This document shows positions 1 through 64,000 of a stretch of 64,000 nucleotides of DNA, piece after piece. The notes beneath the pieces were generated by a model. It worked only from the letters and a program-made list of their open reading frames with translations. It was not told where the DNA came from and did not search any database. Source of the stretch: Acidobacteriota bacterium (GTDB lineage: Bacteria > Acidobacteriota > JAAYUB01); the NCBI GenBank assembly GCA_012517875.1, contig JAAYUB010000017.1, forward strand, positions 1-64,000. Reading direction: 5' to 3'. The number at the start of each line of letters is the position of its first letter. Positions within the stretch are counted from its first letter, which is position 1. A program made the translations under genes and the position numbers.

Positions 1-1567
<1,567 letters not shown>

Positions 1568-1595
1568 TTATGACTAAGTTTCTGCGTTCGCGAAT

Positions 1596-1883
1596 CTACT
1601 CGACGATGCCGAGGATCTCGTCCTCGCGCATGATCAGGTATTCCTGGTCTTCAATTTTCACTTCGTTGCCGGAGTACTTGCCGAACAGCACCCGGTTGCC
1701 CACCTTCACCTCGGGCGTCACCCGCTGGCCGTTGTCCAGGATCTTGCCGTTGCCTACGGCGATGACTTCGCCCTGCTGGGGCTTCTCTTTGGCAGTGTCG
1801 GGGATGATGATGCCACCCTTGATCTGCTCCTTTTCTTCCAGTCTCTTGACGATCACGCGATCGTGCAGCGGTCTGATTTTCAT
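1596..1883 (-). CDS. groES: 10-kDa co-chaperonin GroES
   Basis: Heptameric lid of the GroEL chamber. The 95-residue product starts [14 protein letters not shown] and carries the mobile-loop segment [19 protein letters not shown] and the family sequence [15 protein letters not shown], ending LGIVE. The frame stays open upstream to 2048, but the start at 1883 is chosen because it gives the normal family length and N-terminus and has AAGGAGAG seven bases before it. It is followed directly by groEL. I searched the upstream 190 bases for a CIRCE/HrcA operator (GAGTGCTAA arms) and found none. Confidence 0.97.
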
Positions 1884-1935
1884 AGGCTCTCTCCTTAATA
1901 TTGGGTGTTGAGGGTCGTTCAAACAAAAAAAATTC

Positions 1936-1963
1936 ATGGTATTGATTGCAACGTGGATGCCAA
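1936..1963 (-). promoter_or_regulatory. Possible sigma70-type promoter of groES-groEL
   Basis: On the minus strand TTGGCA (1963-1958) and TACCAT (1941-1936) are separated by 16 bases, about 50 bases upstream of the groES start. The match to consensus is moderate. The surrounding sequence is AT-rich compared with neighbouring genes. No heat-shock sigma32 signature is obvious. Confidence 0.3.
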
Positions 1964-2076
1964 TACCCGAACAGGCAACGTGAAGACAGATTGAATTGAA
2001 AACGCCCGCTCTGTAAGGATTTTGGCGATATACGCGACGCGGGAACACGCTGGAGAATTAGTCTTCTGGTGGAGAA

Positions 2077-3243
2077 TTATACCCCGGTCTGCTCCGGCTT
2101 CACCATCTCCAGACACGGGCGCCGCCGGATGACCGCATCGTAGAGTGCCTCATACTGCCGCACGATCCGGTCAGCGGTGAATTCCGCTAGGACCCGCTGC
2201 CGCGCTGCCCGTCCAAATTTCCGGCGGCGGCGCTCGTCGGTCAGCAGATCGGCTGCGGCTTCGCCCAGGGCGGAAACGTCGCCCGGGTCGACCAGGTAAC
2301 CGGTCCACCCGTGGCGGATAACTTCGGGCATCCCGCCGACCCGATAGGCCACCACCGGCACGCCGCATGACATCGCTTCCAGCGCCGACAGGCCGAAGCT
2401 TTCACTGCTGCTGGACATCAGGTACACGTCGGCCAGCGAGAGATATTCCAGCACATTGCTCTGCATCCCCACGAAGGTGACTAGATGGTCCACCTCCAGA
2501 TCGCGTGCCAGTCGTTCGGCGTGGGGGCGGTCGGGCCCGTCGCCCACCACGACGAGCCGGCAACGGGTTCGCCGGCGGGCGATGTCCAGCACCCGGATGA
2601 TGTCGGGCACGTTTTTGACCGGTCGGAAGTTCGACACGTGAAGCAGGAGTTTTTCGTCCGGTGCGGCGAAGCGGTCCCGCACCGCGTGGCGCTGACGCCG
2701 GAACGCATACGGATCGATGAAGTTGGGGATCACGAAGATGGGGCAGCGCATATTGAAAAAGCGCTCGGTTTCAAGCCGCAGCCAGTCGCTCACCGCCGTC
2801 ACCGCGTCGGAATGGCTGAGGATGAACTGGGTCACCCGGGCCATGGACGGCTCGCTGCCCACGACGGTGATATCGGTGCCATGCAGTGTGGTGATGAACG
2901 GCAACCGGATGCCGTCCTCGGCGAGCATCTCCCGGGCGGACCAGGCGCTCATGCCGTGGGGAATGGCGTAGTGCACGTGGACCACATCCAGGCTGTGGTT
3001 TCGGGCCACGTCTGCGATCATCGCCGTGACCTCGAGGGAGTACGGCGGATATTTGAACAGCGGATAGGCCGACACCTCCACCTTGTGGAAAAAGACATTG
3101 GGCAAACCCGGCGTCACCCGGATCGGCAGGGCGAAGCTGATGATGTGGACCTGATGGCCCAGCTTGCCCAGCTCTTTGGCGAGCTCGGTGGCCACGATGC
3201 CACTGCCGCCGTGGGTGGGGTAACAGACCATGCCGATGTTCAT
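2077..3243 (-). CDS. bshA: N-acetyl-alpha-D-glucosaminyl L-malate synthase BshA
   Basis: GT4-family, GT-B-fold glycosyltransferase that joins UDP-GlcNAc to L-malate, the first step of bacillithiol synthesis. The 388-residue product begins MNIGMVCYPTHGGSGIVATELAKELGK, the BshA-type N-terminal GGSG loop, and contains TTLHGTDITVVG, HVSNFRPVKN and the C-terminal donor-site motif SESFGLSALEAMSCGVP. The bshA-specific stretch FKYPPYSLEV is also present, which separates it from generic GT4 enzymes. Its start overlaps the bshB1 stop by ATGA, so it is translationally coupled as the last gene of a bshC-bshB1-bshA operon. Length equals the family norm. Confidence 0.93.
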   Translation of the reverse strand: MNIGMVCYPTHGGSGIVATELAKELGKLGHQVHIISFALPIRVTPGLPNVFFHKVEVSAYPLFKYPPYSLEVTAMIADVARNHSLDVVHVHYAIPHGMSAWSAREMLAEDGIRLPFITTLHGTDITVVGSEPSMARVTQFILSHSDAVTAVSDWLRLETERFFNMRCPIFVIPNFIDPYAFRRQRHAVRDRFAAPDEKLLLHVSNFRPVKNVPDIIRVLDIARRRTRCRLVVVGDGPDRPHAERLARDLEVDHLVTFVGMQSNVLEYLSLADVYLMSSSSESFGLSALEAMSCGVPVVAYRVGGMPEVIRHGWTGYLVDPGDVSALGEAAADLLTDERRRRKFGRAARQRVLAEFTADRIVRQYEALYDAVIRRRPCLEMVKPEQTGV

Positions 3244-3992
3244 AGCAGCCGCCCCAGCTTCCGGCCGAACGCCGCCAACGGATCGTCCACCAGCAAATAC
3301 CCTTCGCTGTGGAAGCCCTCGGCGAACCGCGCCCCAACCATGGCGCCCATGCTCCGGCAGTGCGCGCCCACGACATCGAGGAAATCGGGCTGGCCCAGGT
3401 AGGTGGCCGGCTCATCCGGCTGCCGGGGCGACACCTGGCTGTGGTGGCAGCGGATGGCCGCGAGCTTGGCTTCCCAGAATTCGCTGACATCCACCAGGAA
3501 AGTGGGCCGTAACCGGTGGGGCTGGGCGAAGGTGAAGAAGTACTTCGGCCGATGCGGCGGCAGGTCGGGCTCCAGTTTGGCCAGACCGGCGTGGTGGCAC
3601 GCCGAACGGACGAGGACGTAGGCACCGGCGTGGTCGGGATGCGGATCCAGGGTGTGGTGCGAGAACACGATGGCGGGCATCGCCTGCCGGATCACGCGGA
3701 CCAGCGCGGCGCGGGCTGCGGCCGTTGGGGTCAGGTCGCCATCGGGCAGCTCCAGGTTCGTCCGAAACGCCACGCGCAGCGCTTCGGCGGCGGCCCGGCT
3801 TTCCGCCACGCGGGTTTCCGGCTCGCCCCTGCTCCCGGATTCGCCCCGGGTGAGATCCACCAGACCGATCCGGCGCCCGGCCGCGGCAAGCCGTGCAATG
3901 GTGCCGCCCATACAGATCTCGAGGTCGTCCGGATGGGCCCCTACGGCCAGCATGTCCACCGGGATCACACCCCGCGCGCCGTACACGATCAT
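3240..3992 (-). CDS. bshB1: Bacillithiol biosynthesis deacetylase BshB1
   Basis: LmbE-like zinc deacetylase that removes the acetyl group from GlcNAc-malate to give GlcN-malate. The 250-residue product has the metal-binding motif AHPDD at residues 18-22, the partner motif HPDH near residue 118, and the BshB1-type sequences DLTRGE and HRPKYFFTF. It lies one base after the bshC stop and overlaps bshA by four bases. The start at 3992 adds about 12 residues before the usual DMLAVGAHPDD opening, so an internal start is possible. The bshA/bshC context makes BshB1 much more likely than a related MshB-like enzyme. Confidence 0.92.
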   Translation of the reverse strand: MIVYGARGVIPVDMLAVGAHPDDLEICMGGTIARLAAAGRRIGLVDLTRGESGSRGEPETRVAESRAAAEALRVAFRTNLELPDGDLTPTAAARAALVRVIRQAMPAIVFSHHTLDPHPDHAGAYVLVRSACHHAGLAKLEPDLPPHRPKYFFTFAQPHRLRPTFLVDVSEFWEAKLAAIRCHHSQVSPRQPDEPATYLGQPDFLDVVGAHCRSMGAMVGARFAEGFHSEGYLLVDDPLAAFGRKLGRLL

Positions 3993-3993
3993 G

Positions 3994-5616
3994 TCACTCC
4001 TCCAGCCAGAGCATCACATGACGCGGATCGAAGGGATCCACTGCCTGCATCAACCGGTCCACCAGTCCGGGGCCGAACACGCTGAGCAGGGGCAATAGAT
4101 TCAGGGTGCGCTCCTGGAGATTCCCGTTTGGAACGAGCTCCTGATGAAGGGTGTCGAATCGTCGGATCAGTTCCTCGTTGTCCGCTTTGGCCTGGCGGCG
4201 GACCCGCTCCTCCAGTTTGTCGACAAGGCCGTTGATCTTGCCCAGTGTCGAGGCAGTGGAGCGGGTGACATCCTCCGGATAATCCAGCAGCGAGCCGGCC
4301 AGCCGGTCCAGCGCCCCCGTCAGTTCGCCGCGGCGCGCCAGGAACGCCTCGAGGCGGTCGACGCGCCCATGCGCCGCCAGCAGCCGCGTGAGCGTCTCCT
4401 CGCGGGGGTTGAACAGCGCACGCGGTTCCAGACCCAGTTGCCGGGCCCGCCGGGACGCGCCGGGCGGGATCAGCGTGGCCGAGAAGCGCGGCCACAGCTG
4501 CGGCGGCGTCAGATCCCACAGGGGATAGAGCGACCGGATCTGGGCGTGGTAGGCCAGCTCCGCCGGACCGCCCACATAGACCGCGGTGGGGAACAGCCAG
4601 TCCTGGAAAAGCGGCCGCAGCAGAGCATCGGGCGAGAAGCGGGCGGCGTCCTGCCGGAGCCAGCCAGACCACCCCGCAACGTCACAACCCACCGATGTTC
4701 CGTCCACGGTGAATCCGCCTCCGGGCGCTTCCATCACGCGCCGCCGGCCGGCCTCGGGGTGCAGGTAGAACAGGAACGCGCGCTGGGGCTGGATGCGGAT
4801 CTGCGGTTCGTGTCCGGCCGCTTCGAGCGCGGTCTGGCGGTCCGTCACGCGGCGAACGGCCTCAGCTCGAAGCTCGGGATATCGGGCCAGAAAACCGGCC
4901 AGGGCCCCCTGCCGCTCCATGGCCATGGGATCGAACAGGCACAGGCCCAGCGGCGCGAGCAGCCGGGCCATGAAATCGCGGAACGCTTCGGCCAACCCGC
5001 GGCCCGGCCGGTAGCACTCGGCCACCAGCCCCGACGCCCAGTCGCGGTGCGTGCTCCGGGGCAGCAGTTCCAGCACCTCCTGCCAGAACGAAGCCGCCGC
5101 CGCATCAAGAACCACGTCCGCCACGGGGCGGAGATCGGCGGCTGGCGCGGTCGGCAGGGTCAGCCGTTGCAGGCCCCGGCCGGGCACCATCCAGGTGATG
5201 GCAGACACTTCGCGGAGGTCGTGGTCCTCCGAGGCGATCCAGAAAACGCCGACTGCCGGCACGCCCGACCGGCGCAACTCGCCGACCATCGCCGCGACGG
5301 TCAGCGCCTTGTACAGTGTGTAAGGGGGGCCGCCCAGCGCGCCGGCCTGCTGGCCGGTGAGGATGCACACCGCGCCCGGCCGGCTGGCGTGCGCCAGCGC
5401 TTCGGCCACGGCGGGGTGCGTCGGCTGGTTCTGGCGGATCAGTTCGTCCAGGCCGCGGAACAACCGCGCCGGCGCAGCCGCTTCGCGCAAGGCGGCACCA
5501 TCCCAGCGGGCCAGACCCAGGAACGCCTGACGCACATCGGGTCGCCGGATGATGTCCCGGAAAAACGGACTACAGCCCGGCAGTTCGGTCGGATCAAGTC
5601 GCAGGATGTCCGCCAT
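3994..5616 (-). CDS. bshC: Putative cysteine ligase BshC (bacillithiol synthesis)
   Basis: Adds cysteine to GlcN-malate to complete bacillithiol, the low-molecular-weight thiol of several phyla. The 540-residue product matches the usual length of about 540 and contains ILTGQQAGALGGPPYT (residues 85-100), FWIASEDHD (125-133) and a late coiled-coil segment with KLEERVRRQAKADNEEL. The frame is open further upstream to 5817, but that would run into the divergent gene, and the start MADILRLDPTEL has the family N-terminus. It leads the bsh operon, so the window encodes the whole core pathway. Confidence 0.93.
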   Translation of the reverse strand: MADILRLDPTELPGCSPFFRDIIRRPDVRQAFLGLARWDGAALREAAAPARLFRGLDELIRQNQPTHPAVAEALAHASRPGAVCILTGQQAGALGGPPYTLYKALTVAAMVGELRRSGVPAVGVFWIASEDHDLREVSAITWMVPGRGLQRLTLPTAPAADLRPVADVVLDAAAASFWQEVLELLPRSTHRDWASGLVAECYRPGRGLAEAFRDFMARLLAPLGLCLFDPMAMERQGALAGFLARYPELRAEAVRRVTDRQTALEAAGHEPQIRIQPQRAFLFYLHPEAGRRRVMEAPGGGFTVDGTSVGCDVAGWSGWLRQDAARFSPDALLRPLFQDWLFPTAVYVGGPAELAYHAQIRSLYPLWDLTPPQLWPRFSATLIPPGASRRARQLGLEPRALFNPREETLTRLLAAHGRVDRLEAFLARRGELTGALDRLAGSLLDYPEDVTRSTASTLGKINGLVDKLEERVRRQAKADNEELIRRFDTLHQELVPNGNLQERTLNLLPLLSVFGPGLVDRLMQAVDPFDPRHVMLWLEE

Positions 5617-5674
5617 CAGACGCTCCGTAGGTCCGGATCCCGACGGCCAGATGCCGCCGGATGGGAAAACCGGC

Positions 5675-5703
5675 TTGATTCTAGCACACTCTTCGGATAT
5701 TCT
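5675..5703 (+). promoter_or_regulatory. Sigma70-like promoter for the 5744 gene
   Basis: TTGATT (5675-5680) and TATTCT (5698-5703) are separated by exactly 17 bases, 40 bases before the ATG at 5744, in the 127-base divergent gap between bshC and this gene. On the minus strand a TAGAAT lies in the same gap and could serve bshC, but I see no good -35 for it. Confidence 0.5.
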
Positions 5704-5743
5704 GGGATCAACCGCCCGCGCTCGTCGGAGTCGTCCCTTGGAC

Positions 5744-6508
5744 ATGAAGGAATTGTACCTCAAGGTGCAGCAGTGGGTGGATGCCTGCAGCCGGATCGAA
5801 GATTTGGGCATCCGCAAGCATCAACTCCTGGACCGGTTCCAGGAGCTTGGGCCGGACGCCTTCGCCGAGGCGCTCTATTACATTCTGCGTCAGGCCCAGA
5901 TGGGCCGGCCGGCGTTCAAGGAGGTTATGGACGCCGTGAGCGATCTGGAGCCCATGATCGCGCGGCTGGGACGGCCGTTCTTCAGCGAGGTGTACACCTA
6001 CGCCCGCGCGAAGCACTTCGACGATGTGGTGCATTTCCTCCGCCAGCCTCGCCCCAAGCGCGGGCTGAAAACCGCCACGCTGCCCGATCCGGATCAGCTC
6101 GCCAACGAGCTCACCCTGGGCCAGCGCAAAGCGGTGGCCATGAGTCCGGACCGGCACACGATGGAACAACTGATGTTCGACCCGGATCCCAGCGTGATCC
6201 AGCGCCTCCTCAGCAATCCGCGGATCACCCTGCCCTTCGTCGTCCGGATCGTCGCCCGCCGCCCCAACTACCCCGCGGTGCTGGCCGAAGTTTTCCATTC
6301 GCCCCGCTGGATCGTGCACTATGACATCAAGGTGGCGCTGGTCCGCAATCCGTACACTCCGCCGCCCATCAGCCTGCGCCTGCTCCCGAATCTGCGTACC
6401 CAGGATTTGCGGGAAGCGGCGGGTGACGCCAGTCTGCTGCCGGAGATTCAGGAAGCCGCCCGCGACCTGCTGCAGAAACGCATTCGGCAAGCCGAATCGG
6501 CCCCCTGA
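5744..6508 (+). CDS. Helical-repeat (HEAT/LRV-like) protein of unknown function
   Basis: The 254-residue product has no catalytic motif that I recognise. From about residue 145 it shows short alpha-helical repeat units such as DPDPSVIQRLLSNPRITLPF, RRPNYPAVLAEVFHSPRW and NPYTPPPISLRLLPNL, the spacing seen in leucine-rich-variant and HEAT-type scaffolds. There is no signal peptide or membrane segment, so it is probably cytosolic. The ATG at 5744 is chosen because upstream in-frame starts overlap bshC. It precedes a histidine kinase by 24 bases and may share its transcript. The function is not known to me. Confidence 0.75.
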   Translation: MKELYLKVQQWVDACSRIEDLGIRKHQLLDRFQELGPDAFAEALYYILRQAQMGRPAFKEVMDAVSDLEPMIARLGRPFFSEVYTYARAKHFDDVVHFLRQPRPKRGLKTATLPDPDQLANELTLGQRKAVAMSPDRHTMEQLMFDPDPSVIQRLLSNPRITLPFVVRIVARRPNYPAVLAEVFHSPRWIVHYDIKVALVRNPYTPPPISLRLLPNLRTQDLREAAGDASLLPEIQEAARDLLQKRIRQAESAP

Positions 6509-6532
6509 CGACCCCCTGTTCCGGAGTGTTGC

Positions 6533-8116
6533 GTGCGCCAGTTTTTCCGCAGCCGGATGTTCCCCATCGCCAGCGGCATCGTGCTGTTTTCCACGATCAC
6601 CATTGGCATCCTCACCTTCCGGTATGTCGCCGAAAAGGAAAGTCTGCTGGAAATCACCCTCTTGCAGAGCAACCTCGGCATGGTCCGTCAGACTCTCAAC
6701 CGGATCGAACTGAACATCTCCGCGCAGGACCAGAAGCTATACACATTCCTGACGTCGACCACGCTGGAGGAATTGCAGTTGCGGCTGGCCAACGCCCCGG
6801 CGGATCCTGTCCCGCTGATCCGCCAGATCTATCTGCTTGACGACCAATGGAACGTGTATTTCCCGGCTGCCCGGCAACGGGAGAACGCCCGCTGGTTCCG
6901 GCGGCGGGTTCTGAGCACCATCGATCCGGGTCAGCTGCCCCCGCTCAGCATCCAGCACCTCCACACCGCCATCGACGGTCGATACTACCTGTTCTCCCTG
7001 CTGCCGTTCACCCTCGCCGGCGACGACCGCCGCTTTCTGCTTGTCCAGGAGTATCGCGGGGACGATCTGGATGTGTTCTTCGGTGCCTCCGTCCGCGACC
7101 TCGAGCGCAATCATGTGGTCTGCATCCGGGATTACGAAAACAATCTCATTTTCGGCACGCCGTTTCAGGTATCGCGAAAATATTTCGTCGAGCAGCGGTT
7201 CCCGATGACCTTCTACAAATGGTTGTTCCAGCTCGCGCCCCGCAACGCCGACCAGCTCGAGCAGGAGGCCCTCAGCATTCGGAGCCAGAACATGCTCCTG
7301 CTGGCCATCAACCTGGTGCTGATCCTGTCGGCCTGGTTCCTGGTCTACGTGAGCCGCCGCGAGGAACAGAAGCTCACCCAGCAGAAGGAGGCGTTCATCC
7401 GCAACGTCTCCCATGAGCTGAAGACGCCGCTGGCTCTGATCAAGATGTTCAGCGAGATCCTGCTCATGGGCCGGGGCCGCGACGAACGCACCCGCCAGGA
7501 ATACCTGTCGGTGATCTTCGCCGAAACCGAGCGGATGACCCACCTGATCAACAACGTGCTGGACCTGGCCAACCTGGAGAACGGATTGCAAAAGTTCAGC
7601 TTCGAGGATCTCCGCCTTGACCAGGTCGTGTCGCGCCATCTGGAGGCGTTCGATTACCGGATGAAGAAGGAGAAAGTGGAACTCCGGGTCGACGCGGAGC
7701 CCGACCTCCCCATGATCCGCGGCGACGCCAACGCGCTGGCCCTGATCCTGCTCAACCTGCTGGATAACGCCATCAAGTATTCCGCCAACAAGTCCCGGCG
7801 CGTCCGGATCCGGATCTTTCACGAACCGCCTCACGTGTGCCTGGAGGTGCGGGACGAGGGGATCGGCATCGCCCCGGAGGATTTGCCCAGCATCTTCAAC
7901 AAGTTCTACCGCAGCGACAACATCGCGGTCCGCCGGGTCCGCGGTAGCGGCATCGGCTTGAGCCTGGTCAAGTATCTGGTGGAAGCCCACGGCGGCCAGA
8001 TCCAGGTGGACAGCGCCGTCGGTGAAGGTTCGGTCTTCGTCATCCGCTTCCCCGCCCGCGTCGAAACACCACCGCCCGTCGACGAAACGGACGAGTCCGC
8101 TACCAATCGGTTGTGA
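6533..8116 (+). CDS. Membrane sensor histidine kinase
   Basis: Two-component sensor of 527 residues, starting at GTG. A first membrane segment lies at about residues 10-30, followed by a periplasmic sensing domain to about 250 that I cannot assign, and a second membrane segment LLLAINLVLILSAWFLVYV. Then come a HisKA domain with the phospho-accepting His at residue 294 in NVSHELKTPLA, and a HATPase_c domain with the N box (LLNLLDNAIKYS), G1 (DEGIGIAPED), F box (FNKFYRSD) and G2 (GSGIGLSL). No response regulator is adjacent, so the partner is encoded elsewhere. Confidence 0.95.
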   Translation: MRQFFRSRMFPIASGIVLFSTITIGILTFRYVAEKESLLEITLLQSNLGMVRQTLNRIELNISAQDQKLYTFLTSTTLEELQLRLANAPADPVPLIRQIYLLDDQWNVYFPAARQRENARWFRRRVLSTIDPGQLPPLSIQHLHTAIDGRYYLFSLLPFTLAGDDRRFLLVQEYRGDDLDVFFGASVRDLERNHVVCIRDYENNLIFGTPFQVSRKYFVEQRFPMTFYKWLFQLAPRNADQLEQEALSIRSQNMLLLAINLVLILSAWFLVYVSRREEQKLTQQKEAFIRNVSHELKTPLALIKMFSEILLMGRGRDERTRQEYLSVIFAETERMTHLINNVLDLANLENGLQKFSFEDLRLDQVVSRHLEAFDYRMKKEKVELRVDAEPDLPMIRGDANALALILLNLLDNAIKYSANKSRRVRIRIFHEPPHVCLEVRDEGIGIAPEDLPSIFNKFYRSDNIAVRRVRGSGIGLSLVKYLVEAHGGQIQVDSAVGEGSVFVIRFPARVETPPPVDETDESATNRL

Positions 8117-8135
8117 GGGGAGACGGATTCCTCCC

Positions 8136-8411
8136 TCAGTTCCGCTGCTTCATATAAAAGCCGTAGCTCAGCTTGATCAATGTCTCGCGGAGACTGCGAG
8201 GCGAGGCGAAATGCTCCTGCTCCAAGAGGAAGCGGAAGCGGTCCAGGAACTGCTGCTCCATAACCGGACTGGAGCGGGCGTCCCGACCCAGGAGCGAGTC
8301 ATAGTAGCGGATGGAATCTTGAAACAGCACATTGAATGGCGCGATCTTCTCGCCCAATAATTCTTCCAGCTCGTTGTAGGATGTTGGCAGGACGCGCACA
8401 TCATCGCTCAT
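8136..8411 (-). CDS. Small orphan protein, unknown function
   Basis: A 91-residue acidic-to-neutral protein, MSDDVRVLPTSYNELEELLGEK to SYGFYMKQRN, with no signal peptide, membrane segment, Cys pair or motif I recognise; it is predicted mainly helical. It is convergent with the histidine kinase (19-base gap). It has its own near-consensus promoter and a GAGGGG sequence just before the ATG, which supports it being a real gene and not a chance frame. Confidence 0.65.
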   Translation of the reverse strand: MSDDVRVLPTSYNELEELLGEKIAPFNVLFQDSIRYYDSLLGRDARSSPVMEQQFLDRFRFLLEQEHFASPRSLRETLIKLSYGFYMKQRN

Positions 8412-8419
8412 GGCCCCTC

Positions 8420-8448
8420 ATTATAGAGAGCGGTTCCCTGCGTTTCAA
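8420..8448 (-). promoter_or_regulatory. Near-consensus sigma70 promoter of the 91-residue orphan gene
   Basis: On the minus strand TTGAAA (8448-8443) and a perfect TATAAT (8425-8420) are spaced by 17 bases. The -35 overlaps the ampG stop codon region. The -10 ends only eight bases before the ATG, so transcription from it would give a leader of about two bases or none. Confidence 0.6.
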
Positions 8449-10073
8449 CGCTTTTCCGGGCGGTTGGCGGCGAGATCGGCCGCCGACGTGCCGTCCAAAT
8501 AGGGCAGGAAGAACAGCAGCACCATGCTGGGCACCGTGGCCAGGAAGGTGAAGCCGAAGAACAGCGGGTAGCCGAGCCAGCCGGCCAGGATGCCTGAGAA
8601 CACTCCGGCGAACGTGGCGCCCACTGTCATGATACTGGTGGCAATGGCCATGTGAGCGGCCTTGTAGCCCGGCTTGCAGGTTCGCATGATGAACACCATG
8701 AAGGCGGCGGTGCCCATGCCGGCCCCGAAGGATTCCAGGACGATCAGAGTCCCCACCAGGTTCAGATCGGGGAACCACGCCGCCGGCGCCCGCATCATCT
8801 CCGCCGCCCGCTGCACCCACACGAACGGAGCCTGGTACACATCCCGGGCCAGTTCCAGCGACAGGCTCCAGCGCCGCGTACTCAGGGGGACGTATTGCCA
8901 CGCCAGGAACATATACAGCAGGTTGAGCATGTTCTGGCTCAGGGCGCAGGGCCAGATCATGCGGCGCAGCCCGAACCGGGCAATCAGCCAACCCGCCAGC
9001 AGACCACCAGTGATTGAGGCGACGATGCCGAAGGTGCCGTAGATCACCCCGTACTGGGCCCGGCTGACGCCCGCATCGTTTAAAAACGGATAGGCCATGT
9101 TCAGGAGGAACGATTCGCCGGCCCGCCAGCAAACCACCGCAGCCAGGATCACGCCCACCTTGGGCTGGTCGAGGTAGTCGACGAACGCTAGGGCGTAAAA
9201 GGAATCGGAGGCGTACAGCCTTCGTTTGAGCCGCCTGAGATTGAGAGCCAGTCCGAGCATGGCCAGGAGCAGCGCCGCGCTCACCAGGCCGGCCGATCCC
9301 AGCCTGTCCAGGATCATGGTGAAAGCGGCCGCCGGCGTGTTGAGCCAGCCCAGCCGGCCCGCCCCGGCCACGGCTGCGCCGGCGATCAGCACCCCCGCAG
9401 CTGCCCGCCGTACGGCGGGCCGGCGGAGCAGCCGCCCCAGCTCGGCCAGCGGCCGCTGGGTTTTCTCCACCCGGGGAAGGCAGCTCGAGTGCACGAGCCA
9501 CAGCATCACCAGAATCGCCGCGGCCGCACCGAACGCCGTGCTCCAGTTCGTGTAACCGGAAAGGGTGACGATTCCGCCGCCGCCGGCGATCATGGCCAGC
9601 CGGTAGCTCATGGCTTGGAATCCGACAAGCCGCGCCTGCTCTTGCCGGTTCAGCGCTTCGAGGTAGAAGCCGTCAATGGCGATGTCGTGGGTGGCCGACA
9701 GCATGGCCGTCAGCAGGAACAGTCCGGCGACGACATCGAGCGCCTGGGGCATGGCGGCGCCCAGAGCCATGAGGACCATGGTGGCCGACAGGGCCAGCTC
9801 GGCGGCCAGTAACCAGCGCCGCTTAGTGGCGAACTGGTCGACAAACGGCGACCAGAGAAATTTGAGGGTCCATGGCAGGCCGTAGAGCGAGGTCAGACCG
9901 ATTGCCTGCAGGCTCGCTCCGCTGTCCTTGAAGAACACTGTGGAGATCTGCCGGACCATGCTATAGGGAAAGCCTTCGGCGAAATAGAGGGTGGCCACCC
10001 AGAACCGTCGCCACCAAGGAAGCGTCGGGGCGGGCGGACCGGCGGGCGGCGGTGCGGACGCGGGTGGTTGCAT
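8445..10073 (-). CDS. ampG: AmpG-type muropeptide permease (MFS)
   Basis: Inner-membrane major facilitator protein of the AmpG/PAT family, which imports GlcNAc-anhydroMurNAc peptides for peptidoglycan recycling. The 542-residue product has about 12 hydrophobic segments and family-typical sequences: LYFAEGFPYSMV near the N-terminus, LTSLYGLPWTLKFLWSPFVD (helix 2 and loop) and ATHDIAIDGFYLEAL. The frame continues upstream, but the ATG at 10073 fits the family start; its AGGAGG lies only one base away, so a slightly later start is possible. The beta-barrel gene ends eight bases upstream, so the two are probably co-transcribed. Substrate is inferred from family only. Confidence 0.85.
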   Translation of the reverse strand: MQPPASAPPPAGPPAPTLPWWRRFWVATLYFAEGFPYSMVRQISTVFFKDSGASLQAIGLTSLYGLPWTLKFLWSPFVDQFATKRRWLLAAELALSATMVLMALGAAMPQALDVVAGLFLLTAMLSATHDIAIDGFYLEALNRQEQARLVGFQAMSYRLAMIAGGGGIVTLSGYTNWSTAFGAAAAILVMLWLVHSSCLPRVEKTQRPLAELGRLLRRPAVRRAAAGVLIAGAAVAGAGRLGWLNTPAAAFTMILDRLGSAGLVSAALLLAMLGLALNLRRLKRRLYASDSFYALAFVDYLDQPKVGVILAAVVCWRAGESFLLNMAYPFLNDAGVSRAQYGVIYGTFGIVASITGGLLAGWLIARFGLRRMIWPCALSQNMLNLLYMFLAWQYVPLSTRRWSLSLELARDVYQAPFVWVQRAAEMMRAPAAWFPDLNLVGTLIVLESFGAGMGTAAFMVFIMRTCKPGYKAAHMAIATSIMTVGATFAGVFSGILAGWLGYPLFFGFTFLATVPSMVLLFFLPYLDGTSAADLAANRPEKR

Positions 10074-10080
10074 CCTCCTC

Positions 10081-11403
10081 CTAGTTCCAGGCGAACGCGC
10101 CCTTGATCGTGTAGATGACTTCAAACCGGAAGAAATACCACGGGGAGTCGCCGGCGTAGAAACTGCCGGGCCAGAACCGCTCGAACACCACATGACCCCG
10201 CCAGCTGCTGCTGGGCGTAACGTCGACGCGCACCTGGAACATGTCGCCCCGGTGCGTGCCGCCGGCGAACAGACCCGGATCGCCCGGATACGGGTGGGAC
10301 GCACTCAGGTGATAGTAAGTGGCCCGCGCCTTGACCGTTCGCCAAGGAGTCACGGTCGCCTCCGCCTGCCACATGCCGGTGTTCGTCCAGTAAGCCAAAC
10401 CCTTTTCCGGCCATTGGCTATAGATGTACAACTCGCTCCAGGCGGGCCACCGGTTGAACAGCGGGTCCCAGTTCTCATTGGCCGGCGTGTCCGGATCGTC
10501 GCCTGAAAACCGCCAGTAACCGCCTTGGGCGGTGGGCTTCCAGGCCAGCGAGAACGTTTTCTTCACCCAGGCGTACCCGCCCATCGCCCGGATCGGGGTG
10601 TCGGGATGCTGGCCGCCCCATTGCCCGGCCAGCTCGCCGGCCGCCGACCAGCCGCCTCCCAGCGCCTGCTCCAGCCGGCCGCCGAGGGTGTGCACCCGGC
10701 GCTCGGGCTGATACTGGGGATTGGCCGGATCGCGCAAATCGCCGGACTCCCTCTTGTAGAAGTAGTACGCATCGAAGCTCTGGCTGCGGCGGGTTCGGTC
10801 AGTCGCGTACACACCGACCGCCTCCTCGTCCCAATCGATGAGCGTCTTGTGCTTGTCGTTGATCCGCGGCAGGTAAATGTCGTGGTCCGGATTGGAAATC
10901 CCGATCAGTTCCAGTTTCAGGTCTTTGACCGGCGACCAGGCCACGTCGACCGCATTGAAGTAAGCGGTTCGGGAACCGTCCAGCGGGTTCCCCTCGATGA
11001 ACATGAATCCCTCGCCCCGCACCAGGTTCTGCCGGCCCACCTTGACCGACAACTGCGGAGTGAGCGCCAGGTTCACGTACAGGTTCTCGACGATGACCTC
11101 GTCGAACCGGAACTCTGTGTCGGGCTCGGTCACCTTGCGGTTCTCGTTGTTGAGCCCAAGGTAGAACTCCGCGCGCTGCCCGACGTTGAGCTTGGTCCAG
11201 AACCGGGAGCGGAAGCGCCACCACTGGCGCGTGTCCGAGTGGGTGTCGTCCCAATCGGACAGGTTCTCCATGTTTTCCGAGCGTACCCGTTCCTCGAAGC
11301 CGATTTCCAGCCGTGTGGCGTCGGCGTCAGGCGCGGGATCCGCGGCGCTGGCCGTCCCGACCAGAAAGACGATACATAACAGACAGCACAATGATCGGAT
11401 CAA
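10081..11403 (-). CDS. Outer-membrane beta-barrel protein (alginate-export-like)
   Basis: Exported protein of about 440 residues. The N-terminus is a signal peptide (RSLCCLLCIVFLVGTASAA, cleavage after ASA). The mature part is rich in alternating aromatic/hydrophobic strands such as RLEIGFEERVRSENM, YVNLALTPQLSVKVGRQNLV and FYLGLNN, and ends in YTIKGAFAWN, typical of 16-18-strand porin-like barrels of the alginate export (AlgE-like) superfamily. The start is either TTG at 11403 (AAGGAG spaced six bases) or GTG at 11406; I prefer the spacing of the TTG. It lies just upstream of ampG, which suggests a shared role at the envelope. The transported compound is unknown. Confidence 0.75.
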   Translation of the reverse strand: MIRSLCCLLCIVFLVGTASAADPAPDADATRLEIGFEERVRSENMENLSDWDDTHSDTRQWWRFRSRFWTKLNVGQRAEFYLGLNNENRKVTEPDTEFRFDEVIVENLYVNLALTPQLSVKVGRQNLVRGEGFMFIEGNPLDGSRTAYFNAVDVAWSPVKDLKLELIGISNPDHDIYLPRINDKHKTLIDWDEEAVGVYATDRTRRSQSFDAYYFYKRESGDLRDPANPQYQPERRVHTLGGRLEQALGGGWSAAGELAGQWGGQHPDTPIRAMGGYAWVKKTFSLAWKPTAQGGYWRFSGDDPDTPANENWDPLFNRWPAWSELYIYSQWPEKGLAYWTNTGMWQAEATVTPWRTVKARATYYHLSASHPYPGDPGLFAGGTHRGDMFQVRVDVTPSSSWRGHVVFERFWPGSFYAGDSPWYFFRFEVIYTIKGAFAWN

Positions 11404-11646
11404 CACAATCTCCTTGGATGGGCGGATCGGGAACACACCGTACGCCGCCACCGGACGGCGGGCGATGCCGATGAAATCGGCATCATACCCAAAGCCGGCG
11501 CAAAATGGAAGGCACTCCTGCGCCGGCCCGTCGACCATCATTGTCCAGCCGAATTTGCGAGGCTTGGGGCGGCTCCTTCTGGCCGCATGCATCCGAGCTA
11601 TGGCATAATGGACACAATATCTTGACCCGAGGAGCCAGACGGCGCC

Positions 11647-12492
11647 GTGATCGCTTGCCGCACCGTGAATGAGGCGGATCTCCCCGCCGCAGCACGAATC
11701 ATCAACGAGTCGTATGAAAATTTCCCTACTCGGACTACGTTCAGCGCCTGGGGATTGAGCCATACCCTCGTCCCGCAGTACGGTCTGGACCTGCCGCGCA
11801 GCTTCGTCGCCGAGGTGGATGGCGAGATCGCCGGAGTGCTGCTGCTGGCGATCGACGACGACGCCCGCCAGTCATTCGTCTTCGGCTGGAATGTGCCGCC
11901 CCGGTTTCACCGCCTGCGGGTGGGTTTCGAACTCGAGAAGTGTTACACTCGGCAGCACCTGGAATTGGGGGTGCGGACCAGCTGGGCGTTCGTGGCCCAC
12001 TTCCGCAGAGCCCATCGCTACCGGGCGGTGCGCTTCCGGGAGACCCGTCCGCTGTATTGCCTGGACCTGCCGGCTCCTCCGCCCGCGGCCGATCCGGGAA
12101 TTGAGGTCAGGTCGTGCACCCTAGCGGAGCTGGAACCGCACTACCGCGCCGATCCGCCGGCGGAGCCGGCACCCTGGATCCAGCGATGGCGTCAAATCGC
12201 CCGCTGCGGTCCGCTGCCGGCCTGGCGGATGGCCCTGGCCTGGCGGGGGACGAAAGTGGTGGGTTGGGGAATCTGGCGTGCGGAGCTGTTTCTGACCGTC
12301 GTGCAGGCGCTCCGGTTCAGGGAGCCGGCGGCCGGCCGTGCCCTGCTCGCCGCAGCAGGCGGTCCCCACGGCCGCCCCCTCCATCTGCCGTACCTGCCAG
12401 CCGGGGAACCGCTGTACGGATTGCTTCTGGAACTCGGCGCCGCTACGGCTCTGGAGTACCGGGAAATTCGACGCGATTTCCACGCCGCCTGA
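11647..12492 (+). CDS. GNAT-like acetyltransferase, substrate unknown
   Basis: The 281-residue product opens IACRTVNEADLPAAARIINESY and continues FVAEVDGEIAGVLLLAIDDD, the first strand/helix and central strands of a GNAT N-acetyltransferase fold. The usual acetyl-CoA loop (Q/RxxGxG/A) is not clear, and a second similar half (RMALAWRGTKVVGWGIW) suggests a degenerate double GNAT. It starts at GTG with GAGGAG-like sequence upstream. It is divergent from the beta-barrel gene, with a 240-base gap in which I see no convincing promoter or RNA. Function is not assigned. Confidence 0.6.
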   Translation: MIACRTVNEADLPAAARIINESYENFPTRTTFSAWGLSHTLVPQYGLDLPRSFVAEVDGEIAGVLLLAIDDDARQSFVFGWNVPPRFHRLRVGFELEKCYTRQHLELGVRTSWAFVAHFRRAHRYRAVRFRETRPLYCLDLPAPPPAADPGIEVRSCTLAELEPHYRADPPAEPAPWIQRWRQIARCGPLPAWRMALAWRGTKVVGWGIWRAELFLTVVQALRFREPAAGRALLAAAGGPHGRPLHLPYLPAGEPLYGLLLELGAATALEYREIRRDFHAA

Positions 12493-12552
12493 CGGCCCGC
12501 CGCTGTCGCTGTTTCACGACCAGCGGGATAATCCAGGCGGAACGTCAAAGAA

Positions 12553-13650
12553 TCAGGTTTGAAGACGTCGGCTGTACTGCCGGTCGTAGTACGATCGGTA
12601 TTCGCCGGATGTGACCTGGTGGCACCATTCGCGGTGCTCGGCGTACCAGCGGACCGTCTCCCGCAGGCCGTCGGCGAGGGGTACCGCCGGCCGCCAGCCC
12701 AGTTCGTCGCCGATACGGCGCCAGTCGATGGCGTAGCGCAGGTCATGCCCCGGCCGATCCGTCACGAAGGTGATCAGGTCTCGACAACGGATGACACCGG
12801 ACGCTCGCAGGTTCAGTTCATCCACCAGGTCGCACAGCACGCCGACAACCTCGATGTTCCGGCGCTCCCCGTCGCCACCCACGTTGTAGGTCGCACCGAC
12901 TTGCCCGTACCTGAGGATTCGGTCCACTGCAACGCAATGGTCCCGGACATGCAGCCAGTCCCGGACATTTTCGCCCCGGCCGTACACCGGGATGGCCCGC
13001 CCCTCCAGGCAGTTGAGGATCACCAGCGGGATGAGTTTTTCCGGAAACTGCCATGGACCATAATTATTGGAACAGTTGCTGAGCGTGACCGGCAGGCCGT
13101 ACGTCCGGTGCCAGGCGCGCACCAGGTGGTCACTGGCCGCCTTCGACGCCGAGTAGGGGCTGGACGGGTCGTAGGGTGTCGTCTCGGTGAAGCGGCCGTC
13201 GGGGCCGATGCTGCCGACCACCTCGTCGGTGGACACGTGGTGGAAGCGGACGTCGCGCCGCCCCGACCACGCCTTCCGGCACGCTTCCAGCAACCGGAAG
13301 GTGCCCAGCACGTTCGTGGTCAGGAAGACTTCCGGACCCAGGATGGAGCGGTCCACATGGCTCTCGGCGGCGAAGTGGACGACGCTGTCGATCGGCACGT
13401 CGGCGAGCAGCCCCGCCACAAGATCAAAATCGCCGATGTCGCCGCGGATGAACTGGTAACGACCGTCGCCGTCCGGCCCGAAGCGGGCCTCCACATCGGA
13501 CAGGCTGGCGAGATTGCCGGCGTATGTCAGAGCGTCCAGGTTCCAGATCCGGATCGCCGGGTCTGACTCCAGCAGGTGGCGTACGAAGTTGCCGCCGATG
13601 AAACCGGCGCCCCCCGTCACCAGCACGCGGCGGGGCTCAAACGAACTCAT
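12553..13650 (-). CDS. rfbB: dTDP-glucose 4,6-dehydratase RfbB/RmlB
   Basis: Extended SDR enzyme that converts dTDP-glucose to dTDP-4-keto-6-deoxyglucose. The 365-residue product has the NAD-binding TGGAGFIGGNFVRHLL near residue 12, HFAAESHVDRS, the STDEV loop and the catalytic YSASK, and the dehydratase-specific NNYGPWQFPEKLIPL. It is the last gene of rfbA-rfbC-rfbD-rfbB, overlapping the rfbD stop by 14 bases. The product would feed dTDP-L-rhamnose for surface glycans. Confidence 0.96.
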   Translation of the reverse strand: MSSFEPRRVLVTGGAGFIGGNFVRHLLESDPAIRIWNLDALTYAGNLASLSDVEARFGPDGDGRYQFIRGDIGDFDLVAGLLADVPIDSVVHFAAESHVDRSILGPEVFLTTNVLGTFRLLEACRKAWSGRRDVRFHHVSTDEVVGSIGPDGRFTETTPYDPSSPYSASKAASDHLVRAWHRTYGLPVTLSNCSNNYGPWQFPEKLIPLVILNCLEGRAIPVYGRGENVRDWLHVRDHCVAVDRILRYGQVGATYNVGGDGERRNIEVVGVLCDLVDELNLRASGVIRCRDLITFVTDRPGHDLRYAIDWRRIGDELGWRPAVPLADGLRETVRWYAEHREWCHQVTSGEYRSYYDRQYSRRLQT

Positions 13651-14503
13651 CGCGGTTCTCCCGGATCCAGAGCTTCAAAGCCTCCTGCCAGGTGGGCAGG
13701 GGCGCATACCCTTCCAGACGGAGGACCATGTTGTCCAGGGCGGAATTTCTCGGCCGATTGGCGGGTCGGGCGACATCCTCGGTGGCGCAGGCCACGATCT
13801 CGCCCGGCAGGTGAAGGCCAAACTGAATTTCACAGGCGAACTCGTACCATGACACCGCCCCTTCGCACGCACCGTGGACGATGCCGGGAATCGGCTCCCG
13901 GATCAGGCGGTGGACCAGATCGGCCAGCACCCGGGTGGATGTGGGATTCCCCCGCTGGTCGGCGACCACCCGGACGGGCTGCCCACTGCCCACCGACTGA
14001 AGCAGGTGGCGGATGATCGTCCGGGGGAAGCACGGGCCGGTGTTGGCGTACAACCACGCCGTCCGGACAATGGTGTGCCGCCGGCAGCAGGCGGCCACGG
14101 CCCGCTCACCGGCCAGCTTGGACTGTCCGTAGACGTTGATGGGTGACGGGGGGTCAAACTCATGGTAAGCCCGGCCCAGACGGCCGGAGAACACGTAGTC
14201 GGTCGACAACGCGATCAGCCATGCCTCCGCCTCCTCCGCGGCCATGGCCACGTTGCGGCTGCCGATGGCGTTCACGGCGAAGGCCGAGTCGACGTTCTGC
14301 TCAGCGCCATCCACATCGGTGAACGCGGCGGCATGGACCACCACTTGCGGTTTGATCTTGCGCACAGCGTCGCGCACGGCGCCCAGATCGCGGATGTCGC
14401 ATGTCTCCCAGGTCAGCGGGAAAAGCTCGTAGTGCTGACCGAGCCAGGTGATGAAATCGCGCCCGAAGCGGCCCTCGGCACCGGTGAGCAACACCTTCGT
14501 CAT
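13637..14503 (-). CDS. rfbD: dTDP-4-dehydrorhamnose reductase RfbD/RmlD
   Basis: SDR-type reductase for the last step to dTDP-L-rhamnose. The 288-residue product starts MTKVLLTGAEGRFGRDF (Rossmann glycine motif with GAEGRFG) and has HAAAFTDVDGAE, LSTDYVFSG and the YGQSKLAGE catalytic tyrosine/lysine. The ATG at 14503 has GGAGGAGG upstream and overlaps the rfbC stop by four bases; the longer open frame to 14749 is an antisense-free extension inside rfbC and is not needed. Length is near the family norm of about 290. Confidence 0.95.
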   Translation of the reverse strand: MTKVLLTGAEGRFGRDFITWLGQHYELFPLTWETCDIRDLGAVRDAVRKIKPQVVVHAAAFTDVDGAEQNVDSAFAVNAIGSRNVAMAAEEAEAWLIALSTDYVFSGRLGRAYHEFDPPSPINVYGQSKLAGERAVAACCRRHTIVRTAWLYANTGPCFPRTIIRHLLQSVGSGQPVRVVADQRGNPTSTRVLADLVHRLIREPIPGIVHGACEGAVSWYEFACEIQFGLHLPGEIVACATEDVARPANRPRNSALDNMVLRLEGYAPLPTWQEALKLWIRENRDEFV

Positions 14504-14988
14504 GGTGCCTCCTCCAGGCGGTACGGGCTGTGGAGATCCTCTTCGTGCCGGATCTCGTCCACCGGCTCCCGGCGCTCGGGTCCCTTGAACAGCGCGTTGG
14601 GCAGGTTGATGACCAGTCCGTCGACCGGGCCCACATTCTGGTATGCGTGCACAACCCCGGGCGGCACGATCACCACAGCCGGGGTGTCCGCTCCGGCGAC
14701 GACGATCTGACGACAGCCACGGGTGGGGGATTCCGATCGCGCGTCCCACAGGTGAATGCGAAACGTGCCGGGGCCGGGAAAACAGAAAAAGTCGGTCTGG
14801 GCGCGGTGTTCGTGAGGTCCCCGCGCCACGCCGGTGTGAGTGATCGAGACGTAGCCCATTACGGGCAGGCGTTCCGGCGCCTCCGTGTCGCAGCGAAATA
14901 TCTCGGCCAACCAGCCACGCGGATCCTCAAACCGCCGGAGCGGCCGGACATCGACCCCGTCGATGGCGCCGTCCCGCCAAACCGTCAT
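14500..14988 (-). CDS. rfbC: dTDP-4-dehydrorhamnose 3,5-epimerase family protein (short)
   Basis: Cupin-fold epimerase of the RmlC family, 162 residues against about 180 for the usual enzyme. It has the opening FEDPRGWLAEIFRCD, GVARGPHEH (carrying the active-site His in the RGxH position), QTDFFCFPG and PPGVVHAYQNVG. The C-terminal part is shorter than in RmlC from enterobacteria, so a sugar other than the standard substrate is conceivable; the rfbA/rfbD/rfbB neighbours favour the rhamnose pathway. It overlaps rfbA by four bases. Confidence 0.85.
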   Translation of the reverse strand: MTVWRDGAIDGVDVRPLRRFEDPRGWLAEIFRCDTEAPERLPVMGYVSITHTGVARGPHEHRAQTDFFCFPGPGTFRIHLWDARSESPTRGCRQIVVAGADTPAVVIVPPGVVHAYQNVGPVDGLVINLPNALFKGPERREPVDEIRHEEDLHSPYRLEEAP

Positions 14989-15716
14989 GCACCGGCCTCC
15001 CGGCTCTGCACCAGCTGGCTGGCCCGGTCCAGGCTCTCGAACGTTCCGGCATCGGTCCACCAGCCATGGAAGAATGTAGCGAACAGCTGGCCGCGCTGGA
15101 TGTATGCATTGTTGACGTCGGTGATCTCGTATTCGCCCCGTGCCGACGGCTTCAGCGTACGGATGATTTCGAACACCCGATTGTCGTAATAGTAGACGCC
15201 GGTCACGGCATAGGGGCTTTTAGGCCGGGTGGGCTTCTCCTCGATGCCGGTCACCCGGTCGCCGCTGAGCTCGGCCACGCCGAACCGTTCCGGGTCGGAC
15301 ACCTCCTTCAGGATGATCATCGCCCCGCCGGGCTTGGCCATGTAGGCGCGAGTGTATTCACTCAGGTCGTCTTCAAAGATGTTGTCACCCAGAATCACCA
15401 GGAGTCGGCTGCCAGCCGCAAAGTTCTCGGCCAGCGCCAGCGCCTGGGCGATGCCGCCCGCCTCATCCTGCACCTTGTAGGTGAATCGGCAGCCGAACTC
15501 GCGTCCGCTTCCCAACAGGTTGACGACGTCGCCCATGTGTTCGGTGCCGGTGACCACCAGGATCTCCGCGATCCCCGCCTCGGTCATCTTGTGGATGGGG
15601 TGGTAGATCATCGGCTCGCGCCCCACCGGCAGGAGGTGCTTGTTGGTGACCTTGGTCAGGGGGAACAGCCGGCTGCCGGTTCCGCCGGCCAGGACGATTC
15701 CTTTGAGTGTCTCCAT
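14985..15716 (-). CDS. rfbA: Glucose-1-phosphate thymidylyltransferase RfbA (short type)
   Basis: Nucleotidyltransferase that makes dTDP-glucose. The 243-residue product starts METLKGIVLAGGTGSRLFPLT, the GGxGxRLxPxT signature, and has LLPVGREPMIYHP, LVILGDNIFEDDL and EKPTRPKSPYAVTGVYYYD. It lacks the roughly 45-residue C-terminal extension of the long RfbA type, as in the 240-residue branch of the family. It is the first gene of the operon. The ATG at 15716 is chosen over an in-frame upstream extension because it gives the family N-terminus. Confidence 0.92.
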   Translation of the reverse strand: METLKGIVLAGGTGSRLFPLTKVTNKHLLPVGREPMIYHPIHKMTEAGIAEILVVTGTEHMGDVVNLLGSGREFGCRFTYKVQDEAGGIAQALALAENFAAGSRLLVILGDNIFEDDLSEYTRAYMAKPGGAMIILKEVSDPERFGVAELSGDRVTGIEEKPTRPKSPYAVTGVYYYDNRVFEIIRTLKPSARGEYEITDVNNAYIQRGQLFATFFHGWWTDAGTFESLDRASQLVQSREAGA

Positions 15717-15854
15717 GAGGGGCTCCCGAGCGACCGGCAGGCGCCCCCGAAAGGCGGGCGCTGTCGGGGATTTACGCGGGATACACCTTATCATGAGTCC
15801 CGTTGGGTCACAAGCCCCGAATGAACGGCGGCACCTAGTACAGAAGTGGCTTCA

Positions 15855-15946
15855 GTGCCGTTGGTGGCTGAATCCGCAAATCCGGTTTTGACGGCATGCA
15901 GCCACCAGACGAAATCCGGATGGCCAACCGCAGGGAGACACGGCAC
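15855..15946. other. Structured intergenic segment with nested inverted repeats
   Basis: In the 281-base gap between rfbA and mazG, TGGTGGCTG (15862-15870) pairs with CAGCCACCA (15899-15907), and GTGCCG (15855-15860) pairs with CGGCAC (15941-15946). An ATCCGGAT palindrome and repeats of AAATCCGG lie inside. This could be a structured leader or small RNA, or chance in GC-rich sequence. The rest of the gap shows nothing else besides the weak mazG promoter. Confidence 0.3.
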
Positions 15947-15960
15947 CAGGAATTTTAACT

Positions 15961-15988
15961 TTGTCCCTCATCGATTATGTGTTAAATA
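15961..15988 (+). promoter_or_regulatory. Possible promoter of mazG
   Basis: TTGTCC (15961-15966) and TAAATA (15983-15988) are spaced by 16 bases in an AT-rich island. The -10 ends only nine bases before the mazG ATG and there is no Shine-Dalgarno sequence, so the mRNA could be leaderless. Confidence 0.35.
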
Positions 15989-15997
15989 AAACTGTTT

Positions 15998-16795
15998 ATG
16001 GCGAAGCAGCAGTTAAAACCCGAAACCGATCTCGACCAGCTGGTGGCCGTCGTTCGAAAGCTGCGGGCGCCTGGCGGCTGCCCGTGGGACCGTGAGCAGA
16101 CCCGGGAAAGCCTCAAACCGATGCTGGTGGAGGAAACCTACGAGGTTCTGGCCGCCCTTGATGACGACGACCCGGCCGAGCTGCGGGACGAGCTGGGCGA
16201 CTTGCTGCTCCAGGTCGTCTTTCACGCCCAGATCGCCGACGAGCGGGACGAGTTCCGGATGCAGGACGTCATCGACGCCATCCACGACAAGATCGTCCGT
16301 CGCCATCCCCATGTCTTCGGCGGCGTCCGGGCGGAGACGAGCGAGGAAGTCCTCGCCAACTGGGACAAGATCAAAAGCGAGGAACAGGCGCATAAGAACA
16401 AGCCGCGGCAATCGCTTCTCGACGGCATCAGCCCGGCCCTGCCCGCACTCCACGAGGCCTACCAGCTGGGCGTGCGCGCCAGCCGGGCCGGGCTCGACTG
16501 GAACGGAGCCAACACCGCCACCGGCGCGGCGCGCGCGGCGCTGGACGCGCTTGAGAGCCGGCTGCCGGACGGGGATCCGGCCGCCCTCAAGGCCGCCGCT
16601 GGTGAAATCCTGTTCGCCGTCGTGAATCTCTGCCGCCATCTCGGGATCGATCCTGAAACCGGACTCAAGCGGACGAATCTTACCTTCCGGGACCGCTTCC
16701 GGGCTCTCGAGCTACGGCTCAGGGCATCCGGACGGACGCTCCAGGACTGCCCGCCGGACGAACTGGCCGGTCTGTGGCGGGAAACGGCACCATGA
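15998..16795 (+). CDS. mazG: Nucleoside triphosphate pyrophosphohydrolase MazG
   Basis: All-alpha NTP pyrophosphatase that removes noncanonical or excess NTPs and dampens ppGpp responses in E. coli. The 265-residue product has the usual tandem-domain length, with LRAPGGCPWDREQT (residues 23-36), the metal-binding EETYEVLAALDDDDPAELRDELGDLLLQ helix pair, and the second-domain RASRAGLDWNG and EILFAVVNLCRHLG segments. It overlaps the next gene by ATGA. Confidence 0.95.
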   Translation: MAKQQLKPETDLDQLVAVVRKLRAPGGCPWDREQTRESLKPMLVEETYEVLAALDDDDPAELRDELGDLLLQVVFHAQIADERDEFRMQDVIDAIHDKIVRRHPHVFGGVRAETSEEVLANWDKIKSEEQAHKNKPRQSLLDGISPALPALHEAYQLGVRASRAGLDWNGANTATGAARAALDALESRLPDGDPAALKAAAGEILFAVVNLCRHLGIDPETGLKRTNLTFRDRFRALELRLRASGRTLQDCPPDELAGLWRETAP

Positions 16796-17049
16796 CCAAG
16801 CTCAACGTGATGCAGCATCCGGTGTACAGCGCTCTGCACGTGTGCAGCGGGTGCGGTCGGGTCAAACTCATCACCAAATGGGTCAAGTTCGACACCTCCT
16901 TCCTGGGACATGAGGCGTACATCGTGCCCACCCATTGCCCCGACTGCTTTCGCACCATTATCTGCATCATGGAAGACAAGAAACGCAAGCGGAGCGAACT
17001 GCGGCTGGAGCGCCGCATCCGGAATCGGATCAAGAAGAAGCTGTCTTGA
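16792..17049 (+). CDS. Small zinc-ribbon-like protein
   Basis: An 85-residue basic protein with two CxxC pairs, CSGCG near residue 18 and HCPDC near residue 48, that would bind one zinc, followed by a strongly basic C-terminus (KKRKRSELRLERRIRNRIKKK) which could contact nucleic acid or ribosomes. It starts inside the mazG stop (ATGA), which implies translational coupling. I do not recognise the family; the role is unknown. Confidence 0.7.
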   Translation: MTKLNVMQHPVYSALHVCSGCGRVKLITKWVKFDTSFLGHEAYIVPTHCPDCFRTIICIMEDKKRKRSELRLERRIRNRIKKKLS

Positions 17050-17099
17050 GGCACCCACCGATCGCTCCGCGGGCGCCAGTCCTCCCGCGGCTCTCCGGC

Positions 17100-17128
17100 T
17101 TGACACGGCATTCCCGATATGTCACATT
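17100..17128 (+). promoter_or_regulatory. Possible promoter of gmhA
   Basis: A perfect TTGACA (17100-17105) is followed after 17 bases by CACATT (17123-17128), a weak -10, 20 bases before the gmhA start. The 99-base gap holds nothing else that I see. Confidence 0.35.
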
Positions 17129-17148
17129 GAAACCCATTCCTCGGTAGG

Positions 17149-17754
17149 ATGGCCATAGTGCGCGATCGAATTCGGGACGTTTTTATGCAAGCCCGCCGGC
17201 TGCACGAGACGGCCGCCGACCGATACACTGAAGATGTGGCGCGGGCGGCGCGGGAGACCACGGCCCGGATCCGACAGGGCGGACGCGTCTACATCTTCGG
17301 GAACGGTGGGTCCGCTGCGGACGCCATCCACTGGAGCGGCGAGCTCATGGGCCGCTTCAACCTGGACCGTCCGGGCATCCCCGCCATCGCCCTGGCGGTC
17401 AACCCCTCGATCATCACCGCCGTGGCCAATGATTATGAATTCGACCAGGTTTTCGCCCGCCAGCTCGATGCACTGGCCCGGCCGGCCGACGTGGTCATGG
17501 CGATCAGCACCAGCGGCCGGTCGCCCAACGTGCTCAACGCGCTCCGCTGCGTGCGCGGCCGGGGCTGCTTCCGGCTCGGCTTCACCGGTGCGGATGATCG
17601 TGAGATGGGCCCCCTGGTGGACGTCCTGTTCTCGGTACCCTCGCCTTCCACTCCGCGGATTCAGGAAATGCATGCCCTGCTGGGCCACTTGCTCTGTGAG
17701 CTGGTGGAGGCCGACCTTTACGGGCCCAAGGCGGGTCGCACCAACCCAACGTAA
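17149..17754 (+). CDS. gmhA: Phosphoheptose isomerase GmhA
   Basis: SIS-domain isomerase that converts sedoheptulose 7-phosphate to D-glycero-D-manno-heptose 7-phosphate, the entry to ADP-heptose for LPS inner core. The 201-residue product has the phosphosugar-binding IFGNGGSAADAIHWSGELMGRF, AISTSGRSPNVLNAL, and the C-terminal STPRIQEMHALLGHLLCELVE with the metal/catalytic residues of GmhA. No other heptose gene is in the window. The start ATG follows GGTAGG by two bases, a poor ribosome site, so a GTG at 17158 is also possible. Confidence 0.9.
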   Translation: MAIVRDRIRDVFMQARRLHETAADRYTEDVARAARETTARIRQGGRVYIFGNGGSAADAIHWSGELMGRFNLDRPGIPAIALAVNPSIITAVANDYEFDQVFARQLDALARPADVVMAISTSGRSPNVLNALRCVRGRGCFRLGFTGADDREMGPLVDVLFSVPSPSTPRIQEMHALLGHLLCELVEADLYGPKAGRTNPT

Positions 17755-17764
17755 GGAGGCCGCC

Positions 17765-18892
17765 ATGCGCCGTCTGAACCGCAACCTGGTTGGAGTCCTC
17801 GCCTTGATTGTGACTCTCAACGCGCCGACGCTCACCGCACAAACCCCCGCTCCGCAGCCGGCGCCGACAGACCCGGCCCGGATCGAAGCGGTGCTGGAAA
17901 CGGATCTGGGGTCCGTCATCATCCGCTTCTTCCCGGATGCCGCGCCCAAGCATGTGGCCCACTTTCTGAAACTGGCCGGCGAGGGTTTTTTTGACGGACT
18001 GACGTTCTTCCGGGTCGTCCCCTACGGCATCATCCAGGCCGGCGATCCGCTGACCCGCAACCCCGCCGCCCGGGACCGTTACGGAACCGAGGGCTTGCAT
18101 CAGCTCAAGGCCGAGTTCAACAGCAATCCCTGCCGGCGGGGCGCGCTGGCCGCCGTCCTGATCCCCGGCAACCCCGACAGCGCCGGCAGCCAGTTCTTCA
18201 TCTGCGTCACCGACCAGCTGCAGCTCAATGGTCAGTACACGGTCTTCGGACAGGTCGTCGGCGGCATGGCGGTTGTGGAAAAAATTTCCACGCTTCCGGC
18301 CGATACCCGGCAATTGGCGACGGAGCGGGTCGCCATCCGCCGGGTGTCCATCCGGCCCATCCCCGAGCCCGCGTATCGCGGCGCGCCGGTGGAGCGCCTC
18401 CAGCGCTGCCGGGCTGTCATCGTCACCGATGTTGGCGAGATCGAATTGTCATTTCACCCGGACACAGCTCCTGAGCACGTGCGGCAGTTCCTGAGCCTGG
18501 CGGCCGCCGGCCTTTACAACGGCACCGATTTTCACCGGGTGGTTCCCGGTTTCGTGATCCAAGGCGGATTCCTGAGCGGTCGTCAACCGCCCGTGGAAGA
18601 AACATACAGCAGCTGGCTGCAACCGCTGCGGGCGGAATTCAGCGACCGGCCGCATGATCGCGGGATCCTGTCCATGGCTCGGGCAACCGATCCCGATTCC
18701 GCGATGGATTCGTTCTTCATCTGTCTGGCCCGCCAGACCTCGTTGGACGGCAAGTACACGGTGTTCGGCACAGTCACCCGCGGCCTTGATGTGGTGGATC
18801 GAATCGCGGCCATGCCGTGCGACGACCAGGAACGTCCCCTCCAGCGCGTGGCCATTCGGGAGATTCGGGTCAGCGAGGAGAAGCAACCATGA
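17765..18892 (+). CDS. Exported tandem cyclophilin-type peptidyl-prolyl isomerase
   Basis: The 375-residue product has a signal peptide (RNLVGVLALIVTLNAPTLTAQ) and then two complete cyclophilin-type PPIase domains. The first, about residues 40-200, has FFRVVPYGIIQAGDP and SAGSQFFICVTD; the second, about 210-370, has FHRVVPGFVIQGGF and DSAMDSFFICLA. Both keep the FHR/FFR and SQFFI-like segments that line the proline pocket. It is predicted periplasmic, helping envelope protein folding. Two domains in one exported chain is less common than single-domain PpiA. It starts ten bases after gmhA and overlaps the next gene by ATGA. Confidence 0.88.
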   Translation: MRRLNRNLVGVLALIVTLNAPTLTAQTPAPQPAPTDPARIEAVLETDLGSVIIRFFPDAAPKHVAHFLKLAGEGFFDGLTFFRVVPYGIIQAGDPLTRNPAARDRYGTEGLHQLKAEFNSNPCRRGALAAVLIPGNPDSAGSQFFICVTDQLQLNGQYTVFGQVVGGMAVVEKISTLPADTRQLATERVAIRRVSIRPIPEPAYRGAPVERLQRCRAVIVTDVGEIELSFHPDTAPEHVRQFLSLAAAGLYNGTDFHRVVPGFVIQGGFLSGRQPPVEETYSSWLQPLRAEFSDRPHDRGILSMARATDPDSAMDSFFICLARQTSLDGKYTVFGTVTRGLDVVDRIAAMPCDDQERPLQRVAIREIRVSEEKQP

Positions 18893-19335
18893 AACTTTTG
18901 GTCATTCTCATCCTGATCGCCGCCGCGACCGGCGTGTATCTGGTGGTTCAAGGCGTTTCGTTTCATCAGGCCAACGAGTCGTACCAGACGGACATCCAGC
19001 GGCGGCTTCATGGCATGGCCTGGGAGCGCACTGAGGCGATGAAGCAGGAGATCATCAAGCTGGCCGGCCCCTACGGCATCGATCCGGCGGGAATCGAGAT
19101 TTCGTTTCTGCGCTCCGGGCACGTCCCCGCCGGCAGCCCCGTCGGCATGATCGAGGAGGCGTACCCGGTCAAGAAGGATGTGCTGGAAGCTACCGTCCGC
19201 TACCGGCGGCCGATGCTGTTCTGGTCTCAGGACTACGTATTGACCGCCACCGTCCTCCGCGCCAAATCCGCTCACCCGCACCAGGACGCCATACAGGACG
19301 CCATCCGGTCGGTGCTGCCGCCGCCCGCCCCCTGA
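18889..19335 (+). CDS. Membrane-anchored protein of unknown function
   Basis: A 148-residue protein with an N-terminal membrane anchor (KLLVILILIAAATGVYLVVQG) and a soluble part, about 115 residues, rich in charged helices followed by beta-like segments (LEATVRYRRPMLFWSQDYVLTATVLRA). It lacks motifs I recognise. It is coupled to the cyclophilin gene by a four-base overlap, so a role in the same envelope compartment is a reasonable guess. Confidence 0.7.
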   Translation: MKLLVILILIAAATGVYLVVQGVSFHQANESYQTDIQRRLHGMAWERTEAMKQEIIKLAGPYGIDPAGIEISFLRSGHVPAGSPVGMIEEAYPVKKDVLEATVRYRRPMLFWSQDYVLTATVLRAKSAHPHQDAIQDAIRSVLPPPAP

Positions 19336-19378
19336 GACGCCGGCTGCGCCTGTTTACGGCCCGGTCGATAAAATTCTC

Positions 19379-19407
19379 TTGATCCTTTCCGCCGGAGTGA
19401 TTACATT
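19379..19407 (+). promoter_or_regulatory. Sigma70-like promoter of the proline dehydrogenase gene
   Basis: TTGATC (19379-19384) and TACATT (19402-19407) are spaced by 17 bases, 58 bases before the ATG, which itself has AGGAGAA upstream. Confidence 0.45.
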
Positions 19408-19464
19408 CACCTGTTCATCGCTTGATCGAGCACCGCGGATGTATCAACCATTAGGAGAACTCGG

Positions 19465-20376
19465 ATGGGATTCAAACGGTTCGTTGTCGACCTGGCCCCC
19501 GGACCTCTGGTCAAGATCTTCGCCCGTCCCTACGTGGCCGGCGACAGCATCGAGGCCGCTGTCGCCTGCGCCCGCAGCTTCTGGGACGAACGGCGGGTCT
19601 GCTCCACCATCGACCTGCTGGGCGAGGAGCTGGAGTCGGATGCGGAGGTGCAATACACCGTTGATGTCTATCTGCGTCTAATTGCGGCCTTGGGACGGCA
19701 GTCTTTTGCCACCGTGTCGCTCAAACCCACCCAGCTAGGCAGCCATCGCGGCGGCAAGCACGCGGAACAGATCATCGAGGGGATTGTTCAGGCGGCCGCG
19801 GCCCACGACATCGGAGTCACCATCGACATGGAGGATCATACCGTCACCGACATGACGTTGGAGATGTACCGCAACCTGAAGCCCCGCTACGCCAGCCTCG
19901 GCACGGTGTTGCAATCCCGGCTGTTCCGGAATCGGGCTGACATCCTGTCGCTGAAGGGGCTCCAGGCCCGGATCCGCATCTGCATCGGAATCTATAACGA
20001 ACCGGCCGGCATCGCGCTGACCGATAAAAACGAGATGAAGAAACAGCTGCTCAAGGACGTGGAGTTGCTGTTCAGCGAGGGGCATCACCCCGAGATCGCC
20101 ACCCACGAGGAGTGGGTCATCCACGAGGCGATCAACATTGCAGAGCGGATGAACATGGGCCGGGACCGCTATGAGGTCCAGATGCTCATGGGTGTGCCGC
20201 GCCAGGCGCTCCAGGATGAACTGATCCGCAACGGCGTGACCGTGCGGCTTTATGTGCCGTTTGCCGAACAGTGGAAGTACGCGGTCAGTTACTGCAAACG
20301 GCGTCTGGCGGCCAATCCGATGATGGCCGCTTACGTGATGAAGAACATGGTCCAGTCGGTCACTGGCAAGAAATGA
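19465..20376 (+). CDS. Proline dehydrogenase
   Basis: FAD-dependent TIM-barrel enzyme that oxidises proline to pyrroline-5-carboxylate. The 303-residue monofunctional product has the barrel sequences TVSLKPTQLG, GVTIDMEDH, LGTVLQSRLFR and EVQMLMGVPRQ, and the C-terminal RLYVPFAEQWKYAVSYCKRRLAANP, which carries the paired arginines that bind the proline carboxylate. No pyrroline-5-carboxylate dehydrogenase gene is adjacent. Start ATG with TAGGAGAA eight bases before it. Confidence 0.93.
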   Translation: MGFKRFVVDLAPGPLVKIFARPYVAGDSIEAAVACARSFWDERRVCSTIDLLGEELESDAEVQYTVDVYLRLIAALGRQSFATVSLKPTQLGSHRGGKHAEQIIEGIVQAAAAHDIGVTIDMEDHTVTDMTLEMYRNLKPRYASLGTVLQSRLFRNRADILSLKGLQARIRICIGIYNEPAGIALTDKNEMKKQLLKDVELLFSEGHHPEIATHEEWVIHEAINIAERMNMGRDRYEVQMLMGVPRQALQDELIRNGVTVRLYVPFAEQWKYAVSYCKRRLAANPMMAAYVMKNMVQSVTGKK

Positions 20377-20399
20377 CCGCCGGCCAGGGCGGAGCGAAT

Positions 20400-21119
20400 A
20401 TGAAATACCAGCGGGTCCTTTTGAAGCTGAGCGGCGAAGCCCTGACGGGGGGCGGTTCGGAACCGATGTCGGCGGACGTGCTGGATTATCTGGCCGATGA
20501 GATCCACGCCGTGATCCGGGCGGGCGTACAGCTCGGCGTGGTGGTGGGCGGCGGCAATATCTTCCGGGGCGCCACCGGCGCCGGCCGGGGCATCGACCGG
20601 GTCACCGGAGACTACATGGGCATGCTGGCCACCCTGATCAACTGTCTGGCTTTGGCGGACCGGCTGGACCAGCGCGGCTGCCCCTGCCGGATCCTGTCGC
20701 CGTTCGCCCTGCCGCAGGCAACCGTGCCGGCGTCGGCCGAAAACGCCCGCCGGGCCATGGCCGAAGGACGGGTCGTCCTGTTCGCCGGCGGTACCGGCAA
20801 TCCCTTCTTCACCACCGACTCGGCCGCCGTCCTCCGCGCTCTGGAATCGGGCTGTCAGGCTGTGTTGAAGGCCACCAAGGTGAACGGCGTCTATGACCGC
20901 GATCCGCACAAGGATCCTTCCGCCCAGTTTCTTCCGCGCCTCAGCTACCGGGAGGCGGTGGAGCAGCGGTTGGGCGTCATGGATCTCGCGGCGTTCTCCC
21001 TGTGCCTGGAACACGACCTGCCCATCATCGTTTTCGACATCACCCAGCCGGGCAATGTGCTGAAGGCCGTGCGGGGCGAGGCCGTGGGTTCCCTCATCGA
21101 CCGCGACGGCGCCCGGTAG
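20400..21119 (+). CDS. pyrH: UMP kinase PyrH
   Basis: Amino-acid-kinase-fold enzyme that phosphorylates UMP to UDP. The 239-residue product starts MKYQRVLLKLSGEALTG, with GVVVGGGNIFRG, DYMGMLATLINCLALAD, FAGGTGNPFFTTDSAA and KATKVNGVYDRDP, all PyrH signatures. The ATG at 20400 gives the usual N-terminus; it lies 23 bases after the proline dehydrogenase gene with GGGCGGAG upstream. pyrH usually neighbours tsf and frr; here it does not. Confidence 0.97.
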   Translation: MKYQRVLLKLSGEALTGGGSEPMSADVLDYLADEIHAVIRAGVQLGVVVGGGNIFRGATGAGRGIDRVTGDYMGMLATLINCLALADRLDQRGCPCRILSPFALPQATVPASAENARRAMAEGRVVLFAGGTGNPFFTTDSAAVLRALESGCQAVLKATKVNGVYDRDPHKDPSAQFLPRLSYREAVEQRLGVMDLAAFSLCLEHDLPIIVFDITQPGNVLKAVRGEAVGSLIDRDGAR

Positions 21120-21165
21120 TCCCGACGCATTCCGCCGACGCCTTTCGCCCGGCACCCGCCGCTGT

Positions 21166-21194
21166 TTGGCGACCGTGACCATCTGTGCTATCAT
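21166..21194 (+). promoter_or_regulatory. Sigma70-like promoter of the helicase gene
   Basis: TTGGCG (21166-21171) and TATCAT (21189-21194) are spaced by 17 bases in the 159-base gap after pyrH, about 85 bases before the GTG start. Confidence 0.45.
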
Positions 21195-21278
21195 GGCGTT
21201 TTCCGCCCGTGGATCCGTCCCCGCCATCCGGCATGCCGGCGGGCCCCCGGACCGGTTCAACCCAGCGAGGAGCACTCC

Positions 21279-23612
21279 GTGAACCTGTTGGACGATCTCA
21301 ACTCGGCCCAGCGGGCGGCTGTGGAGTATACCGACGGCCCGCAATTGGTGGTAGCCGGTGCCGGTAGCGGCAAGACCCGCGTGATCACCTACAAGGTCGT
21401 CCACCTGATCGCCACCGGACGCTTTGCCGCCGAACACATCCTCGCGGTCACGTTCACCAACAAGGCGGCTGATGAGATGCGGGAGCGCATCCATGCCCTG
21501 CTGGGCCCGGGCCGTTCGGCAACGCCCACCGTATGCACCTTTCACTCATTTTGCGCCCGGTTCCTTCGCCAGGAAATCGGCGTGCTCGGCTTTTCGCCCA
21601 ACTACACCATCTGCGACGCCGACGATCAGGCCCGCCTGGTCAAGGATATCCTGAAAGAGCTACATATCGCCGAACCGCCGGTCTCCGTCGACATGATCGT
21701 GGGTCGGATCGGCCGCGCCAAGATCCACGCGATCACTCCCGCCCAATACGCCACCCGCTTCCGTGATGCGGACGCCGATCTGCTGGGCGAGATCTTCGGC
21801 CGGTACGAACGCCGGCTGACGGCCAGCGGAGCGCTGGACTTCGAGGATCTGATCCTCAAGTCCAACGAGATTCTTGAACGCTGTCCGGACATCCGGACCC
21901 GGCTGGCGCATCGCTACCGCTACCTGCTGGTGGACGAATTTCAAGACACCAACCCGCCTCAGTACAAGCTGGTCCAATTGCTGGGCGGCGAACACCGCAA
22001 CCTATGTGTGGTCGGTGACGAGGACCAGTCGATCTATGGTTTCCGCGGGGCCATCCTGGCCAACATCCTGAACTTCGAGCGGGACTTCCCCGGCGCGAAG
22101 CTGTTCAAGCTGGAACAAAACTACCGCTCCACCCGAGCCATCCTGCGGGCGGCGTCCGGGCTGGTGGCCCACAACCGGCAGCGCCGCGAGAAATCGCTCT
22201 GGACCGATAACGTCGAAGGCGACCCGGTGGTGCTGTACCGGGCCGGCGATCCCAAGGAGGAGGCCAACTGGGTGGCGCGGGCCGTCAAGGATGTGCTGCT
22301 CAACGATTTCACCGGCAGCGTGGGCATCCTGTACCGGGCCAATTTTCAGTCCCGCCGGGTGGAGGACGGCCTTAAGGGCATGGCCGTCGACTACCGGGTG
22401 GTGGGCGGCCAGGCGTTTTACTCCCGCAAGGAAATCAAGGACCTGGTCGCCTATCTCAAGCTGGCGTTCAACCGGCGTGACGACGCTGCGTTTCTGCGGG
22501 TGGTGAACGCCCCGCCCCGCGGCCTGGGCGACCGGGCGTTGGAGCTGCTCCGGCGCCAGGCCGTGGCGCGCGGCAACGACCTCTGGGGCGCCCTGGAGGA
22601 CATCCTGATCGACGAGAACGTGCCCACCCGCCTGCGGACGGCGTTCCGGCAATTCCACGACCTCGTTCAGCTGCTTGCGCGCAACGCCGCGGAGAAGCCA
22701 CTGGGCGAGTTCATCGAGCAACTGGTCAGCCAATCCGGTTACCAGCGGTACTTGTCCCAACAATCCGATCCGGAATCGCAATCCCGGCTGGAGAACATCC
22801 AGGAGTTCGTCACCGCCGCCCGGGAGCATCAGCAGGAAGGGGGAACTGTGCAATCGTTCCTGGATCGGGCCGCCCTGGTCAGCGACTCGGACACCGTCGC
22901 GGGATCGGGTCGGGTGACCTTGATGACCCTGCACGGCGCGAAAGGCCTGGAGTTCGACCACGTGTTTCTGGTCGGAGTGGAACAGGGCCTCCTGCCGCAT
23001 CACCGCAGTCAGGAGACGGACGAAGATATCGAGGAAGAGCGTCGGCTGTGTTATGTGGGCATGACCCGGGCCCGCAAGCGCCTGGCGCTGAGCCACTCCT
23101 GGTCGCGCCCCACCCCCGATGGATCGCGAACCGATCCGGTCCGACCATCCATGTTTCTGGACGAGATTCCGGCAGACACGCTGTTGGAGTTACCCCGCTA
23201 CACACCGTTCCCGCTAACGGCCGCCGCTGCCCGACCGGTGCGCCTCCGCACCAAGCTCAGGGACCAGGGTTTCCGCACTCTGGACACCGCTGCCGAAATC
23301 CAGGCGTTCTTCGGCAAGTCCGGCGGCAGGCGCACCGCTGACCAACAGGCCGGACCCCGGATCGTCCACCGGGTGACCCCTCGCGCGGATAGCGCGGCAG
23401 CGTCCACCGGCAAATCCAAGCCCGCCGTCAAACCCGGCGCACGGGCGGCCGCCGGTTGGAAACTGGGCGAACGGGTTGTCCACCCCACTTTTGGACGCGG
23501 CACCATCCAGCGCATCGACAACACCGCCAACGGGCGCAAGCTGACAATTTATTTCGAGCGCTTCGGCCTGCGGCGTCTCATGGACCACCTGGCTGATCTC
23601 GAGCGAGGCTGA
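21279..23612 (+). CDS. pcrA: UvrD/PcrA-type DNA helicase
   Basis: Superfamily 1A 3'-5' helicase for DNA repair and replication-fork maintenance. The 777-residue product has the Q motif LNSAQRAAVEY, Walker A AGAGSGKT near residue 27, motif Ia TFTNKAADEMRERI, motif II VDEFQDTN, GDEDQSIYGFRGA (III), QNYRS (IV), TLHGAKGLEFDHVFLVG (V) and VGMTRARKRL (VI). The C-terminal tail ends in a Tudor-like segment, GERVVHPTFGRGTIQRI, which in PcrA/UvrD binds RNA polymerase. The start is GTG with GCGAGGAGC upstream. Confidence 0.95.
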   Translation: MNLLDDLNSAQRAAVEYTDGPQLVVAGAGSGKTRVITYKVVHLIATGRFAAEHILAVTFTNKAADEMRERIHALLGPGRSATPTVCTFHSFCARFLRQEIGVLGFSPNYTICDADDQARLVKDILKELHIAEPPVSVDMIVGRIGRAKIHAITPAQYATRFRDADADLLGEIFGRYERRLTASGALDFEDLILKSNEILERCPDIRTRLAHRYRYLLVDEFQDTNPPQYKLVQLLGGEHRNLCVVGDEDQSIYGFRGAILANILNFERDFPGAKLFKLEQNYRSTRAILRAASGLVAHNRQRREKSLWTDNVEGDPVVLYRAGDPKEEANWVARAVKDVLLNDFTGSVGILYRANFQSRRVEDGLKGMAVDYRVVGGQAFYSRKEIKDLVAYLKLAFNRRDDAAFLRVVNAPPRGLGDRALELLRRQAVARGNDLWGALEDILIDENVPTRLRTAFRQFHDLVQLLARNAAEKPLGEFIEQLVSQSGYQRYLSQQSDPESQSRLENIQEFVTAAREHQQEGGTVQSFLDRAALVSDSDTVAGSGRVTLMTLHGAKGLEFDHVFLVGVEQGLLPHHRSQETDEDIEEERRLCYVGMTRARKRLALSHSWSRPTPDGSRTDPVRPSMFLDEIPADTLLELPRYTPFPLTAAAARPVRLRTKLRDQGFRTLDTAAEIQAFFGKSGGRRTADQQAGPRIVHRVTPRADSAAASTGKSKPAVKPGARAAAGWKLGERVVHPTFGRGTIQRIDNTANGRKLTIYFERFGLRRLMDHLADLERG

Positions 23613-23692
23613 CGGGCCGGTCCCCCGCTGGCGTGGCCCAGCCGGTCATACAAACCGACCTTCAGGGGATGAGCGACGGGGGCTCGCACGGT

Positions 23693-24880
23693 TCAAGACT
23701 GCCTGGCCAGTTGCTCCCGGTAGTCTTTCCAAAAAGGTGAGATGTTGCGCAAGCGCTCGATGAGCGGCGGCAGGTGCTCCAGTACGTAGTCGATCTCTGC
23801 TTCCGTATTGTACCGGCTCAGACTGAACCGGATCGAACCATGGGCCGCCGTGAACGGCACCCCCATCGCCCGCAGGACATGAGACGGTTCCAGCGAACCA
23901 GACGTACAGGCCGAACCGGACGAAGCGCATATGCCCAACTGGTCCAGCAGGAGCAAAATGGCCTCCCCTTCGATGTATTCGAAACTGATGCTGGTGGTGT
24001 TGGGCAGCCGGTGCTCCCGGTTGCCGTTGACCCGCACGTTGGGGATGGAACAAAGGATCCCGTTTTCGAGCTTGTCCCGGAGGTGGCAGACCCGCTCGTT
24101 TTCCTCCCCCAGCGCCGCCTGGGCCAGCTCGCAGGCGCGCCCCAAACCGACGATGGAGGCGACGTTCTCGGTGCCGCCGCGGCGGTTCCGTTCCTGGTGC
24201 CCGCCGATGATGAGCGGGACCAGCCGGACGCCCTTCCGTATGTAGAGTACGCCCACGCCCTTCGGAGCATGGAGCTTGTGGCCCGACAAGCTGAGCAGGT
24301 CGATGGTGCTCCGCGACATGTCCAGCGGTATTTTACCAACCGCTTGGACGGCATCCACATGAAACGCCGCCCCGTGGGCCTTGACGATCTGCCCAACCTC
24401 CTCGACGGGGAACACGACGCCCGTCTCGTTGTTGGCATACATCACCGACACCACGGCGGTGTCGGGACGCAGCGCATTGCGCAGCTCGGTGAGGTCAAGC
24501 CGGCCTTCGCCGTCCACACCGAGGAGCGTCACCTCGTACCCGCGTTTCCGCAGGTGGTTGCAGAGGCTGAGCACTGCGGGGTGTTCCACGCGGGTGCTGA
24601 CGACATGGCGTTTGTCCGGACTGGCCTCGAGCACGCCGCGGACGGCCATGTTGTCGCTTTCGGAGCCGCAGCTGACAAACAGGATTTCAGTTGGATCGGC
24701 GCCGAGGATGGCGGCCACCTGTTCGCGGGCCCGGGCGACGTGGCGGGCCACCTGGCCCCCAAAGGCGTGCATGCTCGACGGGTTGCCGTAGAGTTCACTG
24801 AAAAACGGCAACATCGCCTCGACCACTTCGTCGGCCACGCGCGTCGTGGCGTTGTTGTCGAGGTAGACGACGCGGTTCAT
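23693..24880 (-). CDS. nifS: Cysteine desulfurase NifS
   Basis: PLP enzyme that mobilises sulfur from cysteine for Fe-S cluster assembly. The 395-residue product starts MNRVVYLDNNATTRVADEV and has HAFGGQVAR, MYANNETGVVFPVEE, the PLP lysine in SLSGHKLHAPKG and the active-site cysteine in ASSGSACTSGSLEPSHVL. The short loop around that cysteine places it in the IscS/NifS group. It overlaps nifU by ATGA and is its natural partner. No nitrogenase genes are in the window, so this is likely the housekeeping Fe-S system. Confidence 0.95.
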   Translation of the reverse strand: MNRVVYLDNNATTRVADEVVEAMLPFFSELYGNPSSMHAFGGQVARHVARAREQVAAILGADPTEILFVSCGSESDNMAVRGVLEASPDKRHVVSTRVEHPAVLSLCNHLRKRGYEVTLLGVDGEGRLDLTELRNALRPDTAVVSVMYANNETGVVFPVEEVGQIVKAHGAAFHVDAVQAVGKIPLDMSRSTIDLLSLSGHKLHAPKGVGVLYIRKGVRLVPLIIGGHQERNRRGGTENVASIVGLGRACELAQAALGEENERVCHLRDKLENGILCSIPNVRVNGNREHRLPNTTSISFEYIEGEAILLLLDQLGICASSGSACTSGSLEPSHVLRAMGVPFTAAHGSIRFSLSRYNTEAEIDYVLEHLPPLIERLRNISPFWKDYREQLARQS

Positions 24881-25734
24881 GATTTGACCTCCACGACCTG
24901 GAGGTCCTCGGCGACGAACTCGCGCAGCTTGGCTTCCACGGCCCAGCGAATGGTCATCTCGGAGCTGGGGCAGGACGCGCAGGTGCCCCGCATGGCCACG
25001 AGAACTTTGGATCCCTCCACGTCCACGAGCTCGATGTCGCCGCCGTCCTGCTGCAACGAGGGCCGGATCTCCTCTTCCAGAATTTCTTTGATCCTGAGGA
25101 TGCGTTCCACGTTGGTGAGCTTCCGCTGTTCCCGGGCCGGCTGCTTCGCCGGTGTTTCCAAGCGCTCTTTGCGCACATCGCGGATAATCTCCTCGATATC
25201 CATGTGGCAGCTCTGGCAGCCGCCGCCGGCTTTGCAGTAATTGGTCACTTCCTCGATGGAGCTCAAGTTGTTCTCGCGGACCACCTTGCGGATCAACCCC
25301 TCGGTCACGCCGAAGCAGTGGCAGACGATGCGTCCCTCGTCTTCTTCCTCCAGGTGCTTGCGTTCCAGACCGTAGTAGTTGGCCACTGCCGCTTCGAGCG
25401 CCTCTCGGCCCATGACGGAGCAATGCATCTTCTCGGGCGGCAATCCGCCTAGGAATTCGGCGATCTGCTGATTGGTGATCTGCATGGCTTCGTCCAGGGT
25501 TTTACCCTTCACCATCTCGGTCAGGGCGGACGCCGCCGCGATCGCCGAGCCGCAGCCGAAGGTCTTGAAACGGACATCCACGATACGCTTTTGATCGTCC
25601 ACCTTCAGATAGATCCGCAGAGCGTCCCCACAGGCGATGGAGCCCACCTCGCCGACTGCATCGGCGCCGGGAAGATCCCCCACGTTGCGCGGATTAAAAA
25701 AGTGGTCCTTGACCTTGTCGGTGTATTCCCACAT
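24877..25734 (-). CDS. nifU: Three-domain Fe-S scaffold NifU
   Basis: Scaffold on which NifS-derived sulfur and iron form clusters. The 285-residue product has an IscU-like domain with Cys35, Cys61 and Cys105, a central [2Fe-2S] Bfd-like domain with CHC at 138-140 and Cys173/Cys176 (CQSC), and a C-terminal Nfu domain with CASC at 252-255. The full three-domain layout is that of classical NifU. The ATG at 25734 has GGAGGAG upstream. A perfect 18-base palindrome and a promoter-like element lie in the 5' region. Confidence 0.95.
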   Translation of the reverse strand: MWEYTDKVKDHFFNPRNVGDLPGADAVGEVGSIACGDALRIYLKVDDQKRIVDVRFKTFGCGSAIAAASALTEMVKGKTLDEAMQITNQQIAEFLGGLPPEKMHCSVMGREALEAAVANYYGLERKHLEEEDEGRIVCHCFGVTEGLIRKVVRENNLSSIEEVTNYCKAGGGCQSCHMDIEEIIRDVRKERLETPAKQPAREQRKLTNVERILRIKEILEEEIRPSLQQDGGDIELVDVEGSKVLVAMRGTCASCPSSEMTIRWAVEAKLREFVAEDLQVVEVKS

Positions 25735-25769
25735 GAATGGCTCCTCCAGACCGCTGCCAAAATCAGGCC

Positions 25770-25787
25770 GGGGTGTGATCACACCCC
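25770..25787. promoter_or_regulatory. Perfect 18-base palindrome upstream of nifU (candidate operator)
   Basis: GGGGTGTGATCACACCCC reads the same on both strands. It sits 36 bases before the nifU ATG and downstream of the proposed promoter, a position suited to repression or to an mRNA hairpin. It contains TGTGA/TCACA half-sites without the six-base spacer of a CRP site, and it does not resemble the IscR sites I know. Confidence 0.5.
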
Positions 25788-25869
25788 ATCTGCTTAGAAG
25801 CAATCCCAAGCGTTCGGTTTCAGCGGCGCATCATCAGCCGGTTGGGGCTCTGCGTTCGACCGCTTGTTC

Positions 25870-25898
25870 TGTTTAGCTCAGCCGGCGGGATTTGTCAA
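25870..25898 (-). promoter_or_regulatory. Possible promoter of nifU-nifS
   Basis: On the minus strand a perfect TTGACA (25898-25893) is spaced 17 bases from TAAACA (25875-25870), a weak -10. It lies about 136 bases before the nifU start, which leaves room for the palindrome in the leader. Confidence 0.4.
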
Positions 25899-25945
25899 TT
25901 GCCGCAGGTCTGCGTGCGGCTGTCGCGGATCCAAAAGGCGGGCTG

Positions 25946-25974
25946 GGAGCTTCCCGGCCTTGGCCGGGAGCTCC
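25946..25974. other. Long GC-rich hairpin between nifU and the FmdB-type gene
   Basis: GGAGCTTCCCGGCC (25946-25959) and GGCCGGGAGCTCC (25962-25974) form a 13-base-pair stem with one bulged T and a TT loop. Read on the minus strand it lies about 50 bases after the zinc-ribbon gene and is followed by CAGCCCGCCTTTT, so it may terminate that transcript, though the T tract is short and displaced. The rest of the 288-base gap (25735-26022) holds only the nifU promoter and palindrome. Confidence 0.4.
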
Positions 25975-26022
25975 GTGTGGTTGGTAGGGTCAAAAAGTTG
26001 GTGGTCGATTTAGATGGGACTG

Positions 26023-26295
26023 CTAGGCAGTTTTTTCAGGTGTGTTTGATGTGGATGGGGTATCAGACTTCTTGTCGGTTGTCTCCTTCCGGTCGCCGCC
26101 GCTGGCGGGGCTGGACTTGTGGGCGTAATCGGTGATGTACCAACCGCTCCCCTTGAACTGGATGGCCGGGGCCGAAGGCGCAAGCTCCACCCGCTGGCCG
26201 CAGTCCGGACAGTCCGTGACCGGGGGATCCGAAAATTTCTGGATCTTCTCAAAACGGTGGTTGCACACGGTGCACACGTACTCGTAAATGGGCAT
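26023..26295 (-). CDS. FmdB-type zinc-ribbon protein
   Basis: A 90-residue protein starting MPIYEYVCTVCNHRFEKIQKF, the putative regulatory FmdB/CxxC-CxxC family. Two CxxC pairs (CTVC near residue 8 and CPDC near residue 30) would bind zinc. The C-terminus is a low-complexity Ser/Thr/Lys/Pro tail from about residue 63. The function of the family is not settled. The ATG at 26295 is chosen from the conserved MPxYEY start and CGGAGG upstream. Confidence 0.88.
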   Translation of the reverse strand: MPIYEYVCTVCNHRFEKIQKFSDPPVTDCPDCGQRVELAPSAPAIQFKGSGWYITDYAHKSSPASGGDRKETTDKKSDTPSTSNTPEKTA

Positions 26296-26328
26296 CTGTG
26301 AAACCTCCGACTTGCTGGCTGACCCATC

Positions 26329-26357
26329 TTTATACGAAATTTGATAGCCCGTGTCAA
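26329..26357 (-). promoter_or_regulatory. Near-consensus promoter of the FmdB-type gene
   Basis: On the minus strand a perfect TTGACA (26357-26352) and TATAAA (26334-26329) are spaced by 17 bases, 33 bases before the ATG. This is one of the best sigma70 matches in the window. The 198-base gap to aroDE shows no clear plus-strand promoter. Confidence 0.6.
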
Positions 26358-26493
26358 CACTTTTTTTACCGCATGATTCTGCCAATCCCTGCTGTCGCAA
26401 ATTTCTTGACTCCTCGGCGGCTGTGATCCACTATCCTGCCGAAACCCAGGATCCCGGCGTGGCGGAACTCGAATTCGACAGTGTGCCAAATCC

Positions 26494-27969
26494 ATGACCA
26501 AGCTAACTCTCAGCGGTTCAGCTTCCCTGAAAACGGACGGTGGGGCACGGCCACCGGCCCCGTTTTCGGCATTTGAACTGCGTCTGGACCTGCATCCCGA
26601 CGCCGCACTCCCGCCCGCCGGCGACTTGCCCACCGTCTACACGTGCCGCCGGCCGCAAGACGGCGGTCGGTTTACGGGCTCAGAGGTCGAGCGGGCGGCC
26701 GCTCTGCAGCGCGCGTTGACCGCCTGCCGGCCGGATGACTGTATCGACATCGAGTGGGACAGTGATTTCCGCGACTGGCCCCGTCGCTATTCCGACATCG
26801 GTTTCATCATGTCATACCATAATTTGTCGGCCACTCCGCCGGATCTGGACAATATTCTCACCCGGATGACGGCAGAACCTGCCCGCGAATACAAGATCAT
26901 TACCGCCGCTCGAACATGGCAGGATATTGTGGCCATCAAACGGCTCCTGGCCGATGCCCGGCGGCGCGTCTTCTTCCTGACGGCGTATTGTTCCGGCCCC
27001 CTGGGTCCCGTCAGCCGCCTGCTGGCCCTGGCTTGGGGCACTCGGCGGCTCTATCTGGCCGCCGGCACACCGTTGGTGTCAGGCATGCTCACCGCAGAAG
27101 AATTTCTCAAGGTGTACCGCGCCCAGCGGGTGACCGTCGGGAGCCGGCTCTATGGCGTGGCGGGATATCCGGTGGAACGGTCCCTCTCTCCCCGCTTGCA
27201 CAACTGGATGTTCGAACTCCGGAACAGTCCCGACCTTTACGTGCCCCTGCCCGTACCCGATCCGGATGATTTCCTGACGGCCCTGCCCGACCTGGACATC
27301 ACCGGCCTGAGCGTGACCGTCCCGCTCAAGGAACACTTACGGAGCCTGTGCGTATCCTGCAGCGTCGAGGCCACACGCATCCGCGCCGTGAACACCTTGA
27401 CGCACGGCGCTGGCGGTTGGCACGGTGACAACACCGACTGGACCGGTTTCCGCGACGGAGCGGCCGGATTCCTTCCGGCCGCCGGCCCTGTACTCGTCCT
27501 GGGAGCGGGCGGATCGGCCCGGGCGGTGATGTACGCGCTCGAGCTGGCGGGGATCAAACCGTTCGTCTGGAACCGAGGGCGGGAACGCCTGGAGCGCCTG
27601 CTCACGGACTACCCGGCTGTCCAACCGTGGAACGCATCCCACGCTGTGACCGTCCAGGCGGTGATCAATACTCTGCCGCACGACGCCATGGTCGGACTGG
27701 ACGAAGTGGGGTTGGGCGGACATCCACCCGTGCCGGTCTTCGACTTGAATTACGGGTCCCCCGCCTCCCGCATTCTCAGCGATGGCACCGCCCGGCGCTG
27801 GCCCGTTCGGGATGGCTTGTCCATGCTGTACCATCAGGCCCGCGCTCAACACCGCCGCTGGATCGGCAGCGACCCTCCCGTGAGTTGGGACCAGGCCCGC
27901 CAGCTGCTCCTTCAGGCGTTGAGTGAGCGATCGTCGGGCGGCGAGTCGTTTACCGGCGAAGCTGATTGA
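26494..27969 (+). CDS. aroDE: Bifunctional 3-dehydroquinate dehydratase/shikimate dehydrogenase (AroD-AroE fusion)
   Basis: Fused enzyme for steps 3 and 4 of the shikimate pathway. Residues about 20-215 are a type I dehydroquinate dehydratase, with the catalytic His in MSYHNLSATP and the Schiff-base Lys in YKIITAA. Residues about 225-480 are AroE, with GVAGYPVERSLSPRLHN, VTVPLKEHL (catalytic Lys), NTDWTGFRD and the NADP-binding LGAGGSARAVMYAL. The same domain order occurs in plants and in some bacteria. Its last 58 bases overlap the end of the convergent radical SAM gene. Confidence 0.93.
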   Translation: MTKLTLSGSASLKTDGGARPPAPFSAFELRLDLHPDAALPPAGDLPTVYTCRRPQDGGRFTGSEVERAAALQRALTACRPDDCIDIEWDSDFRDWPRRYSDIGFIMSYHNLSATPPDLDNILTRMTAEPAREYKIITAARTWQDIVAIKRLLADARRRVFFLTAYCSGPLGPVSRLLALAWGTRRLYLAAGTPLVSGMLTAEEFLKVYRAQRVTVGSRLYGVAGYPVERSLSPRLHNWMFELRNSPDLYVPLPVPDPDDFLTALPDLDITGLSVTVPLKEHLRSLCVSCSVEATRIRAVNTLTHGAGGWHGDNTDWTGFRDGAAGFLPAAGPVLVLGAGGSARAVMYALELAGIKPFVWNRGRERLERLLTDYPAVQPWNASHAVTVQAVINTLPHDAMVGLDEVGLGGHPPVPVFDLNYGSPASRILSDGTARRWPVRDGLSMLYHQARAQHRRWIGSDPPVSWDQARQLLLQALSERSSGGESFTGEAD

Positions 27970-30638
27970 GGCGGGCGTGGCTCCAGACCGATTCGAACAG
28001 CCGTGTACGACCCCGCATACCCAGGCAGGCAAAGTTCCAGCCATTCCTCGGGTCGGACCGCTCCGGCGGGACCGACGTAGGTGGTAAAGCTCAGCTCGAT
28101 GGTCTGCCCCGATTCGGACGCATCGGCTGCCAGCAGGAGCGGGCGTACTTCGCGCACACGGCCCTTCTTGCCCGGTCGGCGGTCGCATACGGATAGCGAC
28201 TCCTGCGCCAGCAGCTGCCGGGTTCGAGCCCGCAACGCATCCGGCCCTCCTCCCCGCATACTCGTCACGGCAGATGGTCCATCGACAAGCTCAGCCGCGG
28301 GCACGTCGATGCGGAAATGGGCGATCCCGGCCCAGCGATCGATCGACGGCGCATCCTCCGGCAGCGCCTCCATCCCGACGAACGCGACACCTTCGATGCT
28401 GACCGCATTCAGCGCCGCCAGAGCGGTTTCGCCGCCGCAGGCCGCGCCCAGCCACACATCCGCGAGTTCTCGCTCTCCGCCCACCCCCACACCGAGCGCC
28501 GGCCCGAAACTCACCTGCGGTCGGGGATGAAAGCCCTGGGTGTAGCTCAGGGGCAGGCCGGACCGCCGCAGAATCCGCTGCATGGTCCGGACCAGATCCA
28601 GATGGGAAAGCCAGGCCGCCGGGCCCAGTTTCGTGAAGGTGATGCGATACCGTTGGGTGGCAGCAACCTCCGTGGCGCCGGCCGTCGCCGACGCAGCGAT
28701 TTCCGCCGCCCGGCGACTCATCTCGGCCAGCACCGCCACGTTCCGCTCCCGACGCTTACGCATCGCCGGGATGTCGCATCCCGCCCCGCAGGCCAGGCAA
28801 TGTGCGATCACCGGCTTGTCGGGCGTCGCGGCCGGCCGCACGCCGCATGCCGGCGTGCTCCGACATTCACTCGCCGCCGTCCACTCCCGGCGAAGAAAGG
28901 CGTCCGATGCACCCAGGTCGATGTGCCCCCACGGCAACTCGTGGCCGGGTGTCACAGGGGCTAGATAAACTGACGGATCCACCCGACATCGCGCGAACGC
29001 GGCGTCCCATCGGTCCGGCCGAAAACACTCGTCCCACCCATCGAAGCGTGCGCCCGACCGCCAGGCATCCAGGATGACCGGGGTCAGGCGGCGATCACCG
29101 CGGGACAAGATTGCCTCCAGCCGGCTGAGTCGAGGATCGTGCCACTTCAGGCGCACCTCGCGGGCGCGAAGGTGCTGCCGCAGCATCCGCACCTTGCGGG
29201 TCAGCGTCTCCGGGGTTTCCATGCCTGCCCACTGGAACGGCGTGTGGGCCTTGGGGTTGAAAGACGCTACGCTCAGATTGACCTGAAATTTTCGTCTGCG
29301 GCCGCGGTAATCCGGCTCGGCGCGGACCGCGGCCACGATCCGGTCGGTCAGCTCGGCGATTCCGACCACGTCTGCGTCCGACTCGAACGGCAGACCGATC
29401 ATGAAATATAGTTTGATCAGATCCCAGCCGGCGCGGTAGGCCGCCAGGATTCCTTCGAGAATTTCGGCCTCGGTTAGGTTCTTGTTGATGCGGTCCCGCA
29501 TGACCTGGGTGCCCGCCTCCGGCGCCACCGTGAAACCGGTCTTGCGCGTCTCAGAAACAGCCGCCGCCAGCCGGGCGCTGAGTCCGGATACTCGAAGCGA
29601 GGGGAAGGAAAGCGCGACCCGATCTTCCGCCAGCCGGCCGGCCAAGACTTCCGCCAGCATTTCGATGCCGCCGAAATCGGCCGAAGACAGCGAAGCGAGT
29701 GAGACCTCTTCGTAGCCGGTCCGCGCCACTGCCGCCTGGATCCAGGCCACCAGACCGGCCGCGTCCCGCTCGCGCTGCGGCCGGTAGAAGAACGAGGCAT
29801 GGCAGAAGCGGCATCCCTGAAGGCAGCCGCGGCTGATTTCGGCCGAAATCCGATCATGGATGATCTCGGTGTTGGGTACCACAAGATCCACCGGCAGTGA
29901 CGTGTCGGCCAGCTCGGGCTGCCAGCGCCGTCGGACTGGCATCGGGAGTCCGTCCCGCCGGGCCTGCACTGCATCCACGACCAGCCAGGGACCCGCCGCC
30001 CGCAGGGCATACAGAGCGGGCACGTATACGCCCGGGATCTCGGCAAAAGCGCGCAGCCAGTCAGACCGCCGGGCGAGCGACCGCTTCCGCGGACGCAGCG
30101 CCGCCTCCAGGCGGATGATCTCACCGAATGCCTCCTCCCCCTCACCGATGAGGAACAGGTCAAAGCAGTCGGCCATCGGCTCGGGATTGGACGCCACGGG
30201 GCCCCCACCGATGATCAGCGGTGCTTGCGTGTCCCGATCCCGCGTCTGGAACGGGATGCCGGCCAGGTCGAGAAGGGTGATCACATTGGTGAAGGTCATC
30301 TCGTAGAGCAGGGAGAAGCCGATCACATCGCACTCGCCCAGCGTCAGGCCGCTATCCAACGACCGCAGAGGCAGTCCCTGACGGCGCAATTCCGCTTCCA
30401 TATCCGGCCACGGGCAGTGGAACCGTTCCACGGCCACCCCGTCTTCGCGGTTCAGCCGGTGGTACAGCAACCGGGAACCCCAGTGCGACATGCCGATTTC
30501 ATACGTATCGGGAAACACCAGCGCCACCCGGCTGCGCGCCGCGGCCGCATCCCGGCGGATCGCGTTGAATTCGCGCCCGAGATACCGGACCGGTTTCTGC
30601 ACGTTCCGCAGCAGGGTCGGTGGATACAACAGATTCAT
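27912..30638 (-). CDS. B12-binding-type radical SAM protein fused to a DUF2344 domain
   Basis: The 908-residue product combines two families that are often adjacent or fused. The first 600 or so residues form a radical SAM protein of the TIGR03960 type: a Rossmann-like N-terminal domain (FPDTYEIGMSHWG, DVIGFSLLYEMTFTNV), then the cluster motif in SRGCLQGCRFCHA, and a later Cys group (CLACGAGC). The last 220 or so residues are the TIGR03936/DUF2344 domain (ITFTKLGPAAWLSHLDLVRTMQR, LPLSYTQGFHPRPQVSFGP). The reaction is not established. The start MNLLYPPTLL has GGAG upstream; an ATG at 30665 is the alternative. It follows rodA by 63 bases, and its 3' end overlaps aroDE. Confidence 0.9.
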   Translation of the reverse strand: MNLLYPPTLLRNVQKPVRYLGREFNAIRRDAAAARSRVALVFPDTYEIGMSHWGSRLLYHRLNREDGVAVERFHCPWPDMEAELRRQGLPLRSLDSGLTLGECDVIGFSLLYEMTFTNVITLLDLAGIPFQTRDRDTQAPLIIGGGPVASNPEPMADCFDLFLIGEGEEAFGEIIRLEAALRPRKRSLARRSDWLRAFAEIPGVYVPALYALRAAGPWLVVDAVQARRDGLPMPVRRRWQPELADTSLPVDLVVPNTEIIHDRISAEISRGCLQGCRFCHASFFYRPQRERDAAGLVAWIQAAVARTGYEEVSLASLSSADFGGIEMLAEVLAGRLAEDRVALSFPSLRVSGLSARLAAAVSETRKTGFTVAPEAGTQVMRDRINKNLTEAEILEGILAAYRAGWDLIKLYFMIGLPFESDADVVGIAELTDRIVAAVRAEPDYRGRRRKFQVNLSVASFNPKAHTPFQWAGMETPETLTRKVRMLRQHLRAREVRLKWHDPRLSRLEAILSRGDRRLTPVILDAWRSGARFDGWDECFRPDRWDAAFARCRVDPSVYLAPVTPGHELPWGHIDLGASDAFLRREWTAASECRSTPACGVRPAATPDKPVIAHCLACGAGCDIPAMRKRRERNVAVLAEMSRRAAEIAASATAGATEVAATQRYRITFTKLGPAAWLSHLDLVRTMQRILRRSGLPLSYTQGFHPRPQVSFGPALGVGVGGERELADVWLGAACGGETALAALNAVSIEGVAFVGMEALPEDAPSIDRWAGIAHFRIDVPAAELVDGPSAVTSMRGGGPDALRARTRQLLAQESLSVCDRRPGKKGRVREVRPLLLAADASESGQTIELSFTTYVGPAGAVRPEEWLELCLPGYAGSYTAVRIGLEPRPPQSASPVNDSPPDDRSLNA

Positions 30639-30701
30639 CGCCGTGGCTCCGCCGCTTTCAACCAAACCATTGGATGAGATCTCCGGCCGGTGGAATCCGC
30701 C

Positions 30702-31787
30702 TCAAACCGTGTATCGGTGGATTCGGAAGTTGATCAGCAGCCCCATGGCCATGAACGCGGTGACCACCGACGAGCCGCCCCAGCTCAGCGGCGGCAGGGG
30801 GATTCCGATCACCGGCATCAAGCCGAGGGTCATGCCGACGTTGATGGCCAGGTGCACGGCGTAGAGCGCGACGATGCCCGCGCTTGCATACATGGCCATC
30901 CGATCCGAGGTTTCCATCGCGATCGCCAAGCCGCGCTGAAAGATCGCTCCATACAGCAACAGAACCAGCACGGCACCCAGGAAACCCGTTTCCTCGCCGA
31001 TCACCGCATAGATAAAGTCGGTGTGGCGCTCGGGCAGAAAACCCAGCGCCCCCTGACTGCCCTCGCCCAGCCCGCGTCCGGTGAATCCGCCGGACCCGAT
31101 GGCGATGACCGACTGAATGGTCTGGTATCCGGTGCCCTTCGGGTCGCGGCCCGGATCGGCAAGGACAAGAATCCGCTCCTTCTGGTAGTCTCGGAGGACG
31201 AACCACGAGCCGGCCAGGAGCAGGATCAGAATGACACCCGCCAGTGCCACCACCCGCTTGCGAATTCCCGCCAGCAGGATCAACACGATGAACACCGGCA
31301 TGATCGTCAGGGCAGTCCCGAGATCGCGCTGGAGGATGATCATGCCCGTTGGCACCAGCACGATCAACCCGGCGACCAGCAGGGTGACCGGGCGCAGATA
31401 CCGCTCGGGATAGTCCGCCAGAAATTTGGCCAAGGCCAGGATGATGACCAGTTTGACCAGCTCCGAAGGCTGAAAGGTCACCCCGCCGAGCCGTAACCAG
31501 CTCTTGGACCCGTGGATCTCCGCGCCGATCAAGAGCACTACGGCCAGTACCAACACCGACAGCGCGTACAGGATCCAAACGTGGTTCAGGACGATTCGGT
31601 AGTCCACCCACAGCACCGCCAGGAAGAGCAGCATCCCCAATCCGAGGCGCACCAGATGCTTCTCCAGGTATGGCGAATCCCCCGCCACCTGCGTGGAGTA
31701 GTAGATCTCCACACTCCCAATCAGGCAGAGGATCAGGAAGGCCCCGACCAAAATCTTGTCGAACTGCCGCCAATCTTTATTGCCCAC
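30702..31787 (-). CDS. rodA: Rod-shape peptidoglycan polymerase RodA
   Basis: SEDS-family glycosyltransferase of the elongasome, an integral membrane protein working with PBP2. The 361-residue product has about ten membrane segments and family sequences GSKSWLRLGGVTFQPSELVKL, LQRDLGTALTIMPVF, GFLPERHTDFIYAVIGEETGFLG and GIPLPPLSWGGSSVV. It overlaps the end of mrdA by 11 bases and closes the cell-shape operon. Confidence 0.96.
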   Translation of the reverse strand: MGNKDWRQFDKILVGAFLILCLIGSVEIYYSTQVAGDSPYLEKHLVRLGLGMLLFLAVLWVDYRIVLNHVWILYALSVLVLAVVLLIGAEIHGSKSWLRLGGVTFQPSELVKLVIILALAKFLADYPERYLRPVTLLVAGLIVLVPTGMIILQRDLGTALTIMPVFIVLILLAGIRKRVVALAGVILILLLAGSWFVLRDYQKERILVLADPGRDPKGTGYQTIQSVIAIGSGGFTGRGLGEGSQGALGFLPERHTDFIYAVIGEETGFLGAVLVLLLYGAIFQRGLAIAMETSDRMAMYASAGIVALYAVHLAINVGMTLGLMPVIGIPLPPLSWGGSSVVTAFMAMGLLINFRIHRYTV

Positions 31788-33591
31788 GGCGCGCCTCGAC
31801 CAATCGATCAGCTCCCGGCGGGGGGTAGAGTTCGAAGTACTTGCGCATCACTTCACCGGCGATGGGCGCGGCGACCGTCCCCCCGTGGCCGCCGTGCTCA
31901 ATGATCACGGCCACAGCGATGCGGGGATCGTCCACCGGTGCGAAACAGGCGAACCAGGAATTTTCCTTGAACCGGGTCTCGTAGTTCTTCAGCCGCTCGG
32001 CCGTCTCAGTGTTGATCAGCTGAGCAGTCCCGGTTTTACCGGCGACGGTAATGCCTTCCAGGCGCGCCCGAGTGCCGGTCCCGGAATCCACCACCATCTG
32101 CATGCCTTGAACGATCCGGTGGTGCAGCGCAGCGGGCAGCAACGACTCCCGGTCCGGTCGGGACCGGTTGTCCGGCTCCAACCGGAGCCGGGGCACCGGC
32201 GGCTCGGCGTTGAGCGCGACGGCGCACATAAACCGGGCCACCTGGATGGGGGTGACGGAGACCGCCCCCTGGCCGATGGCCACCGAAATTGTTTCACCCG
32301 AATACCATTTCTGACCAAAGACTCGTTGCTTCCATTGGCTGGAGGGCATCAGACCAGCCCGTTCCGAGGGCAGGTCAACCCCGCTCTTCACGCCCAACCC
32401 CATGCGCACCGCCCAGTGATGAATCCGATCGACGCCCAAACGGATGCCGACATTGTAGAAATAGATGTTGCAACTGTTGGCGATGGCGTCCAACAGGCTG
32501 ACCGCGCCGTGGCCTGACGCATTCCAGCAATGGACCAGCCGGCCCAGCATCATGGTCTCGCCGGTGCAGCTGAACTGGGTGTCTTCAGTGATGACGCCCT
32601 CAGCCAGGGCCGCCGTTGCCACCAAAATCTTGAAAATGGAGCCCGGGGCAAAGGCGCCCTGGATCACCTTGTTCTGCAGCGGCTTGTCGGGGTCTTCGAC
32701 CAGTTGTCGCCACTGGGCCGGCGACAACTGGTTGACGAACAGATTGGGATCGAACTCCGGTTTACTGACCAGACAATACAATTCGCCGGTTCGGACGTCC
32801 ATGGCCACCAACGCGCCTTTCTGCCCTTCCATCAGTTCCTCGGCCCTGCGCTGCAACTCCGTGTCGATGGATAAATTGAGGTCGCGGCCCTTGCTCGACG
32901 GAATCCGCTCCACCACCTGTGTGATTTGCCCGATGCTGTTGATGAACACCTTTTGCTGCCCCTTATCGCCGCCCAACATCGAGTCGTAGAATCGTTCCAG
33001 ACCGGTCTTGCCGACGATGTCGCCCGGCCTCCGGCTGGCGAAAGCCGTCTGTTTAAGTTCCTCGGGAGTGACCTCGCCCACGTAGCCGTTCAGATGCGAC
33101 GCCATGGAACCCAGCAAGTAGCGGCGGGTGGGTACCCACTCGAGAGTCAGTTCGGGAAAACGCTCGAAGTGAGCCTCGGCGAACGCAATCTCGGCAAAGC
33201 TGAGCCGGTTTTTAAGCACGATGGGGAACACGGTCGGCACTCGCCGGTACTCTTCCAGCTTCCGGTTCACAAACGCCGGGTCCAGGCCGAAGCGCTCGCG
33301 CAGCACACGGAGCAGTATCTGGCGATCCTTCATGTACTCCCGGCGGAGCACCAGCGAAAACGAGATCTAGTTGTCCACCAGCAGCCGGCCCTGCCGGTCC
33401 AGAATGAGGCCACGGGGCGCGGGAAGTTCGATGATCCGGAGGCGGTTCTGCTCGGCCTTTTCCCGGTAGTAGTCCGCCCGTGTGATTTGCAGATACCAGA
33501 GCCGGCCGAACAGAACCAGCAGCAAACCGCCCAGAGCCAGTTCAAACAGAATCAGGCGCTTTTGGAAGAGGCTGCCGCTCGGGCCGAACAT
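31777..33591 (-). pseudogene. mrdA: Penicillin-binding protein 2 (MrdA) interrupted by one in-frame TAG
   Basis: Transpeptidase partner of RodA. The reading frame is continuous over about 604 codons except for TAG at 33369-33367 (codon 75), between LILDRQGRLLVDN and ISFSLVLRREYMK, a position inside the normally conserved start of the pedestal domain. Everything else looks functional: a membrane anchor (LFELALGGLLLVLFGRLWYL), and the active-site motifs SIFK (SxxK), SCN (SxN) and KTGT. CAG to TAG or AGG to TAG would each explain it. It could be a sequencing error, a real nonsense mutation or readthrough; restart at an internal Met would lose the membrane anchor. It overlaps mreD by TAATG. Confidence 0.9.
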
Positions 33592-34085
33592 TATGGCTGC
33601 TCCACCTCAAACAGATCGGCGGGCGGCCGAACGATCAGCATGCGTACGACCACGTTCCCGCACGCCGTGGCGGCCGCTCCCAGCAGGAGCGGGATGGGCG
33701 ACTGGGCGGGACAGGTCTGTCCGAAGATGATGAAAAGCCCCACAACAGCCAGGTTGTTGGCGCAGGCGAGCACGAAGACAAACAGCGACTGGAGGGCCGG
33801 GTGGTCCATATTGATGCGCCGGCACGCGAGGCGGGACAGGAAGCCGGCCGCCATCTTGGTGGTCGCCTGAATACCCAGCGGATAGAATGGCGACAAGGTG
33901 AGATCGTGAGCCAGGCCAGCCAGCCAACCCCGCCATACCGACTGCAGGGGGGTCGAGCGGGTTGCGGCATGGAAGGTCAGGATCAGGATGAAATCCATGA
34001 AACGCAAAGGCGCCCACACCTGCGGCAGCACATATTGCATGCCGGTCGCCACGATCAGCAACAGGAGGAACACCCAAGTTTTCAT
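33591..34085 (-). CDS. mreD: Rod-shape-determining protein MreD
   Basis: Small polytopic membrane protein of the elongasome. The 164-residue product has about five hydrophobic segments and MreD-like sequences PLRFMDFILILTFHAA, GWLAGLAHDLTLSPFYPLGIQA and FFI-like C-terminal helices. Sequence conservation in this family is low, so assignment rests on size, topology and position between mreC (four-base overlap) and mrdA. Confidence 0.9.
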   Translation of the reverse strand: MKTWVFLLLLIVATGMQYVLPQVWAPLRFMDFILILTFHAATRSTPLQSVWRGWLAGLAHDLTLSPFYPLGIQATTKMAAGFLSRLACRRINMDHPALQSLFVFVLACANNLAVVGLFIIFGQTCPAQSPIPLLLGAAATACGNVVVRMLIVRPPADLFEVEQP

Positions 34086-34909
34086 GGCGCCGCCCCAGCC
34101 GTGCGCTTCAACACGAACACGTATCGGCAGCGGCTTGCGTCCACCGCCGGTTGGACCTTGATCTCCTGGAAATATTGGCCCGACTGGTCTGCTTCGATGA
34201 TCCGTCCAACGATCAGACCGGGCGGGAAGATGCCATCGTCACCGGAAGTGTGGATCCAATCGCCGGTCTTCACGGGCGCGGCGATGTGGACATAGTCGAA
34301 CTTCAGATGATACCGCCCGGCACCGTGAATGATCCCGCGAATGCCCCGGGACTGGATGATCCCGGCCAGGGCAAATCCGGCATTGGTCACCAGGGCAACC
34401 TGGCTGTGGGCGGGTCCGGCAAGCTGGATCCGGCCCACCACGCCTCGCGTGTCCAGCACCGGGAGATCCGGGACGACCCCGTCCTGGTAGCCGCCCCGGA
34501 TGGTGAGGGTCCGGTCCCACACCTGGAAGCCGCGCATGGTGACCATCGCCAGCACGGCATCTTGTCCGAATTCCGGCAGCACCCGCACCATGCGCTCCAG
34601 GCTGGCCGACCGGTCCAGCCGCTCTTCCATGAGCTGCTGCTGGATGCGGGCTTCAGCCAGCCGACGCTTGAGCGCCAGGTTTTCGTCCTTGAGCTCCCTG
34701 ACGGTGCGGAACGCCGATAACCAATCGCCCAAGGCCGCCATGGCGCCGCCAGCCGTCGAGGCCAGCGGTAAAAACAGGTTGGCACAGATCGACTTCAATA
34801 CCGTCTCCCCGCGGTTGGTCTTGAACTGGAGTGACACCGCCACCAGATTCAGGACCAGCAGCGCGGACACGAGCTGATATGATTTCAGGGACCTCAACAG
34901 GTGGATCAT
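34082..34909 (-). CDS. mreC: Rod-shape-determining protein MreC
   Basis: Bitopic periplasmic scaffold of the elongasome. The 275-residue product has an N-terminal membrane segment (VSALLVLNLVAVSLQ), a coiled coil at about residues 70-100 (VRELKDENLALKRRLAEARI) and the C-terminal beta domain with GYQDGVVPDLPVLDTRGVVGRI, SQVALVTNAGFALAGIIQ and TSGDDGIFPPGLIVGRI, typical of MreC. It lies 38 bases after mreB and overlaps mreD. Confidence 0.95.
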   Translation of the reverse strand: MIHLLRSLKSYQLVSALLVLNLVAVSLQFKTNRGETVLKSICANLFLPLASTAGGAMAALGDWLSAFRTVRELKDENLALKRRLAEARIQQQLMEERLDRSASLERMVRVLPEFGQDAVLAMVTMRGFQVWDRTLTIRGGYQDGVVPDLPVLDTRGVVGRIQLAGPAHSQVALVTNAGFALAGIIQSRGIRGIIHGAGRYHLKFDYVHIAAPVKTGDWIHTSGDDGIFPPGLIVGRIIEADQSGQYFQEIKVQPAVDASRCRYVFVLKRTAGAAP

Positions 34910-34947
34910 GAACTCTCAAACAGAGCCGGACAGATCAAGCCGGAGCG

Positions 34948-35970
34948 CTAAATGGCCACCTTCCGCAACAGATCGAAGTTGCTGAGCATCTTGCCGACCC
35001 CGAGAGCCACGCCGAAGAGCGGATTCTCCGCGATGAACACCGGGAGCTTGGTTTCGTCCATGATGCGCTTGTCCAGGTTCTTGAGGAGGGCGCCGCCGCC
35101 GGTCAGGACAATGCCCCGATCCACGATGTCAGCGGACAGTTCGGGCGGCGTCCGCTCCAGGGCGACGCGCAGGGCATTGATGATGGTCGTATTGCAGTCC
35201 GACAGCGCCTCGCGGATTTCCGAGTCGGTGATCACCAGGTTCTTGGGAATGCCGTCGATCAGGTTGCGTCCCTTGATCTCCATGTTCAGTTCCTTTTCCA
35301 AGGGGAAGGCGGAGCCGATCTCGATCTTGATCTGTTCGGCGGTTCGTTCGCCGATGAGAAGATTGTGCTTGCGCTTGATGTACTGGATGATGGCCTCGTC
35401 CATTTCATCCCCGGCCACCTTGACCGTCCGGCTGTAGACGATGCCGGACAGGCTGATGACGGCGATGTCAGTGGTGCCGCCGCCGATGTCCACAATCATA
35501 TTCCCGGACGGCTCGGTGATCGGCAGCCCGGCGCCGATGGCGGCGGCCATCGCTTCCTCGACCAGGTAAACCTCGCTCACCTTGGCCCGGAGGGCGGATT
35601 CCTTCACCGCCCGCTTCTCCACCTGGGTGATTTCCGACGGCACGCCGATTACGACGCGGGGGCTGATCAGATATTCTCGGTTGTGGGCTTTTTTGATGAA
35701 GTACTTGAGCATCTGCTCGGTGGTGTCGAAGTCGGCAATGACCCCGTCCTTCATGGGCCGGATGGCCACGATGTTGCCGGGTGTTCGGCCCAGCATCTCT
35801 TTGGCCTCGCGGCCCACCGCTTCGATGCGGTTGGTCAGCTTGTTGATGGCGACAATGGACGGCTCGTTGAGCACAATGCCCTTGTTCTTGGCGTAAACCA
35901 CGGTATTCGCCGTACCTAAGTCGATCGCCAAGTCGGTGGAAAAGACACTGAATAGAGAACGCCAGTTCAT
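34948..35970 (-). CDS. mreB: Actin-like cell-shape protein MreB
   Basis: Bacterial actin that guides lateral wall synthesis. The 340-residue product has the phosphate-1 motif DLGTANTVVY, GVPSEITQVEKRAV, the phosphate-2 motif DIGGGTTDIAVISL, the adenosine motif LTGGGALLKNLD and KRKHNLLIGERTAEQIKIEIG. It starts MNWRSLFSVFSTDLAIDLG and sits six bases after the GGDEF gene, which puts it in the same operon as FecR-domain and diguanylate cyclase genes. Confidence 0.98.
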   Translation of the reverse strand: MNWRSLFSVFSTDLAIDLGTANTVVYAKNKGIVLNEPSIVAINKLTNRIEAVGREAKEMLGRTPGNIVAIRPMKDGVIADFDTTEQMLKYFIKKAHNREYLISPRVVIGVPSEITQVEKRAVKESALRAKVSEVYLVEEAMAAAIGAGLPITEPSGNMIVDIGGGTTDIAVISLSGIVYSRTVKVAGDEMDEAIIQYIKRKHNLLIGERTAEQIKIEIGSAFPLEKELNMEIKGRNLIDGIPKNLVITDSEIREALSDCNTTIINALRVALERTPPELSADIVDRGIVLTGGGALLKNLDKRIMDETKLPVFIAENPLFGVALGVGKMLSNFDLLRKVAI

Positions 35971-35976
35971 AGAGGA

Positions 35977-37380
35977 TCAACCTGCTATCATGATTTTGTT
36001 TTTCGATTCTTCTTTCGCCGCATACATCGCCGCGTCGGCCTTCTGGAGCAATCCTTCCGCCGTCATGGAATGTTCGGGGAAAGATGCAATGCCGATGCTG
36101 ACGGTGAGCCGAAGCTTGAGGTCCCGGCCGCCGCTGAACAAGAAATGTTCCACCCGCTGGCGCAAGCGCTCGGCAATGACCTGGGCGCCCTCGAGGGGAG
36201 TTTCCGGCAGGATGATCACGAACTCGTCACCGCCGTATCGGACGATGACATCCGAATCACGCACCTGTTTCCCGAAAATCTGACCGACCTCGCAGAGCGT
36301 GGCGCTGCCCACGAGGTGGCCATAAGTATCGTTGACGTTCTTGAAGTTGTCAATATCGATGAACAGGATGGACAGGTTCTTCTCGTACCGGAGGCTGCGC
36401 TGGATCTCAAATCCCAAAAACTGCCTCAGGTAGCGGAAATTATACAGGCTGGTGAGATCGTCGGTGATGGTCAGGCGCTGGACACGCTCATGATATACCA
36501 GGCTATCATAGATCAGGTTGAACGGATGGCTGAGAATCTGCATGTACTGCCGGTCGAATTCGGTGAAACCATCCGGGCTCTTCTTGTTGACCGCCAGAAA
36601 CAAGCCGTTGGAGTGGTTCAGGCTCTTGAACGGATATGCCAGCACCGACCGGATCACGCAGGTTGGCTGGTTGCCGTACGATTCGATCTCATAATCGAAG
36701 GCGTTATTGAGCACGGGATCGCCCTTCTGGAAGATGTCCTCAAGGATCACGTTGTTGAACTTGAAGTCCAACAGTTTGTTCTCCTCAAAGATGTTCCGGA
36801 TGGCGTAGATCAATTCGAGGAGTTTGCGCTCCTCGTTGTAAATGTAGATCAGGAAGTTCTCCGCATCCAGAATGCGGCACATCAACAGGGCAAATTCCTT
36901 GAAGATCGTGTCTTTGTCCTGGTTCAGATTGAGGATGTCGAGGACTTCCTGAAACAGCGTGATGATCTTGGTGTCGTCGATCTGCTGCAAGGCCAGTTTT
37001 TTCTCGATTTCCCGGAGCAGCGACGAGTTGTGGTTGTAGATGTACTCCACCAGGGAAGCCGTGATGGGGAGAAACACGTGCAGGGAAAAATTGAGCTCCC
37101 GCGAGATCGCGTTGTAGTCCGGGTGATGTTCGGTGGAGTACGAAACGAATTCCGCCAGCGGAAAGATGGTGCGGATCTCCTTGTAAAAAACATTCTTGCC
37201 CCGTTTCAGCGGAAAGAACACCAGCTTGCAGTAGGGATCTTCCTTGAGCAGGTTCTTGCGCAACCGTTCCAGCGAAACGAATGACATTCGACCCTGCAGA
37301 TCGCCGCCGGCTCCCAGGTCGGGCACTTCCTGCTCGTAGACGAAACAGATTTCACCGGCTGGCTTGTTGACGGATCGCAT
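35977..37380 (-). CDS. GGDEF protein, probable diguanylate cyclase
   Basis: The 467-residue product ends in a GGDEF domain with an intact active loop RYGGDEFVIILPE near residue 383, preceded by the conserved DDLTSLYNFRYL and DIDNFKNVNDTYGH, so synthesis of c-di-GMP is expected. I do not see an RxxD inhibitory site directly before it. Residues about 150-300 look GAF-like (LMCRILDAENFLIYIYNEE, VIRSVLAYPFKS). There is no signal peptide or membrane segment, so the protein is likely cytosolic. It is four bases after the FecR-domain gene and six before mreB, linking a second messenger to the shape operon. Confidence 0.92.
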   Translation of the reverse strand: MRSVNKPAGEICFVYEQEVPDLGAGGDLQGRMSFVSLERLRKNLLKEDPYCKLVFFPLKRGKNVFYKEIRTIFPLAEFVSYSTEHHPDYNAISRELNFSLHVFLPITASLVEYIYNHNSSLLREIEKKLALQQIDDTKIITLFQEVLDILNLNQDKDTIFKEFALLMCRILDAENFLIYIYNEERKLLELIYAIRNIFEENKLLDFKFNNVILEDIFQKGDPVLNNAFDYEIESYGNQPTCVIRSVLAYPFKSLNHSNGLFLAVNKKSPDGFTEFDRQYMQILSHPFNLIYDSLVYHERVQRLTITDDLTSLYNFRYLRQFLGFEIQRSLRYEKNLSILFIDIDNFKNVNDTYGHLVGSATLCEVGQIFGKQVRDSDVIVRYGGDEFVIILPETPLEGAQVIAERLRQRVEHFLFSGGRDLKLRLTVSIGIASFPEHSMTAEGLLQKADAAMYAAKEESKNKIMIAG

Positions 37381-37383
37381 GGA

Positions 37384-38634
37384 TCAGTCCATCTTGATCG
37401 TTTTGTTGATCCGGCGCACCGCGCCGCTGTAATCTTTGATCACGATCTCCAATCGCGCCTCCGCCCCCTTGGCGAAGGGATCGGTGAAGTGCTTGAACGT
37501 GCCGTCCTTCTCCAGGATGACCATCCGGCCGTTGATGGTCAGGAGGTTGTCCGGATCGGTGCGGCCGATGACTTCCAGGATGTTGCCGATCACCACGATT
37601 TCGGTCAGATCAAACCGGATGGATTCGCTGGGATTGAGCTTCTGCGGCCGGATACCGAACATGCTTGTGGCGCTGGGGTAACCTTCTACGTTGTTGCTGT
37701 CGATCGCCGTCACCCGCCAGTAGTAGTTGCCGTACGCCAATCCGGAGACTGTCAGCGAATCTTTGCCGGTGACCACCCGCTCGAAAAGCTTCTGGTAAAA
37801 CTGGGGATGGTTGGAAATGGCCACCCGATAGCTGTAGGTGGCGTTCACGACCTGCCACTGGAACCGGATGTTGACCCGCTCGGGATCCTTTGCAGAAAAG
37901 ATTTCCGAGGTGAGAGGCGCCAGGAGAACCGGCCCCGGCGGAAGCGCTCGCTTCTGCATCGCGCCGTCCTGGACGTTAACGGACTCGTTGCCGCGCACCA
38001 CCACGGAATCGCGGGTCTCTTTTGAGGTGACGGCTGCTTGCCCCTGTGAAACCTTCAGCCCGGTGTCCTTGAGGCGATCGTCGTACGTTGCGCTGGCTCG
38101 CGTGTTGGAACCGACGTCCGCAACCGTGTTGGCTGTTTCCACTTTTGTCTTGGATTGCGGCGTGTTCTTCTGGTAAGTGGACAAATCCAGTGCGCCGGTG
38201 GCCAACTCCACGTTGACGCTGCGGGTCAGATTGGAGGGGTTTTCGTAGCTCTCGAGAATCGAGACAAGCGAATTGGACTTGACTTCGTATATCGTCCCGT
38301 CGAAGAAGACCACCCGGCAGCTGCTGTTGGCGCCCGTCCGGACAAGGTCGCCGGGATACAAACGCTCCACCTTGTCGGCGGCGACCCACTCCAGCGAATC
38401 CAGAGGTTTGACTTTGACATCGCCGTCCAGATACGTGAATTGGGCGGCGCGTTTCTCAAGCACCTCCGGCTGGGCGTCGGTAGACCTGCCGCCGACGGCG
38501 ATGCCGTACTTGTTGATGAACCAGAGGCCAACGCCGAACACTACCGCCAAGATGACGATGACCCAGAACCGTAGCGTCCGGTAAGGGATCGTGGTCCACT
38601 CAATATACTCGATGACCCGCCGCTCTTTGGGCAT
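37384..38634 (-). CDS. FecR-domain membrane protein
   Basis: The 416-residue product has one N-terminal membrane segment (TLRFWVIVILAVVFGVGLWFI), then a FecR domain at about residues 60-230 (AAQFTYLDGDVKVKP, YPGDLVRTGANSSCRVVFFDG, ATGALDLST) and a fibronectin-III-like region (FQWQVVNATYSYRVAIS, YGNYYWRVTAI) before a beta-rich C-terminus. It is predicted to face the periplasm. FecR domains here are structural or sensory, not necessarily iron-related. It is the first gene of the operon, so it may report on the envelope to the diguanylate cyclase and MreB; that is inference. Confidence 0.88.
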   Translation of the reverse strand: MPKERRVIEYIEWTTIPYRTLRFWVIVILAVVFGVGLWFINKYGIAVGGRSTDAQPEVLEKRAAQFTYLDGDVKVKPLDSLEWVAADKVERLYPGDLVRTGANSSCRVVFFDGTIYEVKSNSLVSILESYENPSNLTRSVNVELATGALDLSTYQKNTPQSKTKVETANTVADVGSNTRASATYDDRLKDTGLKVSQGQAAVTSKETRDSVVVRGNESVNVQDGAMQKRALPPGPVLLAPLTSEIFSAKDPERVNIRFQWQVVNATYSYRVAISNHPQFYQKLFERVVTGKDSLTVSGLAYGNYYWRVTAIDSNNVEGYPSATSMFGIRPQKLNPSESIRFDLTEIVVIGNILEVIGRTDPDNLLTINGRMVILEKDGTFKHFTDPFAKGAEARLEIVIKDYSGAVRRINKTIKMD

Positions 38635-38683
38635 GGGAAGAGTGCTGGTAAGCCCCCCGCAAAGTCTTTATCTGCCGTGAAAG

Positions 38684-38712
38684 ATCATATAGAATGAAAT
38701 AGTTGATTTCAA
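38684..38712 (-). promoter_or_regulatory. Promoter of the FecR-GGDEF-mreBCD-mrdA-rodA operon
   Basis: On the minus strand TTGAAA (38712-38707) and TATGAT (38689-38684) are spaced by 17 bases, 50 bases before the first ATG of the operon. Both hexamers match consensus at five of six positions. The AT-rich gap could also hold a plus-strand promoter for the cupin gene, but I see no equally good match. Confidence 0.6.
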
Positions 38713-38766
38713 TATGATTTTTCAATCACGTCGGTGCAACAACTCCATGACGCAGTCGAGGCAGAC

Positions 38767-39123
38767 ATGACCCGTGGCGGACTCAACGAAGATGTGCGGC
38801 CGTGGGGCCGGTTCATCGTGCTGGACGAAGGGCCGGGCTTTAAGGTGAAACGGATCGAGGTGGCAGCCGGCAAGAGGCTCAGTCTCCAGTCGCACCGGCA
38901 CCGCCGCGAACAGTGGACGGTCGTGCAGGGCGAGGCCGTGGTGAGCCTAGACGGCGTGGACCATCGGCTGGTCCCCGGTGGCAGCATCGGCATCCCACGG
39001 CAAGCCCGCCACCGGGTGGCCAGCGCCGGCCCGGAGCCGCTGGTGTTCATCGAGGTCCAGACCGGCGACTACCTGGGCGAGGACGATATCACCCGACACG
39101 AAGACGATTTCAACCGAACGTGA
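38767..39123 (+). CDS. Cupin of the mannose-6-phosphate isomerase type II family
   Basis: A 118-residue single cupin with VRPWGRFIVLDEGPGFKVKRIEV, the metal-binding SHRHRREQWTVVQGEAVV, and GGSIGIPRQARHRV; this is the C-terminal cupin of type II phosphomannose isomerases, found as a stand-alone protein. Isomerase activity or sugar binding is plausible but not shown. The ATG at 38767 is preferred over GTG at 38734 because GAGG lies five bases before it. A 12-base palindrome (GATCAATTGATC, 39122-39133) overlaps its stop codon. It faces cysC across a 189-base gap with nothing else visible. Confidence 0.8.
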   Translation: MTRGGLNEDVRPWGRFIVLDEGPGFKVKRIEVAAGKRLSLQSHRHRREQWTVVQGEAVVSLDGVDHRLVPGGSIGIPRQARHRVASAGPEPLVFIEVQTGDYLGEDDITRHEDDFNRT

Positions 39124-39312
39124 TCAATTGATCGCCGGGGTTCAGCCAGTTGCCTGATCGCCCGTTGGCTGTTCACGTCCTGCGCATTTCCGTGGGACCG
39201 TTTGCAGCCACCAGCATTGCTCACCCTGCTGCAGACGAATTCGAGCCGCCCCCTCCGAAATTTCTCTGCCAAGGGAGAACGCCACGAGTTCGCGGATGAA
39301 TGCCGGCTACGC

Positions 39313-39912
39313 TCAGATATACCCCAAGGCGCGGAGTCGTTTCTTGATTGTCTCTTCTTCTTCGGGCGTGTAGCTGACCGCCTCAGCCACAGGAATCAGG
39401 TGCATCATCTCCAGCGTCTGGAGGATGCGGGCGGCAGATTGTTCCGGCGATTCGCGGTCGGTTTCCACGATCACCTCGGGGTGTTCCGGTTCTTCATACG
39501 GATCGGAGACGCCGGTAAAGTGTTCCAACTCCCCGGCCAGCGCCCGTTTGTAATTCCCCTTGGGATCTCGCGTGACAAGAACATCCAGCGGGCACTTGAC
39601 GAACACCTCGACAAAATCACCGATTCGGGCCCTGTTCTCGTCACGGATCGCCCGATAGGGCGAAATCGCCGCGGCGATGGCCACTACGCCGTGCCGCGAC
39701 CAGAGGTGGCAGACATAGCCGATCCGTCGGATGTTCTCGTCCCGATCCTCCTTGCTGAAGCCCAATCCCTTGCCCAGGTGGGTTCTCACTTCGTCTCCGT
39801 CCAATACTTCCACCGGCAGGCCCCGCTCGAGCAGGCAACCCTCGATGAGGCGGGCCAGCGTGCTCTTGCCGGCGCTGGGCAAGCCGGTGAACCAGATGGT
39901 GAAACCTTTCAT
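39313..39912 (-). CDS. cysC: Adenylylsulfate kinase CysC
   Basis: Makes PAPS from APS and ATP. The 199-residue product has the P-loop [39 protein letters not shown] (APS binding), [14 protein letters not shown] and [16 protein letters not shown]. It is intact, although the upstream sat and hydrolase genes of the same cluster are broken. The upstream end is 16 bases from the hydrolase remnant, so they were one operon. Confidence 0.95.
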
Positions 39913-39928
39913 TTCCGACTTCTTTCAA

Positions 39929-41368
39929 TTACTCCAACTTCCCGGATGGTCGACGCGTTCGGGGTGGCCCGACCCGCATCCGCAATCCTTGCAACGGCCG
40001 CCCGATCATGTCATCAGGGACCGGCAGGCGGGAGTAATCCAGCACCGTCGGGGTGATGGCGTAGATGCTGGCGTCGCCGGTTTATCCGCCCGCCGGCCGT
40101 CGGGGATCGTGATAGACATAAATTCCGAACCGGTCATGGTTGGCGTCGTCAGGGCCGGCGTCGTTCTCGAAAATGTGCACATTGCCGCCCCCAACCACAC
40201 CCGCGGACCGCTACAATAGGTTGCCGAAATAAACAATCAGATCCGGCGGAATATTCCGGCACTCTCGATCGATGAGCTCAGGGCGGTAAACGACCGTACC
40301 GATGGGGTGACCCTGTTCATCACCGATCGCCTCGATCTCGGCCTGAACGCGATCGCGAAATGCGGGGAATTCCGCCTGAGGAATCACCCCTTGCGGTTCC
40401 CGGCCTTGCACATTGATAAACACACGCGCGTAGTATCCGCCCTCGCCCCAAACGCGCGTCCGGGACCAGTCCACCATGTTCATTTTAAGAGAAATCGGTG
40501 TGGCAGGCGGTTCTTTGAGCACCAGATAGCCTTGGCGACACAGCCATTCATTAATGCAAACGCCGCCCTGCATCCCCCGGGGCGCCATGGTCACTGACCA
40601 CCAAAACGGCGGTCTCGGGGCCGGCCAAATCCAGAACTTCACCGATCCGCTCGTCGAGCCAGCGGTAGTAGTCGCGCAGCGTGTTCCGGAAGTGGTTGCC
40701 CGGCTCATACAGTCGGTGGGTTGGGTCGCAGTAGCGCCAGAAGCCGTGGTGGATCCGGTCCGGTCCCATCTCGACGAACATGAAGAAGTCCCACTCCCGG
40801 TGGGTCAGCCAATGGCGGACCACCTGGATGCCTCGCCGGCTCATGGTATAAATTTGTTCCAACAACCTGGCCTTTTCGTCGGTCCTGAAATCGCTCACGT
40901 CGATGATGTAATCCCCGTCGGCCAAGGCGTCCAATTCGGCGGCTATTTCCGGGGGATAAGTGTAAGGAACGGATTTGTCAGGCGTCAAAAAGCAGCCGTC
41001 CATGATTCCGTTGAGCGGCTTGGGGGGTATGTCTGAGGGACATTTAAAATGATGCAGCGCTTGCGAAGGCGGCTGAGCACGTTCCAGAGCGTTGGCTCCC
41101 TGACTGTTGAGGCGTTGGCGAAAAACAGGTCATCATACCCGTGCGTGCTGCGGTTACGAAATCCGTAGCATCCCAACTGGCCGGGATCCTTGCCGGTCAC
41201 CAAGGCGGTCCATGCGGGCACAGTGATCGGAGGAGTGGTGCTTTCCAGGTGCCCGTACCGGCCGCGCCGGGCCAGGGCGTCAAGCCGGGGCATCTCTGAC
41301 GCAAACTCACCGAAAACCAGCCGGGGTGTGGCGCAGTCCAGCCCGATGATGATCGGTTTAGGACCCAT
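39929..41368 (-). pseudogene. Broken alkaline-phosphatase-fold type I phosphodiesterase
   Basis: Remnant of a protein of about 480 residues of the type I phosphodiesterase/nucleotide pyrophosphatase family, starting [19 protein letters not shown] with the metal-site threonine region PPITVPAWTALVTGKDP. At about 41023 one C seems lost from a C run and the frame moves to the one encoding DGCFLTPDKSV. At about 40580 one C seems gained between SDHGA and GMQGGVCINEWL. Then TAG at 40213-40211 replaces an expected Trp in GNLL(W)RSAG, and TAA at 40084-40082 follows HDPRRPAGG, before IYAITPTVLDYSRLPVPDDMIGRPL and a final TAA at 39931-39929. Similar genes accompany sat and cysC in some sulfur-metabolising bacteria. 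Confidence 0.85.
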
Positions 41369-42522
41369 TGACGCGCCCCCGCGTGTGTTCGATGAGAATG
41401 GCAGCGACTTCCGGGCGACTCAACTCGGACGGCGGATATTCGCCCCTGGCCAGCAATTCCCGCAGCCGGGTGCCGCTGAGTGCCAGATGGTGCTCGGAGT
41501 CGTGGGGGCTTGTCTTGGCTGAAGCCATCTGCTGGCAGGCGCGACAGAAGAACGTGTTGTCAAAGAACATCGGCTGGATGCCGATTTCCTCCGGCTCGAA
41601 TTCCCGGAAGATCAGATGAGCATCGAACGGCCCGTAGAAGCTGCCCACCCCAGCGTGATCGCGTCCCACGATGAGGTGCGTGCAGTCGTAGTTCTTGCGG
41701 ACCAGGGCGTGAAAGACCGCTTCGCGCGGTCCGGCGTAGCGCATCGCCGCAGGGAACACCGAAATCACCGTCCGGGTTTTCGGGAAGTAGTTCTGAAGCA
41801 GTGCGTCGTAGCAACGCATGCGGACGTCCGCCGGGATGTCGTCCGCTTTGGTCTCGCCGACGAGCGGATGAACGAGCAGACCATCGACCGATTCCAGGGC
41901 ACACTTCAAGATGTATTCGTGCGCCCGATGGATCGGATTGCGTGTCTGGAAAGCCACCACCGTATGCCAGCCGCGCTATTTGAACAGGAGCCGCGTCTCC
42001 CGGGGGTCCAGCAGGAAGTTGGCGAACGGGCTGTTCGGTGGGCGCTGCAGCAGGATGATTGGCCCGCCGAGACAGTAGTTTCCGGTCCCCTTCAGATACT
42101 GCATCCCCGGCTGGCGTTCGTCGGTGGTCAGCAGCACCTTCTCGGCTTCCGCCTCCTTGTCCACCGGGTACAACTCCCGTAAATGCAGCACGCCGAGCAG
42201 GGCGCCCGCTGCAGAGTGCAGCGCCACATCCGAGTCCTCAGCCAGTCGATCCGCCTCTGCCCCCGCCACGGCCAAGGTGACGGGTAACGTCCAAGGCAAC
42301 CCATTCGCCAAGCGCTTCAGATCCAGCACCGACAGATAGTCGTCCCGACCCATGAAACCATCCAGCGGGGACATCGCCCCGTGGCCGCATCAGCAAGTCG
42401 AATTGCTCCCGCGGGTTCAATGTGATCGATGGCATGTCGGGCACCGCCTGCATCAGCGACTCCTGCTCCTTGTCTTCGGCAATCCGGTTGACCAGCAGAC
42501 CACCACGCGGCAGAATCGACAA
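41358..42522 (-). pseudogene. sat: Broken sulfate adenylyltransferase (ATP sulfurylase)
   Basis: Remnant of an enzyme that makes APS from sulfate and ATP, expected length about 390 residues. The N-terminal part starts at TTG 42522 (LPRGGLLVNRI to LNPREQFDLLM); near 42374-42395 the frame shifts (net change fits loss of one base in each of two GC runs) and continues MSPLDGFMGRDDYLS. TAG at 41978-41976 interrupts LLFK(stop)RGWHTVVAF. After it lies the intact catalytic core with [21 protein letters not shown] and [11 protein letters not shown]. Its 3' end overlaps the hydrolase start by 11 bases. Sequencing error and true decay both remain possible. Confidence 0.88.
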
Positions 42523-42626
42523 ATTCGATCCTCACCGAAACAGCAGGCTGAAATCGGTCATTCTCTGAAAAGGCTTCCCCAGGCGCAAAATGGATTCTGT
42601 TGCGGGAAGCGGGGGCGTGCGCTCCA

Positions 42627-43478
42627 TCACCGGCCGTGAAGATGCAGGCGTTCCAGGACGCGGCGGACGATCTCATTGGTCCAATCGGGTTCTTCGGCTG
42701 GTTCAGACTTGGGGGCGGGTGTTGCCGCTCCACCGCCCGGAGCAGGGGTCGGTTGCGCCAGCCCGTTCATCAGGCGGTCCAGCCGGAAAGGGTCTTCGGC
42801 GGGCAGCGATTCGCGGACACAGCACTCGGGCACTTCCCCGGTCAACCCGTAACCGGTCCGGATCTGACGGAGCTTGTCCACCTGGTCGCGGCTCAGGACG
42901 TTCACGGCGCCCAGCCCCCTGGCCAGGTAGAGAATATGCGCGAAATGCTCGATGGACTCCATCCGGTAGTACGCTTCGTAGATGCTGCGACCCAGTGTCA
43001 GCGCGCCATGATTCTGGAGCAGAAATGCGTCGTAGCCGCTGAGAAAGGGTCGCAGGGATTCCGGCACCTCCAGCGTGCTGGGCGTGCCGTAGGGCGCCAG
43101 CGGCACCGCTCCCAGGCTCACCACGATTTCGGGCAGCACGCAATGCGACAGCGGCAATCCGGCCACTGCATGCGCCGTGCTGTACGGCGGGTGTGCATGG
43201 AAGACGGCGCGGATCTCCGGGCGCTGGTCGTAGACCAACAGGTGCATCTGGATTTCCGACGAAGGCCGGATGTCGCCTTCCAGGAGGCGACCTTGACGAT
43301 CCACGCGGACAATCATGTCCGGTGTCAGAAATCCCTTGCTCTGCCCGGTGGCGGTGGCCAAAATCTCCGTGTCAGAAATTCTGACGCTGATGTTGCCGTC
43401 GTTGGCGGCCACCCAGCCGCGCAGCCAGCAACGGCGCCCCACCTCGATGATGTCTTTCTTCACATCGTAGATGTTCAT
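42627..43478 (-). CDS. Class II aldolase with C-terminal targeting-peptide-like tail
   Basis: The 283-residue product has a class II aldolase/adducin domain (about residues 5-225) of the fuculose-phosphate aldolase type: NDGNISVRI, VFHAHPPYSTAHAV (zinc histidines), QNHGALTLG. The family is normally about 215 residues. Here a Pro/Ala/Gly-rich linker (about 236-260, PTPAPGGGAATPAPKSEP) is followed by a short amphipathic helix, DWTNEIVRRVLERLHLHGR. That layout is the one of encapsulation peptides that send enzymes into bacterial microcompartments. No shell gene is in the window. It is divergent from the ECF sigma gene and downstream faces the sat remnant. Confidence 0.85.
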   Translation of the reverse strand: MNIYDVKKDIIEVGRRCWLRGWVAANDGNISVRISDTEILATATGQSKGFLTPDMIVRVDRQGRLLEGDIRPSSEIQMHLLVYDQRPEIRAVFHAHPPYSTAHAVAGLPLSHCVLPEIVVSLGAVPLAPYGTPSTLEVPESLRPFLSGYDAFLLQNHGALTLGRSIYEAYYRMESIEHFAHILYLARGLGAVNVLSRDQVDKLRQIRTGYGLTGEVPECCVRESLPAEDPFRLDRLMNGLAQPTPAPGGGAATPAPKSEPAEEPDWTNEIVRRVLERLHLHGR

Positions 43479-43644
43479 GCGTTGGGACCACGGTTATTCT
43501 AAGCTGGGGCATCCGTCAATACAAGCGCCTTCATGCGGCAAGTCCGCCGGCGCGCCCCCCGAGACGCCGGTCACGCGCCGCAATGCCTTTGCCTCGCCTC
43601 GGCCGGGGCGGCGAGAGCCGGGATCGCCGCCGACATGCAAATCC

Positions 43645-43674
43645 ATGACACGAGCCCCGGGGTGCTGGTATAAT
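43645..43674 (+). promoter_or_regulatory. Promoter of the ECF sigma/anti-sigma pair
   Basis: ATGACA (43645-43650) and a perfect TATAAT (43669-43674) are spaced by 18 bases, 33 bases before the ATG. This is a housekeeping-type promoter; I did not see an ECF-type AAC/CGT pair for autoregulation. The rest of the 229-base gap shows nothing. Confidence 0.55.
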
Positions 43675-43707
43675 GCACCATCTTACACAACACCCGGGTT
43701 CAGGATC

Positions 43708-44232
43708 ATGTCGGCCAATCTGCCCTCACACATCGACCTTACAAAATTGCGCGAAATATTTCTCGCGCTGGCTAAACGAAGGGTCCGCGATGAGCAGGAT
43801 GCGGAAGAAATCGTGCAGGATGCGCTGATGACTGTTGTTGAAAAATCCGCTTTGCAAACCTTCGAAAAGAGCTTCCTCCAGTGGGCATTCGGCGTTCTGC
43901 GCAACAAGATCGGCAACTATTACCAGCAACGCGAGCGGCGTCATCGCACGACCGAAGAGATGACTGAGGATACTGAGCGTACGCTTCAGTCCGGTTTGCC
44001 GGATCCGCTGTCGATGTCCACCGAAGCTGAACTCCGCAGCAAGATCCAGCGATCCTGGCGGCAGCTCGGCAGCCAGTGCCGGCGGCTGTTGTGGATGCTG
44101 TACTCCGGGTATTCGCGTGAAGAGATTTTCGCCGAATTTCCCCAGTATCATTTCAAGGTGGTCAACACGAAGATCTTCCGCTGCCGGAATTATCTGCGCC
44201 GGCTGCTCCGCCAAGAGGGGTATTCGCTATGA
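43708..44232 (+). CDS. ECF-type RNA polymerase sigma factor
   Basis: The 174-residue product has sigma region 2 (RVRDEQDAEEIVQDALMTVVE, FLQWAFGVLRNKIGNYYQQ) and a region 4-like C-terminus (RRLLWMLYSGYSREEIFAEFPQYHFKVVNTKIFRCRNYLRRLL). The region 4 helix-turn-helix is unusual in sequence. The start at 43708 is inferred from the region 2 position. The next gene, a zinc-finger membrane protein, overlaps it by four bases and is the likely anti-sigma factor. Confidence 0.85.
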   Translation: MSANLPSHIDLTKLREIFLALAKRRVRDEQDAEEIVQDALMTVVEKSALQTFEKSFLQWAFGVLRNKIGNYYQQRERRHRTTEEMTEDTERTLQSGLPDPLSMSTEAELRSKIQRSWRQLGSQCRRLLWMLYSGYSREEIFAEFPQYHFKVVNTKIFRCRNYLRRLLRQEGYSL

Positions 44233-44975
44233 CCTGTCGTGACAGCCGGATCAAGCGGCTGCTGCCTCTCTACGAAGCCGGTCTGCTGAATCTCCAGGAG
44301 GCCGGTGAGGTGGAGACGCACCTGCTGTCCTGCCCCGGCTGTGCCGAAGAGATGTTTGCCATGCAACCGGTGATCACCGCCATCCGGGGAATGGAAAATC
44401 CGGTGGATTCGGTCGAGGAGCCCGGCTTCCTGGTGCGGTTTGTCTCGCTGCGCTGGGCCAGCGTGGCCACTGCGGCGGCTTTGCTGGTGGTGGTCTGCAC
44501 GTCCGCCTGGCTGCTGCTGCCCGGTTGGCTGTCTACGCCGCCCCACCCGCCGGCCGCCGATCTGGCGCGTTCCTTGCAGCATCTCGAACAGTTGGGCATG
44601 GACGACTATGCCGGCCTGGCGCCGAGCGACTCCCGGTTCCTCACCGCGCTGGGATTGTTCCGGCAAAATCGGACCCGCGACGCACTGGCTGCCGTGATGC
44701 CCACGCTGCCGCCCGTCGGTCAGACCTCACCGGCCGTACACCTGGCCGCCCGATGCCACCTGGCGCTGGACCGGCCGGAAGCCGCTCAACGCCTGCTGGC
44801 GCAGCATCCGGTTCCGCCAGGCCACGCCCGGTACCGGGATTACCTGTGGATCCGCGCCGTGGCCTCCCTGCGCCGCGGCCGGCATGATGCCGCCATCGCC
44901 GATCTGGAGGAGCTGGCCCGTCATCCGGGAATCAACCAGGCGGCGTCCGCCGACTTGCTCCAGAAGGTACGCTGA
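44229..44975 (+). CDS. Membrane anti-sigma factor with zinc finger and helical-repeat domain
   Basis: The 248-residue product begins with a ZAS-type anti-sigma domain: LYEAGLLNLQEAGEVETHLLSCPGCAEEMF holds the HxxxCxxC motif near residue 30-38. One membrane segment follows (SVATAAALLVVVCTSAWLLL, about residues 76-97), then a helical, TPR-like extracytoplasmic part (HLAARCHLALDRPEAAQRLL, SLRRGRHDAAIADLEELA). It is co-translated with the ECF sigma factor and should hold it at the membrane until a signal arrives. The signal is unknown. Confidence 0.85.
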   Translation: MTCRDSRIKRLLPLYEAGLLNLQEAGEVETHLLSCPGCAEEMFAMQPVITAIRGMENPVDSVEEPGFLVRFVSLRWASVATAAALLVVVCTSAWLLLPGWLSTPPHPPAADLARSLQHLEQLGMDDYAGLAPSDSRFLTALGLFRQNRTRDALAAVMPTLPPVGQTSPAVHLAARCHLALDRPEAAQRLLAQHPVPPGHARYRDYLWIRAVASLRRGRHDAAIADLEELARHPGINQAASADLLQKVR

Positions 44976-44989
44976 GCGCCTCGTCGCCG

Positions 44990-45523
44990 TTACCTCGACA
45001 CGCCCCGCCAAGACTCCCGGTGCACTTTGTGCGGGTCGAACTTGTCCTTGATCACGCCGGCTTCCGCGGGATGCCCCAGGGCCAGCAGGCTGTGGGGGAC
45101 GATGGTGTCCGGCAGGTCCAGCACCGCTGCGACGCCCTGCATGCGATCCTCGCGTGGAAACACGCCCAGCCACACGCCCCCCAGCCCCAGGCTGTGGGCC
45201 GCCAGCAGCACGTTCTGGGCGGCAGCGGCGCAATCCACAACCCAGTAGGGTGGTCGCGTGTCATCGACGCTTCGTTCCAGGTTGCCGCAGAGCAGCAGGG
45301 CCAGCGGCGCTTCAGACAGCATCTTCCCGTTCGGGATGATCTCCGCCAACTGGCGCCGCCGGACCGCCGCGGTGACCACCACCAGTTCCCACGGCTGCAT
45401 GTTCCGGGCTGAGGGCGCCGCCATTGCAGCCCGCAGCAAGCGCTCGAGCAGTTCCTCCTCGACCGGCTCCGCCGTAAAGCGGCGAATGCTCCGGCGCGTC
45501 AGGATGGCGTCATAACAATCCAT
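44990..45523 (-). CDS. Nitroreductase-family flavoprotein
   Basis: FMN-dependent oxidoreductase of 177 residues, starting MDCYDAILTRRSIRRFT, with the FMN-binding SARNMQPWELVVV and HSLGLGGVWLGVFPRED and the C-terminal LLALGHPAE. The family reduces nitroaromatics, quinones or flavins; the substrate cannot be read from sequence. It is convergent with the anti-sigma gene (14-base gap) and divergent from panB. Confidence 0.9.
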   Translation of the reverse strand: MDCYDAILTRRSIRRFTAEPVEEELLERLLRAAMAAPSARNMQPWELVVVTAAVRRRQLAEIIPNGKMLSEAPLALLLCGNLERSVDDTRPPYWVVDCAAAAQNVLLAAHSLGLGGVWLGVFPREDRMQGVAAVLDLPDTIVPHSLLALGHPAEAGVIKDKFDPHKVHRESWRGVSR

Positions 45524-45576
45524 CGGATATCCTCCCGGCGTGTCCGCCCCGCCGCCGACGCCCGGACGGGTGCCGT

Positions 45577-45605
45577 TTGCTTTTTCCCGGGGCTGGCCCT
45601 ATAAT
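45577..45605 (+). promoter_or_regulatory. Promoter of panB-panC-DUF2520
   Basis: TTGCTT (45577-45582) and a perfect TATAAT (45600-45605) are spaced by 17 bases, 29 bases before the TTG start codon, which has GGAGAGGG upstream. Confidence 0.6.
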
Positions 45606-45634
45606 ACAACCGTTTTTCCCATCCGGAGAGGGTT

Positions 45635-46498
45635 TTGGCAAAGAAGCACAGCGTCTGCACAATCCGTCAGAAGAAATCCCGCGGCGAAAAGATCATCGCG
45701 CTGACCGCCTACGATTTTCCCACTGCCCGGATCGTCGACGATGCCGGGATGGACATCGTGCTGGTGGGTGATTCGCTGGGCATGGTCGTGCAGGGCGAGT
45801 CGTCCACCCTGCCGGTGGACATGGCGGCCATGCTCTATCACACGCGGATTGTCCGGCGGGCGATCCGGTCCGCCCTGCTCGTGGCGGATCTGCCGTTCGG
45901 CGCCTACCAGGAATCGCCCATCCAAGCCGTCCACAACGCGATCCGCCTGGTGAAGGAAAGCGGCGCCGAGGGGGTCAAGCTCGAGGGCGGGCGACGGCGC
46001 CTGCCGGCCGTCACCGCCATCCTGGACGCCGAGATCCCGGTGATGGGCCATCTGGGTCTGACGCCCCAGTCGTTCCACCGGTTGGGCGGCTACCGGATTC
46101 AGGGACGAACAGTGGCCGAGATCGAGAACATGATCGAGGACGCGCTGGCTCTGCAGGCTGCCGGCTGCTTCGCGGTGGTGCTCGAAGGCATCCCGCATCC
46201 GGTGGCCGCGATCATCACCCGCCAGCTGGAAATTCCTACCATCGGCATCGGATCAGGCCCGGCCTGCGACGGCCAGATCCTCGTCCTCCACGACATGCTT
46301 GGTCTGGGTGACACGCCGCCCTTCAAGTTCGTCCGCAGCTATGCCCGGTTGGCGGAGGAAATGATCCGCGCCGTGCAACGATACGGCGCCGACGTTGCCA
46401 GCGGTTCTTTCCCGTCGCTCGACGAGAGCTTTACGCTCGATCCCGAGGTTCAGCGCGAAATGGAAGGCCGATATGGAGCTCATCACCAAGATCAATAA
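45635..46498 (+). CDS. panB: 3-methyl-2-oxobutanoate hydroxymethyltransferase PanB
   Basis: First committed enzyme of pantothenate synthesis (ketoisovalerate to ketopantoate). The 287-residue product has KIIALTAYDFPTARI, VLVGDSLGMVVQG, DLPFGAYQES, GAEGVKLEGG, HLGLTPQSFHRLGGYRIQGR and IGIGSGPACDGQILVLHDMLG. The start is TTG, supported by GGAGAGGG at suitable spacing. It overlaps panC by 26 bases, a longer overlap than usual. Confidence 0.97.
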   Translation: MAKKHSVCTIRQKKSRGEKIIALTAYDFPTARIVDDAGMDIVLVGDSLGMVVQGESSTLPVDMAAMLYHTRIVRRAIRSALLVADLPFGAYQESPIQAVHNAIRLVKESGAEGVKLEGGRRRLPAVTAILDAEIPVMGHLGLTPQSFHRLGGYRIQGRTVAEIENMIEDALALQAAGCFAVVLEGIPHPVAAIITRQLEIPTIGIGSGPACDGQILVLHDMLGLGDTPPFKFVRSYARLAEEMIRAVQRYGADVASGSFPSLDESFTLDPEVQREMEGRYGAHHQDQ

Positions 46499-47324
46499 AC
46501 TGAAGGCGGTCGTCCGCAAGGCCCGCGCGGCCGGCAGCCGGATCGGTTTCGTTCCCACCATGGGCGCCCTGCACGAGGGCCACCTGTCGCTGGTCAAAAA
46601 GGCCCGCGAGTGCGCCGATGTCGTCGTGGTATCGATCTTCGTAAACCCGCTCCAGTTCAGTCCGACCGAGGATTTCACCAAATATCCCCGGAACCTGTCC
46701 CACGACGTCGAACTGCTGACCCGGTACAAGGTGGATTTCGTCTTTGCCCCCTCTTCCGACGAGTTCTACGCCAAGGATTTCGAAACACGGATCGAGGTGG
46801 ACGACTTGTCCGGCAAGCTGTGCGGCCAGTATCGACCCGGCCACTTCACCGGGGTGACCACCGTGGTGGCCAAGCTGTTCACCCTCGTGGAACCACAGTT
46901 CGCGTTCTTCGGCCAGAAGGATGCCCAGCAGGCCATCATCATCCGGCGGATGGTCGCCGATCTGAAATTTCCTGTCGAGGTGAGCATCTGCCCCATTGTG
47001 CGCGAACCGGACGGCCTGGCCATGAGCTCCCGGAACGTTTACCTGAAGCCGGACCAACGGCGCGCCGCCCCCATCCTTTACCGGAGCCTGAGGCGGGCCG
47101 CCGCCCTTGTTCTTGCCGGCGAACGGCGGGCTGAGGTGATCCGGCGCGCGATCGAGGAGATGCTCGCGACCGAGCCTCTGGCCAAGCCGCAGTACGTGGC
47201 GATCGTCGACACCAACCGACTGGACCCGGTTTCCATGGTCAGCGAAAACACCCTGATCGCTCTGGCTGTTCATATCGGGGACACCCGACTCATCGACAAC
47301 ATCCTGGTATCGGCTCCGTCATGA
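46473..47324 (+). CDS. panC: Pantothenate synthetase PanC
   Basis: Joins pantoate and beta-alanine with ATP. The 283-residue product has GFVPTMGALHEGHLSLVKKA (HIGH-like motif), VSIFVNPLQFSPTEDFTKYPR, RPGHFTGVTTVVAKLF, FGQKDAQQ and DGLAMSSRNVYL (KMSKS-like). The ATG at 46473 lies inside the panB end; it is preceded by GGAAGG, and no later Met fits the family N-terminus. It overlaps the next gene by four bases. Confidence 0.96.
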   Translation: MELITKINKLKAVVRKARAAGSRIGFVPTMGALHEGHLSLVKKARECADVVVVSIFVNPLQFSPTEDFTKYPRNLSHDVELLTRYKVDFVFAPSSDEFYAKDFETRIEVDDLSGKLCGQYRPGHFTGVTTVVAKLFTLVEPQFAFFGQKDAQQAIIIRRMVADLKFPVEVSICPIVREPDGLAMSSRNVYLKPDQRRAAPILYRSLRRAAALVLAGERRAEVIRRAIEEMLATEPLAKPQYVAIVDTNRLDPVSMVSENTLIALAVHIGDTRLIDNILVSAPS

Positions 47325-48157
47325 CCGGATCCGCCCGCTCCCCGGACGTCCCGCTGCTGATTGTCGGAGCCGGCCGCGTCGGTTTGAGTCTGGCTGCCGC
47401 GGCCCGCCGGGCCGGCATGCCGGCCGAAGTCGTCGGCCCGGGGAGCCGCCGCCGCACGGTCACGGTTCGGGGCCGGCGCCTGACTGTTCATGCCGCCGGC
47501 ATTCGATTCGCGTGCCTCCGGCCGGTGCTCCTGGTGCTGGCGGTGCCGGACGACGATCTGTCTGCGGTGGCATCCGAATGGGCCGCACAGCTGCCGGCCG
47601 ATTGTACCGGTATCGCCCTGCACACATCCGGCGTCCACGCCGCCCGGGTGTTGGAGCCGCTCCAGCACCACGGCTGGCCGACGGCCTCCTGGCATCCCCT
47701 CCAGACATTTCCACAACCAGACCCGGCCCGCTTCTCCGGCATCGTCGTCTCTGTGGAAGGCGATCCGGCCGCCGTCTCTGCCGGCAGCCGGTTGGCCCGC
47801 CGGCTGGGTGCTCGACCCATCAAGTTGCCACCCGCTTTGAAAGCGTTATATCACTGCCTGGCGACGATCAGTTGCTCCCATGTGGCCGCCCAGATGCTGT
47901 TCTGCCACGATGCGCTGAGGGCTTTTCCCCCCGCAGTCCGAAAGCCGCTGGCGCACAGTCTGCGTGCCTTGTCGGCGGCGACGGTGGCCGGTTTCCCTGC
48001 CGAGAATCCCGCAGCCGGCATCACCGGTCCCGCCGCCCGCGGCGATCGCCTGACGGTGGCGCATCACCTGACGGTGCTGCGCGAATACTTTCCGGAGTGG
48101 GTCTCCGTCTACCAGCAGCTGGACGATTTCCTTCGCCGGCAGACCCGTCACGACTGA
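47321..48157 (+). CDS. Rossmann-like/DUF2520 protein, possible ketopantoate reductase-like enzyme
   Basis: The 278-residue product has an N-terminal dinucleotide-binding fold (PLLIVGAGRVGLSLAAAARRAG) and a DUF2520 C-terminal helical domain (ASWHPLQTFPQPDPARFSGIV, LKALYHCLATISCSHVAAQM). Such proteins often sit with pan genes in other bacteria. The pathway step between PanB and PanC is a ketopantoate reductase, and no panE or ilvC is in the window, so this protein is a candidate for a related role; that is inference. It is translationally coupled to panC by ATGA. Confidence 0.8.
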   Translation: MTGSARSPDVPLLIVGAGRVGLSLAAAARRAGMPAEVVGPGSRRRTVTVRGRRLTVHAAGIRFACLRPVLLVLAVPDDDLSAVASEWAAQLPADCTGIALHTSGVHAARVLEPLQHHGWPTASWHPLQTFPQPDPARFSGIVVSVEGDPAAVSAGSRLARRLGARPIKLPPALKALYHCLATISCSHVAAQMLFCHDALRAFPPAVRKPLAHSLRALSAATVAGFPAENPAAGITGPAARGDRLTVAHHLTVLREYFPEWVSVYQQLDDFLRRQTRHD

Positions 48158-48203
48158 TCCGACCCGCCTGTCTGCAACCTCCTATTACAAGCGTCACGGA
48201 CAG

Positions 48204-48232
48204 TTCCCAATTTCATGATCTTGTGGTAGTAT
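48204..48232 (+). promoter_or_regulatory. Weak candidate promoter for the 48.3-57.2 kb locus
   Basis: TTCCCA (48204-48209) and TAGTAT (48227-48232) are spaced by 17 bases, 48 bases before the ATG at 48281; each matches consensus at four of six positions. I looked for a sigma28-type TAAA/GCCGATAA pair, because a FliA-like factor is encoded in the locus, and did not see one. Confidence 0.3.
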
Positions 48233-48280
48233 TGAACCATCATTTGCTCGTAAATGCTCCACTCGTTTCAGCGGTTAATC

Positions 48281-49117
48281 ATGGAGGATAGTCAGTCCAC
48301 TCAGTTTTCCTGGGCCTATCTGACAGATACCGGGGTGAAGCGCACCTCAAACGAGGATGCGGCCATGGCCCTGGCGCTGAACCTGGACACTCATCGCGAC
48401 CAATCGTTCCTCGGTCTATTCGTCGTTTCCGATGGCATGGGCGGCAAGGAGCGTGGCGAGCTGGCTAGCAAGATCGCCGTCAAGACAATCGGCGAGGTTT
48501 TTCTGAACAGTTTTATCCGGCCGTCGCTTCTGCGCGTGGTCGAAGTCGTCAATTACGGCAGCTTGTCCGCGGAATCCACCGGGGAGGTCGTCGTTTCACC
48601 GGCCCAGTTTCTGGTGGAATCGATCCAGGAAGCAAACCGGCGGATCTGCCACGTCAAACGCGGCGGCAACCGGATCAACATCGGCGCGACCATAACCGTC
48701 GGGGTGGTCTCCGACGACCTGTTGACCATCGGGCATGTCGGCGACTGCCGCTGTTATCTGCACTACGACAACAATTTCCGCCAGCTCACCCGCGACCACA
48801 GCATGGTCAATGAGTTGGTCAAACAGGGAATCATCTCTCCGGAGGAGGGAAAGGCCCACCCCCAGCGCAACGTGCTGGCCCGCGCCTTGGGCAGCAGCGA
48901 TGTTGTGGAGGTGGACACCTATGTCTCCGTCATCAGCAGCGGCTGCAAGATCCTGCTCTGCACCGACGGACTGCACACCATGCTGTCCGACGACAGCATT
49001 CAGGCCGTGATGGCCCAACCGAAGCATCCGAAAGAACTGGTTCAGGAGCTCGTCGTCCGCACGAACGACGCCGGAGCCAAGGACAACGTGACGGCGATGG
49101 TGATCCAAATCCTCTGA
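48281..49117 (+). CDS. PP2C-type serine/threonine phosphatase
   Basis: Metal-dependent phosphatase of 278 residues. It keeps the family's metal ligands: the N-terminal VKRTSNEDA, DGMGG at 51-55, GHVGDCRCYL, the LCTDGLHTML segment and the late DNVTAMVIQI. There is no signal peptide, so it is cytosolic. Two downstream gene products carry phosphothreonine-binding FHA domains, which makes a phospho-switch in this locus likely, though no kinase gene is present. The start is uncertain: ATG at 48281 or 48254, neither with a clear ribosome site. Confidence 0.9.
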   Translation: MEDSQSTQFSWAYLTDTGVKRTSNEDAAMALALNLDTHRDQSFLGLFVVSDGMGGKERGELASKIAVKTIGEVFLNSFIRPSLLRVVEVVNYGSLSAESTGEVVVSPAQFLVESIQEANRRICHVKRGGNRINIGATITVGVVSDDLLTIGHVGDCRCYLHYDNNFRQLTRDHSMVNELVKQGIISPEEGKAHPQRNVLARALGSSDVVEVDTYVSVISSGCKILLCTDGLHTMLSDDSIQAVMAQPKHPKELVQELVVRTNDAGAKDNVTAMVIQIL

Positions 49118-49146
49118 ACGCATTCGATCATCCCAAAGGAGGGACC

Positions 49147-49488
49147 ATGGACAAGAGCGATCCGAAACTTTCCGCCTTCCGCGCCGGCGATATGCGCCGG
49201 GGCAAGCCGGCCCGGGATTCCGGACCCGGTCGTGATGCCGCCGATCTCCGCCATTATCCGTTTCTGGAGAAGCTTCTGGAATCGGACGAATCGGCCATTG
49301 AGCAGTTCCAGACCGTTTGCCAAAACACCTGCCGAAACTTGGATACCACCGTCGGCCGGCAGAGCGATCCCGCATACACCGCGACGGGCCAGGCAGCCCT
49401 GTCGGCCTACGGTCACAGCCTGAAGCTGTTGGCCGAACTGCTGGAGATCAAATACGAACAACTCCGCCAGCAGGCGGAGAAGAAGTAG
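49147..49488 (+). CDS. Small helical protein, unknown function
   Basis: A 113-residue protein with a flexible, charged N-terminus (to about residue 35) and a helical C-terminal part (HYPFLEKLLESDESAIEQF, LSAYGHSLKLLAELLEIKYEQLRQQAEKK). There is no signal peptide and no motif I recognise. A strong AAGGAGGG precedes the ATG. It lies between the phosphatase and a TPR protein of secretion-chaperone size; a substrate or chaperone role is possible but unsupported by sequence. Confidence 0.75.
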   Translation: MDKSDPKLSAFRAGDMRRGKPARDSGPGRDAADLRHYPFLEKLLESDESAIEQFQTVCQNTCRNLDTTVGRQSDPAYTATGQAALSAYGHSLKLLAELLEIKYEQLRQQAEKK

Positions 49489-49497
49489 GAGGGAGCC

Positions 49498-49902
49498 ATG
49501 GCCGACAAACTGAATATCCGCGTCACCCAGGATGAAATCCAGTTTTTGATGGAGAGCGGTTATCTGTGCCGGGACATCGGCCGGCACCAGCAGGCGGTGG
49601 ACATCTTCAACGGCGTGGCGGCGCTCTTGCCGGGTGATCCGACTCCCCAGGCCGCCATCGGCAGCGTGCTGCTGGCGTCCGGCCAGGTGGATGAAGCGAT
49701 CCGCCAGCTCGAGAACGCCCTCAAGTCTTCCCCGAATGACCCGTTCACCATGGCCCATCTCGGCGAGGCGTTCCTCTGCAAGAAGGAAACCGCCAGAGCC
49801 AAGGACATCTTTGAAAAGGTCCTGGCCAAAGATCCGCAGGGACCCGGTGGTGTGATGGCCAAGTCGTTCCTTGCGTTTATCGCGGAGGCGAACAAGAAGT
49901 AG
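49498..49902 (+). CDS. TPR protein of type III secretion chaperone size
   Basis: A 134-residue protein made of about three TPR units: FLMESGYLCRDIGRHQQAVDIFNGVAALLP, PQAAIGSVLLASGQVDEAIRQLENALKSSP and PFTMAHLGEAFLCKKETARAKDIFEKVLAKDP. Size and repeat number match SctG and LcrH/SycD-like cytosolic chaperones of type III secretion, and the FliH/SctL gene downstream supports such a role, but short TPR proteins are common, so the assignment is tentative. GGAGGGAG precedes the ATG. Confidence 0.8.
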   Translation: MADKLNIRVTQDEIQFLMESGYLCRDIGRHQQAVDIFNGVAALLPGDPTPQAAIGSVLLASGQVDEAIRQLENALKSSPNDPFTMAHLGEAFLCKKETARAKDIFEKVLAKDPQGPGGVMAKSFLAFIAEANKK

Positions 49903-49909
49903 CTTCGAG

Positions 49910-50626
49910 ATGACCAGCGAACCAAACCGGAATCAAGTGGAACAGCTGGTGGAGGAGTACCTTCCCTATGCGGAGGCGCTCGCGCGGTCCATGCGCTCCA
50001 GCCTGCCCGGCCACGTCGACTCCGACGAACTGCTCGCCCTGGCCCGCCTTGGGCTGGTGGACGCTGCCCAACGCTTCGATCCCAACCGAAAGGTCTCGTT
50101 CAAAACCTACGCCTACTACCGCATCCGCGGCTCCATTTTTGACGGACTCCGTGCAATGGCTCCCGCGTCACGGGCCGAGGCCGCCAAGCTGAAATTCCGC
50201 TCCGCCTTGGAACTCTATCTGCAACAGGAAACAGAAACGGCCGGATCCTTCAAAGGCAGGAGCCGTGCCCTCAGCCTTGGGGATATGAAAGACCTGATTT
50301 TTGTCATGACCTCGGTGTACGTGTTGTCGCTGGACACCACGCTGGAGCACGCCGAGATCGAAGCCCGCGGCACCCGCAGCCCGCACGAAGAGATGGAGCG
50401 CCACGAACTGGCCGCCTTGCTCCAGCGGTTCATCAGCCGGCTCAGCGAACAGGAGCAGCAGATCATCCGCATGTATTACTTCGAAAACCGGACGTTGGAC
50501 GAGATCGGATCGCTGCTGAACCTCTCCAAGTCGTGGGTCTGTCGGATGCATGCCCGGACGATGAAAAAAATGCAGAAAATGTTCCAGGGCGTCGGCAAGC
50601 CCGGCAAGACAGCCATCCGGGCATAA
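49910..50626 (+). CDS. FliA/SigF-like RNA polymerase sigma factor
   Basis: The 238-residue product has sigma region 2 (LVEEYLPYAEALARSMRSSLPGHVDSDELLALARLGLVDAAQRFDP then FKTYAYYRIRGSIFDGLRAM), which is the sigma28 (FliA/WhiG) pattern, and region 4 (LSEQEQQIIRMYYFENRTLDEIGSLLNLSKSWVCRMHARTMKKM). Sequence between them is poorly conserved and holds an insertion-like stretch (FKGRSRALSLGDMKDLIFVM). The ATG at 49910 follows the TPR gene by seven bases. A dedicated sigma factor inside the locus suggests self-contained regulation. Confidence 0.88.
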   Translation: MTSEPNRNQVEQLVEEYLPYAEALARSMRSSLPGHVDSDELLALARLGLVDAAQRFDPNRKVSFKTYAYYRIRGSIFDGLRAMAPASRAEAAKLKFRSALELYLQQETETAGSFKGRSRALSLGDMKDLIFVMTSVYVLSLDTTLEHAEIEARGTRSPHEEMERHELAALLQRFISRLSEQEQQIIRMYYFENRTLDEIGSLLNLSKSWVCRMHARTMKKMQKMFQGVGKPGKTAIRA

Positions 50627-50638
50627 CGAGGAGCACCG

Positions 50639-51625
50639 GTGCCCGATCTTCAGCCTCTCATGCTCAAGACCCGTGACCAAGCTCTGGTGTTCGCCAGCCT
50701 GCTGCTGGAACGCGATCAAACCGCCAGTCTGCTGGCGTTCTTGCCGACCGAACGCAGGGAGGAGCTTCGGACCGAGTTGGCCCGGCTGCTGGAAATGCCC
50801 GCCAAAAAGCGGATCACCCTGGCGCTGGACCGGCTGAAGGTCCTGATGGATCCCGCATATCGGGAGACCCTGGACGAAATCCACCCGGCCTGGCTGGCCC
50901 GCGTGCTCGAGCCGGAACCGGCCCGCCTGGCGGGGTTGGTGCTGCATGCGCTCCCTCCGCGCTACGCCCAGCTCGTCCTGAACGAGATGAAGCCCGGTCC
51001 GGCGAAACGACTGACCGCCGAAATGCGGAACGCCCGCCCTTCCCCCCGCCTGGCGGAGTTGTTTCAAACCCTGCTGGCCAGGCGCTTCCGCCTGCCCAAC
51101 CGCATGTCGGGCATCGGCGCTGACCATTTCGAAATCATCGTGTTCCTCAATTGCGACGAGCTGGCCATCGTGCTGGAGGAGATCGGCACCGCCGAACTGG
51201 CCATGGCCTGCCAGCGGCTGTCGGACGCCGACGCCGACGTCATCTGCAAAAAGCTGCCCGAAAAGATGCGTGACAAGGTCCGAATCAAGTTGGCGCAATA
51301 CCAGGACACGGTCGAGGAGCGCGTCATCCAAGCCCGGCAGTCTTTTCTCCACCTGCAGGACGAGCTGTACCGGAAAGGGCAGCTCATCGAGTTCACCGGC
51401 TTGCATCTGCTGGCCCGCGCCATGGTGGGCAGCGAAGCCGACCGGGTGACCTTCCTCGCCTACAAGCTGCCTCCGGCCGCAAGTGACGTGCTGCTGCGGC
51501 TGGTGCAGCGGCTGAGTGCCCAGTTTGAGCCGTCCCAGCGCCAAGCCGTCCGTCTGGAGATACTCCAGAAAATCACCTATCTGGCGGAGATCGATCGCAT
51601 CCGATCCATGTGGAAATACTATTGA
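50639..51625 (+). CDS. FliG-like protein (flagellar switch/sorting-platform relative)
   Basis: The 328-residue length equals FliG (about 330). Residues about 84-130 (WLARVLEPEPARLAGLVLHALPP) read like the FliG middle domain, with EPARLA in the place of EHPQTIA. Residues about 163-252 follow the FliG C-terminal domain: DELAIVLEEIGTAELAMA in the position of the IQ(L)xLREVDTRDLALAL segment, KKLPEKMRDKV for NMSKRAAxx, and ERVIQARQSFLHLQDEL for the EEAQxxIxxIxRRLEE helix. A 75-residue tail is extra. The next gene encodes FliH/SctL, the flagellar order fliG-fliH. Similarity was judged by eye, so an unrelated armadillo-like helical protein is the alternative. Start is GTG after AGGAG. Confidence 0.6.
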   Translation: MPDLQPLMLKTRDQALVFASLLLERDQTASLLAFLPTERREELRTELARLLEMPAKKRITLALDRLKVLMDPAYRETLDEIHPAWLARVLEPEPARLAGLVLHALPPRYAQLVLNEMKPGPAKRLTAEMRNARPSPRLAELFQTLLARRFRLPNRMSGIGADHFEIIVFLNCDELAIVLEEIGTAELAMACQRLSDADADVICKKLPEKMRDKVRIKLAQYQDTVEERVIQARQSFLHLQDELYRKGQLIEFTGLHLLARAMVGSEADRVTFLAYKLPPAASDVLLRLVQRLSAQFEPSQRQAVRLEILQKITYLAEIDRIRSMWKYY

Positions 51626-51638
51626 CGAGGTAGCGGAG

Positions 51639-52292
51639 ATGTCCTCGAAGATCATCAAGGGAACCCCCGGCGACGAATCCGTCTCTGGCACTGACAGGAC
51701 CGGCCGGCCGGCCGGGTCCGGTGAGGGCGTGGTTCTCAAGAGCGACGTGGTTCAGGCCATGGGATCGGCTGATAAAATCATCGCCGAAGCCCGGGACAAA
51801 GCCCGCGAGTTGCTGGACCAAGCCAAGGCGGAAGCGGCGGCCATCCGGGCGGAAGCCCAGCGCACCGGATACGAAGAGGGCCTGACCCAGCTCAACCGGA
51901 TCATCCACGAAGCCAAGACACAATACGGCCGGATGCTGCACGACTCTGAACCGGAGATGCTCAAGCTCAGCCTCAAGATCGCCGAGCGGATAATCGGCCA
52001 CTGCGTCGAGGTGACGCCTCAGGTCATGCTGGAGATCATCCACAAGGCCATCGAGTCGCTGAAATACCAGAAAGAGATCCGCATCCGGGTCAACCCCGAT
52101 GATCTGGGTTTCCTCAAAGACAACAAGATGCAGCTGTATACCATGCTGGGGGAGAGCAAGGAAATCGAGATCGTCGAGGACGCCCTTGTGGGACGGGGCG
52201 GCTGCATCATTGATACCGAGATCGGCACCATTGACGCCCGGCTGGAAACCCAGCTCCGGGTCATCGAGAAGCTATTCGCCCGCAAGCAGTGA
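51639..52292 (+). CDS. FliH/SctL-family stator protein
   Basis: Peripheral protein that regulates the export ATPase (FliI/SctN) in flagella and type III secretion. The 217-residue product has a variable N-terminus, a long coiled coil at about 42-98 (DKIIAEARDKARELLDQAKAEAAAIRAEAQ), and the conserved globular domain at 105-217: LKIAERIIG, IRIRVNPDDLGFL (147-159), GRGGCIIDTEIGTIDARLETQL (186-206). These are the strongest markers of the YscL/HrpE/FliH family. No FliI/SctN gene is adjacent, although this normally follows directly. Confidence 0.9.
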   Translation: MSSKIIKGTPGDESVSGTDRTGRPAGSGEGVVLKSDVVQAMGSADKIIAEARDKARELLDQAKAEAAAIRAEAQRTGYEEGLTQLNRIIHEAKTQYGRMLHDSEPEMLKLSLKIAERIIGHCVEVTPQVMLEIIHKAIESLKYQKEIRIRVNPDDLGFLKDNKMQLYTMLGESKEIEIVEDALVGRGGCIIDTEIGTIDARLETQLRVIEKLFARKQ

Positions 52293-52302
52293 GGCAACAA
52301 CC

Positions 52303-54624
52303 ATGGCGTTTCTGGAACTGCGCCTGGCCGGCGGCCAGGCTCACAAGTTTGCACTCCGGGAGGGCGACAACATCCTGGGTTCGGGCGACCAGGCCGGCAT
52401 CCGGATCCAGGACCCGATGCTGGCCCCGCTCCAGGCGCTGATTCGCACAGAACCCGGTGCATTCACCATCCGCAATCTGGTGCCGGACAAGCCGATCTAC
52501 CTGAACGCGACGCCCGTCCGGGCGGATCAGCCGCTCCGTCCCGGTGACCAGCTGATTCTGGGCAGCACTCGGTGCATCTTCTACGACGTGGATTTGGAAT
52601 CCACGCGGGAGATGCTGGAGATTTCGCTCTGCCAGAAGCGAGCCGAGGCCACGATCGGCCCGACCCCGGAGCCGGTTCCCGCCCCCGCGTCACCGTCGGT
52701 GCCATCGGTGGATCCCCAACCCCCGATCACCGACAAGGACCTTCAGACATTCCATCATCTGATCGTCGCCAATGCCGCGGACGGACAACCGGCGGTGCTG
52801 CTCAAGGAGAAGGAAGTTACGCTAGGCAGCGCGTCCGACGCCGGCATCCGGCTGCACGGAAACGGCGTCGCGCCCCGCCATGCCAAGATCATCCAACGGG
52901 AGCACCACGTGGTCATCGTGGATCTCGAGAGTCCCGCCGGCGTGTTTCTCAATGACCGGCGCATCGTCCGCGAAACGCTGAAGGATGGCGACGTCATCCG
53001 CCTGGGCGACATCCAGTTCACCTATCGTCTTCCCCTGGTGCCGCCGCCTCCGGCGGAAGCCGCCGCCCGTCCGACGATGCCGGCCGCCCCGGCGAATGCG
53101 CCACCGATCCGCAGCAGCCGGGTGCTCACCTGGGTGGCGGCCGGCGTGATTGGTCTGGTCGTCGTGGGGGTCATCGTCGTCGGCGGCATCTGGGGCTTCA
53201 AGCAGTTGCGCTCAGCCGGTCGGGAGGAGGATTCCCGGCGTCAGGTGCAGGAGCTGGTGCGGCAGCACCAGTGGCAACCGCTGGCCGACCTGCTGGGCGA
53301 CAAGGACTTCCCACTGCCGCTGACGGAAAAACAGGTGCTGCTTGAGAACGCCCAGATGGAGATCGAGGCCTCCCAGCAGGCGAAGGCGCTCCGCCAGGCG
53401 CTCGCCGGCGGAGACATGGAAAGCGCCCTGGCGTACTATTTCAAGATTCCCGCCGCCAGCGTGTACCGTCCGGAGGCTCGGGCGGCAGTGCTCCAGCGCA
53501 TTGACGCCGACATTGACCGAACCCTCTCGAAACCCGCTCTCGAATTCAGCGATTACACCGCGATCATCACCCTATCGGAGAAGATGCTGCAGCTGGACCC
53601 GCGATCGGCTTCCGCACTCGCCTACATCTGCCTGGCGCGGCTCGGCCAGGGCGAGCTCCCGTCGGCCGCCGCCGCCGCCGAACGCCTCATCGCCGCCCAT
53701 CCCGAACAGGGCGAGGGGTACCTGTTCCAAGCCCTGGCGCTGTATCGTGGCGGCGAGTACACGGGTGCCATGGACAGTGTGTCCGAAGCGCTGCGGCGAC
53801 AACCCGACAACATCGAGATGCTGCTGCTGCGCGCCAAGCTATCCATTCTGCTGCAGCGCCTCACCGACGCGCGACTGGATCTGGCCAAGGTGCTCGAGCT
53901 GGACCCGAACAACACCGCAGCCAGGACGCTCTTCGCCAAGTTGTCGGGCCAGGCGCCGCCCGCCGCCCCCGGAGGTGCGGATGCCCGCCAATATGAGGAC
54001 CTTCTGCGCCGGCGCCGCGCGGCTGCAACCGTGGAGCGGGAAGACACCGCCATACGCCAGCTGTTCCTGCAGGGCGACGCGGAAACCGCCAAGCGGCAGC
54101 TGGAAGAAAAAATCCGCCGAATGCCGCAGGCGCCCGACGTCACGCACTGGACCGCGTTGCTGGACGCCATCACCCGCATTGAAACCCTCTACCGCGAAGG
54201 CGACGCGTTGCGCGCCAGCGATCTGCCCGCCGCGATCAGCCGCTGGGAGGAGATGCGCCGGGTGGAAACCGCAGCTTTCCCCGGTCAGCGGAGCCGCTTC
54301 CTGAACGACGTGGCGGCGGTGGCAGCGGATTTCTTCGCCGCGCGGGCGCTGGCCGATCTGCAGGGAAACCAGCCGGACCGGGCCTACGATCTCGCCAGCC
54401 AGGCTGTGGCCTGGCAGCCGGCACACGCCCAGGCACAGGGCATTCTCCGCCAGATCGACGACACCGCCCAGCAGCTCTACCAGGAAGGCTTCCGACACTA
54501 TCAGCAGGGTGATCGCGCCGGCGCGCGCCAGTACTGGGAAAAAGTGGGCCGGACGGTGACGCCGGCCAGTCCCTGGTACGCGCGCGCGCAGGAAAAACTG
54601 AGCGGACTTCAGGAGGTGCCATGA
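52303..54624 (+). CDS. Double-FHA, single-pass membrane protein with TPR-rich far side (SctD-like layout)
   Basis: The 773-residue product has an N-terminal FHA-like domain (about 4-95, lacking the binding His), a second FHA domain (about 150-245, with PRHAKI and the late FLNDRR), a Pro/Ala linker, one membrane segment (about 274-298) and about 470 residues of TPR-like repeats on the other side (ALAYICLARLGQGELPSA, GYLFQALALYRGGEYTGAM). Cytosolic FHA plus membrane segment plus an extracytoplasmic repeat region is the topology of inner-ring proteins SctD/PrgH/CdsD of type III secretion; chlamydial CdsD also has two FHA domains. The ring-building modules of SctD are not visible, so the likeness is structural, not proven homology. 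Confidence 0.7.
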   Translation: MAFLELRLAGGQAHKFALREGDNILGSGDQAGIRIQDPMLAPLQALIRTEPGAFTIRNLVPDKPIYLNATPVRADQPLRPGDQLILGSTRCIFYDVDLESTREMLEISLCQKRAEATIGPTPEPVPAPASPSVPSVDPQPPITDKDLQTFHHLIVANAADGQPAVLLKEKEVTLGSASDAGIRLHGNGVAPRHAKIIQREHHVVIVDLESPAGVFLNDRRIVRETLKDGDVIRLGDIQFTYRLPLVPPPPAEAAARPTMPAAPANAPPIRSSRVLTWVAAGVIGLVVVGVIVVGGIWGFKQLRSAGREEDSRRQVQELVRQHQWQPLADLLGDKDFPLPLTEKQVLLENAQMEIEASQQAKALRQALAGGDMESALAYYFKIPAASVYRPEARAAVLQRIDADIDRTLSKPALEFSDYTAIITLSEKMLQLDPRSASALAYICLARLGQGELPSAAAAAERLIAAHPEQGEGYLFQALALYRGGEYTGAMDSVSEALRRQPDNIEMLLLRAKLSILLQRLTDARLDLAKVLELDPNNTAARTLFAKLSGQAPPAAPGGADARQYEDLLRRRRAAATVEREDTAIRQLFLQGDAETAKRQLEEKIRRMPQAPDVTHWTALLDAITRIETLYREGDALRASDLPAAISRWEEMRRVETAAFPGQRSRFLNDVAAVAADFFAARALADLQGNQPDRAYDLASQAVAWQPAHAQAQGILRQIDDTAQQLYQEGFRHYQQGDRAGARQYWEKVGRTVTPASPWYARAQEKLSGLQEVP

Positions 54625-56048
54625 ACCGCAGGGTGCCGATCTCCATCTGGATCCTGTTCCTCGCCGCCCTGCTGGCCGCGGCCACTCCATCGGTCATGGC
54701 CGCCGGTGAGCATGAAACCAAAGGGGACGCGGCGTTTGCCGCCGGCGACTATAAAAAGGCCGTCAAGGAGTTCAAAAAGGCCGTCGGGCAGTTCCCCAAT
54801 CAAGCCGGCCTCCACTACAAGCTTGCCCAGGCTTATTTCAAGAAAGGCGAAGTCGGCGAGGCGATGGCCGAATTCATCCGCACCACCAACATCGACCCGG
54901 ACCACGACGGCGCATACCAGTACATCGGTGATTTCTTCTACACGAAAGGCGAGATGGACAAGGCGGTCAGGGCCTATGAAAACCTGGTTCGGATCAATTC
55001 CGAGAGCGCGCGTTATCATTACCTGCTGGGCAAGACGTACGACCGGATGATGCGGAACGAGGAAGCCCTGCAACATCTCTATAAAACCATCCTGCTGAAC
55101 TCGGCCATCGAAGACGCGTACCCCCTGCTGTTCAAGATTTTGAAGTTGAAGGTGCTGCAGGATCCGGGCAACGTCGACAGCCGCATGATTCTCGGGCGGG
55201 TCTACAAGCTGCATGGCGATCTCGAAGACGCAAAAAACCAGTTCGCCGTCGCGGTGCAGATGCAGCCGGGCGCCCGGGACGCGTGGGAGGAACTGCTGGC
55301 GGTGTGTCGCTCACTGAAGGATTGCAGGTGCGAGATCGTGGCTCTGGAGGGGTTGCTGCGCCTCAGCGCGGACAGACTGGCCCTCATCAACCAGGTCCTG
55401 GAGCCGGCCCGGCGCTGCGAGTTGCGCGAAACCCTCGTCCGTTACCTGGAGCAGAAAATCGCCCTGGCGCCGGACCACGGCGCCAGCTACGCCGAACTGG
55501 GCCGGTTGTTCCAGCAGGAGGATAACCGGATCCAGGCCTACTTCTATTTTCGGAAATACACCGAGATCTGCCGCGGATGCCCCGATTACGATGAACTCCG
55601 CACGTGGTGCGCCAACGAAGAGCTGGCCAATCCCCTGGTGGATGCTCAGTATCGTTCGTTCAACACCTTTCAGGCCGGGGTCGCTCGGTTCAAGGACGGC
55701 CGTTTCCCCGAAGCGTTACGGCTATTCGATGAAGCCGAATCCATCTACCCGTCCTATCCCCAGCTGCATTTCTTCCGCGGCCAGGTGCTCGAAGAACTGG
55801 ACCGGCGGGGCGAGGCGTTATATGCCTACAAGGAGGCGATCAGGATCCAGCCGTCCAACGCCGAATACTGGTTCTTCCTGGGCAAGGCGCTGGACGCCGA
55901 GCGCATGCGGGAGCAGGCGGCTGTCTGTTTCATGAAGGTGCTGGAGGTGGATTCGGACAACCTCTTCGGCTACCATGCGCAATCGCGAAAGCTGTTGCAA
56001 TCCTATAAGGATCAAGGGATAATTAAACCTTCGCCGATTCTGGAATAG
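54621..56048 (+). CDS. Exported TPR protein
   Basis: The 475-residue product has a signal peptide (PISIWILFLAALLAAATPSVMA, cleavage near residue 31) and then about nine TPR units, including KGDAAFAAGDYKKAVKEFKKAVG, YQYIGDFFYTKGEMDKAVRAYENLV and FFRGQVLEELDRRGEALYAYKEAI. Cysteines near residue 230 and 315-325 could pair in the periplasm. It overlaps the FHA/TPR membrane protein by four bases and may bind its periplasmic repeats. Function is otherwise unknown. Confidence 0.85.
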   Translation: MNRRVPISIWILFLAALLAAATPSVMAAGEHETKGDAAFAAGDYKKAVKEFKKAVGQFPNQAGLHYKLAQAYFKKGEVGEAMAEFIRTTNIDPDHDGAYQYIGDFFYTKGEMDKAVRAYENLVRINSESARYHYLLGKTYDRMMRNEEALQHLYKTILLNSAIEDAYPLLFKILKLKVLQDPGNVDSRMILGRVYKLHGDLEDAKNQFAVAVQMQPGARDAWEELLAVCRSLKDCRCEIVALEGLLRLSADRLALINQVLEPARRCELRETLVRYLEQKIALAPDHGASYAELGRLFQQEDNRIQAYFYFRKYTEICRGCPDYDELRTWCANEELANPLVDAQYRSFNTFQAGVARFKDGRFPEALRLFDEAESIYPSYPQLHFFRGQVLEELDRRGEALYAYKEAIRIQPSNAEYWFFLGKALDAERMREQAAVCFMKVLEVDSDNLFGYHAQSRKLLQSYKDQGIIKPSPILE

Positions 56049-56062
56049 AGGGTCCGCCGACC

Positions 56063-57172
56063 ATGATTCACCTGGTAGTGGGCGCCAAGGGCATCGAAGA
56101 GGAGCGGGAACTCTCCTTCGACCAGAACATCGTCAAGATCGGACGGCTGAAGGAGAACGATCTGCCCCTGCCGGCGGCCAACGTGTCGCGTGTCCACTGC
56201 ATCATCACGTTCGAAAACGGCGAGTATTACATTTCAGACTCCAGTTCCAACGGCACCGTCCTCAACGGCGAGATCGTGGGGCGCAACCGCCGGCTGCCTC
56301 TGCGGCACGGCGACCGCATCGAAATCGGGGATTTTCTGATCCGTTTCGTGATCAAGGATGCGCACGAGGAGTTCGAGAAGACCACCGATTTTCTCCAGGC
56401 CAAGTTCGCAGAGCTGCTGGTCCAACCCAAGGCCGAACCCCGCATCCCGTACCTGCTGGTCGTGGGCGGCCCCACCAACGGCACCCGCGTGGAGCTGCTG
56501 GACGAGACGGGCGAAATCCTCATGGGGCGCACTCCGGACTGTCCGGTCCAGATTCCCTCGCCGACCGTCTCCAAGCATCATGCCCGGATCATCCGGCGCG
56601 GGGCCATCATTGAGGTCGAGGATCTGGGCAGCTCCAACGGCACCCGCGTGAACGGCCAGCCGGTCCAGGGAATTCAGCCGATCCAGGATCGCGACGAGAT
56701 TGTCCTGGGACAGCAGGGCGTCACCGACCCCATCAAGATCGTGCTGTCGATCCCCGTCCCACTGACCGATAAGGAACCTGTAGTGCCGCCGGAGGCGCCG
56801 CCTGGTGCACCGCCAAAGTCCGAGGCCGGTGCGGAAGCGCCATCCACGGTGATGGATCCAAAAATGGCGGCATCTGTCGCCCCCCCGCCTCCTCCGGAGA
56901 CCGCCAAGCCCGACATGCCCGCCGCCGCCCCATCGACGGCACCCGAACCGCCACCCGCGCCGGAGCCCTCGCCGCCCGCGCCGCCTCCCCCCACTATCAA
57001 AGGCGCCGAGCCCGAACCCAGGGCGGCTGTCGGATCCATGCCGTCCGCCCCGAAGGCGTCTCCGCCTGAAGAGGTGAAGACCGGCATGGGCGCGCTGGAA
57101 TGGATCATCATCGGCGTCGGCGTGCTGGCCGTCATCGCCGTTGTCGCGGTTCTGGTGATCTATCTGGTGTGA
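56063..57172 (+). CDS. Tandem-FHA, tail-anchored membrane protein
   Basis: The 369-residue product carries two canonical FHA domains: residues about 22-95 (GRLKENDLPLPAANVSRVHC, SSNGT at 61-65) and about 130-225 (GRTPDC, VSKHHARI, GSSNGTRVNG). Both keep the Arg, Ser/Arg and Asn that read phosphothreonine. A long Pro/Ala-rich stretch (about 235-335) leads to one C-terminal membrane segment (WIIIGVGVLAVIAVVAVLVIYLV). The FHA domains therefore face the cytosol. With the PP2C gene at the start of the locus, phosphorylation-dependent assembly is likely. Confidence 0.88.
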   Translation: MIHLVVGAKGIEEERELSFDQNIVKIGRLKENDLPLPAANVSRVHCIITFENGEYYISDSSSNGTVLNGEIVGRNRRLPLRHGDRIEIGDFLIRFVIKDAHEEFEKTTDFLQAKFAELLVQPKAEPRIPYLLVVGGPTNGTRVELLDETGEILMGRTPDCPVQIPSPTVSKHHARIIRRGAIIEVEDLGSSNGTRVNGQPVQGIQPIQDRDEIVLGQQGVTDPIKIVLSIPVPLTDKEPVVPPEAPPGAPPKSEAGAEAPSTVMDPKMAASVAPPPPPETAKPDMPAAAPSTAPEPPPAPEPSPPAPPPPTIKGAEPEPRAAVGSMPSAPKASPPEEVKTGMGALEWIIIGVGVLAVIAVVAVLVIYLV

Positions 57173-57178
57173 CGTTTC

Positions 57179-58669
57179 CTAAAAATATTTGCGGGCTTCG
57201 CTCTGGAGGAATTCGTCCAGACGTTGAATGCGTCGGTCGAACACCATCTTCCGGAAATCCTCGACCAGCCGGATGGCGTCCAGTTCAGCCAGGATGATGT
57301 TGATCTCCCACATGGTCCGCTGACGCTGGACACGGATATCGTTACGGTTCCCTTCCAATTCGGGCGAGCGGAGAACCCGCCGCGTGAGATCCTTGTACGC
57401 CTCGTGCTCGGCCTTCAGTTCCTTGACGTGTTTGAACAGACGGGTCAGCGCGCCCTGGATCCGGGTGGCCGCGTCCTCGCCGGCGCTGATACTCTGACGG
57501 TACTGCCCGAACGCCTCGCAAATGGCGCGCGCCTGGCCGTCGGTGATGCCGCTCACCGCAGCCAGGTCTCTCGATGTGGCCATGAAGTACTTGTCCAGCG
57601 AATTCATGCCCGCTGCGATGAGCTTGTTACGGCTGACCGGCCCGATGCCCGGTGTCTTGCGCAGGATGGTATTGATGATGATGGTGTCCCGAACCGATCC
57701 GCGGGTGGCGTGGGAATCCGACGTGGCGAAGGCTTCCGGCAGCAGCGCGGTGAGGTTGGCGTACTCCTTCAGCAGCTGGATCCGGATGTCGCGGGATATA
57801 TTCGCGCTCTCGGAGTACTTGGCGTCCATCATCAGCTTCTTGAACCGGTCCAGGATGCGGTTGATTTTCTCATAACTCATCTTGGTGCCGGCATCTTCAA
57901 TTATTTTCAGGGAGCTGAGGCAGATATCCACCCACTGCTTGCTGGCGGCTCCGGACTGGAGTTCGGCGACGAACTCCTTGACCGGCTGCAGGTAGGCGCT
58001 GGAAATGGACAGGAACAGTTTCTGGATCTCGCCCTCTTCGGTGGAAGACAAGGCCAACTTCCCCTCATCGGTCTGCACCGCCGCCTGCTGCGACGGCCGC
58101 GGCTGGGTGATGGCGTCAAAGGCATCATCCAGATCGTCCAGCAGCGAATCGACAAAATCGCCGAAGCCCTCCATCTCGTCAAAAGGGTCATCGACAATGG
58201 CCGTCGCCGCGTCGGTCGCCGACGGCGGAGCGGGTGCCTTCGTTTTTTCCTGGGCCAATTTCCGGATGAAGTTTTTCAACAGCGCGGAATTCTGGGAGGC
58301 AAACTTGAAAGCCGGTGCCGGCTCGCCTGGCGGGAGCCCCTGTTGCACGGCGTAGTGTCGCTTCAGGTTCAGCGCCAGGTCCTGGATCTCCTCGATGAAG
58401 ACCTCCATCTGGCGGTTGGTGGCGGCCAAACCTTTTTCATCCAGCAGTTTGCTGAGTTGATGCAGATCGTGAGCCGCTTCGCTGACCCCCCCCAGACCGG
58501 CACCCAGCTGTTGGGCAGCCAGGAGGAACTCCCCGCACTGGAGCGCCAGGGCGTGATAGTACGCGCGGTTGTCCGGATATGCTTTGATCCGGGTCGCGTA
58601 CAACTCCATCAGGCTGATCACGTCATCGGTGTTGACAATAAAGTCTTCTAGACGCTTCAGATGGTCCAT
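57179..58669 (-). CDS. Helix-hairpin-helix protein of unknown function
   Basis: The 496-residue product is largely helical, with a helical N-terminal domain (to about 120), an acidic flexible linker (DDPFDEMEGFGDFVDSLLDDLDD, about 165-195), a helical middle, and a helix-hairpin-helix pair at about 335-390 (LRKTPGIGPVSRNKLIAAG, LAAVSGITDGQARAICEAF) that could bind DNA or another protein. The C-terminal 80 residues are charged and helical. I do not recognise the family. ATG at 58669 is preferred over GTG at 58681 because the proposed promoter would leave only an eight-base leader for the latter. It converges with the FHA gene, six bases apart. Confidence 0.75.
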   Translation of the reverse strand: MDHLKRLEDFIVNTDDVISLMELYATRIKAYPDNRAYYHALALQCGEFLLAAQQLGAGLGGVSEAAHDLHQLSKLLDEKGLAATNRQMEVFIEEIQDLALNLKRHYAVQQGLPPGEPAPAFKFASQNSALLKNFIRKLAQEKTKAPAPPSATDAATAIVDDPFDEMEGFGDFVDSLLDDLDDAFDAITQPRPSQQAAVQTDEGKLALSSTEEGEIQKLFLSISSAYLQPVKEFVAELQSGAASKQWVDICLSSLKIIEDAGTKMSYEKINRILDRFKKLMMDAKYSESANISRDIRIQLLKEYANLTALLPEAFATSDSHATRGSVRDTIIINTILRKTPGIGPVSRNKLIAAGMNSLDKYFMATSRDLAAVSGITDGQARAICEAFGQYRQSISAGEDAATRIQGALTRLFKHVKELKAEHEAYKDLTRRVLRSPELEGNRNDIRVQRQRTMWEINIILAELDAIRLVEDFRKMVFDRRIQRLDEFLQSEARKYF

Positions 58670-58695
58670 GGCTTGGCTCACTGGAAACAGCCGCC

Positions 58696-58724
58696 ATAAT
58701 ATCGGAAGGGAGATGATTTTGCAA
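58696..58724 (-). promoter_or_regulatory. Promoter of the helix-hairpin-helix gene
   Basis: On the minus strand TTGCAA (58724-58719) and TATTAT (58701-58696) are spaced by 17 bases, about 27 bases before the ATG at 58669. Confidence 0.6.
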
Positions 58725-58739
58725 CGCGGAAAAAATCAG

Positions 58740-58767
58740 TAGACAACTATGCACATTCAAGTAAAAT
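58740..58767 (+). promoter_or_regulatory. Promoter of the nuo operon
   Basis: TAGACA (58740-58745) and TAAAAT (58762-58767), each five of six to consensus, are spaced by 16 bases, 54 bases before the nuoA ATG. It lies back to back with the minus-strand promoter 15 bases away. A CTGAATTCAG palindrome just before the AGGGG ribosome site could form a small hairpin. Confidence 0.55.
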
Positions 58768-58821
58768 TACAACCGAATCCGGCCATTCGGGTAAATCCGA
58801 CCTCTGAATTCAGGGGTTTAT

Positions 58822-59205
58822 ATGCATCACGAGCCCACATATACCCAGTATTTCGCCATCTTCCTGTTCATCGCGATCGCACTGCTCTTCCCGGTGATCG
58901 CGCTGTTGGTCGGACAGCTGCTGCGTCCGCACCGGCCCGATCCCGCCAAGCTGTCTCCGTTTGAGTGCGGCATGGATCCGGTGGGCGACGCCCGAGAACG
59001 CTATCCGGTCCGCTATTACGTCATTGCCCTGCTGTTTCTGATTTTCGATGTCGAGACGATTTTCATCTTCCCCTGGGCGGTGATTTACCAGGGTAACAGT
59101 CCTGCGGTGACTCTGTTCCTGCTTCTCGAGATGGCAGTTTTCTTCGCCATCGTGATCATCGGGTATGTATACATCTGGAAGAAGGGCGCGTTGAAATGGG
59201 TTTAG
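58822..59205 (+). CDS. nuoA: NADH-quinone oxidoreductase subunit A
   Basis: Three-helix membrane subunit of complex I. The 127-residue product has [21 protein letters not shown], the loop [46 protein letters not shown] and a third helix. The ECG and FDVE motifs are the NuoA signature. It starts the operon and overlaps nuoB by ten bases. Confidence 0.97.
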
Positions 59206-59666
59206 AAGGCAAACTCTCCCACAGCGTCATCACGACCACGGTTGATTTTTTCTATAACTGGGCCCGCAAGTCTTCGATCTGGCCGGTCACCTTCGGCCTG
59301 GCTTGCTGCGCCATCGAGATGATGGCCGCGGGGGCCTCGCGGTGGGATCTGGACCGCTTCGGCATCCTGTACCGGCCGTCACCCCGCCAATCCGACCTCA
59401 TGGTGGTCGCCGGCACCGTCACGCTGAAGATGGCCCCGGCGGTCAAGCGCATCTATGACCAGATGCCGGATCCGAAGTGGGTGATCGCCATGGGCGCCTG
59501 CGCCAACGTCGGCGGTCCCTTTGACACGTATTCGGTCCTCCAGGGTGTGGACAAGCTGATCCCGGTGGATGTGTATGTCCCCGGATGTGCCCCGCGCCCG
59601 GAAGCCCTGATTTACGGCCTCATGAAGCTCCAGGACAAAATCGGCCAGATGACCATCGCCCGTTAA
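59196..59666 (+). CDS. nuoB: NADH-quinone oxidoreductase subunit B
   Basis: Peripheral-arm subunit that holds cluster N2 next to the quinone site. The 156-residue product has the four ligands in [19 protein letters not shown] and [10 protein letters not shown], and the [14 protein letters not shown] loop. It overlaps nuoA and is followed after 24 bases by nuoC. Confidence 0.97.
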
Positions 59667-59690
59667 AACCCGACCGACGGCGGACAAGGC

Positions 59691-60293
59691 ATGAACGATC
59701 AAGAACCCTCCATTCAACCCAAGGCCGCTGCCGGCGACGTGCCGCCGGCGGGTCCCCGCTACGAGCCGCTCGGGCAGCACCCGGTTGCGGACGGGATCAA
59801 TCGGCGCTGGCCGGGCGGGTGTACCGGCGCCTGGAGTTTTCTGGACCAGTGGTTCTTCGACATCGCCAAAGACCACGTGGTGGAAATCGGCCGGTGGCTG
59901 CGCGACGAGATGCGGTTCGACATGTGCGCCGACGTCACCGCCGTCCACTACCCCGACCGCCCCAAGCCCTTCACGGTGATTTACAACCTGTACGCATTCG
60001 CCGACAACCGGCGGATTCTGCTCCGCGCGGAGCTCGCCGCCGACGAGTCCGTTCCCAGCGTCGCCGCTGTGTGGCCCTCGGCCGCCTGGCCGGAACGGGA
60101 AGTGTTCGACATGTTTGGCATCCGCTTCAGCGGCCACCCGGACCTGCGGCGGATTCTCCTGCCCGAGGACTGGACCGGTCATCCACTGCGGAAGGACTAT
60201 GACATCCGGGCGCAGGATCCGCAATGGATCGCCCGCCACCTGGAACTGCGTGTGCCCGATGCCGCGCCCAAGGAAGAGGCTCCCCATGAGTGA
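59691..60293 (+). CDS. nuoC: NADH-quinone oxidoreductase subunit C
   Basis: 30-kDa subunit of the complex I connecting arm. The 200-residue product has [65 protein letters not shown], the family signature. The first 35 or so residues are Pro/Ala-rich and variable. It overlaps the nuoD start by eight bases. Confidence 0.95.
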
Positions 60294-61422
60294 CACCGTG
60301 CCAGCCGCCGCCGCGACCGGCCCCATCCTGAAAGAAGATGTGATGGTCCTGAACATGGGTCCCCAGCACCCGTCCACACACGGGGTGCTCCGGGTGATCC
60401 TGAAGCTGGACGGCGAAAAAATCGTAGACCTGGACTGCGACATCGGCTTCCTGCACCGGGGCATCGAGAAGATCGCCGAACACCGCTCCTACACCGGCGC
60501 CGCACCGTACATGGACCGGCTGGATTACATCGCCGCCGTATCCAACAACCTGGCTTACATCGGGGCCGTGGAAAAGCTCGCCGGCATCCAGGTGCCGCCC
60601 AAGGCGCAGTACGTCCGGGTCATCCTGACCGAACTGACCCGCATCGCCTCGCACCTGCTCTGGCTGGGGACCCACGCAATGGACATCGGCGCCCTCACCG
60701 TCTTCCTCTATTGTTTCCGCGAACGTGAAAATGTCCTGAACATCCTTGAGATGACCACCGGCGCCCGGCTGACCACCAACGCTTTCCGGGTCGGCGGGCT
60801 GGCCGCCGATATCCCCGATGGCTTCGTCGAGAAGACCCGCGCGTTCTGCGACCTGATCGGCGGCCGGATCGACGAGTATGAGGGCCTCCTGTCGGCCAAC
60901 CGGATCTGGCTCTCCCGTACCCGGGGAATCGGCGTCATCACCGCCGGCGATGCCATCGCCATCGGCTTGTCGGGGCCGTCGCTGCGGGGTTCCGGGGTGC
61001 AATGGGACCTGCGCAAGGCCAAGCCCTACGAAGCCTACCCCAAGTTCGATTTCGACATCCCCACGGGCGCGAACGGCGACACCTACGACCGTTACAAGGT
61101 GCGCCTCGAGGAGATGCGCCAGTCGCAGCGGATCATCCGGCAGGCCCTCGACGGCATTCCCGAGGGGGACTTCCGCGCGAAGGTGCCGCGGGTCCTCAAG
61201 CCGCCCGCCGGCGAGGTGTACCACTCCATCGAGGCGCCCAAGGGCGAGCTGGGCTTCTATCTCGTCAGTGACGGTTCGGCGAACCCCTACCGTGTCCGCA
61301 TCAAGGGGCCGTCGTTCTTCAACCTGCAGGCGATGCGCCGACTGTGCGTCGGCCACTTCGTCGCCGACGTGGTGGCCATCATCGGCACGCTGGACATCGT
61401 CCTCGGCGAAATCGACCGTTAA
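60286..61422 (+). CDS. nuoD: NADH-quinone oxidoreductase subunit D
   Basis: 49-kDa subunit that forms the quinone pocket with NuoB. The 378-residue product has [60 protein letters not shown] and [26 protein letters not shown]. The ATG at 60286 sits in the nuoC end. The next gene is nuoH; nuoE, nuoF and nuoG are not here. Confidence 0.97.
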
Positions 61423-61442
61423 CCTCACGGGGAAACTGGCCC

Positions 61443-62480
61443 ATGCTGGAACTGTTTAAGCCCTACACCGAAGAACTGGTCAAGATCGTCATCCTGCTGG
61501 CTCTGGTCTCGCTGGCCATCGCCTACCTGACCTGGCTGGAGCGAAAGGTCATCGGGCACATCCAGTCGCGACTCGGCCCCATGCGGGTCGGCTGGCACGG
61601 CCTGCTCCAACCCATCGCCGACGGGATCAAGTTCATCATCAAGGAAGACATCATCCCGGCCAAGGCCGACCGGTTCGGCTTCATCCTGGCGCCCCTGCTG
61701 GCCTTCATCCCGGCGTTCATCGTCTTCGCCCTGATCCCCTTCGACGGCCCGCAGGCTTTCACCGTCGGCGGCCGGACCTACAGCGGCTACGTGGCCGACG
61801 TCGACATCGCGCTGCTGTTCGTCATGGCCATCACCTCCATCTGCGTGCTGGGCCTGATCGTGGGCGGCTGGGCCTCGAACAGCAAATACCCGCTGCTCGG
61901 CGCGCTCCGGTCGGTGGCCCAGCTGGTCAGTTACGAGATCCCCATGGGTCTGTCCGTCATGGGCGTTGTGCTGATGGCCGGCTCCCTGAGCCTCGTGCAG
62001 ATCGTACAGGCTCAGGAACGGCTCGGCTGGTGGTTCTTCCTGCCGCAGCTCGTGGGCTTCGTGATCTATTTCATCTGCGGCGTGGCCGAAACCAACCGCA
62101 ACCCCTTCGACCTGCCCGAAGCCGAGGCCGAACTGGTGGGCGGGTACCACACCGAGTACAGCGGCTTCCGCTTCGCCCTCTTCTTCCTGGCCGAGTACGC
62201 CAACATGATCACCATCTCGGCGGTGGCCGCCACCCTGTTCCTGGGCGGCTGGCTGATGCCGTTCCCCTCGTTGCTCGCGCCCTACCTGTCCTGGGTGCCG
62301 GGCATCGTGTGGTTCTCGCTCAAAGTGTTCGTCTTCCTCTTCCTGTATCTGTGGTTCCGGGGCACGTTTCCCCGGTACCGCTTCGATCAGCTGATGGGGA
62401 TCATGTGGAAGATCCTGCTGCCGGTCGCCATCGCCAACATCCTGGTCACCGCCGGGGTGATGCTGTATCTCAACCGATGA
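61443..62480 (+). CDS. nuoH: NADH-quinone oxidoreductase subunit H
   Basis: Membrane subunit that links the quinone site to the proton-pumping arm. The 345-residue product has about eight helices and the signatures WLERKVIGHIQSRLGPMRVG, LLQPIADGIKFIIKEDIIP, EIPMGLSVMG and AETNRNPFDLPEAEAELVGGYHTEYSGFRFALFFLAEY. GGGGAAACTG-type sequence precedes the ATG. It overlaps the frame of nuoI only at its stop. Confidence 0.97.
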   Translation: MLELFKPYTEELVKIVILLALVSLAIAYLTWLERKVIGHIQSRLGPMRVGWHGLLQPIADGIKFIIKEDIIPAKADRFGFILAPLLAFIPAFIVFALIPFDGPQAFTVGGRTYSGYVADVDIALLFVMAITSICVLGLIVGGWASNSKYPLLGALRSVAQLVSYEIPMGLSVMGVVLMAGSLSLVQIVQAQERLGWWFFLPQLVGFVIYFICGVAETNRNPFDLPEAEAELVGGYHTEYSGFRFALFFLAEYANMITISAVAATLFLGGWLMPFPSLLAPYLSWVPGIVWFSLKVFVFLFLYLWFRGTFPRYRFDQLMGIMWKILLPVAIANILVTAGVMLYLNR

Positions 62481-62497
62481 CCGGGAGGACGCGCGCC

Positions 62498-62956
62498 ATG
62501 ACTCCTGTCGCCCAGCTGGTCAAGAAGATCCTCTTTGTCGACCTGTTCCAGGGGCTGGCCATCACCATCCGGGAGATGTTCACCCCCGCGATCACCGAGC
62601 AGTATCCGCGGCGGCGCTCCCACGTGTACGAGCGGTTTCGGGGTGAACCGCGCATGGGCGTGGACGCCGATGGCAAGACGCTGTGCATCGCCTGCAACCT
62701 CTGTGCCCAGGTCTGCCCGGAGAACTGCATCACGGTGAAGCGGGAGAAGAATCCGGAGACGAAAAAATTCGAGCTGACCGGTTACGTGTTCGACATGCGG
62801 CGGTGCATGTTCTGCGGCTTCTGCGAGGAGATCTGCCCCACCAACTGCATTCAGTTGACCCCCGCTTACGAGTTGGCCCGATACGATGTCCGGGACTTCG
62901 TCCTGGAGCTGCCGGCACTGGAGCGGGGCATGGACAAGACCCACTATCGGAAGTGA
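62498..62956 (+). CDS. nuoI: NADH-quinone oxidoreductase subunit I
   Basis: Carries the two [4Fe-4S] clusters N6a and N6b. The 152-residue product has two motifs, CIACNLCAQVCPENC and CMFCGFCEEICPTNC, and an N-terminal amphipathic region (VKKILFVDLFQGLAITIREMF). ATG at 62498 is chosen because GGGAGG lies nine bases before it; an ATG at 62477, overlapping the nuoH stop, would add seven residues. Confidence 0.96.
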   Translation: MTPVAQLVKKILFVDLFQGLAITIREMFTPAITEQYPRRRSHVYERFRGEPRMGVDADGKTLCIACNLCAQVCPENCITVKREKNPETKKFELTGYVFDMRRCMFCGFCEEICPTNCIQLTPAYELARYDVRDFVLELPALERGMDKTHYRK

Positions 62957-62966
62957 AGGGAGCGCC

Positions 62967-63491
62967 ATGGAAACGCTAATTTTCTGGAGCCTGAGCGGAC
63001 TGATCGTGCTGTTCGCCCTGCTGGTGATCAGCGCCAAGAATCCGGTCCACAGCGCCATCTTCCTGGTGGGCACCCTGTTGTTCATGGCCGGGCTCTACAT
63101 CCTCCTCGACGCGGAGTTCATCGTCGGCGTGCAGGTCATTGTCTACGTGGGCGGAATTACCGTGCTGTACCTGTTCGTGATCTCGCTCATCGTCCTCAAG
63201 CGCATCCCGCTGGAAAGCACCTTGAACCGGCAGTGGCCGGCGGCGGTCATCGCCGGCCTCGCGGTGATGGTGGAAGTGGCGTTCTTCCTCCTGAAGGGCG
63301 ACCTGTTCTTCCAGGTGTTCGAGAAGAAAAAAATGATCTACGGCACCGGCGAAACGGCGGCTATCGGCCGGGCCCTCTACGGGCCTTACGTCTTCCCCTT
63401 CGAGATCGCCACCGTGTTGCTGCTGCTGGCCATCATCGGCGCCGTGCTCATGAGTCGGAAGCCGGAGCGCGATCAGACCCCGGAGTCATAA
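62967..63491 (+). CDS. nuoJ: NADH-quinone oxidoreductase subunit J
   Basis: Membrane subunit with five predicted helices. The 174-residue product has [51 protein letters not shown], including the NuoJ pi-bulge helix 3 region. AAGGGAG precedes the ATG. It lies three bases before nuoK. Confidence 0.95.
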
Positions 63492-63493
63492 TC

Positions 63494-63793
63494 ATGGAGA
63501 TCTACAATTTTCTTGCCGTCAGCACCATCGTGTTCACCATCGGCCTGATCGGCGTGCTGGTGCGGCGCAACATCATGATCATTCTCATGTCGCTGGAGCT
63601 GATGCTCAACGCGGTCAACCTCAACCTGGTGGCGTTCTCGCGGCTGTGGGGCGGCGTGGTGGGCCACGTCTTCGTCATCTTCGTGATCACGGTGGCGGCG
63701 GCCGAGGCCGCAGTGGGCCTGGCCATCGTCATCGCCGTTTACCGGCACCGCGAGTCCATCAACATCGACGACATGAACCTGCTGAAATGGTGA
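63494..63793 (+). CDS. nuoK: NADH-quinone oxidoreductase subunit K
   Basis: Three-helix subunit related to MrpC. The 99-residue product has [35 protein letters not shown], with the two conserved glutamates (SLELMLN and [11 protein letters not shown]) used in proton transfer. Length equals the family norm. Confidence 0.97.
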
Positions 63794-63818
63794 TCACCCT
63801 GGAGGCGGAGCTACCCAC

Positions 63819-64000
63819 ATGAATGGTCCCATTCCCTACTTGTGGCTCATTCCCCTGCTGCCCCTGGCCGGCTTTGCGGTGAACGGGCTGTACGGGCTGA
63901 TCACCCAGCGGGTCTGGGGGCGCAAGCCGAACCGTTACCTCGTCGCCACCCTGGCCTGCGGGCTGGTGCTGGCGACATTCCTGCTCGGCCTTGCCGCCTG
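63819..64000 (+). CDS. nuoL: NADH-quinone oxidoreductase subunit L (5' part, cut by window edge)
   Basis: Start of the large antiporter-like subunit. About 60 codons are in the window: YLWLIPLLPLAGFAVNGLYGLITQRVWGRKPNRYL, followed by the second helix. The N-terminal LIPLLPLAGF is typical of NuoL. GGAGGCGGAG precedes the ATG. The rest of the gene, and presumably nuoM and nuoN, lie beyond the window. Confidence 0.9.
   Translation, partial: MNGPIPYLWLIPLLPLAGFAVNGLYGLITQRVWGRKPNRYLVATLACGLVLATFLLGLAA

Follow-up and report, generated by a model that had tools for sequence, protein, structure and literature searches.

A tailed class II aldolase as a probable satellite cargo gene of an acidobacterial metabolosome

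The tailed aldolase and its neighbours

The window, the whole 64,000-nucleotide stretch of acidobacterial DNA analysed here, carries a gene for a class II sugar-phosphate aldolase in which the catalytic core is followed by a linker and a terminal helix. The genome of the window is referred to as G000, and genes in sequence stretches were called by conservation between relatives. The features of the locus are:

42627..43478, minus strand: class II (PF00596) sugar-phosphate aldolase with an encapsulation-peptide-like (EP-like) C-terminus, 283 residues, an intact open reading frame with an ATG start
42825..43478, minus strand: catalytic core, residues 1-218, assigned from invariant residues and Foldseek
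42693..42824, minus strand: Pro/Ala/Gly-rich linker, residues 219-262, fast evolving (dN 0.16), with residues 236-260 predicted to be disordered
42630..42692, minus strand: terminal amphipathic helix, residues 263-283, ending DWTNEIVRRVLERLHLHGR, encapsulation-peptide-like, with an AlphaFold helix at 266-282
40019..42540, minus strand: disrupted sat and PF01663 genes

The Pfam Aldolase_II profile (PF00596) matched residues 9-183 at 151.6 bits. Alignments with solved class II aldolases end at about residue 212 and the core at about residue 218, leaving an extension of approximately 65-70 residues, and the original prediction of a class II aldolase extended by about 65 residues into a Pro/Ala/Gly linker and a helix containing EIVRRVLERL (residues 269-278) was therefore confirmed. 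The folds nearest to the core were those of YgbL, DrdA and FucA, with target-normalised TM-scores of 0.89-0.91 in Foldseek. The columns invariant among 19 aligned homologues include N29, S73, E75, H94, H96 and H157, which in alignments to the solved class II aldolases coincide with metal and base positions of FucA. The metal-binding and catalytic roles of these positions in E. coli FucA we take to be established.

In the AlphaFold2 model, based on the alignment of 19 homologues, the core is confident, linker residues 236-260 have a pLDDT below 50 and are predicted to be disordered, and the C-terminal helix (266-282) has a pLDDT of about 70-86. I270, V271, V274, L275 and L278 share one face of this helix. 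The hydrophobic moment of the tail was 0.66, a value equalled in 5.7% of within-tail shuffles (p = 0.057), and 10 of the 19 homologous tails gave a shuffle p below 0.05. The moment of this one tail is therefore only marginally above that of its shuffles. The aldolase has the encapsulation-peptide feature of a flexible linker and a predicted amphipathic helix of 15-20 residues at the terminus, with p = 0.057 for the amphipathicity of this tail alone.

In the comparison with G002, a congener, a dN of 0.006 and a dS of 0.31 place the core under strong purifying selection. The linker gave a dN of 0.16 and a dS of 0.30, and the helix a dN of 0.09 and a dS of 0.14, with no clear excess conservation over 21 codons, a length too short to judge. 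The tail is kept in this congener (94% overall identity), and in G003, from a second genus of the same family, a helix DQLVEQITDRILAKLL is retained behind a linker of another length and sequence. A frame error as the origin of the tail was ruled out by its preservation in the congener and by the linker-plus-helix arrangement in the second genus.

The aldolase is adjoined by sat (ATP sulfurylase), apsK and a PF01663 phosphodiesterase gene. The window's copy of sat is interrupted by an in-frame TAG at about 41976 and a frame break at about 42385, and the PF01663 gene by two frame breaks; apsK and the aldolase, which flank the decayed pair, are intact. The same four-gene order is found with all frames intact in G004 (L064), where the aldolase heads the sat-PF01663-apsK cluster. 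This would suit an enzyme that is cytosolic and tied to the sulfate-activation genes, with a tail that is not an encapsulation peptide but a helix for oligomer packing or for some other partner. However, the aldolase has stayed intact beside the disrupted genes in the window and persists in G002 and G003, where it lies beside a cupin gene and the sat-PF01663-apsK block is absent. It therefore appears to be kept independently of its sulfate-activation neighbours, and we regard a cytosolic role as unlikely (see also below). Sulfate activation was likewise rejected as the main function of the aldolase, since these genes have degenerated in the window and two relatives lack them.

Shell genes in the same genome and in relatives

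No shell gene was found on the window's contig by Pfam profile search, as had been stated for the window itself, and all those of G000 (4.02 Mb, 182 contigs) lie on other contigs. They comprise one BMC-H (C173), one tandem BMC-T (C21) and three BMC-P genes, all above the Pfam cut-offs and together representing all three classes. One BMC-P is on C173 and the other two form a divergent pair (BMC-P2/P3) on C144. In family f1 the main locus consists of BMC-H, BMC-P1, an RnfC-like flavoprotein with FMN-binding, SLBB and 4Fe-4S domains, and BMC-T. This locus is contiguous in G001, G002 and G003 and divided between contig ends in G000, and the BMC-P2/P3 genes are found apart from it throughout the family. 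An aldehyde dehydrogenase (AldDH) is encoded at a satellite locus, C3:3637-5370, and the compartment genes of this lineage are spread over at least four places. Directly after BMC-T of the main locus, a sensor-kinase-like and a NarL-type response-regulator-like gene were seen by eye (L051:8810-12180, L052:12677-16130), and this pair may control the main shell locus.

The best family for the AldDH of G000 was TIGR02518, the acetylating acetaldehyde dehydrogenases, at 605.9 bits, just under the cut-off of 620.1. Its catalytic part is followed in order by a linker, a helix DRDRVRRVVAQVIAEMV, another linker and a short domain that matches no Pfam family. In the AldDH of family f1 (L073:1477-3210, L102:9331-11076) the EP-like helix is similarly in mid-protein, followed by a second linker and then, at the C-terminus, by a short conserved domain (DFVGEQEVLAA...RTRMTPLARDLGE), also without a Pfam match. 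Since both the aldolase and the AldDH carry such helices, two separately sited enzymes of one plausible pathway share docking-type helices. A PduL-type phosphotransacylase (PF06130) was absent from the six genomes searched, G000 included.

Forty related genomes were surveyed, with an aldolase match counted above 150 bits and a shell scored by PF00936. The aldolase was found in 24 of the 40 and PF00936 in 23, with both present in 20 (Fisher odds ratio 21.7, p = 7e-5, relatedness among the 40 genomes not being corrected for). Among the 20 phylum genomes with both, 17 have a shell gene no more than about 5 kb from the aldolase, and the exceptions, with the two on different contigs, are G000, G002 and G003, which belong to the window's own family. 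The usual gene set is the aldolase, BMC-H, BMC-P1, BMC-P2 and BMC-P3, with RnfC and BMC-T in some genomes (L058, L059, L063), and in G026 (L059) a single cluster holds H, P1, AldDH, RnfC, T, P2, P3 and the aldolase. G001 holds shell and AldDH genes, and a protein search of it gave no aldolase match. Since the divergent sigma-factor-like neighbour of the aldolase is missing there too, this absence may be an assembly gap, a deletion being the alternative.

Every BMC-adjacent aldolase examined ends in a linker and helix, so that tailed homologues do occur in BMC loci as the original prediction had anticipated, and this generality is a further argument against a cytosolic role. Ten homologues or paralogues from the phylum that were placed in the tree have no BMC neighbour, and nine of them lack the tail. 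The exception is the complete Acidobacteriota genome G012 (L149, L156:6179-7162), where a class II aldolase ends in an EP-like helix FTPAEIEALVRRVTREVLGEM, with no PF00936 match in the genome and no shell gene in the 20 kb read around it, and this similar tail without PF00936 favours the cytosolic alternative.

In a tree of the aldolases (225 columns, LG+C20), the window's protein sits among the BMC-adjacent aldolases, apart from FucA and DrdA. It groups with those of G002, G003, G004, G005 and a spirochaete metagenome-assembled genome (support 94/82), the members being together in 98% of bootstraps. In every member of this clade (families f1 and f2 and the one spirochaete) the aldolase is away from any shell gene. 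The spirochaete has BMC-H, a PduP-like AldDH and four BMC-P genes in a locus on another contig. The aldolases of G004 and G005 have the tail, these genomes carry solitary BMC-P genes (L097, L098, L100), and the AldDH of G004 has an EP-like helix at its very C-terminus, ending EIDKEKIRSIVKEILEDILKK. No PF00936 match was found in either genome, which would fit either pentamers without hexamers or a shell locus missing from the assemblies.

Probable role and candidate substrates

Since the content of the genome, the linkage seen in other genomes and the anatomy of the tail all support it, we propose with a probability of roughly 0.8 that the aldolase gene is a detached, or satellite, gene for cargo of an acidobacterial metabolosome, with the shell encoded in other parts of the genome. 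The suggestion of a satellite cargo gene has therefore stood, shell genes being present in the genome and similar tails being found on BMC-associated aldolases. Several observations count against it, namely the weak shuffle significance for this one tail, the helix with no clear excess conservation, the tails of G012, G004 and G005 in genomes with no PF00936 match, the shell of G001 with no aldolase match, and the absence of PduL. Judging from its sequence, the tail probably docks the aldolase inside the protein-shelled compartment. The amphipathic helix on its flexible linker would bind a shell or core protein and so draw the enzyme into a compartment built of BMC-H, BMC-P1 and BMC-T from the main locus, with its RnfC/PduS-like flavoprotein, and of BMC-P2/P3 from the second locus. 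There the aldolase would cleave a ketose-1-phosphate to DHAP and a short aldehyde, and we infer that the aldehyde would pass to the CoA-acylating AldDH, encoded at a further locus and drawn in by its own similar helix, to be oxidised to an acyl-CoA.

With regard to the ketose-1-phosphate, the tails of planctomycete-type compartments that degrade fucose and rhamnose had been cited as the precedent. The aldolase has the FucA fold and catalytic residues, and L-fuculose-1-phosphate or L-rhamnulose-1-phosphate as the substrate, with lactaldehyde as the encapsulated aldehyde, would resemble the PVM and GRM5 compartments. Fuculose and rhamnulose kinases are FGGY proteins. FGGY_C (PF02782) had no match in G000, G001, G002 and G004 and one in G003, these being the five genomes of the order searched, and the search was positive in 14 of 14 control genomes. 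The PVM and GRM5 compartments contain an aldolase of the same Pfam family (PMC8217296, PMC3557285), and the GRM5 compartment of C. phytofermentans for fucose and rhamnose relies on fuculose and rhamnulose kinases earlier in the pathway (PMC3557285). In contrast, G000 has neither an FGGY kinase nor PduL, and its aldolase is not in the shell locus. Furthermore, the AldDH is nearest to an acetaldehyde-type model and the aldolase falls outside the FucA group in the tree, and we consider these two substrates very improbable. Since no FGGY kinase was found in four of the five order genomes, the fucose/rhamnose chemistry attributed by analogy is not supported for G000, and such catabolism was set aside as the function of the aldolase.

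The DHAP shunt, in the form that uses a phosphorylase, employs MTAP and MtnA together with a class II aldolase (PMC10986504), and it converts 5'-deoxyadenosine to DHAP and acetaldehyde (PMC6079011). All three are present in G000, with MTAP at 320 bits (TIGR01694) and MtnA at 388 bits (TIGR00512), both over the curated cut-offs. The aldolase was the only PF00596-like protein found in G000 by protein search, and hence no separate MtnB was seen. The presence of MTAP and MtnA makes a sugar resembling 5-deoxyribulose-1-phosphate a possible substrate. As a tentative refinement of the satellite-cargo explanation, drawn from gene content, 5-deoxyribulose-1-phosphate or 5-methylthioribulose-1-phosphate could be supplied via MTAP and MtnA from 5'-deoxyadenosine or methylthioadenosine, in which case a DHAP shunt would run with its aldehyde step inside the compartment. 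The phosphorylase variant needs no kinase (PMC10986504), its products DHAP and acetaldehyde (PMC6079011) would suit an acetylating AldDH, and the aldolase shares its fold and catalytic residues with DrdA/Ald2 (PMC6079011, PMC10986504). On the other hand, MTAP and MtnA are widespread among bacteria, the MtnA gene of G000 is surrounded by housekeeping genes and no microcompartment gene, and in structure the aldolase matches DrdA and FucA equally well. The window's aldolase also lies outside the DrdA group on another branch of the tree, and DrdA (PDB 6btd chain, 222 residues) has no comparable tail. A link between MtnA and shell genes was sought and none was found, and a literature search for microcompartments linked to the DHAP shunt, methylthioadenosine or 5'-deoxyadenosine found none of relevance. 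We would rate slightly lower still the further proposal that the compartment houses the aldehyde step of the shunt. Cytosolic MTAP and MtnA would then make 5-deoxyribulose-1-phosphate or the methylthio analogue, from which the encapsulated aldolase and acetylating dehydrogenase would yield DHAP and acyl-CoA with the aldehyde not released.

The spirochaete aldolase is directly followed by a pyrimidine-nucleoside phosphorylase-like gene (L050:8404-10521; seen by eye), a neighbour that hints at nucleoside-derived pentose-1-phosphates.

Relation to known microcompartment types and implications

The ACI type of microcompartment, from Acidobacteria, combines a class II aldolase bearing an EP at its C-terminus with an AldDH encoded at a satellite locus (Sutter et al. 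2021, PMC8217296). A hydroxyacid dehydrogenase in the locus is a further ACI feature. The FRAG types have scattered shell genes, three BMC-P and no obvious signature enzyme, and for neither ACI nor FRAG does the 2021 catalogue give an aldehyde-generating signature enzyme or a confirmed substrate (PMC8217296). Like ACI, the system of the window belongs to the Acidobacteriota, has a PF00596 aldolase with a C-terminal EP-like helix and an AldDH on a satellite locus, and has at least one BMC-H and three BMC-P in G000, here not contiguous. Unlike ACI, the aldolase is outside the main shell locus in G000, G002 and G003, on a different contig in each, the BMC-P2/P3 pair is also detached, and the main locus has an RnfC-like protein and BMC-T that are unlisted in the published text summary (PMC8217296). 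The resemblance to FRAG lies in the three BMC-P and in shell genes at several genomic places, whereas here two enzymes bearing EP-like helices, the aldolase and the AldDH, are assignable. By its gene features, the window's system therefore resembles both, working like ACI and scattered like FRAG. Since the aldolase is outside the main locus and the types are defined by shell protein phylogeny, we describe it as a variant and not as a member of ACI. The analogy to planctomycete-type compartments holds in that tailed aldolases are encoded in BMC loci, but the best-matching type is the acidobacterial ACI/FRAG rather than PVM.

A lineage with its compartment in several loci shows which genes travel together as functional partners, and it cautions that cargo genes can sit far from shell genes, thereby escaping neighbourhood searches. 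With FGGY kinases missing and MTAP and MtnA encoded, fewer substrates remain as candidates, and these are open to enzyme assay. If the DHAP shunt does have its aldehyde step in the compartment, the uncharacterised ACI-like and FRAG-like compartments would gain a substrate, in the salvage of S-adenosylmethionine by-products.
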